A stretch of 34,737 bases of DNA from Pseudomonadota bacterium (GTDB lineage Bacteria > Pseudomonadota > Alphaproteobacteria > Rhodobacterales > Rhodobacteraceae), in NCBI GenBank assembly GCA_021813365.1, contig JAKALB010000015.1:1-34737 (forward strand), in the 5' to 3' direction. The notes below the pieces were generated by a model that saw nothing but the letters and a program-made list of their open reading frames with translations, was not told where the DNA came from and searched no databases. A program made the position numbers and the translations under genes. Shown here one piece after another: positions 1 to 34,737 of this stretch; position 1 is the stretch's first letter; the number at the start of each line of letters is the position of its first letter.

Positions 1-881
1 ATCTCAAGCTGATGCTGCAACCCCGGCTTTATGCCACCTTCCTGCTGTGGCTGTTGTCGGAAATGTTCGAAACCTTGCCCGAAGTGGGCGATCCCGACCG
101 GCCCCGGCTCGTCTTCTTCTTTGACGAGGCGCATCTTCTGTTCACCGATGCGCCCAAGGCTCTGGTGGACAAGGTGGAACAGGTGGCGCGGCTGATCCGT
201 TCCAAGGGTGTCGGCGTCTATTTCATCACCCAGAACCCGACCGACGTTCCCGATACGATCCTGGGGCAACTGGGCAACCGCGTGCAGCACGCCCTGCGCG
301 CCTTCACCGCCAGGGATCAGAAAGATCTGGCCAAGGCCGCCGAGACCTACCGGCCCAATCCGCGGTTCCAGATCGAGGAGGCGATCCGCGATGTCGGCAC
401 CGGCGAGGCGGTGACGTCCTTTCTGGAAGGCAAGGGCGTGCCGGGCATGGCCGAACGCACGCTGATCCGCCCGCCCTCCACCCAGGTCGGCCCCATCGAC
501 CCGGTGCGACGGCAGGCGATCATGCAGGCCTCGCCGATGGGGGCGAAATACAACCAGACCATCGACCGCGACTCGGCCTATGAGCGGCTGAGGGCGCGGG
601 CGATGCAGAGCAGTGCCCCACCCCCGTCGCCCTCTGATGCCGGTGGCGGGGTGGTCTGGCCAGGCCAGACCGGCGCATCCCTGGCGGGTGGCCTGACCAG
701 CGCCCGCCGGATCGGCCGCAATGCCGACCCGGCCGCGCCGGCGCAGAAACCCGCAAGCGCCGCGCGCCGCACCGACAGCCTGACCGAGGCATTCGCGAAA
801 AGCTTCGTGCGCGGCCTTGGTTCGCGCAGCGGTCAGGCCGTGGTGCGCGGCATCCTGGGTTCGATCCTGAAGGTGCGTTAG
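1..881 (+). CDS. HerA-like/DUF853 ATPase, C-terminal part (5' end outside window)
   Basis: The frame is already open at base 3 and ends at TAG 879-881, so only the C-terminal part is visible. Seen: a Walker B-like strand (RLVFFFDEAHLLF), then a run ending in GNRVQHALRAFT that is typical of the DUF853/YjgR branch of HerA-type helicases. The last ~100 residues are a Pro/Ala/Ser-rich linker with a short basic tail. The Walker A motif would lie upstream, outside the window. Known of the family: hexameric FtsK/HerA-superfamily ATPases, with the cellular role of the YjgR branch poorly defined. It converges on the CNNM/CBS transporter gene across a 224-nt GC-rich gap in which I see no clear terminator. 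The family call is fairly sure; no function is inferred. Confidence 0.85.
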   Translation, partial: LKLMLQPRLYATFLLWLLSEMFETLPEVGDPDRPRLVFFFDEAHLLFTDAPKALVDKVEQVARLIRSKGVGVYFITQNPTDVPDTILGQLGNRVQHALRAFTARDQKDLAKAAETYRPNPRFQIEEAIRDVGTGEAVTSFLEGKGVPGMAERTLIRPPSTQVGPIDPVRRQAIMQASPMGAKYNQTIDRDSAYERLRARAMQSSAPPPSPSDAGGGVVWPGQTGASLAGGLTSARRIGRNADPAAPAQKPASAARRTDSLTEAFAKSFVRGLGSRSGQAVVRGILGSILKVR

Positions 882-1105
882 GGTCGGCCGGGTTTGCGGC
901 CGGCCGCCCGGCATGAGCATCCCACGACGGCAGGGTGCAGACGGCCAGCCGGAGAAGCCGGGCGGGCGGGGCTGGGCAATTGGCCGGCCAACGCAAGCGC
1001 ATCCGCAGACATCGGCGGGCACACGCGGGGCCCGCCAGCCATGACCGGCCGCACTCCTCGGGTCTGACGCCCGGCCTTGGCCGATGCAGGGCGGGCCTGG
1101 CCATC

Positions 1106-2401
1106 CTAAAGCTTGCGCACCTTCAGACGGGTCAGCCGGTTTTCGCGCCGCTGCACCACTTCAAAGCGATAGCCGTGAAAGGAAAACACCTGGCCCGTCG
1201 CCGGGATCATCTGCGCCTCGTGGATCACCAGGCCCGCGATCGTGTTGGCCTCGTCATCCGGCAGATCCCAGTCGGTGGCGCGATTCAGGTCGCGGATCGT
1301 GGTTGCACCATCGACGAGATAGCTGCCATCCTCGGTCTTTTTCGGCGCGACGTTGTTGCCCACCACGTCGAATTCGTCGGTGATATCGCCGACGATTTCC
1401 TCCAGGATGTCCTCCAGCGTCAACAGCCCCTGCAAGGTGCCATATTCATCCACCACCAGCGCGATATGCGTGCGCCGCTTCATGAATTCGCGCAGTTGTT
1501 CGTCCAGTGAGGTCGTCTCGGGCACGAAATAGGGCTTCATCGCCACTTTCAGCACGTCCAGTCCCGCCATCAGCGGCTGGCCCTTGGCCACGTTGACCCG
1601 GCTCAGCCGCTCGACTTCGCGCAGCAGATCCTTGGTGTGGATGATGCCCAGGATGTTTTCCTCGCTGTCGCGGTAGACCGGCAGGCGGCTGTGCGAAGAG
1701 GCCAGCACCCGGCTGACCAGTTCGTCCGGCTCCAGATCGGCGTCGATCATGTCGATGGCCGAGCGGTGGCGCATGATTTCATCCACCGTGCGTTCACCCA
1801 GGTCCAGCGCGCCCAGCAGCCGGTCGCGGCTTTCCTTTTCCACGGCGCCCGCGGAATGGCCAAAGCTGATGGCGCCGGCGATTTCCTCGCGCAGGGCGAG
1901 AATGCGGGCCGCGGGATCCGGATTCAGGCCAAAGACGCGCAGGATCAGCCGGACAAACGCGCGCACCAGTGTCACGACGGGCGAGAACAGCAGGATCAGC
2001 AGCCGGATCACCGGGGCCACCCGGGTTGCCACCGGCACCGGATTGATGATGGCCACGGTCTTGGGCAGCACTTCGGCAAAGACCAGCACCAGCACGGTCA
2101 CCAGCACGGTGGCCAGCGCCACGCCCTGCGTTCCGAACAGCCGCGTCAGCAGTGCCGTCGTGACCGAGGCCGACAGGATATTGGCGACGTTGTTGCCCAG
2201 CAGCAGTGCGCCGATCATCCGTTCGCTGTCTTCCATCACGACCAGAGCGGCCCGCGCCCCCCGTGATCCCTTGTCGGCCTGCGCCTTGATCGCGCCGCGC
2301 GAGGCAGCGGTCAGCGCGGTTTCCGAGCCGGAAAAGAAGGCCGAGACGACAAGCAGGGCCGCGACGGCCGCGCAGGTCAGCCAGAAGGTGGCGTCAAACA
2401 T
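1106..2401 (-). CDS. HlyC/CorC-family transporter (CNNM + CBS pair)
   Basis: 431 aa, full length for the family. An N-terminal CNNM (DUF21) membrane domain has hydrophobic segments near residues 7-23, 62-84, 93-113 and 126-146, with the family signatures FSGSETAL (23-30) and EVLPKT (110-115). A CBS pair follows at about 205-330 (SRLPVYRD, LVVDEYGTLQGLLTLEDI), then a C-terminal CorC/HlyC domain at about 350-431. Family members are linked to Mg2+/Co2+ efflux or homeostasis; the old name haemolysin is misleading. The ATG has a GAGG Shine-Dalgarno 6 nt upstream. It lies 51 nt downstream of xerD on the same strand and is probably the last gene of that operon. Substrate is unproven. Confidence 0.92.
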   Translation of the reverse strand: MFDATFWLTCAAVAALLVVSAFFSGSETALTAASRGAIKAQADKGSRGARAALVVMEDSERMIGALLLGNNVANILSASVTTALLTRLFGTQGVALATVLVTVLVLVFAEVLPKTVAIINPVPVATRVAPVIRLLILLFSPVVTLVRAFVRLILRVFGLNPDPAARILALREEIAGAISFGHSAGAVEKESRDRLLGALDLGERTVDEIMRHRSAIDMIDADLEPDELVSRVLASSHSRLPVYRDSEENILGIIHTKDLLREVERLSRVNVAKGQPLMAGLDVLKVAMKPYFVPETTSLDEQLREFMKRRTHIALVVDEYGTLQGLLTLEDILEEIVGDITDEFDVVGNNVAPKKTEDGSYLVDGATTIRDLNRATDWDLPDDEANTIAGLVIHEAQMIPATGQVFSFHGYRFEVVQRRENRLTRLKVRKL

Positions 2402-2452
2402 GGGAACCTCGTGAAGTCGGGCCCCCAGACTTGGGCCAAAGCGTCTTGCGCT

Positions 2453-3409
2453 TCAAGCCTTGTGGCGCGAATCCGGCTTGGCGCGTGCCAGCGGATGATG
2501 TGTCAGCACCAGATCGCGCAGGTGCTCGTCCAGCACATGGGTGTAGATCTCGGTCGTCGACAGGTCGGCATGGCCCAGCAGGGTCTGGATCGCGCGCAGG
2601 TCCGCGCCATGGGCCAGAAGGTGGGTGGCAAAGGCATGGCGCAGCCGGTGCGGCGTGATCTTGCCAGGGTCGATCCGGGCGGCCACGGCAATCGCCTTCA
2701 GCGTTGTGTAGAAATTCTGCCGGGTCAGGTGGCCCTCGACCCCCGATCCCGGAAACAGAAAGCGCGATGCCGGCCGTCCCGCCTTTCTGCCCCGATCTTC
2801 CTCGGCATCGCGCCAGGCCACCCAGGCGGCCAGCGCCGCGCGGGCCGGGCGCGACAGCGGCACCATGCGTTCCTTGCCGCCCTTGCCCCTGACCAGGATC
2901 ATGCCTGGATCGCCCCGCACCGCCGCCACCGGCAGGCCGACCAGTTCGCTGACCCGCAGGCCGGTGGCATAAAGCGTTTCGCAGAGCGCGGCGTTGCGCA
3001 ATCTTTCGCCCGCCGTCCGGCCGTGGTGCGGGGCGGCGGCTAGCAGGGACTCGACCTCTGCCTCGGAAAGTGTCTGTGGCAGGCTGCGCGCGGCCCCGGG
3101 CCCCGCGATCCGCAGCGCCGGGTTGTCAGCACGCCAGCCTTCCTCATGTGCAAAGCGGTAGAGTTGCTTGATCGAGGACAGCCGCCGCGCCCGCGTGGCC
3201 CTGGCCAGGCCCTCGGCATCGCAGGCCACCAGAAAGGCCTCGACATCCTCGCGCCTGGCTGACTCGACCCTGCGTCCGCGGCCTTCCAGCCATGCGGCCC
3301 AGGCGGTCAGGTCGCGCCCATAGGCCAAAAGAGTGTTGCGCGCCACGCCCTGTTCGGCGGCCGCAGCCTCCAGGTAGGTGGAAATCCAGCGGGCGGCGCC
3401 GGGCCGCAT
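2453..3409 (-). CDS. xerD: Tyrosine recombinase XerD
   Basis: 318 aa, close to the usual XerD length. The N-terminal SAM-like core-binding domain spans about 1-90 and the catalytic domain about 110-318. The catalytic residues are all visible: R152 (TGLRVSE), K176 (RGKGGKER), H254-x-x-R257 (HRLRHAFATHLL), H280 (LLGHADLSTTEIYTHV) and Y289. Known role: with XerC it resolves chromosome dimers at dif, at the septum with FtsK. The ATG overlaps the stop of the upstream 514-aa gene by one base (TGATG), so translation is probably coupled. A longer in-frame extension upstream is only the antisense-like reading of that gene. The housekeeping length and the setting beside aroK-aroB argue against a mobile-element integrase. 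Confidence 0.93.
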   Translation of the reverse strand: MRPGAARWISTYLEAAAAEQGVARNTLLAYGRDLTAWAAWLEGRGRRVESARREDVEAFLVACDAEGLARATRARRLSSIKQLYRFAHEEGWRADNPALRIAGPGAARSLPQTLSEAEVESLLAAAPHHGRTAGERLRNAALCETLYATGLRVSELVGLPVAAVRGDPGMILVRGKGGKERMVPLSRPARAALAAWVAWRDAEEDRGRKAGRPASRFLFPGSGVEGHLTRQNFYTTLKAIAVAARIDPGKITPHRLRHAFATHLLAHGADLRAIQTLLGHADLSTTEIYTHVLDEHLRDLVLTHHPLARAKPDSRHKA

Positions 3410-4953
3410 CAGCCCCGTCGCTCCAGCAGCATCAGTTCCAGCGCAGTGCGTCGCGCCACATCCTCCAGCCCCAGCTTGCGCAGCGTGGACAGGCCCGCGG
3501 TGACCTGCGGCAGGTCGCCGCCTGCGCCGGCGGTGATCCTGGCCATGGCCATCAGGATCGCCTCGCCCACGCGGCCATGCTGCAATGTGTCGGCGATATC
3601 CTCGGGCAGGGACGGTGCGGTAAAGGCCGGGGCAATCGCCCGGCCCATGCTGTCGGGCGGCGTCAGGTTGAACACCTGGCCTCGCGCCAGGCCGATCAGG
3701 AAGGCCTCGCGCGCATCGACCGGCGGGATCGCCGCGGTCAGGCTTTCGTAATCCGGTGACAGCAGCGCCAGGGCAGTGGCGATCTGGCGTGCCTCGCCAG
3801 ACAGCGGCAGCCGGGCCAGCTTGTCGGCGAACAGGTCGGCCAGCGGCACCTCCAGTTCGACCGATTTCATCGCCTCCCAGGCCGCAGGCAGGGCCCGGGC
3901 CGTGGCCGCGCCGTCGCCCGCCTCGACCGCCGCATCCAGCCTTTGGAACGCCGCCGCCCGGTCCCAGACCCCGCCCGAGGCGGAGGGCTTGCGTTCGGTA
4001 TAAAGCCCGAGCAGCACATTCGGCGAAATCGCCCCCACCCGCGCCAGACGCTCCGCCGCCTCGATCCTGGCCTTCCAGCCCTGGTTCGGCGCCAGGTCGG
4101 CGTGGCTGAAGGCGATCGGCAACGCGGCCGTGGGCAAGGGCTCGCCGATCGCCTCGAAGATCTTCATGTCCAGCGGCGTCACCGGCACCGGCGGGGCGGG
4201 GGGATCGCTGGCCTCGGCGGTGTCGGGGTCCAGAAAGCGCGCCAGCAGGTCCGCCTGTTCCGCACTGACCTGACCCAGCGCGGTCGCCGTATCCAGGGTC
4301 AGCGCGGCGGCCGACCAATCGCCCTGCCGCGCCAGGCAGAAAATTCGCGTGGGCAGTGCCGGCGACAGGCCCGGCGAGGCCGCCAGCACCATGCAGGCGC
4401 GGTTCTCCTCGCCCACCAGAAGGCCGGTGTCAAAGGACCGCCGGAACAGTTCGGGCGAGGATGCCGGCCCTGCCAGTTCGATCAGCGCGCGAACCTGATC
4501 CAGCGCCCCCAGCGCCATCAGCTTGTCGATCCGCGTCAGCAGCAGCTGCGGCCTTGCCCCCGAATCGACCGGCGGATCGGCCTCGGCCAGCAGCAGGGTG
4601 ATCATCAACTCCTGCAACGCCGGCAACCCCTCGGGCGAGAGCCCGTTGATCAGCGTCTCGATCTCGGCCGAAGGCGCATCGCCCCAGAGGTTGCGCGGCA
4701 GGCCGGTGACCTTGTCCGACAGGATGCCCAGTGCATCGGGCACCTGCGCGCCCAGAGGCTGCACGGTGACATCGGGCGCGGCATCGGCATTTTCGGTCGA
4801 GCCGGCCGGGGACTGGGGCAGGGCGGCGGACTGCGGCATGGCCAGCGACTTCGACAGCCAGTCGATCGCCGAAAGCGGCTGCTCGGCCAGGGCCAGCGCC
4901 GGAGCCAGCACCAGAATCGGCAGCAGAAGCGACGCGCCGGGCCTAATCGACAT
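3409..4953 (-). CDS. Exported protein of unknown function
   Basis: 514 aa. I do not recognise a named domain. The N-terminus is a clear Sec signal peptide: MSIRPGAS, then a hydrophobic run LLLPILVLAPALALA, with a probable cleavage site after ALALA near residue 23. The mature part is rich in Ala, Leu, Asp and Glu. It looks like helical-repeat or solenoid material (for example SPELFRRSFDTGLLVGEENRA) with no Cys-rich or catalytic pattern. Likely periplasmic. It sits between a 44-aa membrane protein, whose last 11 nt it overlaps, and xerD, which overlaps its stop by one base. All four genes are therefore probably one transcript. I have the impression that this arrangement beside aroK-aroB recurs in Rhodobacteraceae, but I cannot check that here. 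Confidence 0.85.
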   Translation of the reverse strand: MSIRPGASLLLPILVLAPALALAEQPLSAIDWLSKSLAMPQSAALPQSPAGSTENADAAPDVTVQPLGAQVPDALGILSDKVTGLPRNLWGDAPSAEIETLINGLSPEGLPALQELMITLLLAEADPPVDSGARPQLLLTRIDKLMALGALDQVRALIELAGPASSPELFRRSFDTGLLVGEENRACMVLAASPGLSPALPTRIFCLARQGDWSAAALTLDTATALGQVSAEQADLLARFLDPDTAEASDPPAPPVPVTPLDMKIFEAIGEPLPTAALPIAFSHADLAPNQGWKARIEAAERLARVGAISPNVLLGLYTERKPSASGGVWDRAAAFQRLDAAVEAGDGAATARALPAAWEAMKSVELEVPLADLFADKLARLPLSGEARQIATALALLSPDYESLTAAIPPVDAREAFLIGLARGQVFNLTPPDSMGRAIAPAFTAPSLPEDIADTLQHGRVGEAILMAMARITAGAGGDLPQVTAGLSTLRKLGLEDVARRTALELMLLERRG

Positions 4954-5077
4954 TCAGCGTCACCGGGACGCGGCTTTCCTGGGCCACGGGCGGTTGCAGT
5001 CCGACATAGGCATAGGCCGCCAACCCGACGAACCCGATGACGGCCAGCGTCATGACGGCCTTGATCAGTCGAAACAT
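4943..5077 (-). CDS. Small single-span membrane protein, 44 aa
   Basis: A short ORF read directly from the minus strand: ATG at 5077, TAG at 4943-4945, 45 codons. It begins MFRLIKAV, has one hydrophobic helix (MTLAVIGFVGLAAYAYVGL, about 9-27) and ends in a short polar tail (QPPVAQESRVPVTLNVD). Two basic residues before the helix predict N-in topology with the tail in the periplasm. The start is preceded by a strong purine Shine-Dalgarno (CAGGGGGCGAAG). Its 3' end overlaps the ATG of the exported 514-aa protein by 11 nt, which suggests translational coupling and perhaps physical partnership. Function unknown. The good ribosome-binding site and the overlap are the evidence that it is real. Confidence 0.75.
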   Translation of the reverse strand: MFRLIKAVMTLAVIGFVGLAAYAYVGLQPPVAQESRVPVTLNVD

Positions 5078-5153
5078 CTTCGCCCCCTGCCGGTTGACCC
5101 GGCTTCATGTCCTGCCCGCGCCGCAGCATCGGCAATCCGGCCGCGTATCGGCA

Positions 5154-5182
5154 TTTATATATGGCTTTTGCCGCGACTTCAC
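5154..5182 (-). promoter_or_regulatory. Possible promoter of the 44-aa/xerD operon
   Basis: The divergent gap with aroK holds one AT-rich patch (5153-5170). Read on the minus strand it gives GTGAAG, 17 nt, TATAAA. That is a good -10 with a weak -35, and would start RNA about 70 nt before the small membrane gene. I found no equally good plus-strand promoter for aroK. Confidence 0.35.
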
Positions 5183-5263
5183 GCCATTCAGGCGGAAAAT
5201 GTCGCCCATCGGCCGGTAATTGCGTTCCCGGTTGCGTGAGGTCGGCCGGCTGCGGGGGGTTTG

Positions 5264-5803
5264 ATGGCGCGTCTGAAGAAGACGGTGGTTCTGGTGGGCA
5301 TGATGGGGGCGGGCAAGACGGCGGTCGGCACCGCGCTGGCCAAGCTGTTGAATGTTCCCTTCCGCGATTCGGACGAGGAAATCGTGCGCGCCGCCAACCG
5401 CTCGATCGCAGAAATCTTCGAACGCGACGGCGAGCCGTTCTTCCGTGCCCGCGAAACCGAGGTGCTGGGACGCCTGCTGAAGGCCGATCCCTCGATCCTG
5501 TCGACCGGCGGGGGCGCCTTTCTGGCCGCCGCCAACCGCGCGCTGATCCGCAAGCAGGGCATATCGGTCTGGTTGCGTGCCGATCTTGATCTGTTGTGGA
5601 ACCGGGTGCGCCACAAGACGACGCGCCCGCTGTTGCGCACGGAAAACCCGCGCGAAACGCTGCGAACGCTTTACGAGGCCCGACAGCCCGCCTATGCCCA
5701 GGCCGATCTGACCGTCGATTCCGCCGCGGATCTGTCGGTCGAGGACATGGCGCGTCGCGTGGCCGAGGCCCTGACGACCCGCCCCGACGTGCTGGAGACT
5801 TGA
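5264..5803 (+). CDS. aroK: Shikimate kinase
   Basis: 179 aa from the ATG at 5264, a normal length. It phosphorylates shikimate at O-3 with ATP, the fifth step of the chorismate pathway, in the cytosol. Seen: Walker A GMMGAGKT (12-19), the substrate-binding DSDEEI motif, the STGGGAF loop, and the RPLLR arginines of the lid. A TTG directly before (5261) could extend it by one residue. I prefer the ATG because a run of G (5254-5259) sits 4 nt before it. aroB starts 2 nt after the stop, so the pair is an operon in the order common in proteobacteria. Confidence 0.95.
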   Translation: MARLKKTVVLVGMMGAGKTAVGTALAKLLNVPFRDSDEEIVRAANRSIAEIFERDGEPFFRARETEVLGRLLKADPSILSTGGGAFLAAANRALIRKQGISVWLRADLDLLWNRVRHKTTRPLLRTENPRETLRTLYEARQPAYAQADLTVDSAADLSVEDMARRVAEALTTRPDVLET

Positions 5804-5805
5804 GA

Positions 5806-6915
5806 ATGGTCAATGTGGTGCCGGTCAACCTGGGTTCCAGATCCTACGAAGTCCGCATCGGCAGCGGCCTTCTGGGCCGCGCCGGGTTCGAGATTGCCCC
5901 CTTCCTGCGCCGCAAGCGGCTGGCCATCGTCACCGATACCACCGTGGCCGCGCTGCATCTGCAGGCGTTCCAGGCCGGGCTGGCCCAGGCCGGCATCACC
6001 TCGACGGCGCTGGCCCTGCCTTCGGGCGAAGGCACGAAATCCTGGCCCGAATTCGCGCGCACGGTCGACTGGCTGCTGGAGCAGAAGGTCGAACGCAGGG
6101 ACATGGTCGTGGCGCTTGGCGGCGGGGTGATCGGCGATCTGGTGGGCTTTGCCGCCGCCGTCCTGCGCCGCGGTGTCCGTTTCGTGCAGGTGCCCACCAC
6201 GTTGCTCAGCCAGGTCGACAGTTCGGTCGGCGGCAAGACCGGCATCAACTCGGTGCATGGCAAGAACCTGATCGGAGCCTTCCATCAACCGGCACTGGTG
6301 CTGGCCGACATCGACCTGCTGGACACGCTGCCGCCCCGCGACTTCATCGCCGGCTACGGCGAGGTGGTGAAATACGGCCTTCTGGGTGACGCCGCCTTCT
6401 TTGACTGGCTTGAAGCGCATGGCCCGGCCCTGGCCGGCGGCGACAAGGCTGCCCGCCGCCACGCCGTGACCCGCAGCGTCGAAATGAAGGCCGCCATCGT
6501 CGCGCGCGACGAGACCGAGGAAGGCGAGCGCGCCCTGCTCAACCTGGGTCACACCTTTGGCCATGCGCTGGAAAGAGCCACCGGCTATTCCGACCGCCTC
6601 TTGCACGGCGAAGGCGTGGCCATCGGCTGCGCCCTGGCATTCGCGCTCAGTCAGCGCCTGGGTCTGTGTTCTCAGGAAGCCCCCAGCCGGGTCCGTGCCC
6701 ATCTGAAGGCGATGGGCATGAAGACCGATCCCAGGGATATCCCCGGCGACCTGCCCGGACCCGAAGCCCTGCTGGCGCTGATGGGGCAGGACAAGAAGGT
6801 GGTCGACGGGAAACTGCGCTTCGTCCTGGCCCGCGGCATCGGCGATGCCTTCGTGGCCGATGACGTGCCCCCGGAGACGGTGATCCGACTTCTGGCCGAC
6901 AGCCTGCACCCCTGA
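5806..6915 (+). CDS. aroB: 3-dehydroquinate synthase
   Basis: 369 aa, full length. It converts DAHP to 3-dehydroquinate, the second shikimate-pathway step, using NAD+ and a divalent metal. Visible signatures: SGEGTKSW, the NAD-binding GGGVIGDLVGF, PTTLLSQVDSSVGGKTGIN, the metal-site region GYGEVVKYG, and LNLGHTFGHALE carrying zinc ligands. The ATG at 5806 follows a GGAG element in the last codons of aroK, with two bases between the genes, so the two are probably coupled. The frame is open far upstream through aroK, but that part does not resemble AroB. No obvious terminator follows. Confidence 0.96.
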   Translation: MVNVVPVNLGSRSYEVRIGSGLLGRAGFEIAPFLRRKRLAIVTDTTVAALHLQAFQAGLAQAGITSTALALPSGEGTKSWPEFARTVDWLLEQKVERRDMVVALGGGVIGDLVGFAAAVLRRGVRFVQVPTTLLSQVDSSVGGKTGINSVHGKNLIGAFHQPALVLADIDLLDTLPPRDFIAGYGEVVKYGLLGDAAFFDWLEAHGPALAGGDKAARRHAVTRSVEMKAAIVARDETEEGERALLNLGHTFGHALERATGYSDRLLHGEGVAIGCALAFALSQRLGLCSQEAPSRVRAHLKAMGMKTDPRDIPGDLPGPEALLALMGQDKKVVDGKLRFVLARGIGDAFVADDVPPETVIRLLADSLHP

Positions 6916-7018
6916 TCCCTTCAACGGCCGCCGGATTTCCCCGGCCGAGCGGCTGTGGCGACACTTGGTTTGCTGCCTGACCCGAACGGCCAAGGCCGGC
7001 ATAGCCTTTGGGGGTGGC

Positions 7019-7042
7019 CCCTGTGGCGGACCCTGTGGCGGC
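7019..7042. repeat. Two tandem 12-nt units
   Basis: CCCTGTGGCGGA is followed at once by CCCTGTGGCGGC (11 of 12 identical). It lies in the 249-nt gap between aroB and tRNA-Gln, which otherwise shows no gene. It is one of several short tandem duplications in gaps of this window. Confidence 0.6.
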
Positions 7043-7164
7043 ATCGACGAAGACGCCGGCCTGCCAAGCTTGCCGGAAAGCGGCGACGATGCGGTCAGGC
7101 CGCACCTGAACAGCCTGGCGCAACTCATTGGTTGCGACCATGTTTTTTCGATCATGCCAAGGAT

Positions 7165-7239
7165 TGGCTGGGGCGCTAGGATTCGAACCTAGGTATGGCG
7201 GTACCAAAAACCGCTGCCTTACCGCTTGGCGACGCCCCA
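7165..7239 (-). tRNA. tRNA-Gln (anticodon UUG)
   Basis: 75 nt on the minus strand including an encoded 3' CCA. The acceptor stem TGGGGCG pairs with CGCCCCA, followed by discriminator G and CCA. The anticodon arm is GCGGT-TTTTGGT-ACCGC, giving loop positions 34-36 TTG (UUG, reads CAA/CAG). The T-loop GGTTCGAATCC is canonical. Overall it closely resembles the standard bacterial tRNA-Gln. It is divergent from the flavoprotein gene. Confidence 0.97.
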
Positions 7240-7251
7240 ACCGTGCGGCGG

Positions 7252-7280
7252 TGTTTAGCCGCCGGCTTCCGGCCCTGCAA
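7252..7280 (-). promoter_or_regulatory. Likely tRNA-Gln promoter
   Basis: On the minus strand TTGCAG, exactly 17 nt, TAAACA lies so that transcription would begin about 6 nt before the mature tRNA 5' end. Both hexamers are only partial matches to consensus; spacing and position are what support it. Confidence 0.45.
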
Positions 7281-7339
7281 GAGGGAAATGCCAGGTTTTT
7301 GCGGTGGAAAGCCCCGTTCCCCCGGCTTATGGAAAGCCG

Positions 7340-8515
7340 ATGCAAGACTGGGATGTCATCGTTCTGGGTGCCGGCGCCGCTGGCCTGATGGCCGCGATCG
7401 AAGCCGCGAGGCGGGGTCGCCGTGTCGTGGTGATCGACCATGCCAGGGCCGCGGGCGAGAAGATTCGCATCTCGGGCGGTGGGCGGTGCAATTTCACCAA
7501 CCTCGGCGTCGCGGCGGACCGCTTCCTGTCGAAGAACCCGCGCTTTGCCCTGTCGGCGCTGAAGCGGTTCACGCCCTGGGACATGGTTGGCCGGATCACG
7601 GGCGCGGGGATCGCCTGGCATGAAAAGGAGGAGGGTCAGCTGTTCTGCGACGGGTCGTCCCGGCAAGTGGTGGACTGGTTGTTGCGCGAGCTCTTCGGCG
7701 TCGGGGGCAAGCTGTGGCTGGAGACGACGCTCGGCCCGTTGCGCCGGGGTGCGGCCTGGGAGGTCGAAACCTCGCGCGGGTCGCAGCGCGCGGCCTCGGT
7801 GATCGTGGCGACCGGGGGCAAGTCGATTCCGAAGATGGGGGCGACGGGCCACGGGTTGAAGCTGGCCGAAGATATGGGCCTGCCGCTGGTCGAAACCCGG
7901 CCCGGTCTGGTGCCGCTGACCTTTGCCCGCCAGGAACTGGACTGGATCGCTCCGCTGGCCGGGGTATCGGTGCCGGCGCGGGTCGTGCCCGAACAGGGAC
8001 GCAGCTTCGAGAATGCCGTCCTCTTCACGCATCGCGGACTGTCGGGGCCGGCGATCCTGCAGGTGTCGAACTACTGGCGCGAGGGGCAGCCGATCCACCT
8101 GAGCCTGGTGCCGGGCCTGGACCTGGCGGCCTGGCTGCGGGCGGCCAAGCTGGCCAACGGGCGGCAGGCGGTGCGCAGCCTGCTGGCCGATCTGGTGCCC
8201 GACCGGCTGGCCCGGCATCTGGCGGCGCCCATGGGCGAGGGGCCGATTTCGGCGGTGTCGGGGGCGGCGCTGGACGGGTTGGCGCGGCGGATGCAGGACT
8301 GGGTGCTGACCCCGGTCGGCAGCGAGGGCTACCGGACGGCCGAGGTCATGCTGGGGGGCGTGGATACCGCCGCGCTGGACGGGCGCACCATGGAAGTGAA
8401 GGGCCTGCCGGGCCTCTATTTCGTGGGCGAGGTGGTGGATGTGACCGGCTGGCTGGGGGGATACAACTTCCACTGGGCCTGGGCCAGCGGCTGGGCGGCG
8501 GGACAAGTGGCCTGA
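7340..8515 (+). CDS. BaiN/HI0933-family NAD(P)/FAD-dependent oxidoreductase
   Basis: 391 aa from ATG 7340, preceded by GGAAAG at a good distance. Seen: an N-terminal Rossmann FAD motif GAGAAG (10-15) with a downstream acidic residue (VVVIDHA), the family signature ISGGGRCNFTN at about 45-55, the second nucleotide-site motif VIVATGGKSIPKMGATG, and the C-terminal GLYFVGEVVDVTGWLGGYN with the Gly-Gly-Tyr-Asn ending typical of HI0933-like flavoproteins. Members are cytosolic flavoproteins, mostly without a proven substrate; BaiN was proposed for bile-acid metabolism. An in-frame GTG at 7304 would add 12 residues that do not look like protein. It is a single gene, convergent with kdsA. Confidence 0.9.
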   Translation: MQDWDVIVLGAGAAGLMAAIEAARRGRRVVVIDHARAAGEKIRISGGGRCNFTNLGVAADRFLSKNPRFALSALKRFTPWDMVGRITGAGIAWHEKEEGQLFCDGSSRQVVDWLLRELFGVGGKLWLETTLGPLRRGAAWEVETSRGSQRAASVIVATGGKSIPKMGATGHGLKLAEDMGLPLVETRPGLVPLTFARQELDWIAPLAGVSVPARVVPEQGRSFENAVLFTHRGLSGPAILQVSNYWREGQPIHLSLVPGLDLAAWLRAAKLANGRQAVRSLLADLVPDRLARHLAAPMGEGPISAVSGAALDGLARRMQDWVLTPVGSEGYRTAEVMLGGVDTAALDGRTMEVKGLPGLYFVGEVVDVTGWLGGYNFHWAWASGWAAGQVA

Positions 8516-8524
8516 GTGCCACGC

Positions 8525-8590
8525 GTGTTATTCCAGACAATACATTGATATTACACAATAATCAATCTCGATTTTGAGAATTTGTTAACC
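8525..8590. other. AT-rich island in a convergent gap
   Basis: About 65 bp of markedly AT-rich DNA between the flavoprotein and kdsA stop codons, in otherwise very GC-rich sequence. It contains TTGAT (8545-8549) and ATCAA (8561-8565) as a gapped dyad. Promoter-like pairs exist on both strands: TTGATA on plus, and TTGATT-17 nt-TATTGT on minus. No gene is visible in it. Confidence 0.5.
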
Positions 8591-8594
8591 ACGT

Positions 8595-8614
8595 TTGCCC
8601 GAAAAGGCGGGCAA
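8595..8614. terminator. Hairpin between convergent genes
   Basis: TTGCCCG (8595-8601), loop AAAAGG, CGGGCAA (8608-8614): a perfect 7-bp stem. There is no U-run on either side, so it is a weak bidirectional terminator candidate for the flavoprotein and kdsA genes. Confidence 0.45.
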
Positions 8615-8661
8615 GACCGGCCATGGAAACGACAGGCGGCCGATCCTGCGGACGCGACCGT

Positions 8662-9492
8662 TCAGGGGCGGAGCGGGTCGGATTTGGCCAGGCGGTCGAA
8701 GGCCATCAGGCTGTCGACCAGGCGCGGCATGTCGGCAAGGGCGATCATGTTCGGGCCATCGGACGGCGCGCGGTCGGGATCTTCGTGGGTTTCGATGAAC
8801 ACACCGGCGATGCCGAGCGAAACGGCGGCCCGCGCCATGACCGGGGCGAATTCGCGCTGCCCGCCGGAGGAGGCACCCTGGCCGCCAGGTTGCTGCACCG
8901 AATGCGTGGCATCCATGATGACCGGCCAGCCGGTGCGGGCCATGATCGGCAGGCTGCGCATGTCGGCCACCAGCGTGTTGTAGCCGAAGCTGACGCCGCG
9001 TTCGGTGAGCAGGATCTTGCGGTTGCCGGTCGAGGCGACCTTGTCGGCCACGTTGGTCATGTCCCACGGCGCCAGAAACTGGCCCTTCTTGATGTTGACC
9101 ACCGCCCCGGTTTCGCCCGCCGCAATCAGGAGATCGGTCTGACGGCAGAGAAAGGCCGGGATCTGGATGACATCGACCACCGCCGCCGCCTCGCGCGCCT
9201 GCGCGATGTCATGCACATCGGTCAGCACCGCAATCCCCTGGGCGCGGACCGCCTGCAGCACGGCCAGGCCGGCCTCGATTCCCAGGCCGCGGCGACCGGA
9301 GAGCGAGGTGCGGTTGGCCTTGTCATAGCTGGCCTTGAACACATATTGCGCGCCCGCGCCCGCGGCAATTTCCGCCATCCGCCCGGCGATCATCTGGGCA
9401 TGGGTCAGGCTTTCGATCTGGCAGGGCCCGGCGATCAGCAGCAGGGGCCGATCATTGCCGACGGTCAGGTTGCCGATCTGCACATCTGTCAT
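8662..9492 (-). CDS. kdsA: 3-deoxy-8-phosphooctulonate synthase (KDO-8-P synthase)
   Basis: 276 aa from ATG 9492, which has a strong GGAGG 6 nt upstream; an in-frame ATG further up would add 11 poor residues. It condenses phosphoenolpyruvate with arabinose-5-phosphate to give KDO-8-P for lipid A inner core. Seen: LIAGPCQIES (19-28), FKASYDKANRTS, LTDVHD, IPAFLCRQTDL, and the DATHSVQQPGG loop. The Cys at position 24 in AGPC occupies the place where E. coli KdsA has Asn, so by family knowledge this should be a metal-dependent (class II) enzyme. Neighbouring genes are kps-like, but I see no operon with them because they are separated by about 100 nt. Confidence 0.95.
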   Translation of the reverse strand: MTDVQIGNLTVGNDRPLLLIAGPCQIESLTHAQMIAGRMAEIAAGAGAQYVFKASYDKANRTSLSGRRGLGIEAGLAVLQAVRAQGIAVLTDVHDIAQAREAAAVVDVIQIPAFLCRQTDLLIAAGETGAVVNIKKGQFLAPWDMTNVADKVASTGNRKILLTERGVSFGYNTLVADMRSLPIMARTGWPVIMDATHSVQQPGGQGASSGGQREFAPVMARAAVSLGIAGVFIETHEDPDRAPSDGPNMIALADMPRLVDSLMAFDRLAKSDPLRP

Positions 9493-9595
9493 GCGGGCCT
9501 CCATGCGTTGGGCAGGACATGCCATAGCCGCGGGCCGGGGGCCAGAGGGCGTGGGAGGGTTGCGGCAAGATGGGCCGGCCAGCCCATCCCGCGGC

Positions 9596-11350
9596 TCAAC
9601 TGGTCACTTGTTCGCGCAGGATCGCGATGGTCATCGAGATCATCAGGTAGATGCCGGCAAAGATCAGCAACGTCACCAGCGTGTTTTCGAATGCCTTGGG
9701 ATAGGAGGGCTCGTCCGGGGCGGTCGGATCGACCGCGACCGACAGATAGCGGGTCTGACGGTTCGCCTCGATCCGGGCGGTTTCCAGCGCGGTCGTGGCC
9801 TGGGCCAGCATCATCTGGCGGGTCTGCACCTCGGCCTGTGCCATGACCAACTGGCTTTGCACCGTCGCGACCGAGGTGCTGCCATCGGTGCCCTCGGTCA
9901 GCTTGGCGCGCAGCTGGTCGATCTGGTCCTGCAGGGCCTGGATGCGGCGTTTCACCGGCTCCATCCGGGCCGGGTTTGGCTGGGCGTTGGATTCCATCTG
10001 CGCCAGGGCCAGCTTTTCCTGGGTCATCTGGGTTTCCAGGGCGGAAATCTGGCCGGCGATCATGCTGGCCTCGGCCTCGGAACTGAGTGTCTTGTACTTC
10101 TCCTGTATGGCCAGCAGATCGGCCTGCGCCTTGACCAGCTTGGCCTGGGCATCCTGAAAACTGGCATTGGCCGAGGCCATCTGGTCGTCGCGCAAGCGCT
10201 GCGTCAGGTGATCGACCTGTTCCTCGGCGTAGGAAATCAGCGCGCGCGAGAATTCGACCGACTTGTCGGCGTCGGCCGAGGAAACGTCCATCTTGATGAC
10301 GCCTTCGGTCGGGTCATAGCTGATCTTCACATAATCGCGGTAAAGGTTGTAGGCCTGCGAATTGTTGGCGCCGGGGTCGAGCCGCTGGATCGGGTCTATC
10401 CGCGGGTCGCTGAAATGCGCGCGAAAACCCTTGTCGCGGTCCAGCCGCTCCATCGCCTCGGGCGATTGCAGATAGCCCTGGACCACGACGGAATCCTGGC
10501 TGGTGGCAAAGGATGTGCCCGAGAACAGGCCGGTCAGCGCCCCGGTCGACGGCGTCGCCTGCTGGATGACGAATTCGGAATGGGCGGTGAACATGGGGGT
10601 GGCGACCATGTAGAAATACCACCCCGCCAGGGCGGTGGGCAGCAGGACGAAGGCGGTCAGCCGGGCCCAGAGCAGCGCCAGTTTGCGGCGGCGGCGGCGG
10701 ACGATGTCCTTCTGGATGCGGCGCACTTCGGCGAGATGGGCGTCTTCGCTGCGCAGCTCGGTCGAGGGCAGGGCGACCGGCTTCACCGTCTGAGGCAGGC
10801 GGATGCCGTCGCCGGGCAGGGTGGTCAGCGCGCGCGAACCGCCCTCGGAGGGATCGACATCCTGGCCCGCGACCAGCTCCAGCACGGTGGATTTCTGAAA
10901 CGGGTCCATCCCCGCCTTGCGCAAGAGGCGCACGGCGTCGAAATCGGAGGTGGCGGGCAGCCCGTGCTTTTGTGCCAGGCGGCGGGCCATGCGCAACTGG
11001 CGGCCGGTGAGACCCTCGCGGCGGATGCCGTCGATGTCGACCGGGCCGGCGGGTGCAGCGGCGGTTGCGGCGGCTGGTGCGGCGGCTGGTGCGGCGGCGG
11101 CTGCGGCGGCTGGTGCAGGAGTGCTGCGCGCGGTTTCGAACACCTGATCGCCAAAACCGTCATCTGCGGTGTCGAACGGCAGGTCCGCGGCGGTGGCCTC
11201 GATCTGGATGCGGCGCCTTGGGCGGGCGCTGGCCGGATGGCCGGGCACCACGCGCACGGACGACTGGGCCGGATCAGGCTGGGCCGGGTCAGGCTGGGCC
11301 TGCGGCAGCGCATGTGGCCGGGTGCGGAAGCGGCTAACCTTGATTTTCAT
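9596..11350 (-). CDS. Capsule polysaccharide export inner-membrane protein (KpsE-like)
   Basis: 584 aa from ATG 11350; an ATG at 11356 is equally possible. The cytosolic N-terminal region is long and low-complexity: PDPAQ repeats, then an Ala/Pro run, then a conserved-looking block LTGRQLRMARRLAQKHGLP near 150. A basic stretch (RRRRRKLALLWARL) precedes transmembrane helix 1 (LTAFVLLPTALAGWYFYMV). A periplasmic part with strong coiled-coil features follows, and a second helix near the C-terminus (LVTLLIFAGIYLMISMTIAIL). This two-helix, coiled-coil plan is that of PCP-type KpsE/Wzz co-polymerase proteins, which link the ABC exporter to the outer-membrane channel. Its start overlaps the end of the kpsT-like gene, so the two are co-translated. 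The N-terminal extension is unusual compared with E. coli KpsE. Confidence 0.85.
   Translation of the reverse strand: MKIKVSRFRTRPHALPQAQPDPAQPDPAQSSVRVVPGHPASARPRRRIQIEATAADLPFDTADDGFGDQVFETARSTPAPAAAAAAAPAAAPAAATAAAPAGPVDIDGIRREGLTGRQLRMARRLAQKHGLPATSDFDAVRLLRKAGMDPFQKSTVLELVAGQDVDPSEGGSRALTTLPGDGIRLPQTVKPVALPSTELRSEDAHLAEVRRIQKDIVRRRRRKLALLWARLTAFVLLPTALAGWYFYMVATPMFTAHSEFVIQQATPSTGALTGLFSGTSFATSQDSVVVQGYLQSPEAMERLDRDKGFRAHFSDPRIDPIQRLDPGANNSQAYNLYRDYVKISYDPTEGVIKMDVSSADADKSVEFSRALISYAEEQVDHLTQRLRDDQMASANASFQDAQAKLVKAQADLLAIQEKYKTLSSEAEASMIAGQISALETQMTQEKLALAQMESNAQPNPARMEPVKRRIQALQDQIDQLRAKLTEGTDGSTSVATVQSQLVMAQAEVQTRQMMLAQATTALETARIEANRQTRYLSVAVDPTAPDEPSYPKAFENTLVTLLIFAGIYLMISMTIAILREQVTS
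11064..11117. repeat. Low-complexity tandem GCGGCGGCTGGT-type repeats in kpsE
   Basis: Imperfect 12-nt units encode the Ala/Pro-rich linker of the KpsE-like protein. A second 15-nt tandem pair lies at 11271-11300 and encodes PDPAQ twice. Both are candidates for length variation by slippage. Confidence 0.6.
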
Positions 11351-11993
11351 AGTCATAGAGCTGTTTGGCCTCTTCCAGCGAATCGAACATGTACAACTGG
11401 CCGTTGCGCAGCACGGCGGCCGAGCGGCAGAATTTCTCAAGTGTGCGGGGCTGGTGGCTGACGATGACCACGGTGGCGTTCTTCAGTCTTTCGCGCAACA
11501 CTCCGCCGGCCTTGCGATTGAATTCGACATCATTGGTGGCCGGCATGCCCTCGTCGATCAGATAGATGTCGAATTCCAGCGCCAGGGTCAGGGCAAAGTT
11601 GAACCGCGACCGCATGCCGCTGGAATAGGTGCCCACCGGGCGGTCGAAATATTCGCCCAGGCCGCACAGCCAGCGGCAGAAGCTTTCGACATAGTCGGGA
11701 TCCAGCCCGTAGAGCCGCGCGATGTAGCGCGAATTCTCGGTGCCGGTGTGCTTGGCGACGACACCGCCCATGAAGCCCAGCGGAAAGGAGATGCGCGAGG
11801 TGCGGATTATTCTTCCCTCGTCGGGCTTTTCCAGGCCGGCCATCATGTTGATGATCGTGGTCTTGCCCGTGCCATTGGCGGCCAGGATGCCCAGGGAATT
11901 GCCGATCTCGACCCGGAACGAGGCGCGATTGAGGATGACCTTGCGGGTCTTCCCGGTCCAGAAGGATTTGCTGACGTTCACGAACTCGATCAT
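11334..11993 (-). CDS. Capsule polysaccharide ABC transporter ATPase (KpsT-like)
   Basis: 219 aa, the KpsT size. It energises export of capsular polysaccharide across the inner membrane. Seen: MIEFVNVSKSF start, a Walker A region LAANGTGKTT, the KpsT/Wzt-type signature YSSGMRSRF in place of LSGGQ, Walker B FDIYLIDEG, and the H-loop VSHQ. The first Gly of the Walker A consensus (GxxxxGK[ST]) is Ala here; the GK-T-T core is intact. It overlaps the kpsE-like gene, and the usual permease partner KpsM is absent from the window. A Wzt-type O-antigen role is possible, but length and partner favour capsule. Confidence 0.88.
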   Translation of the reverse strand: MIEFVNVSKSFWTGKTRKVILNRASFRVEIGNSLGILAANGTGKTTIINMMAGLEKPDEGRIIRTSRISFPLGFMGGVVAKHTGTENSRYIARLYGLDPDYVESFCRWLCGLGEYFDRPVGTYSSGMRSRFNFALTLALEFDIYLIDEGMPATNDVEFNRKAGGVLRERLKNATVVIVSHQPRTLEKFCRSAAVLRNGQLYMFDSLEEAKQLYDYENQG

Positions 11994-12086
11994 GCGAACC
12001 CTTGCCGGCCTGACGCGCGCGAACGGTGCCGCACACCCCGGGCTTTCTACACCCCTGTGGTTAACCCTGCCTTGCCAGTCGCGCGG

Positions 12087-12112
12087 CCCCAATGCCGCGC
12101 CCCAATGCCGCG
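12087..12112. repeat. Two perfect tandem 13-nt units upstream of the kpsT-like gene
   Basis: CCCCAATGCCGCG occurs twice head to tail in the 179-nt gap between the kpsT-like start and the nhaA-like stop. A GGTTAACC palindrome lies nearby at 12057-12064. I see no gene in the gap. Confidence 0.65.
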
Positions 12113-12172
12113 CCCAGTTTCCCCCCATGACACAAACAGATCAATACGGCTCCATTATGTCGGAATTCCGCC

Positions 12173-13423
12173 TTATCTGGCAACCGGGTCCGCTCGGCGC
12201 CGGCGCATCACCCGCGACCACAGCGCCAGCCCGGCCCCGGGGATCAGGCTGATGGCCAGGCCCAGCCGCGCGGCCTCGGCCATGGCGCCGCCGGGCAGGC
12301 TGGCATCGATCGACAGGGCGGGGATGGTGAAGCCCATCGCCGACAGCACTGCCAGACGCACCAGGTCGACCCGCCCGACGCCCTGCGGCAAGGCGGCGCG
12401 GCCGGATGCCACGGCCAGCGCCATGCCCGCCAGCAGGCCCAGGGGCTTGCCCAGCAGGAATGCGGCGCCGGCAGTCAGCGTCACGGTGGTCAGGGCGCCG
12501 AAATCCAGGCCGCCGCGCGTCAGGCCGAACAGGAACAGCGTCACCGCCACCGGCCGGACCAACACCTGTGCCAGCCGGTTCAGCGGGTCGTGCAGATGCG
12601 CTTCGGCCTCGGCGAACAGGCCGAAGGTGCGGTCGGCATGAGGCAGGATCGGGATCAGCGGGATCAATCCCAGCGCGCCCGGCAGCCCCGACAGGGCCAC
12701 GCCCGCCCAACTGGCCAGACCCGCCAGGACATAGGGCCAAAGCCGGGTCGCACGCCGCCGCAACCGCTCGGGTGCCGAAGGGCGGGCGTGCCGCGCCGCC
12801 CAGAGCCAGACCCCCGGCATCGCCAGGGCCGGCAGTAGCAGCCAGCCCGGCTTCAACCCCTCCGACGGATAGGCGACACCCGCCACGATCAGGCCCAGGA
12901 TGTCGAAGGCGATGGTCACCAGCAGCAGGAGATGCAGCGCCGGATGGCCGGGGCCAAAGGTGAACCGCCCCGCCGCATAGGCCAGCACCACATCGGCGCC
13001 GATCGCCACCGGCCAGCCCGCGCCGGGCCAGGCTTCGATCGGCCGGGGCAGGATCATCGACAGCCCGACCCAGACCACCAGCGCCCCCAGGATGCCGCCC
13101 AGCACCCCGGCCAGCGGCAACAGCGCCGGCCATTCCCGCGGCCCCGAACGGCGCAGAGCACCGCGCTCGAGCACCAGCGCCTCCCAGAACTCCTTGGCCA
13201 GAAAGGCCATGACCAGCGCCATCAGCCCGCCCGACACGGCGGACAGAGGCGTCACGCTGTCGGGAAGCGCCGTCCAGCCTTCGGGAAAGGGCAGATCGGC
13301 CAGGCGGAACTCGATCGCATCATAATAGCTGGCGGGGGCCAGATTGACCCAGAGCGTGGCCAGGCCGATCCCGGCCAGTAGCGCACGGGCAAAATGCCGG
13401 ACGAAGGGAGAGACGCGATACAT
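12173..13423 (-). CDS. NhaA-type Na+/H+ antiporter, divergent
   Basis: 416 aa, polytopic with about 11-12 hydrophobic segments. Known role of the family: electrogenic Na+ efflux for H+ at the inner membrane. Family landmarks can be aligned by eye: GADVVLA corresponds to the TDIAFA helix with Asp133 of E. coli NhaA, AFDILGLIV to AIIDDLGAI, and FLLGKPLGLL to the Lys300 helix. The alignment keeps Asp133, Asp163 and Lys300, but the residue matching Asp164 is Ile. That residue matters in E. coli, so ion specificity or stoichiometry may differ. The ATG at 13423 has AAGGCGG just upstream. It is a single gene, divergent from the SseB gene across a repeat element. Confidence 0.82.
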   Translation of the reverse strand: MYRVSPFVRHFARALLAGIGLATLWVNLAPASYYDAIEFRLADLPFPEGWTALPDSVTPLSAVSGGLMALVMAFLAKEFWEALVLERGALRRSGPREWPALLPLAGVLGGILGALVVWVGLSMILPRPIEAWPGAGWPVAIGADVVLAYAAGRFTFGPGHPALHLLLLVTIAFDILGLIVAGVAYPSEGLKPGWLLLPALAMPGVWLWAARHARPSAPERLRRRATRLWPYVLAGLASWAGVALSGLPGALGLIPLIPILPHADRTFGLFAEAEAHLHDPLNRLAQVLVRPVAVTLFLFGLTRGGLDFGALTTVTLTAGAAFLLGKPLGLLAGMALAVASGRAALPQGVGRVDLVRLAVLSAMGFTIPALSIDASLPGGAMAEAARLGLAISLIPGAGLALWSRVMRRRRADPVAR

Positions 13424-13569
13424 GGGCCGCCTTGCTGAACCCTGCCGGGATAGAGCCTGCCCGGTTCCGGCGCAAGCCGGGATGGCCGGCCGATTGCCGC
13501 ACCGGCCCGCACCCCCGCATGCCGCCGCAGAGGCTGCGGCCGCGATCCCTGGCGCAGCTCGCGCGCTGC

Positions 13570-13733
13570 TTCACCTTGCGCCAAATATCCCGGGGGAGGC
13601 GAAGCCGGGGGCAGAGCCCCCATTCCGCCGTCCGCCGCGCCCGGCCATCCCCGCCCCTGGCAGTCCGAGGCCCCGGCCGGGCGCCCGTGGCCGGTGGCGT
13701 GGCCTCCGGCGGGGATATTTGCAGCAAGATGAA
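13570..13733. mobile_element. MITE-like element with 22-bp terminal inverted repeats
   Basis: Left end 13570-13591 and right end 13712-13733 are inverted copies matching at 19 of 22 positions; both contain the AAATATCCC/GGGATATTT core. Just inside the left end is a GC hairpin, GGGGGC-AGA-GCCCCC (13607-13621). The 164-bp interval encodes nothing I can recognise. No target duplication is evident. The ends are copies of the dispersed repeat also found at 21.7, 25.5 and 31.4 kb. Confidence 0.5.
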
Positions 13734-13791
13734 AGGGCCCGGTCTGGACTTTGATCCGGGTCTGGGGCAGGGCTGAAAGGGCAGGCCAGGG

Positions 13792-14577
13792 ATGGGAATG
13801 GCGATGGAGCTTTCGGCACTCGATCGGGCGATGGGCGCGGGCGACGGCGAGGAATGGGCCTTCTGGCGTGCCTTTGCCGAGGCGGAACTGTTCCTGATGC
13901 TGGCGGAGGAGGCGCGGGACCGCGATCTGCGTCCGCAGGTCTATGCGGTCAGCGAAGGGTCCATGGTGCTGGTCTTTGACCGCGAGGATCGGCTGGCACG
14001 TTTCGCACCGGTGCCGGTGCCCTATGCCGCGCTGCCGGGGCGGGTCGTGGCCCAGCTGGCGGCGGAGAAGGGGCTGGCGGTCGGCTTGAACCTGGGCTCG
14101 GGTGCGGTGTCGGAAACCGTACTGCCCGCCGAGGCGCTGGTCTGGCTGGTGGAGAGGCTGGCGGAGGCGAGCGCGGTCGGGGTCGAGGACCGGGCCGAGG
14201 CGGTGGCCGCGCCGCAACTGGGCGCGGTCGGACTGGCGGCGGTCGAGGCCGCGATGCGGGGCGCGGCGGGTCTGGCCGGCGAGGCGCTGCTGGCGCAGGT
14301 GCGGTTTGCCGGCGGTCGGCAGGGCACGCTGCTGGCCTTTCCGGGCGTGGGCCCGGGCGATCAGCCGGCGGTGGCGCGCGCCGTGGCCGAGGCTCTGGCG
14401 CTGTCGGGTCTGGATGCGGCGGCGCTGGATGTGGCCTTTCCCGATCCGGGCTCGGCCCTGGCCGACAGCCTGCGCCGGGTGGGCCGGCGCTATGTGCCGC
14501 AGGTGCCGGCGACAGAGCCGGAGCCGCCGCCGCCGGGCCCGGGGATGGACAAGAGCCGGGTGCCGCGGCTGAAATGA
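13792..14577 (+). CDS. SseB-family protein
   Basis: 261 aa if the first ATG is used; in-frame ATGs at 13798 and 13804 are also plausible and the ribosome-binding site does not decide. The N-terminal half looks like an SseB N-terminal domain: AEAELFLMLAEEARDRDLRPQVY, then MVLVFDREDRLARF and the ALPGRVVAQLAAEKGLAVGLNLGS strand-helix pattern. The tail is Pro-rich. SseB-family proteins are small cytosolic proteins of unclear function in this group; the name comes from an enterobacterial protein. No operon partner; rplM-rpsI follows on the same strand with its own promoter. Confidence 0.7.
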   Translation: MGMAMELSALDRAMGAGDGEEWAFWRAFAEAELFLMLAEEARDRDLRPQVYAVSEGSMVLVFDREDRLARFAPVPVPYAALPGRVVAQLAAEKGLAVGLNLGSGAVSETVLPAEALVWLVERLAEASAVGVEDRAEAVAAPQLGAVGLAAVEAAMRGAAGLAGEALLAQVRFAGGRQGTLLAFPGVGPGDQPAVARAVAEALALSGLDAAALDVAFPDPGSALADSLRRVGRRYVPQVPATEPEPPPPGPGMDKSRVPRLK

Positions 14578-14601
14578 TGGGGTAATATAATACCGTATCA
14601 T
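14574..14601. promoter_or_regulatory. 28-bp dyad over the sseB stop codon
   Basis: ATGAT-2 nt-GGTA-ATATAA-TACC-2 nt-ATCAT, symmetric at 11 of 14 base pairs. It covers the SseB stop codon and begins the AT-rich stretch before the rplM promoter. It could be an operator or a weak hairpin; there is no U-run. Confidence 0.4.
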
Positions 14602-14643
14602 GCAACGCATTGAAATTGCGCGATGAAAACTGTGATGCCGCAC

Positions 14644-14672
14644 TTGACTTCATGGGGCGGGCGGTGGATAAG
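14644..14672 (+). promoter_or_regulatory. rplM-rpsI promoter
   Basis: TTGACT (14644-14649), 17 nt, GATAAG (14667-14672). Near-consensus -35 with optimal spacing, giving a start near 14679 and a leader of about 48 nt to the rplM ATG. Confidence 0.7.
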
Positions 14673-14687
14673 CCGCCATCCTTGACC

Positions 14688-14708
14688 GGCGGGCCCGAAA
14701 GGCCTGCC
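14688..14708 (+). promoter_or_regulatory. Hairpin in the rplM leader
   Basis: GGCGGGCC, loop CGAAA, GGCCTGCC: an 8-bp stem with one G-U pair, ending 18 nt before the rplM start in a leader that lacks a good Shine-Dalgarno. It is a candidate site for feedback control by a ribosomal protein; this is inference. Confidence 0.45.
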
Positions 14709-14726
14709 CCAATGCATGGGTTCGAA

Positions 14727-15191
14727 ATGCAAACCTTCACCGCAACGCCTGCGGATATCGAGAAGAAATGGATCCTGATCGACGCCGAGGGTGTCGTTCT
14801 GGGCCGTCTCGCCTCGATCGTGGCCAATCTTCTGCGCGGCAAGCACAAGCCGACCTTCACGCCGCACATGGACATGGGCGACAACGTGATCATCATCAAC
14901 GCCGAAAAGGTGCAGATGACCGGCAACAAGCGTGCCGACAAGATGTATTACTGGCACACCGGCCATCCCGGCGGGATCAAGGGCCGCACCGCCCGTCAGG
15001 TGCTGGAAGGTGCCCATCCCGAGCGCGTGGTCGAAAAGGCGGTCGAGCGGATGATCAGCCGCAACAAGCTGGGCCGCCAGCAGATGACGCATCTGCGCGT
15101 CTATGCCGGCGCCGAGCATCCGCATGCGGCGCAGGAGCCCGCCGTGCTCGACGTCAAGTCGTTGAACCCGAAGAACAGCCGGAGCGCGTGA
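14727..15191 (+). CDS. rplM: 50S ribosomal protein L13 (uL13)
   Basis: 154 aa from [15 protein letters not shown], the start seen in alphaproteobacterial L13. Family motifs are clear: [45 protein letters not shown], and the C-terminal [17 protein letters not shown]13 is an early-assembly protein of the large subunit. The frame is open upstream to 14610, but those residues are not L13-like and lie over the promoter. rpsI begins 2 nt after the stop, the standard L13-S9 operon. Confidence 0.97.
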
Positions 15192-15193
15192 TC

Positions 15194-15685
15194 ATGGCCG
15201 AAATCAAGTCTCTGGACGATCTGAAATCGGCCGTTTCCGCTGCGGCCCCGGCCGCTGCCGCTGCCGAAGCCCCCAAGCGGGTTCCCGTGCGCGACAAGCT
15301 GGGCCGTGCCTATGCGACCGGCAAGCGCAAGAATGCGGTCGCCCGCGTCTGGATCAAGCCGGGTTCCGGCAAGGTCGTGGTGAACGGCAAGGCGATGGCA
15401 GACTACTTTGCCCGCCCGGTGTTGCAGATGATCCTGCGCCAGCCCTTCACCGTGGCCAATGTCGAGGGCCAGTTCGACGTGATGGCGACGGTTGCCGGTG
15501 GCGGCCTGTCGGGCCAGGCCGGCGCGGTGAAGCACGGCGTGTCGAAGGCGCTGCAGCTTTACGAACCTGCCCTGCGCGGCGCGCTGAAGGCTGCGGGTTT
15601 CCTGACCCGCGACAGCCGCGTGGTGGAACGCAAGAAGTACGGCAAGCGCAAGGCTCGCCGCAGCTTCCAGTTCTCGAAGCGCTGA
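15194..15685 (+). CDS. rpsI: 30S ribosomal protein S9 (uS9)
   Basis: 163 aa. The C-terminal 130 residues are canonical S9: [49 protein letters not shown], and the basic tail [17 protein letters not shown] that reaches the P-site tRNA. The first ~30 residues are an alphaproteobacterial-type extension rich in Ala. ATG 15194 follows the rplM stop by two bases. A strong terminator follows 24 nt after the stop codon. Confidence 0.97.
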
Positions 15686-15708
15686 GCTTTCGTCCAATCG
15701 GGTTACGG

Positions 15709-15740
15709 CAAGGCGCGGCTTCGGCTGCGCCTTGTGCTTT
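15709..15740 (+). terminator. Rho-independent terminator of rplM-rpsI
   Basis: An 11-bp stem (15709-15719 with 15724-15734, one G-U pair) capped by a TTCG tetraloop and followed by TGCTTT. Excellent stem, modest U-tract. Confidence 0.8.
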
Positions 15741-15803
15741 CTGCGCAAGCCGCCGCCGGCAGATGTGCGGCCACCGCATGTCGCGCCATGCGGGCCGAGC
15801 TGC

Positions 15804-15830
15804 AAAAAAAAGGGCCGCATGACGCGGCCC
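15804..15830 (-). terminator. Rho-independent terminator of the DUF1127 gene
   Basis: On the minus strand GGGCCGC, loop GTCAT, GCGGCCC, then eight T. A perfect 7-bp GC stem and full U-run about 60 nt after the DUF1127 stop. Confidence 0.92.
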
Positions 15831-15891
15831 AGTCGGGGAACTCATTCACAATTCGGGCGGGGCAGGGCGAGTCTCGGGTCGGCTTGAGGGA

Positions 15892-16107
15892 TCAGGCTCG
15901 CCAGAAGGGCTTGGCCGCTTCGGCCCGGGCCTGCGCCGGATCCAGCCCGATGTCGCGCAGCAGGTGGACGTCCAGCGCACGCAGGTCGCGGCGGGTGCGT
16001 CGGCGCAGGTCGGCGGCCACAACGGCCAGGGCCAGGCGCAGCACCAGGCGCGACAGCGGCGGCAGCGAGATGCGGGACAGGTCGGGAAGGGCGAGGGCGG
16101 TGCTCAT
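15892..16107 (-). CDS. DUF1127 (YjiS-like) small Arg-rich protein
   Basis: 71 aa. The C-terminal half matches the DUF1127 pattern: RRRTRRDLRALDVHLLRDIGLDPAQARAEA, ending AAKPFWRA. The N-terminal half is hydrophobic/Leu-rich. Known of the family: short proteins in alphaproteobacteria, some shown to bind RNA and affect sRNA maturation or phosphate metabolism (CcaF1-type and Agrobacterium members). The ATG at 16107 has no Shine-Dalgarno and directly abuts the palindrome TTGTATTGATACAA, so the mRNA may be leaderless. It has its own strong terminator and is divergent from the MocR regulator, which probably controls it. Confidence 0.85.
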   Translation of the reverse strand: MSTALALPDLSRISLPPLSRLVLRLALAVVAADLRRRTRRDLRALDVHLLRDIGLDPAQARAEAAKPFWRA

Positions 16108-16196
16108 TTGTATTGATACAATCTGCGACGATCGGTAGAAATATGGATACAACCGCGCCGATCGAGTCGCCAGAGGAACATTGTCATGGGTACAAT
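16108..16196. promoter_or_regulatory. MocR operator region: one palindrome and two half-sites
   Basis: TTGTAT-TG-ATACAA at 16108-16121. GATACAA half-sites begin at 16115 and 16146, and GGTACAA begins at 16189. Their spacing of 31 and 43 bp is near three and four helical turns, so all would face the same side. They cover the mocR -35, its start site and its start codon. MocR-type regulators often bind such spaced repeats. Confidence 0.65.
16113..16141 (+). promoter_or_regulatory. mocR promoter (overlaps a minus-strand DUF1127 promoter)
   Basis: TTGATA (16113-16118), 17 nt, TAGAAA (16136-16141), 5/6 and 4/6 matches. The same two hexamers read on the minus strand as TTTCTA-17 nt-TATCAA, whose start point would be the A of the DUF1127 ATG. 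Confidence 0.6.
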
Positions 16197-17586
16197 CTGG
16201 AGGCCGAGCCTGGACCGGGCCGAGGGGCCGAAGTATCTGGCGCTGGCGCGGCGACTGCGGTCCGACATTCAGGACGGAGTGTTGTCCGAAGGCGCGCAGA
16301 TACCGCCGGTGCGCGACCTGGCCTGGGCACTGAAGGTCACGCCGGGCACCGTGGCGCGGGCCTATCAGATCGTCATGCAGGAGGGCCTGCTGAAGGCAAC
16401 GGTGGGGCGGGGCACCTTCGTTGCGGCCACCGCGCCGCGGCTGGGGCCGGCGCAGCCATCGCCGGCGGAACGTGACACGCGACCGGTGGCGGGGCGGCTG
16501 GATCTGCGCTCTCCCGGCCTGCCCGAGGTCGGACAAAGCGCCGCCATGGCCGAGAGTCTGCACCGGATTGCCGCCAGGATCAACGGCAGCTGGATGGAAT
16601 ATCCCGACCAGAACCGGGAATATGCCCTGCGTGCGGCTGTATGCGACTGGGTGGCGGGGCGGGTGCTGGGGCCGGTCGGACCGCAGGATGCGGTGCTGAC
16701 ACATGGCGGACAGAACGGGGTTGGCATTGCGCTGGCCTGCTGCCTGCGCGGCGACCGCCCGGTCGTGCTGATCGAGGAGCTGTGCTACCCCGGGTTTCGC
16801 TATGCCGCACGGATGGCGCGCGCCGAGGTGCATGGCATCGAACTGGACGCCGAGGGAATTCGCCCCGACGCGCTGGAGGCGGCCTGCCGCCGTCTGGGCG
16901 CGCAGGTGCTGATGGTCACGCCCGAGGCGCAGAATCCCACGACAGCCCGGATGAGTCTGGCGCGACGGCAGCAGATTGTATCTATCGCGCGCAGATACAA
17001 TTTGCAGATCATCGAGGATGAATGCTATGTGCCGCGCGACAATGACGGGCCGACGCTGCGGGCGCTGGCGCCAGAGCGGACCTGGTATGTCGGATCGCTC
17101 AGCAAGACATTTTCGGCCGGCCTGCGCTTTGGCTATGTGATCTGTCCGTCCGGTCAGGGCGCGGCCGGACGGCTGGCGGCGCAGCACAGCTATTTCGCGC
17201 TGTCGGTGCCGATCTCGGCCCTGGTGCTGGATCTGTTCGACAGCGGGGCCGCGGCGCGGATAAGGGCGGCGGTGATGGCCGAATTTGCCGCGCGCTGCGA
17301 ACTGGCGGTGAACCGGCTGGGTGCTTTTGCGATCCGCTGGCAGCCGGGCCTGCCCTTTCTGTGGATCGACCTGCCGCAGGGCTGGCGCGCATCTTCCTTC
17401 ATGCGGCGCGCCGAAGCTGCGGACGTGCTGATCCGGTCGGCCGACCAGTATGCCACCGTGACGGGGCGTGCGCCCAACGCGGTGCGGTTCACCCTGGCCG
17501 GCGCCGCGCCGCGCGACAGGCTGGATCAGGGATTGCAGGTGCTGGCGGGCCTGCTGCAAAGCCCGCCGTCGGACATGGGTGTCTGA
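16186..17586 (+). CDS. MocR/GntR-type regulator with aminotransferase fold
   Basis: 466 aa, the usual MocR size. N-terminal winged helix of the GntR family at about 10-80 (YLALARRLRSDIQDGVL, PPVRDLAWALKVTPGTVARAYQ, GRGTFVA). The fold-type I aminotransferase domain follows, with the PLP lysine K307 in SLSKTFSAGLRFGY, D278 in IIEDECY, N250-P251-T252 and R314. So it should bind PLP and sense an amine or PLP-related ligand. The ATG has AGAGGA 8 nt upstream. It is divergent from DUF1127, and its own promoter and start codon are covered by GATACAA elements, so autorepression is likely. A further perfect dyad lies inside codons 264-272. The ligand is unknown; it is not clearly TauR, PdxR or GabR. 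Confidence 0.9.
   Translation: MGTIWRPSLDRAEGPKYLALARRLRSDIQDGVLSEGAQIPPVRDLAWALKVTPGTVARAYQIVMQEGLLKATVGRGTFVAATAPRLGPAQPSPAERDTRPVAGRLDLRSPGLPEVGQSAAMAESLHRIAARINGSWMEYPDQNREYALRAAVCDWVAGRVLGPVGPQDAVLTHGGQNGVGIALACCLRGDRPVVLIEELCYPGFRYAARMARAEVHGIELDAEGIRPDALEAACRRLGAQVLMVTPEAQNPTTARMSLARRQQIVSIARRYNLQIIEDECYVPRDNDGPTLRALAPERTWYVGSLSKTFSAGLRFGYVICPSGQGAAGRLAAQHSYFALSVPISALVLDLFDSGAAARIRAAVMAEFAARCELAVNRLGAFAIRWQPGLPFLWIDLPQGWRASSFMRRAEAADVLIRSADQYATVTGRAPNAVRFTLAGAAPRDRLDQGLQVLAGLLQSPPSDMGV
16975..17001. promoter_or_regulatory. Intragenic dyad matching the upstream MocR sites
   Basis: ATTGTATCT, 9 nt, AGATACAAT: perfect 9-bp arms, extending to 12 of 13 matches with flanking GCAG/TTGC. It encodes I264-N272 of the MocR protein with GTA, TCT, AGA and AAT codons that I would expect to be uncommon in this GC-rich genome. 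Confidence 0.6.
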
Positions 17587-17602
17587 GGGGCGTCTGAGGG
17601 GC
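17581..17602. repeat. Two perfect tandem 11-nt units at the mocR stop
   Basis: GTCTGAGGGGC occurs twice; the first copy holds the mocR TGA. A third, degenerate copy (ATCTGGCCGGGGC) follows. Confidence 0.6.
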
Positions 17603-17755
17603 ATCTGGCCGGGGCATCCGGGCAAGCTGGGCCCTTGGCCGATCTGTGGCATTGCAGACTCAACCCCGGTGCCGCAATCCCGGATGGGCTTGACGCCGGG
17701 CATGGCGGCGAGGCCAGATGGTTGCAAGGCCAGAACAAGAACGAGCAGGTGGGCC

Positions 17756-18025
17756 ATGCCTGTCCAGTCGGGCGGATTGCAGACAACATTTCACGCGCCC
17801 CGGGGTGCGGAATTCCTGGGTTGGCGCGTGTCGCGCGCCGGTCGGACCGAGATCGTGCACGAGGATGGTGCGGCCCATCGTCATGTCTGGCGACTGGTTC
17901 AGGGCTTTGCCGAAGAAAGCCTGGTCGAGGCGCTGAGCCTGGCCGTGGCATCGCCGCGCGTGGTGCCCAAGCTGCTGGACGAGTTGAAAAAACGGGCAAT
18001 CGGCGTGGAAAGCGTGATCGGCTGA
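17756..18025 (+). CDS. Small protein of unknown function, 89 aa
   Basis: I do not recognise a family. The protein (starts MPVQSGGLQTTFHAPRG, ends KRAIGVESVIG) has no signal peptide or membrane helix. It looks like a small alpha/beta cytosolic protein with a helical C-terminal half (ESLVEALSLAVASPRVVPKLLDELKKR). ATG 17756 has a good AGGTGG Shine-Dalgarno 5 nt upstream; longer in-frame starts reach back into mocR and read as nonsense. It follows mocR by 169 nt with no clear promoter. A hairpin overlaps its stop codon. The good ribosome-binding site and GC-rich codon pattern support it as a real gene. Confidence 0.65.
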   Translation: MPVQSGGLQTTFHAPRGAEFLGWRVSRAGRTEIVHEDGAAHRHVWRLVQGFAEESLVEALSLAVASPRVVPKLLDELKKRAIGVESVIG

Positions 18026-18033
18026 CGCCGATC
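18016..18033 (+). terminator. Hairpin over the stop of the 89-aa gene
   Basis: GATCGGC, loop TGAC (containing the stop codon TGA), GCCGATC: a perfect 7-bp stem without a U-run. Weak terminator or mRNA-end stabiliser. Confidence 0.4.
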
Positions 18034-18082
18034 GCTGGACGCAGGCTTTGGCAAGGTCTAGCTCGGATCTGATCGGTCAGGC

Positions 18083-18119
18083 TTGCCAGATGGCGCGGCA
18101 TCTGATTAATTTGATCAAA
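18083..18119 (+). promoter_or_regulatory. Possible promoter and operator before the ABC transporter
   Basis: TTGCCA, 17 nt, TTAATT, with the perfect 10-bp palindrome TTTGATCAAA (18110-18119) overlapping the -10 and start region. This is the only AT-rich spot in the 217-nt gap before the permease gene. Confidence 0.35.
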
Positions 18120-18242
18120 ATCCGGCGGCGTTTTCGACCGGGTGAGAGGCCGGGCGAGAGGTCGGCTGGCAGGGAGCCCGGCCCCGGAGACTGACGCCGG
18201 AAACCGGCTCGACGGGCCGGAACAGTGCTGACAGGGGGAATG

Positions 18243-19127
18243 ATGACGAACCCGAACCGAACGCGCCTCTGGCGCTCCGAGGGCGCAAGCGGTCTGACGC
18301 TGATCTCGCCGCCACTGATCTATGCGGTACTGATGCTGGCCGCACCCCTGGCCACGATGGCGGTCTATTCGGTGTTCACCGATGGCTACCTGACCATCGA
18401 GCCGATCCTGACGGCGCAGAACTATATCGACACCTGGACCGACGTTCTCTATCGCAGCGTGATGCTCCGTTCGCTGCTGGTGTCGGTCTTCGTGACGGCG
18501 GCGACGGTGATCCTGGCCTATCCGGTGGCCTATTTCGTCTCGTTCAACGTGGACCCGTCGAAAAAGTCGATGTGGCTGTTCCTGATCACCATTCCTTTCT
18601 GGACCAGCTATCTGATCCGGGTGTTCATGTGGAAGGTGATCCTGGGCTACAACGGGGTCATCAATTCCGGCCTGAAGGCGCTGCACATCATCGACCAGCC
18701 GCTGGGCTGGCTGAACTATAACGTGGGCGCCATGGTGCTCACGCTGGCCCATGCCTATGCGCCATTTGCCATCCTGCCGATCTATGTGGCGCTGGAAAAG
18801 ATCGACCGCAGCCTCATGGAGGCCGGGCAGGATCTGGGCGAGACGCGCTGGACCACCTTCCTGCGGGTGACGCTGCCCTTGTCGATGCCGGGCGTGATTG
18901 CGGCGGTGCTGATCGTCTTCATCCCGACGATCGGCGATTACGTGACACCAAACCTGATCGGCGGCGGCAAGATCCCGATGATCGCCAATGCGATCGAGAA
19001 GCTGATGCTGAAGGCCGACAACAAGCCGCTGGGCTCGGCCATCGCGATTTCGGCCATGCTGATCGTGGGGCTGGTGTCGGTGCTGTTCCTGTTCCTGAAC
19101 CGGCGCTTCATGCGCGGTCAGCGATAG
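18243..19127 (+). CDS. Polyamine-type ABC transporter permease (PotB-like)
   Basis: 294 aa. Six hydrophobic segments are visible, the first near LISPPLIYAVLMLAAPLATMAV. The EAA loop that docks on the ATPase reads EAGQDLGETRWTTFLRVTLPL, as in PotB-family permeases for spermidine/putrescine and similar cations. Start: two adjacent ATGs (18240, 18243) follow AGGGGGA; I use 18243 for spacing, and an upstream in-frame GTG is less likely. It is first of a three-gene set, 9 nt before the second permease. The substrate-binding protein normally encoded in the cluster is not in the window. Confidence 0.88.
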   Translation: MTNPNRTRLWRSEGASGLTLISPPLIYAVLMLAAPLATMAVYSVFTDGYLTIEPILTAQNYIDTWTDVLYRSVMLRSLLVSVFVTAATVILAYPVAYFVSFNVDPSKKSMWLFLITIPFWTSYLIRVFMWKVILGYNGVINSGLKALHIIDQPLGWLNYNVGAMVLTLAHAYAPFAILPIYVALEKIDRSLMEAGQDLGETRWTTFLRVTLPLSMPGVIAAVLIVFIPTIGDYVTPNLIGGGKIPMIANAIEKLMLKADNKPLGSAIAISAMLIVGLVSVLFLFLNRRFMRGQR

Positions 19128-19136
19128 GGGGCAAGG

Positions 19137-19955
19137 ATGAGGGTTCCGATGAAGTTTCCGGCGCTGAAAACCTATACGGTCGCATATCTTCTGTTCCTCT
19201 ATGCGCCGATCCTGCTGCTGCCGATCTTTGCCTTCAACGACAGCAAGATCATCGCCTTTCCGCTGCAGGGATTCACCACCGGCTGGTTCAGGATGATGTG
19301 GGCCGACGATGCGCTGTTCAAGGCGCTGCGCAACAGCCTGATCGTCGGCATCTCGACCTCGATCATGGCCACCACGCTGGGCATCTTCGCGGCCCGCGCC
19401 TCGACCCGCTATGCGTTTCCGGGCAAGGCGGCGGGGCTGGGGCTGATCATGCTGCCGATGGTGCTGCCGGAAATGATCATGTCGATGTCGATGCTGGTCG
19501 TGTTCCTGGCCATCGGCATACCGCTGAACCTGTTCACCATCATCCTGGGTCATGTGCTGGTCTGCACGCCCTTTGCGGTGGCGATCCTGACCTCGGCCTT
19601 CCAGAGCCTGGACAAGAGCCTGGAAGAGGCGGCGCAGGATCTGGGCGAGGGACCGTTTTCGACCTTCTGGCGGGTGATCCTGCCGCTGGTCATGCCGGGC
19701 ATCATCTCGTCGGCGCTGATCACCTTCACGATCTCGCTGGACGAATTCATCATCGCCTTCTTTCTGGGGGGCACTGAAACCACGCTGTCGGTCTATATCT
19801 TCGGCCAGTTCCGGTTCCCGGCGCGCGTGCCCTCGATCATGGCGCTGGGGACGATCCTGGTCTGCCTGTCGATCGCGCTGCTGACCACAGCCGAATATTT
19901 CCGCCGCCGCGGCATCGCAAGGACCGGCGCCAAGGATACCGGAGGCTTCCTGTGA
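19137..19955 (+). CDS. Polyamine-type ABC transporter permease (PotC-like)
   Basis: 272 aa with about six membrane helices, the first at YTVAYLLFLYAPILLLPIFAF; the FNDSKI motif after it is typical of PotC/YdcV permeases. The EAA loop is EAAQDLGEGPFSTFWRVILPL. ATG 19137 follows GGGGGCAAGG; a second ATG at 19149 is possible. The last bases (GTGA) overlap the GTG start of the ATPase gene, so translation is coupled. It forms the heterodimeric pore with the preceding permease. Confidence 0.9.
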   Translation: MRVPMKFPALKTYTVAYLLFLYAPILLLPIFAFNDSKIIAFPLQGFTTGWFRMMWADDALFKALRNSLIVGISTSIMATTLGIFAARASTRYAFPGKAAGLGLIMLPMVLPEMIMSMSMLVVFLAIGIPLNLFTIILGHVLVCTPFAVAILTSAFQSLDKSLEEAAQDLGEGPFSTFWRVILPLVMPGIISSALITFTISLDEFIIAFFLGGTETTLSVYIFGQFRFPARVPSIMALGTILVCLSIALLTTAEYFRRRGIARTGAKDTGGFL

Positions 19956-21052
19956 CCTTTTCTTCCAAGAGCGAGACCATGATCGAGTTCCGCGACGTTC
20001 ACAAATACTACGGCGAATACCACGCGCTGCGCGGCATCAACGCGTCGATCAAGGCGGGCGAGTTCTTCTCGCTGCTCGGGCCGTCGGGCTGCGGCAAGAC
20101 CACGCTGCTGCGCACCGTCGCGGGTTTCGAGGGGATTTCGTCGGGCGCGGTGATGGTGGATGGCCGCGACATGGCCGATGTGCCGCCAAATCACCGGCCG
20201 ACCAACATGGTGTTCCAGTCCTATGCGATCTTTCCGCATCTGACCGTCGAGGAAAACGTCGGCTTCGGCCTGCGGAAAGACCCGCGCAGCAAGGAGGAAA
20301 AGGCGCGCGAAGTGGGCAAGACCCTGGAGCTTGTCGGCCTGACCGGCTTTGGCAAGCGGGCGGCGCATGCCCTGTCGGGCGGGCAGCGGCAACGGGTGGC
20401 CCTGGCGCGGGCCCTGATCCTGAAGCCCAAGGTGCTGCTTCTGGACGAGCCGCTGTCGGCGCTGGACAAGAAGATCCGCGAACAGATGCAGGTCGAACTG
20501 ATCAAGTTGCAGCGCGAGGTCGGGATCACCTTCGTCCTGGTCACCCACGACCAGGAAGAGGCGCTGGTCATGTCTGACCGGATCGCCGTGATGTTCGACG
20601 GCGAGATCGCCCAGATGGACGAACCCGAACGGTTGTATCGCAAGCCCGCCAGCCAGCGGGTGGCGAATTTCATCGGCACGATGAACTTTCTGCCGACCAG
20701 GATCCTGTCGGATGGCGCCAGGGTGGCGACCGAGGTGCAGGGGCTTGGCCTGGTCGAGGTCGACGCGAGCCAGGTCTCGGGCGCGGCCACGGCGGGCCAG
20801 CCGGTGGTGGGCTTCCGGCCCGAGACGCTGACGATCCTTTACGAAGGCCAGCAGGCCACGGATCGCGAGGCCTGGGCCACGGTGCGCGAGGTGGTCTACT
20901 ACGGCGACATGACCTATTACGACGTGGTGATCGACGGCACCGATCGGGAACTGCGGCTGTCGATGCGCAACGTCTTCGGCCGCCCGGTGCTCGACATCGG
21001 CACCCGCACCCGGGTCGGCTGGTCACCCGGCGCGCTGGTGCTGTTCCGCTAG
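19952..21052 (+). CDS. Polyamine-type ABC transporter ATPase (PotA-like)
   Basis: 366 aa from GTG 19952, which overlaps the permease stop by 4 nt; an ATG at 19979 (MIEFRDVHKYYG) is an alternative. Nucleotide-binding domain: Walker A GPSGCGKTT, Q-loop FQSYAIFPHL, signature LSGGQRQRVALARAL, Walker B VLLLDEPLSALD, H-loop VTHDQEEAL. The C-terminal ~110 residues form a TOBE-type regulatory domain (VVGFRPETLTIL). Length and motif order match PotA/FbpC-class import ATPases. Last gene of the cluster, convergent with tetR 19 nt away. Confidence 0.93.
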   Translation: MTFSSKSETMIEFRDVHKYYGEYHALRGINASIKAGEFFSLLGPSGCGKTTLLRTVAGFEGISSGAVMVDGRDMADVPPNHRPTNMVFQSYAIFPHLTVEENVGFGLRKDPRSKEEKAREVGKTLELVGLTGFGKRAAHALSGGQRQRVALARALILKPKVLLLDEPLSALDKKIREQMQVELIKLQREVGITFVLVTHDQEEALVMSDRIAVMFDGEIAQMDEPERLYRKPASQRVANFIGTMNFLPTRILSDGARVATEVQGLGLVEVDASQVSGAATAGQPVVGFRPETLTILYEGQQATDREAWATVREVVYYGDMTYYDVVIDGTDRELRLSMRNVFGRPVLDIGTRTRVGWSPGALVLFR

Positions 21053-21071
21053 ATGGGCTTGGCCAGCCGGC

Positions 21072-21686
21072 CTAGCGATCCGGCGGCAGCAGCCCCAGTC
21101 CGCGCAGGTAGATGCCGATCCCGGCCTCCAGCAGGTCTTCGGGTGTGAACGGGCTTTTCGCTCCGGGCTGGCCACGCATGAACAGTTCCACCACGCCATG
21201 GCTCATCGCCCAGATATGGGCCGAGACCATCGAGGCGGGCGGGCGCCGGGGCGGGTCCAGGTTCTGCGCCAGCTGCGCGGCGGCCCGCTCCAGCACATCG
21301 CGCGCCTTCTGCGCCACCAGCGCCAGGTCGGGCCAGGCATTGACGTTCAGCCCGCTTTCGAACATCGCCATGTAATGGCCCGGATATTTGCGGGCAAAGG
21401 CCAGATAGGCCCGGCCGGTCGCCTCGAAGGCCGCCAGCGCCGTGGGCTTGCCGCCGTCATAGGCAAATTCCATGAGCGCGGCGAATATCACATAGCCTTG
21501 CCGTGCGACTTCGGCGATCAGCTGGTCGCGCCCGGCGAAATGGCGATAGACGGCCGCCGGCGTCACATCGACCGCCTTCGCCGCCTCGGACAGGGTAAAC
21601 CCCTGCGGTCCCTTTTCGGCGATCAGCGCCAGCGCGGCCTCGACCAGCGCCTGCCGCAGATTTCCGTGGTGATAGCCCTGCTTCAC
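21072..21686 (-). CDS. TetR-family transcriptional regulator
   Basis: 204 aa from GTG 21686 (GVKQGYHHGNLR, the usual start of this subgroup). An N-terminal TetR helix-turn-helix is clear: LVEAALALIAEKGPQGFTLSEAAKAVDVTPAAVYRHFAGRDQLI, about 10-52. The C-terminal ligand domain is of the WHG type (HYMAMFESGLN, VSAHIWAMSHGVVELFMRG). The frame continues open upstream, but those residues are the translated dispersed repeat and are not protein. No neighbour clearly indicates its target; ppk2 lies upstream on the same strand beyond the repeat. Confidence 0.9.
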   Translation of the reverse strand: MKQGYHHGNLRQALVEAALALIAEKGPQGFTLSEAAKAVDVTPAAVYRHFAGRDQLIAEVARQGYVIFAALMEFAYDGGKPTALAAFEATGRAYLAFARKYPGHYMAMFESGLNVNAWPDLALVAQKARDVLERAAAQLAQNLDPPRRPPASMVSAHIWAMSHGVVELFMRGQPGAKSPFTPEDLLEAGIGIYLRGLGLLPPDR

Positions 21687-21695
21687 GCCTGCTCT

Positions 21696-21745
21696 TTCAT
21701 CTTGCCTCAAATATCCCACGGGGGTTCGGGGGTGTGAAACCCCCG
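21696..21745 (-). repeat. Dispersed hairpin-GATATTTG repeat, copy C
   Basis: Minus-strand reading: hairpin GGGGGT-TTCAC-ACCCCC, then CCCCCGTGGGATATTTG, then a CAAGATGAA end. Located just before the tetR start; nearly identical in layout to the copy at 31.4 kb. Confidence 0.75.
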
Positions 21746-21766
21746 AGCGCAGGCCTGGCCCCACGA

Positions 21767-22636
21767 CTAGAGGGCGATCAGCCCGGGCCCACCACAGATC
21801 CTGGTGTCGATCGCGCCGATCCTGGCCGGATCCTTGCCCTCATACTCCATCGCATTCAGCACGGTCTGGATCGCCGCGATTCGCGCGCGCAGCTTGTCGT
21901 CCGACAGGATCACCGTCCAGGGCGCATGCGGGAAATGCGATTGCGCCATGGTTTCGGCGATGGCCCGGGAATAGGCATCCCATTTCTGCAACCCGTCGAT
22001 GTCGATGGCAGACAGTTTCCACTGTTTCAGCGGATCCTTCTCGCGGTCGAGAAAGCGCTTCAGCTGCTCGGCCCGGTCCACTTCCAGCCAGAGCTTGATG
22101 AGGGTGATTCCCTCATCCACGATCATCTTTTCGAACTCCGGCAGTTGGGCGAAGAATTTCCTGCGCTGTTCGGGCGTGCAGAAGCCGAACACGTGCTCCA
22201 CCATCGCGCGGTTGTACCATGAGCGGTCGAACAGCACGATTTCGCCCAGCGCGGGGAAGGTTTCGACATAGCGCTGGAAATACCACTGTGCGGCTTCGCG
22301 TTCGGTCGGTTTCGGCAAGGCCACGATGCGGGCGACGCGGGGGTTCAGATTCAGCCGCACCGCCTCGATCGTGCCGCCCTTGCCGGCGGCATCGCGCCCT
22401 TCGAACAGCACGATCAGCCGCCTGCCCCTGGCCTGCAGATCGTGGTGCATCCGCACCAGCTGCAATTGCAGCTCGGCCATGCGGGCTTCGTAATCCTTCT
22501 TCTTCATCTCCTCCCGGTAGGGATAGGATTTCGAGAGGATCTGGTCCTTGTCGGCCTGTTCGATGGCGCGGCGCACCGCTTTCGGGGCGTCATTGCGGAA
22601 ATAGCGGCTGATCGCGCCGTCGAAGGGCAGGTCCAT
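21767..22636 (-). CDS. ppk2: Polyphosphate kinase 2 (PPK2 class I)
   Basis: 289 aa from ATG 22636, which has AGGGAT just upstream; an ATG at 22648 would add four residues (MRDA). It transfers phosphate between polyphosphate and nucleoside diphosphates (typically GDP/ADP). Seen: Walker [14 protein letters not shown], the following arginine-rich lid ([16 protein letters not shown]), Walker [14 protein letters not shown], and [12 protein letters not shown]. Single-domain length fits class I. It lies 21 nt after the hydrolase stop on the same strand and may share its transcript. Confidence 0.93.
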
Positions 22637-22657
22637 CGCATCCCTCATGCTTTGCCG

Positions 22658-23644
22658 TCAGTATTGCGATTGCGGGGCGTTGTGCAATGCGGCGCGGTGC
22701 AACAGGCGGTCAAGCGCGGTCTCGATCTGGTCGGGGCGGGTCAGATGCGGCATGTGGCCCGCGCCGTGCAGGACGGTCAGCCTGGCATCGGGCAGTTGCC
22801 GCGCCAGCGGAGCCGAATGGATTTTCAGCGGCACGATCGGGTCGTCGGAGCCGTGCAGCAGTTCGACCGGCAGGGTCAGGGTCGGATAGCGACCGGTCTG
22901 GGCGCGGATGTCGGACAGCAGGCGGTTCACCTGGGCGGTGTTGTGCAACAGGGTCCGCCGGCGGATCGCCAGTCGGATGCCCTTGTCGGTGAAATAGCCG
23001 GACGGGGCCCGTTCGGGGGCAAAGACGCCGCGGGCCATGCGGCGGATCCAGAATTCGGGCAGCAGGGCGGCAACGGCGGGGATCGCCCAGGTCTGGCCAA
23101 GGCGGGTCTGGGTCAGGCGGTACCACAGGTCCAGACGGCCGGGCCAGGGCTGTGTCGGGGCCGAAACCAGGGCCAGGCCGGCCGGGCTCAGAAGCCCTTC
23201 GATCGCCCAGGTCAGCGCGACCGCTCCGCCATAGCTGTGGCCCAGGATCAGCGGGCGGAAGGCGCCCAGCAGTTCGGCGGCCCGCGCCAGGTGGCGGGCC
23301 TGGGCCGACAGGCCGACATCGGCCAGATCCAGCCCCTCGGAATGGCCGAGACCCGGCCGGTCGAGCGCGATCACGCGAAACCGGCTGGCCAGCCGGGCCG
23401 ACAGTTCATCGAATTCGCGCAGGTTGCCCGAGGCGCCATGCAGCAGGATCAGATCGGGGCCCTGACCCCGCACCACGGCATGCACCTGCCGCCCGTCGAC
23501 CCGGACCAGCCGGCCCAGCGGCGGAGCGGCCCGCTCGGCGCGGGCCTCGCGGTCTGCCGCGCGCGCGGACAGCGCCTGCTCAAGTGCCGATGCGAGCCAG
23601 GTCGTAGGGGGTCGTCTGATAGATCTCGTTGATCCAGTTGCCAT
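22658..23644 (-). CDS. Alpha/beta-fold hydrolase
   Basis: Up to 328 aa. Seen: [14 protein letters not shown] (oxyanion region), [11 protein letters not shown], the nucleophile elbow [11 protein letters not shown] with Ser, a late Asp in [11 protein letters not shown], and a catalytic His in [12 protein letters not shown]. So the Ser-Asp-His triad is complete. Substrate unknown; BchO-like and epoxide-hydrolase-like members look similar. The start is uncertain. The only ATG lies 65 nt inside metA (23644), and residues before [16 protein letters not shown] are not hydrolase-like, so a non-ATG start or a truncated N-terminus is possible. Confidence 0.8.
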
Positions 23645-24503
23645 AAAGCAGATGTGCGTGTGACCGCCAGCGGTTCAAGGGGGGCTGCGCGGGATCGTTA
23701 CCGGGATAGTAGTTGATCGGCACGTTGATCGGCGTTCCCGCCGCGATGTCGCGGTCGTATTCCTGCTTCAATGTCTCGCTGTCATATTCGAAATGGTTGA
23801 AGATCCACAGACCGCGGTGACAGGGATCCTCGATCAGGCAGGGGCCGGTTTCCGGGCTGGCGATCAGTGTGCGCAGACCGGGCACGGCATCGACATCGGC
23901 CTGGCGCAGCTCGGTCCAGCGGCTGACCGGGATGACGAATTCATCCGAAAACCCGCGCAGCAGCGGCGAGGTCGGGGCCAGGTTCTGTTGCGGAAAGCAG
24001 CCGAAGGCCTTGTGGTCAAGCATGTGTTTCGGGATGCCATGGAAATGCCAGGCCAGCGCCATGCCGCCCCAGCAGACGCCGAAGGTGGAATGCACATGGG
24101 TCTGGGTCCAGTCCATCACGCGCCGCAGTTCATCCCAGTAGGTCACGTCTTCGAAGGGCAGATGCTCGATCGGCGCGCCGGTGATGATCAGGCCGTCGAA
24201 CTTCTCGCCGGAGGCTTCGACCTCGGCAAAGGGGCGGTAGAAGGTGGCCATGTGTTCGGCGGCGGTGTTCCGGGTCTGATGCTCGGTCATGCGGATCAGC
24301 TGGAAGTCGATCTGCAGCGGCGTCGCGCCGATCAGCCGGGCGAACTGGTTTTCGGTCTGGATCTTCTTGGGCATCAGGTTCAGCAATCCGATGCGGATCG
24401 GTCGTATGTCCTGATGTGCGGCCCGGTCCGGCGTCATGACCATCACGCCCTCGCGCCGAAGCACGTCATAGGCGGGAAGGGTTTCCGGAAGGGTGATGGG
24501 CAT
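23580..24503 (-). CDS. metA: Homoserine O-acetyltransferase (MetA family)
   Basis: 307 aa, full length. It activates homoserine for methionine synthesis. Seen: catalytic Cys144 in [14 protein letters not shown] (Cys142 of E. coli), the His/Glu pair in FNHFEYD, and [17 protein letters not shown] near the start. At the acyl-CoA specificity position (E. coli 111) the sequence is ITGAPIEHL with Glu113. By published work on the family, Glu there predicts acetyl-CoA rather than succinyl-CoA. ATG 24503; no strong Shine-Dalgarno. Preceded by the P-loop ATPase gene 53 nt away on the same strand. I looked for a SAM-II riboswitch in that short gap and see none. Confidence 0.94.
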
Positions 24504-24519
24504 CTTGGTCTCGGTCTCG

Positions 24520-24547
24520 GGTCTGAAGGCAGGGGTCTGAAGGCAGG
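24520..24547. repeat. Two perfect tandem 14-nt units before metA
   Basis: GGTCTGAAGGCAGG occurs twice head to tail, with a partial third (GGTCAGG). It fills most of the 53-nt gap between the ATPase gene and metA. Confidence 0.65.
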
Positions 24548-24556
24548 GGTCAGGAG

Positions 24557-25438
24557 TTAGCGGGTGGCCCCGCGTTGTTCAAGCGTCCGGTCGATCGCGG
24601 TGGCCATGAGCGCGTCGAAGTCGGCCTGGGTCTCGACCCGGGCGACCTCTTCGGCGGTGACGGTGACGCCCCAGCGTGCCATCGCGGCATAGCGCGGCTG
24701 GCGGCTTTCCAGCAGCCGGGCATAGCCAAAGCGCAGGAAGGCGTCAGGGTCGACCTGGGTGGCGGGCAGGCCCTCGCGGGCCAGGAATTCGGCCCAGACC
24801 TGGGTCAGGAATTCGGGGCGGTAATACATCGGCTTGGGCGCGCGGTCGAAGCGGCGGCAGAGTTCTGCGCGATGCGCCTCGGATCCCTTGATCCAGACCA
24901 GGAGGTGATGATCGGCCAGTTCGCGCATCACCGGATCGTCGGGATTGTCGCCATCCACGACCTCGCAGATGGAGCCTGATGTGTCGCAGACGAAATGCGG
25001 ATAGCCATAGAGGTCGCGCGCCCGGTCGATGAAGCGCGTGGTGTCCAGCATCGCGGCGATTTCGGCCTGGGAGTGCTGCTCTTGCCGGCGGCGGTATTCG
25101 TCGAAGGCCAGGCCGCCGCGCGCCGGATCGCCCGGCTTGCCCAGGTAGGTGGCAAGGGGCGTCAGATTGTCGAAGGTGATGTTGGAGGCGATATAGACTG
25201 AATCCGACATCAGCAGTTCCCGCAGGAGCGGGTTCTTCATCGCCTCGCGCTTGAACATGTCGGCGATGAACTCGCCCATGTAGCGGGTGCCGATGCGGTA
25301 ATCGACCGAGTAGTGGAACCAGCCGCCGGCGGCGCGCAGGAGATTGGCGAGCCGTGTCTTGCCCAGGCCGGACATGCCGAACAGCAGCACCCGTTTTGCG
25401 GGGGCTTCGAGATAGGCGCGGGCGTCGGCGTAGATCAT
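24557..25438 (-). CDS. P-loop ATPase of unknown function
   Basis: 293 aa. A P-loop, [15 protein letters not shown], is at about 18-32. Later blocks [30 protein letters not shown] and [19 protein letters not shown] resemble kinase-like or deoxynucleoside-kinase-like folds, but I recognise no named family. A possible Walker B Asp is in HFVCDTSGS. There is no membrane segment or signal peptide, so it is cytosolic. It lies directly upstream of metA on the same strand and may be co-transcribed with metA, the hydrolase and ppk2. Whether it phosphorylates a metabolite linked to methionine synthesis is open. Confidence 0.75.
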
Positions 25439-25452
25439 GGCTGCGGTCCGAT

Positions 25453-25480
25453 GGATGGGGGCCGGTGGATGGGGGCCGGG
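25453..25480. repeat. Two tandem 14-nt units upstream of the ATPase gene
   Basis: GGATGGGGGCCGGT then GGATGGGGGCCGGG (13 of 14 identical), just before dispersed repeat copy D. Confidence 0.65.
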
Positions 25481-25503
25481 GGGTGGTGTCCGGTGGGCGG
25501 TTC

Positions 25504-25549
25504 GGGGGCGCTGCCCCCGGACCCCCGGGATATTTGTGAACAGATGAAA
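25504..25549 (+). repeat. Dispersed hairpin-GATATTTG repeat, copy D
   Basis: Hairpin GGGGGC-GCT-GCCCCC, then ACCCCCGGGATATTTG, then CAGATGAA. It lies between the EamA gene stop and the ATPase gene start. Confidence 0.75.
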
Positions 25550-25561
25550 TTGCGAGGGGTT

Positions 25562-26494
25562 TCATGGGCGACGGGGCCGCGCTGGCCGAAAAAGGCGGCG
25601 GATCAGGCGGCCGTCGAGGAGGATCATGCCGAGGCTGAGGAGCGCGAGGCCAAGGACGGCCTCGGGCGGCAGGCTTTCGCCAAAGGCGATGCGGCCGAAC
25701 AGCACGGCGAGCGGAGCGATCAGCAGGGTGACAAGCCCCAGGTTGCCGGCTCCGGCCTGGGCCAGGATCGTGTAGTAGAGGCGGTAGGCCAGGGCCGAGG
25801 CGAGCAACGCGAGATAGGCCAGCGCCGCCAGGGCGGTGGGTGGGGGCAGGCGGGTGGGCAGGCCGTCGAGGATCAGGGCGGCGGGGACCATGATCGCCGC
25901 GCCGACCGTGAGCATGCCGGCCGCCGAGACTTCGGGCCGGATGCCGCGCAGGCGGTGGCGGCCGAAGACGCTGGCGCCGGCGTAGCTGACACCGGCCAGC
26001 AGGATCGCCAGCTGACCCAGCGAGGTCAGGTCCATCTGGGTCAAGGCGGCCGGGCCGACGATGATCGCCACGCCGCCCAGGCCCAGCAGCACGCCGAGCA
26101 GGCGGTTGGCGGTCAGGCGTTCGTCCGGAAAGACCAGCGCCGCCAGCAGCACTGTGAAGAGTGCCGTGCCGGCGTTCAGGATGCCCGCGAGCCCCGAGGC
26201 GACATGGGACTGGGCCCAGACGATGAGCGAGAATGGCAGGGCGACATTGAACAGGCCCAGCCCCAGGCAGGTGATCACGAAGCTTCGATCGCGCGGCACC
26301 GGCAGGCGGCTCAGCGCCACGAAGGCCCAGAGCGCCAGGGCCGCGCCGAGCACCCGGGCGGCGACCACGCTGGCCACCGGAACGGCGGCCAGCGCGGCGT
26401 GGTTGGCGGTGAAGCTGCCGCCCCAGATGCCGGCAAGCGCCGCCATCAGCAGCCAGCCACGCAGCGTCAGTCGGGTTTGTTGCACAGGTTCCAT
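25562..26494 (-). CDS. DMT-superfamily (EamA) transporter 1
   Basis: 310 aa with about ten hydrophobic segments arranged as two EamA halves. The N-terminal half begins LLMAALAGIWGGSFTANHAAL; the GGSF context is typical of EamA exporters. The half-ending helices carry NAGTALFTVLLAALVFPDERL and LLIAPLAVLFGRIAFGES, the duplicated family motif. Such proteins export amino acids, nucleosides or other metabolites; substrate unknown. The stop is 12 nt from repeat copy D. A second EamA gene lies 51 nt upstream but is quite different in sequence, so this is not a recent duplication. Confidence 0.9.
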   Translation of the reverse strand: MEPVQQTRLTLRGWLLMAALAGIWGGSFTANHAALAAVPVASVVAARVLGAALALWAFVALSRLPVPRDRSFVITCLGLGLFNVALPFSLIVWAQSHVASGLAGILNAGTALFTVLLAALVFPDERLTANRLLGVLLGLGGVAIIVGPAALTQMDLTSLGQLAILLAGVSYAGASVFGRHRLRGIRPEVSAAGMLTVGAAIMVPAALILDGLPTRLPPPTALAALAYLALLASALAYRLYYTILAQAGAGNLGLVTLLIAPLAVLFGRIAFGESLPPEAVLGLALLSLGMILLDGRLIRRLFRPARPRRP

Positions 26495-26545
26495 GATTGC
26501 GGTTTACCAAATCGGGTCCGGCGGGGCGACCCGGAGCTTGCGGCT

Positions 26546-27415
26546 TCAGCGGGGGCGGGTCGATCGCAGGTTCAGTCCGATTCCGGCGAAGATCACCACG
26601 CCGCCCAAGAGCACCCAGGGGTCGAACGGCTCGGCATAGGCGAGCGCGCCCACCACGGCGATCAGCGGCAGGCGCAGGAAGTCGATGGTGACCACAAAGC
26701 CTGCGGGCGCCATCGACAGGGCGGTGGTCAGTGACAGATGGGCGAAAACACCGCAAAAGCCGATGAGCACCAGCCAGGGCAGGGTCTGCGCGGTGGGCCA
26801 GGCGAGATGGCCATCCCAACCGGCACAGATCAGGCCGAGGCCGAACTGCATGGCGGTCAGCCAGAACAGGATGCCCAGGACCGAGGTGCCGCGCGTGAGC
26901 CGCTTGGTCAGGATCGCCACGCTGGCAAAGGCCAGGGCGGCGCCGGTCGCGGCCATGACCCCCAGGTTCAGCGCGGCCGGATCGGGCCGCGCCACGATCA
27001 GCACACCCAGAAACCCCAGCGCCGCGGCCGCCAGGCGCAGGAGGGTCAGGCGCTCGGCCAGGAAGAGGGGTGCCAGCAGGATCACCCAGAGGGGCGAGGT
27101 GAACTCCAGGGCGAACAGTTGCGCCAGGGGGATCTGCGTCAGCGCCCAGAACCACAGGTTCTGACCGAGAAAATGCACCGCGTTGCGCAGGCCATGGCCG
27201 CCCAGGTTGCGAAACGGCACTTCGCCCAGGCGGCCGGTGGCCAGGCCATAGGCCAGCACCAGGGCAAGACCCACGGCGGAACGGGCCGTCAGGATCTCGA
27301 AGGAGTCATGCACTGCGCTGACGTTTCGGCCCGCGACGGCCATGGCCGAGAACGACAGGACCGAACCCAGCATCCACAGTGCGGCCCGGCCCGGGCGGTC
27401 GGCCGCCTCAGTCAT
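26546..27415 (-). CDS. DMT-superfamily (EamA) transporter 2
   Basis: 289 aa from ATG 27415 (MTEAADRPGRAALWM); a TTG four codons upstream is possible. Two EamA repeats with ten predicted helices; motif blocks FALEFTSPLWVILLAPLFLAERL and TIDFLRLPLIAVVGALAYAEPF end the two halves. Inner-membrane exporter of unknown substrate. The ATG overlaps the last 8 nt of the upstream MFS gene, so the MFS and EamA genes are translationally coupled. No Shine-Dalgarno stands out, which fits coupling. Confidence 0.9.
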   Translation of the reverse strand: MTEAADRPGRAALWMLGSVLSFSAMAVAGRNVSAVHDSFEILTARSAVGLALVLAYGLATGRLGEVPFRNLGGHGLRNAVHFLGQNLWFWALTQIPLAQLFALEFTSPLWVILLAPLFLAERLTLLRLAAAALGFLGVLIVARPDPAALNLGVMAATGAALAFASVAILTKRLTRGTSVLGILFWLTAMQFGLGLICAGWDGHLAWPTAQTLPWLVLIGFCGVFAHLSLTTALSMAPAGFVVTIDFLRLPLIAVVGALAYAEPFDPWVLLGGVVIFAGIGLNLRSTRPR

Positions 27416-28655
27416 GCGGGTGGTCAAGCCGGTCGGCCCGGCGCAGCGCGGGAAACCAGGCAGCCCAGGCGCCGGTGACGATCAGCGTGCCGATACCGCC
27501 CAGCACGGCGGCCATCACCGGGCCGACAAAGCGCGAGACGACCCCGGTTTCGAACTCGCCCAGTTCATTCGAGCCCGAGATGAACAGACCCGACACCGCC
27601 GAGACCCGGCCGCGCATGTGATCCGGCGTGACGATCTGGATCAGCACCTGGCGCACGTTGACCGAAACCATGTCGCCCGCACCCAGCACCACCAGAGCGG
27701 CCAGGGACATCCACATGTTCCGCGACAGGCCGAAGGCGATGGTGGCCAGGCCGAAGGCGGCGACGCCCAGGAACATCTTGACCCCCGCCGCCCGCGTGAT
27801 CGGGTAGACCGACAGCCAGGCCGCCATCAACAGCCCGCCGACGGCCGGGCCTGCACGCAGCAACCCGAAGCCCAGCGGACCGACCTTGAGGATGTCGGTG
27901 GCAAAGGCGGGCAGCAGCGCGGTCGCCCCACCCAGCAGCACCGCAAACAGATCCAGCGAGATGGCGCCGAACACCACCTTGTTTTTCCAGACATAGGCGA
28001 GGCCCTCGCGCAACAGGGTCAGGGCATGACCGGCCTGGCGTTCGGGCGTGGTATGGGCGCGGATCGTGAGGATCATCGCCACGCCCAGCACATAGAGCAT
28101 GGCGGTCACGCCATAGGCGGTGGCGACGGAATGGGCGACAAGGAGGCCGCCGAAGAACGGCCCGATGATGACCGAGCCCATCCAGACCATCATGGAAAAG
28201 CTCATCGCCCGGGGCATGTCGCTGCGGCTGACCAGCATCGGCACCAGCGCATTGGTGGCCGGCGACAGGAAGGCGCGCGAGGCGCCGAACAGGCCCGCGA
28301 TGACGAAGATCGTGGTCAGGGACGGCGCGGATTGCAGCGAGACGATCATCAGCGCCAGCACGCCGATCATCTCGGTCAGCAGCGCCCAGAACACGATGGC
28401 CTTGCGGCTGACCCGGTCGGCCAGCGTGCCGGCAAACAGGGTCAGGGCGAACAGGGGGGCAAACTGGGCCAGACCCACCATGCCGACCATGAAGGCGCTT
28501 TGTTCGATCGACAGGGTTTGCCGAGCGATGGAATAGACCTGCCAGCCGATGGTCACCGCCTCGATCTGGCCGCCGAAGGTCACGGGCAGCATCCCCAGGA
28601 AATAGCGTCGGTAATCCGGGTGACGGGCAAGGAAATGCAGGGGATTTTCGGCCAT
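27408..28655 (-). CDS. MFS transporter (EntS-like MFS_3 type)
   Basis: 415 aa with 12 hydrophobic segments. The family loop between helices 2 and 3 is present (AGTLADRVSRKAIVF). FGGQIEAVTIGWQVYSIA near the start and FGASRAFLSPATNALVP in the middle are typical of the EntS-like exporter group. Inner-membrane H+-driven exporter, substrate unknown. First of a three-gene leftward set with the two EamA genes. Start at ATG 28655 (MAENPLHFLARHPDYRRYF); longer in-frame readings run into the GC-rich gap and are not membrane-protein-like. Confidence 0.9.
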   Translation of the reverse strand: MAENPLHFLARHPDYRRYFLGMLPVTFGGQIEAVTIGWQVYSIARQTLSIEQSAFMVGMVGLAQFAPLFALTLFAGTLADRVSRKAIVFWALLTEMIGVLALMIVSLQSAPSLTTIFVIAGLFGASRAFLSPATNALVPMLVSRSDMPRAMSFSMMVWMGSVIIGPFFGGLLVAHSVATAYGVTAMLYVLGVAMILTIRAHTTPERQAGHALTLLREGLAYVWKNKVVFGAISLDLFAVLLGGATALLPAFATDILKVGPLGFGLLRAGPAVGGLLMAAWLSVYPITRAAGVKMFLGVAAFGLATIAFGLSRNMWMSLAALVVLGAGDMVSVNVRQVLIQIVTPDHMRGRVSAVSGLFISGSNELGEFETGVVSRFVGPVMAAVLGGIGTLIVTGAWAAWFPALRRADRLDHPHD

Positions 28656-28985
28656 GATGGGACTTTGGTTGCGCCGCGCGACCTTGCCGTGGGGCGCAGG
28701 CAGGCACAAGGCCGAAAACCCCCGCCGCCGCCCGCGCTCACGGCTGCGGCCAGCCCCGGGGCAAAGATACTGCCCACGCGGCGGGCGCAGGCTGCGGGGC
28801 TGCCGGAATGGCTTGGCAGCCCAGGCGCGGCAGGTGGGTGAAGCGCATGGCGCCTGATGCGGGCCGCCCTTCCGGGTTGTGCAGCATGGCGGCCAGACCT
28901 GTGCAATTCTGCACGGCAACCCAGTCCTCCGCCCATGGCGAAGGCCGCAGGCCGCGCGTATATCGGGCGCAGCCAAAGGACAGCC
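28656..28985. other. 330-nt divergent gap with an 8-bp hairpin and a palindrome
   Basis: No gene is visible between the MFS and nitroreductase genes. The gap contains a perfect 8-bp stem with a 10-nt loop (28797-28804 with 28815-28822) and the palindrome GTGCA-ATTC-TGCAC (28901-28914). The latter is an operator candidate about 70 nt before the nitroreductase start. Confidence 0.45.
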
Positions 28986-29576
28986 ATGAACGCCCTGACC
29001 CAGCCCCCCCGCCTTGCCGACCACCCGGTGGACCCGATGTTCGTCACGCGCCACTCGGCCCGCGCCTTCACCGACGCGACGATCGACGAGAGTGACCTGC
29101 TGAGCATCCTGGAGGCTGCCCGTTGGGCGCCGTCGGGGGCGAATGTGCAGCCGACGCGGATTGCCTGGGCCCTGCGGGGCGATGCGGCCTTTGCCGATAT
29201 CCTGGCCAGCCTGGCGGACGGCAACCGGGTCTGGGCGGAACGTGCCGCGGCCCTGCTGGTCGTCGCCTCGAAGGACCATGTCGAGAAGGAGGGCGAGCGG
29301 CTGCCGCATGTCTCGGCAGCGTTCGATGCCGGGGCCGCCTGGATGAGCCTGGCTCTGCAGGCGCATCTGATGGGCTGGGTGGCCCATGCGATGGGCGGAT
29401 TCGACAAGGCCGGGGTCGCGCGGCGGCTGGGCCTGCCGGACGGTCACACACCGCATGTCGTGGTGGCGATCGGCCGCAAGGGCGATGCGGCGAGCCTGCC
29501 GGAGCACCTGCGCCCGCGCGAGGTGCCGAACGGGCGGATGCCCCTGGATCAGATCGCCCGGCGCGGCGGGTTCTAG
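28986..29576 (+). CDS. Nitroreductase-family protein
   Basis: 196 aa from ATG 28986, with AAAGGA 6 nt upstream; the frame is open further upstream but reads as nonsense. Family motifs: MFVTRHSARAFTDATID (the R-S-x-R-x-F FMN-binding start), LEAARWAPSGANVQPTR, SLALQAHLMGWVAHAMGGFD, and PHVVVAIGRKGD near the end. FMN-dependent, cytosolic, usually a homodimer; substrate unknown. Single gene with a long leader that holds a palindrome. Convergent with guaA across a gap of about 215 nt. Confidence 0.9.
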   Translation: MNALTQPPRLADHPVDPMFVTRHSARAFTDATIDESDLLSILEAARWAPSGANVQPTRIAWALRGDAAFADILASLADGNRVWAERAAALLVVASKDHVEKEGERLPHVSAAFDAGAAWMSLALQAHLMGWVAHAMGGFDKAGVARRLGLPDGHTPHVVVAIGRKGDAASLPEHLRPREVPNGRMPLDQIARRGGF

Positions 29577-29642
29577 GGCTTCGGTCTTCGGGGGGTGCCT
29601 GTCGCACGCCTTCCCGTTGCGGTTTTGCGGCGGGTCGGTGCC

Positions 29643-29681
29643 GGGGGCGCGGGCTGGGGGCGCGGGCTGGGGGCGCGGGCT
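29643..29681. repeat. Three perfect tandem 13-nt units
   Basis: GGGGGCGCGGGCT repeated three times without change, in the convergent gap between the nitroreductase gene and guaA. Confidence 0.8.
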
Positions 29682-29793
29682 GGCATCTGCGGCCGGTCTT
29701 CGCCAGAGCTCCGGCTTTGCGCCTGATGCCTCTCTGAAAGGCCGCACGCAGATCGCACCGGAGCAGAATGATCCGTCACGAGAACCCGGAACA

Positions 29794-31350
29794 TCATTCC
29801 AGTTCGATCGTGCCCGGCGGTTTTGACGTGCAATCGTAGAACACCCGGTTCACGCCCTTCACCTCGTTGATGATCCGCGTGGCGGTTTCTCCCAGGAATT
29901 CGTGCGTGAACGGATAATAGTCCGCCGTCATCCCGTCGACCGAGGTCACGGCGCGCAGGGCCAGCGCGTAGTCATAGGTGCGCCCGTCGCCCATCACGCC
30001 CACGGTCCGCATCGGCAGGATGGCCGCGAAGGCCTGCCAGATCTCGTCGTAAAGGCCATGCTTGCGGATCTGGTCGATATAGACCGCATCGGCCCGGCGC
30101 AGGATGTCGAGCTTTTCGGTGGTGATCTCGCCGGGGCAGCGGATCGCCAGGCCCGGTCCGGGGAAGGGGTGGCGGCCGATGAAGCCGGCCGGCAGCCCCA
30201 ATTCGCGGCCCAGGGCGCGGACTTCGTCCTTGAACAGTTCGCGCAGCGGTTCGACCAGCTTCAGGCCCATGGTTTCGGGCAGGCCGCCGACGTTGTGGTG
30301 CGACTTGATCGTGACGGAGGGGCCGCCGCTGAAGCTGACCGATTCGATCACGTCGGGATAGAGCGTGCCCTGCGCCAGGAATTCCGCCCCGCCCACCGCC
30401 CTGGCGTGTTTCTGGAATACGTCGATGAACAGCCGCCCGATGGTCTTGCGTTTCACCTCGGGGTCGCTGATGCCCTGGAGCGCGCCCAGAAACAGGGCGC
30501 TTTCGTCGGCATGGATCAGCGGGATGTTGTAGGTGTCGCGGAACATCGAGACGACCTGTTCGGCCTCGCCCAGACGCAGCAGGCCGTGGTCGACGAAGAC
30601 GCAGGTCAACTGGTCGCCGATCGCCTCGTGGATCAGCACCGCCGCGACCGAGGAATCGACGCCGCCCGACAGGCCGCAGATCACCTTGGCCTGGCCCACC
30701 TGGGCGCGGATCCTGCGGATCGCCTCTTCGCGGTAGGCGCCCATGGTCCAGTCGCCCTTGAAACCCGCCAGCCGCACGAAATTCTCGTAAAGCTGCGCGC
30801 CCTTGGGGGTGTGGTGCACTTCGGGATGGAACTGCACGGCATAGAAGCGGCGGGCGGGATCGGCGGTGATGGCGAAGGGCGCGTTGGGCGATGTGCCATA
30901 GACCCGAAAGCCGGGGGCGATTTTGGACACATGGTCGCCGTGGCTCATCCAGACCTGTTCGTCCCCGGTGGTGAACCAGCCCTCCAGCAACGGCAGCCGC
31001 TCGCCGGTGGGGGTGACATGGGCCTTGCCGAATTCGGCAGTGCCATGGCCGCCCTCGACCTTGCCGCCCAGCATGTGCATCATCACCTGCTGGCCATAGC
31101 AGATGCCCAGGATCGGCACGCCCAGATCGAACACGCCTCGGGGCGGCATCGGCGCGCCTTCGCTGTAGACCGAGGCCGGCCCACCCGAGAAGATGATGGC
31201 CTTGGGGGCGAAGGCCTTGAGAAAGGCCTCGTCCACCCGATTGAACGGGTGGATTTCGCAATAGACGTTCAGCTCGCGCAGGCGGCGGGCGATCAGCTGC
31301 GTCACCTGGCTGCCGAAGTCGATGATCAGAAGGCGGTCATGATGGGTCAT
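29794..31350 (-). CDS. guaA: GMP synthase (glutamine-hydrolysing)
   Basis: 518 aa from ATG 31350 ([15 protein letters not shown]). It converts XMP to GMP with ATP and glutamine ammonia. The class I glutamine amidotransferase domain has Cys84 in GICYGQQ and the His/Glu pair in VQFHPEV. The ATP-pyrophosphatase domain has the P-loop GLSGGVDSS, and the C-terminal dimerisation domain ends PPGTIELE, the usual GuaA terminus. The frame stays open upstream through the dispersed repeat, but those residues are not protein. Single gene, divergent from the mttB-like gene. Confidence 0.97.
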
Positions 31351-31395
31351 GCGCCCGCGTAGCTTTTGGGCGCGGGAATCGCAAGGGGCCAGCGC

Positions 31396-31447
31396 CGGGG
31401 GTTTCACACCCCCGGACCCCCGTGGGATATTTGGGGCAAGATGAAAG
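31396..31447 (+). repeat. Dispersed hairpin-GATATTTG repeat, copy E
   Basis: Hairpin GGGGGT-TTCAC-ACCCCC, then ACCCCCGTGGGATATTTG, then CAAGATGAAAGGG. Same hairpin loop as copy C, opposite orientation. It lies in the guaA/mttB-like divergent gap. Confidence 0.75.
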
Positions 31448-31558
31448 GGTTTGGAAGCGACGCGGAGTGATGTCGCTTTCGTGCCCCAAGCGCCGCATTT
31501 GCCGGGCGAGGCCGGGACCAAACGGCGCATAAGGCGACAAAAGGCTTTGGAGGCGATG

Positions 31559-33103
31559 ATGAACGATCAGGTGGCAGGACGGCGCGCGCGGGGCGGGGGC
31601 GGGGCGACGCGCCGGGCCGAGCGGACGGCGGTCAGTTTCGAGACCGCGCGTTTCATCGAGCGCAACATCCCGAATTTCGAGATCCTGAACGAGGAAGCGT
31701 TGCAGATCATCGAAAGGAACGCGGAGACCGTTCTGGAAGAGATCGGGGTGAACTTCGTGGAGAATCCCGAGGCCCTGCGGCGCTGGCGCGAGGCGGGCGC
31801 CGATGTGCAGGGCGAAAGGGTGCACATTCCGCGCGGTCTGGCCCGGCAGCTTTGTGCCAGCGCACCGCGGGCCTTCACGCAGCACGCCCGCAACCCGGCT
31901 CGCAGCGTGGAAATCGGCGGGCGCAACCTGGTACTGGCGCCGGTATACGGCCCGCCCTTCGTGCGCGACATGGAGGGCGGCCGCCGCTATGCCACGCTGG
32001 AGGATTTCCGGAAGTTCGTGAAGCTGGGCTACATGTCGAAGTGGCTGCACCATTCGGGTGGCACGGTCTGCGAGCCGACCGACATTCCGGTCAACAAGCG
32101 CCATCTCGACATGCTGATGGCGCATATGACGTTGAGCGACAAGCCCTTCATGGGCTCGGTCACGGCGCCGGAGCGGGCCGAGGATTCGGTGGCGATGGCG
32201 AAGATCCTGTTCGGTGCGGATTTCGTCGACCGGAACACGGTGATGACCAGCCTGGTCAACATCAACAGCCCCATGACCTTTGACGGCATCATGATGGGTG
32301 CGCTGGAGGTCTATGCCCGGGCGAACCAGGCAGCGATCGTGTCGCCCTTCATCGTGGGCGGGGCCATGGCGCCGGTGACGGTGGCGGGCACGCTGACGCA
32401 GGTGCTGGCCGAGGTTCTGGCCGGTGTGGCCTACAGCCAGCTGGTGCGCAAGGGCGCGCCGGTGATCGCCGGGGCTTTCGTGACCTCGATCGACATGAAT
32501 TCGGGGGCGCCGACCTTCGGCACGCCCGAGGCGAGCCACATCACCTATGGCGCGGGCCAACTGGTGCGGCGCCTGGGGCTGCCCTACCGTTCGGCCGGGG
32601 CTTTCTGCGGCTCGAAACTGCCCGATGCGCAGGCGGCATATGAAAGTGCCAACAGCCTGAACATGGGGCTTCTTTCGGGTGTCAACTTCATGCTGCATGC
32701 CTGCGGCTGGCTGGAAGGCGGGCTGGTCTCGTCCTTCGAGAAGTTCGTGATGGATGCCGATCAGCTGGGTATCCTGCATCACCTGGCCCAGGGCGTGGCC
32801 ATCGACGAGAACGGCCAGGCGATGGACGCGATCCGCGAAGTGGGCCCGGGCGGCCATTACCTGGGGTGCGCGCATACTCAGGCGAACTTCAAGTCGGCCT
32901 TCTGGCGCACCGACCTTCTGGACTACAAGCCCTTCGAGACCTGGGCGGAAGAGGGCGGTCGCGACACGATGCAGTTGGCCAGCGAACGGGTGAAGAAGCT
33001 CTTGGCAGATTACCAGCAGCCGGCGCTGGACGAAGGCATTGCCGAAGGGCTGGCGGATTTTGTGGCCCGCCGCAAGGCCTCGATGCCGGACGCATTCATC
33101 TGA
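31559..33103 (+). CDS. MttB-superfamily methyltransferase (non-pyrrolysine)
   Basis: 514 aa from ATG 31559, chosen because GGAGG lies 5 nt before it; an adjacent ATG (31556) is too close. The whole length resembles the trimethylamine methyltransferase superfamily: [56 protein letters not shown], and [22 protein letters not shown]. There is no in-frame TAG, so it lacks pyrrolysine; such members (MtgB, MtpB and others) demethylate quaternary amines such as glycine betaine onto a corrinoid protein. No corrinoid protein or activase is encoded nearby. The leader has a 7-bp hairpin (31454-31460 with 31471-31477). The exact methylamine is unknown. Confidence 0.9.
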
Positions 33104-33124
33104 TCCGGCTCGCCGGAAGATCGG

Positions 33125-33152
33125 AAGGCCCCGCCGGATCGGCGGGGCCTTT
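33125..33152 (+). terminator. Terminator of the mttB-like gene (possibly bidirectional)
   Basis: AAGGCCCCGCC, loop GGATC, GGCGGGGCCTT: an 11-bp perfect stem 21 nt after the stop, followed by TTTG. It also lies just past the DUF6477 stop on the other strand. Confidence 0.85.
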
Positions 33153-33157
33153 GCCAT

Positions 33158-33448
33158 TCAGACCAGCCGCATCGGCTCGCGCGGGAGCATGCGCGCCTCG
33201 CCAAGGACGGCGATCAGCACGTCGACATGACGGTTGATCGAGTAGGCGGCATCGCCCGATCGCCGGGTTTGTTCGATCCGCTGTTCCACTTCCAGAAGGC
33301 GCCACAGGGCACGGTCGGGCGGCAGGTCGGTGTCGATCAGCCGGCGCAGGTCGCGGTCACGGCGATAATCGGCCAGGCCGAAACGCGCGGCCCGGATCAG
33401 CAGGGCCGGACGGCGGAGGTCGGAAAGCAAGCTGCGGAAGTCGGTCAT
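33158..33448 (-). CDS. DUF6477-family protein
   Basis: 96 aa from ATG 33448, with GAGG about 9 nt upstream. It looks like the small Rhodobacterales family DUF6477: SLLSDLRRPALLIRAARFGLADYRRDRDLRRLI, a middle LWRLLEVEQRIEQTRRSGDAAYSINRHVDVLIAVLGEAR, and a short tail. Helical, Arg-rich, cytosolic, function unknown. It is divergent from a DUF6456 gene across a gap containing a CtrA box and a TTGCAT palindrome, so cell-cycle or motility-type control is possible. The family name is from memory and moderately sure. Confidence 0.75.
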   Translation of the reverse strand: MTDFRSLLSDLRRPALLIRAARFGLADYRRDRDLRRLIDTDLPPDRALWRLLEVEQRIEQTRRSGDAAYSINRHVDVLIAVLGEARMLPREPMRLV

Positions 33449-33478
33449 GTGAATCGCCCTCAGGTTGTAAAAGCAGCA

Positions 33479-33491
33479 TTGCATGATGCAA
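33479..33491. promoter_or_regulatory. TTGCAT-G-ATGCAA palindrome upstream of the DUF6477 gene
   Basis: Perfect 6-bp arms around one base, 31 nt before the DUF6477 start. On the minus strand TTGCAT-16 nt-TACAAC would be a weak promoter, so the palindrome may cover its -35. Confidence 0.45.
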
Positions 33492-33579
33492 ACCGCCGTT
33501 GCACGAATGCGGAAAACGGCGCGCGCTGCTTAAGAATTGGTTTAAGAAACCTGCACAATGCTAAGCAGTATCGAGGAAA

Positions 33580-33594
33580 TTAACCCTCGATTAA
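33580..33594. promoter_or_regulatory. CtrA-type binding site (TTAA-N7-TTAA)
   Basis: TTAACCCTCGATTAA is a perfect full CtrA box with TTAACC on both halves. A near-site TTAA-N8-TTAA lies at 33530-33545. It sits between the divergent DUF6477 and DUF6456 genes, 58 nt before the latter. Confidence 0.65.
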
Positions 33595-33651
33595 CCAACT
33601 CTACCATCGGTTGAGCCGGTTGACGCAGCGAGGTATCCCTTGTCGGGGACG

Positions 33652-34737
33652 ATGAACTTTCCGAACGATCCCGCCTTGTGGGCCCCGCACCCGGAATGGC
33701 TGCCGCGCGCCGTGCGACTGTATCTCGACCATGTGGTCGGCGGATTGTCGCTGCGCGCCCTGGCGCGGCGCGAGGGCTGCAATGCCTCGACGGTGTTGCG
33801 GCTGGTGCGCCGCTATGAGGGGCGGCGGGACGATCTGCTGCTGGATCAGGCGCTGACCGAACTGGCCGAAGTGTCGCGCCGGCCGCATTCACCGGATTTC
33901 CCTCTCCTGCATGACCCAGACAAGGATCCCGCCATGACCGTTCCGTTTCGACCTGTCGATGAAGCCACCCTGCAGCGCGAGGGCCGCCGCGTGCTGCGCC
34001 GTCTGACCGAGCCGGGGGCCTTCCTGGCCATCGCCCCCGATATGGAGAAGGCCGCGGTGATGCGGGCGATCGGCGGCGCGCAGCCGGTCACGACCACCAC
34101 GATGGAGCGCCGCGTGGCCCAGGCCTTTGCCCTGAAGGACTGGATTGCCTGCACGCGGCCGGGGCGGATTTCCCGCTATGAAGTGACCCAGGCGGGCCGG
34201 TCGGCGCTGCGCCGGATGGTCGAGGCCGAGGAGGGCGCGCGGCCTGGCCTGGCCGAAGCGCAAAGCCCCTTTGCCGCCCAGCACCGCGTGATGGAGGAGC
34301 GCGAGTTCCACGATGCGGACGGGCGGCGCAAGGCCCGGGTGAACCTGACCGAAAGCCCGGTGCAGGTGCTGGGCCGCCGGCGCGACAAGACGGGCCAGCC
34401 CTTTCTGTCGGCCGATCTGGTGGGCGCGGCGGAACGGCTGCGCGAGGATTTCGAAGTGGCGCAGATGGGCGGGCCGCGCGTGGCGCAGAACTGGGACCGG
34501 TTCCTGACCGTGTCGGACCGCGGCAATTTTCGCGGTGACAGCGGCCTGGCCGAAGGCCCGCGTGCGGCGCGCGACCGGGTGCAGGCGGCGCTGAAATGCC
34601 TGACCCATCCGCTGGATGATCTGGTGCTGCTGGTCTGTTGCCACCTGCACGGAATCGAAACCGCCGAAATGCGGCTGGGCCTGACCGCGCGATCCGGCAA
34701 GGAACTGCTGCGCGTCGCCCTGACCTATCTGCGCCGG
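33652..34737 (+). CDS. Helix-turn-helix/DUF6456 protein (3' end outside window)
   Basis: An open frame from ATG 33652 to the window end, 362 codons without a stop, so the C-terminus is missing. The N-terminal ~60 residues read as a helix-turn-helix of the resolvase/sigma-like kind (LDHVVGGLSLRALARREGCNASTVLRLVRRYE). A winged-helix-like region follows (RISRYEVTQAGRSALRRM). The C-terminal part has the DUF6456 look: GAAERLREDFEVAQMGGPRVAQNWDRF and VLLVCCHLHGIETAEMRLGLTARSGKELLRVAL. Probably a DNA-binding regulator. The CtrA box upstream suggests it belongs to the CtrA network. The start is the only near ATG; GGGGA lies just 2 nt before it. Confidence 0.8.
   Translation, partial: MNFPNDPALWAPHPEWLPRAVRLYLDHVVGGLSLRALARREGCNASTVLRLVRRYEGRRDDLLLDQALTELAEVSRRPHSPDFPLLHDPDKDPAMTVPFRPVDEATLQREGRRVLRRLTEPGAFLAIAPDMEKAAVMRAIGGAQPVTTTTMERRVAQAFALKDWIACTRPGRISRYEVTQAGRSALRRMVEAEEGARPGLAEAQSPFAAQHRVMEEREFHDADGRRKARVNLTESPVQVLGRRRDKTGQPFLSADLVGAAERLREDFEVAQMGGPRVAQNWDRFLTVSDRGNFRGDSGLAEGPRAARDRVQAALKCLTHPLDDLVLLVCCHLHGIETAEMRLGLTARSGKELLRVALTYLRR

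Follow-up and report, generated by a model that had tools for sequence, protein, structure and literature searches.

A candidate auxiliary operator within the gene of a MocR-type regulator

Coding sequences can contain auxiliary operators, lac O2 and gal OI among them, through which DNA looping strengthens repression. These operators lie in the target gene, whereas the dyad described here lies in the regulator's own gene. For EutR/EnuR, the operator consensus is ATTGT-N6-ACAAT (as cited in PMC8739950), the same sequence as a pair of the MocR half-sites analyzed here at spacing 8. The sections of Suvorova and Rodionov's report that bear on these regulators mention direct repeats separated by two or three turns as well as a flexible linker, place a COG5457 gene in most Rhodobacterales EutR regulons, and give the search range as upstream regions, usually -350 to +50 nt (PMC5320631); because of this range, a site deep inside a gene was out of reach of that search. 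Compared with the EutR/EnuR operators, the site described here is located about 800 bp inside the gene, and its arms are one helical turn farther apart.

A regulator site within the regulator's own gene is not without precedent. C.Kpn2I is an autoregulator with a site inside its own ORF that, in the part of the source concerned with autoregulation, is said to lie near the start codon and to substitute for an upstream autoregulatory site; the authors suggested that such own-ORF sites may be widespread among C.Kpn2I-like proteins (PMC6237814). By contrast, the MocR dyads supplement a promoter array, reach up to 0.9 kb into the gene, and shift position between lineages. PhoB also has a site inside its own gene, phoB, that is conserved in roughly half of 29 species, and for which the authors leave function versus codon constraint undecided; the passages on this site describe no repeated origin at other positions (PMC10294691), whereas the MocR dyads occur at 16. 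A literature search by titles and the beginnings of abstracts, covering few subscription papers, found no report of an intragenic MocR operator. A conserved candidate operator in the own gene of a MocR regulator, together with dyads at many other positions of the orthologs and across the promoter, appears to be new.

The regulator and its control region

The window, that is, the whole 34,737-nt stretch of DNA that was analyzed, encodes a MocR protein divergently from a DUF1127 gene (Table 1). The MocR protein matches Pfam PF00392 at residues 17-79 and PF00155 at residues 122-401, both above the cut-off, and thus has the combination of a GntR winged helix-turn-helix (wHTH) domain and a fold-type I aminotransferase-like domain that defines the MocR subfamily of GntR regulators. 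The top NCBIfam model for this protein is EhuR (NF052286), with 299 bits over residues 5-463 against a cut-off of 480; it is a relative of the EhuR/EnuR ectoine regulator but, by this score, not a member of that family. The only ectoine catabolic gene tried, eutD (TIGR02993), had no match above the cut-off in any of the 16 genomes of the genus, with 569 bits against a cut-off of 613 in one other genus genome and, in the window's own assembly (91% complete), a best match with E 5.1e-14. An ectoine role for this MocR looks unlikely in its own genome, judging from this one gene. The assembly (3.36 Mb) contains one full-length and four partial matches to the MocR protein. Orthologs of mocR are present in 10 of the 16 genus genomes, including its own; the other six, some of them incomplete assemblies, contain weak, distant matches alone and no ortholog. 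The DUF1127 gene, which we take to be the COG5457 gene of the EutR regulons, is presumed to be a co-target of MocR.

Table 1. Genes and operator-like sites of the mocR/DUF1127 locus (window coordinates)
Feature	Coordinates	Strand	Description
DUF1127 gene	15892..16107	-	71 aa; divergent from mocR; PF06568 above the cut-off
Upstream site 1	16107..16122	.	TTTGTATT-GATACAAT, arm spacing 8; touches DUF1127 start codon
Upstream site 2	16146..16153	+	single half-site GATACAAC at -40
Upstream site 3	16180..16196	.	ATTGTCAT-N-GGTACAAT, spacing 9; across mocR start codon
mocR	16186..17586	+	466 aa; GntR-type wHTH and aminotransferase-like domain
Dyad, left arm	16975..16982	-	ATTGTATC, codons 264-266; half-site on the - strand
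Dyad, right arm	16994..17001	+	GATACAAT, codons 270-272

The promoter region between the two genes contains an array of three sites. Site 1 is an upstream palindrome of the EutR type, reading TTTGT-N6-ACAAT, one base off the consensus, and is the sole match in the assembly to TTGTATYGATACAA with at most one mismatch. The array is widely shared: among the 182 orthologs with upstream DNA, site 1 with spacing 8 was found in 164, a half-site of at least 8 bits at site 2 in 157, and site 3 with spacing 9 in 165. All three sites are missing in five of these orthologs, four of which come from Paracoccus. Six Paracoccus orthologs (44-47% identity) contain no exact upstream half-site motifs, and the Paracoccus regulators look as if the site or the target had changed. 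Site 3 covers the mocR start codon, and therefore the N-terminal residues are largely dictated by the operator; the window MocR begins with MGTI, and many orthologs begin with MDTI or MNTI. Site 1 adjoins the DUF1127 start codon in the window, and in several relatives the likely (predicted) start is about 10 bases off.

The internal dyad and its conservation

The internal dyad, ATTGTATCT-N9-AGATACAAT, spans positions 16975-17001 and encodes I264-N272 of MocR, with a start-to-start spacing of 19 bp between the arms. The original prediction had described it as a perfectly symmetrical operator-like element that shares its core with the sites upstream of mocR and is written in atypical codons. The 9 bp of perfect symmetry, or 12 of 13 with the flanks, are indeed there, the flanks contributing three of four matches. 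The core recurs exactly in one of the upstream sites (GATACAAT at 16115), whereas the other two upstream copies, at 16146 (GATACAAC) and 16189 (GGTACAAT), deviate from it. Codon choice is atypical for GTA (2 of 33 Val codons), AGA (1 of 49 Arg codons), and TCT (3 of 23 Ser codons), but AAT, with 3 of 8 Asn codons, is not rare in mocR. Altogether, GATACAAT is present in three copies in the window, the one upstream of mocR and the two dyad arms, against a shuffle mean of 0.18. Neither the exact dyad nor the looser pattern ATTGTAYC-N0-20-GRTACAAT has a second copy in the 3.36-Mb, 91% complete assembly.

Dyad symmetry alone is unremarkable because synonymous shuffles yield about one such dyad per gene (one perfect 9-bp dyad with a spacer of 0-30 observed in mocR, against a mean of 1.08 in 60 shuffles), and it was rejected as evidence. 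The match to the operator half-site was scored with a matrix trained on 318 half-sites from upstream copies, which may include a few near-start sites through misjudged starts. The dyad attains the maximum of this matrix, 32.8 bits (16.4 bits, the maximal half-site score, for the left arm), a value equalled in 1 of 20,000 synonymous shuffles of mocR. As would be expected of an auxiliary operator, the dyad carries the recognition sequence of the main operators at a distance from them.

Within the genus, the dyad arms are conserved. ATT-GTA-TC of the left arm is kept in all 10 orthologs; the right arm ends in TACAAT in eight and in CACAAT in two, with AAT invariant throughout. Among the 192 conserved, degenerate amino acid columns of the genus set, 14 have a single invariant codon, and the three least used of these are 265 GTA, 264 ATT, and 272 AAT (1.8% of Val, 26.7% of Ile, and 29% of Asn codons, respectively, in the genus orthologs), all located in the dyad arms. 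Sliding windows of 3, 5, and 9 codons did not clearly single out codons 264-272: the 9-codon window ranked 52 of 393 for synonymous conservation with 10 sequences and 358 of 392 with 27, and the 3-codon window at codon 264 ranked 7 of 405 and 147 of 404, respectively. Per-codon and motif-based tests were used instead. The 9-codon block forms no conservation peak because the spacer varies freely. In the Cypionkella/Pseudorhodobacter relatives, the left arm usually persists and the right arm has become TATGAT or TACGAT through synonymous and Asn-to-Asp changes; in four loci, the left arm is lost as well. Relatives in which the dyad is present include Rhodobacter sp. KR11 and Stagnihabitans tardus CYK-10.

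These patterns bear on the proposal that a DNA site is kept inside its own gene at the cost of codon choice, for which the original prediction had suggested synonymous conservation of codons 264-272 as the test and loss of the dyad at synonymous sites under a retained protein as the adverse outcome. The answer is divided. The genus retains both arms, with ATT, GTA, and AAT invariant in all 10 orthologs, but the block as a whole does not stand out, and in the Cypionkella/Pseudorhodobacter ring the right arm does decay, partly at synonymous sites. At the sequence level, the dyads found elsewhere in the gene in other lineages are stronger support for a kept DNA site than the original prediction had at hand.

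Inverted pairs across the family and around the promoter

The family survey covered 394 genomes, nearly one per genus, with orthologs at E ≤1e-60 in 164 of them, of which 149 were taken in (those left out were weaker matches and one fragment). Together with the earlier loci, the total came to 205 loci, with 188 distinct sequences that include a few truncated ones. Internal pairs were sought from codon 9 onward with a threshold of at least 18 bits and at five spacings, namely, 8 and 9, known from the upstream sites, 19, known from the dyad itself, and 18 and 29, added post hoc; the bit thresholds were likewise picked after inspection of the data. Several candidates were discarded: one match was upstream site 3 under a misjudged start, early internal matches in five loci looked like promoter sites for the same reason, after which the starts were re-estimated, and a perfect pair in another genus, outside any mocR-like ORF, was counted as chance.

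Inverted pairs of at least 18 bits at the five spacings are present in 40 of the 188 distinct genes, at 16 aligned positions, compared to a mean of 2.6 and a maximum of 6 positions in 100 rounds of synonymous shuffling. With the threshold raised to at least 21 bits, there are 12 aligned positions against a shuffle mean of 1.0 and a maximum of 4, and of the 33 inverted pairs found at this threshold across spacings 6-40, 32 fall on the five spacings, and the one that does not is the window dyad itself read in an overlapping register. The arm spacings (8-9, 18-19, and 29) differ by about one helical turn, and the extra turns between the arms suggest flexibly tethered DNA-binding heads. For the distance between the start codon and the dyad, there was no clear signal of helical phasing. 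All 40 dyads are located in the body of mocR, from +44 to +879. The other 148 orthologs (a few truncated) contain no dyad within the gene that reaches 18 bits at one of the five spacings, and such a dyad is therefore not essential.

Occurrence at 16 different positions implies, by definition, at least 15 changes, and a tree of 184 proteins, built by a quick method and with many weak inner branches, requires 18, gains and losses together; for the class at the position of the window dyad, four changes are needed among the labelled rows of the same tree. Related bacteria appear to have evolved dyads repeatedly at differing places in mocR, probably giving the bound MocR a tighter grip on its own control region. 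The dyads at aligned positions 722/724 (six genes) coincide with a CTSPEVHN-type conserved coding motif, and the protein sequence may be what drives them; excluding these leaves 34 genes at 14 positions. Pairs in the other orientations, everted and direct, are likewise more frequent in mocR than in the shuffles (29 vs 4.7 and 45 vs 9.5, respectively, the latter being 31 vs 6.5 and 14 vs 3.0 by orientation, for spacings 6-60 with relatives not merged). The proteins read IVS, IVP, IVLIQ, or IVSDTI at several other dyad positions, in place of different residues in the aligned window protein. Ile-Val-Ser/Pro triplets are written ATTGTA in 22 of 24 cases at dyad left arms, compared to 15 of 33 in the remainder of these genes, and some of these 15 are probably persisting left arms with a decayed right arm.

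As a control, we examined 608,657 bases of neighboring DNA from 61 sources, with mocR and the promoter masked. The half-site density was 2.72 per kb in this DNA and 2.80 per kb in mocR. The control contained six inverted pairs at spacings 6-60, only one of them at the five spacings, along with 15 everted and 33 direct pairs. The lone five-spacing pair, ATTGTACCAGATACAAT, is near-perfect and is located at positions 1383-1399 of an uncultured Pelagimonas record (L052), 1.6 kb upstream of the start of a mocR that itself lacks a dyad at these spacings. The gene that holds it adjoins the DUF1127 gene and, from its translation, is presumably trmFO-like. Given this pair in a neighboring gene, a distance test was performed on 60 further loci, hand-picked among genomes whose mocR has no qualifying dyad, for a total of 151 loci, with at least one genome present twice.

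Inverted pairs of at least 18 bits at spacings 6-40 were counted by distance. Upstream, the 130 kb lying at 0.12-1 kb contain 9 of them, the 133 kb at 1-2 kb contain 2, and the 301 kb farther out contain 1, so that 9 of the 12 lie within 1 kb; downstream, 3 fall within the first 1.5 kb (223 kb of DNA) and 1 in the remaining 276 kb. The excess near upstream (9 in 130 kb) over far DNA (2 in 576 kb) is significant with half-site density allowed for (p 1.5e-6). Everted and direct pairs are raised there too, with 10 and 11, respectively, in the 130 kb near upstream; the 576 kb of far DNA contain 9 and 15. Four of the nine near-upstream pairs have one of the five spacings (8 in every case), and the others have spacings of 27, 28, 28, 33, and 37; thus, half-sites clearly cluster near the promoter, but no strict geometry is evident there. 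The bin for mocR itself (38 in 207 kb) is a biased sample because the loci were partly picked for having or lacking a dyad. Two of the loci (L295 and L299) have a spacing-28 pair beginning with ATTGTACCAGTCGCCGG at a distance of about 0.9-1.0 kb on the upstream side of mocR; the longest open frame at the L299 pair resembles, as far as we can judge, a membrane transporter.

An auxiliary operator and competing readings

We consider it probable that the dyad is an auxiliary operator that is bound by the EutR-type MocR encoded by the same gene and holds the divergent mocR/DUF1127 promoter by looping or local concentration. MocR would bind the dyad about 800-870 bp inside mocR and, from there, would assist MocR at the three-site promoter array, via either a DNA loop or a raised local concentration, with tighter control of both mocR and the divergent DUF1127 gene as the result. 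The support, all of it at the sequence level, consists of the half-site common to the dyad and the upstream array, the conservation of the arms, the dyads at other positions, the helical spacing of the arms, and the concentration of pairs near the promoter. From these features, we infer binding of the dyad by MocR as the simplest reading, repression as the effect, and looping instead of roadblocking as the mode.

The main rival explanation, which we regard as unlikely, is an elongation roadblock, whereby dyad-bound MocR would stall RNA polymerase 0.8 kb into mocR, providing late negative feedback. All 40 surveyed dyads are in the mocR body, as a roadblock would have it, and C.Kpn2I, according to the part of the source that deals with its own-ORF site, binds there and blocks elongation (PMC6237814). 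Stalling so deep in the gene would, however, waste transcripts. Moreover, the pairs located 0.1-1.6 kb across the promoter, such as the one in the presumably trmFO-like gene, could not block mocR. An auxiliary operator accommodates pairs on either side of the promoter, whereas a roadblock accounts for those inside mocR alone, and the pairs across the promoter lean toward the loop or local-concentration reading.

An inert decoy, or a chance site that happens to match the operator, seems improbable. Such an interpretation would be in line with the 148 of 188 orthologs without a dyad and with the PhoB study, which, in the sections on intragenic sites, reports that most of those in E. coli lack both conservation and any detected regulation, and proposes that intragenic bacterial binding sites are mostly tolerated noise (PMC10294691). 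The MocR dyads, however, appear to bear marks of selection: all 10 genus orthologs keep the dyad via a codon that accounts for only 1.8% of their Val codons, dyads occur at 16 differing positions family-wide compared to 2.6 in shuffles, the arms are helically spaced, and pairs form a distance gradient around the promoter, while the half-sites themselves are not enriched in mocR.

A hairpin in the mocR mRNA, acting in pausing, processing, or stability, is highly improbable. The window strand does fold into a hairpin of 13 pairs and a 9-nt loop (-16 kcal/mol, z -3.4), but 5 of the 15 sequences with a dyad at the same position have a mismatch that breaks pairing and yet leaves the right arm at 9.3-13.8 bits, 15 of the 40 internal dyads have a spacing of 8 or 9, which would leave a loop of 0-1 nt, and the same element at the DUF1127 start (site 1) is probably outside the mocR transcript. 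There is similarly little to be said for an internal promoter, despite the resemblance to a -10 element of the TACAAT that the arms contain on both strands, or for a site of another factor with the same motif: the one promoter-like match in a scan of positions 16000-17700 ends in TACAAT at the mocR start, no promoter-like pair was detected by this simple scan at the dyad, two helically spaced arms are not characteristic of promoters, and the assembly has one full-length and four partial matches to the MocR protein itself.

If the dyads are auxiliary operators, they would be a natural example of a protein whose codons, and perhaps residues, are dictated by the DNA site it recognizes, and such operators may be overlooked when regulons are reconstructed from upstream sequences alone. 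Extension to the EutR-type regulators as a group is an even bet: these regulators could have a mobile layer of auxiliary operators written within about 1 kb of the promoter, mostly in their own gene, changing codons and even amino acids, with extra turns tolerated through flexible linkers, and overlooked when only upstream regions are searched. Among the 188 orthologs, the 40 that have a dyad can be compared with the 148 that lack one, a natural way to learn what benefit an auxiliary operator brings.

The left arm of the dyad is in frame at 12 of the 16 positions. In four orthologs, an upstream-type palindrome, ATTGTRTTGATACAAT, is found at about codons 18-24, at the start of the DNA-binding domain, where it encodes KYIVLIQS in place of the KYLALARR of the window protein.
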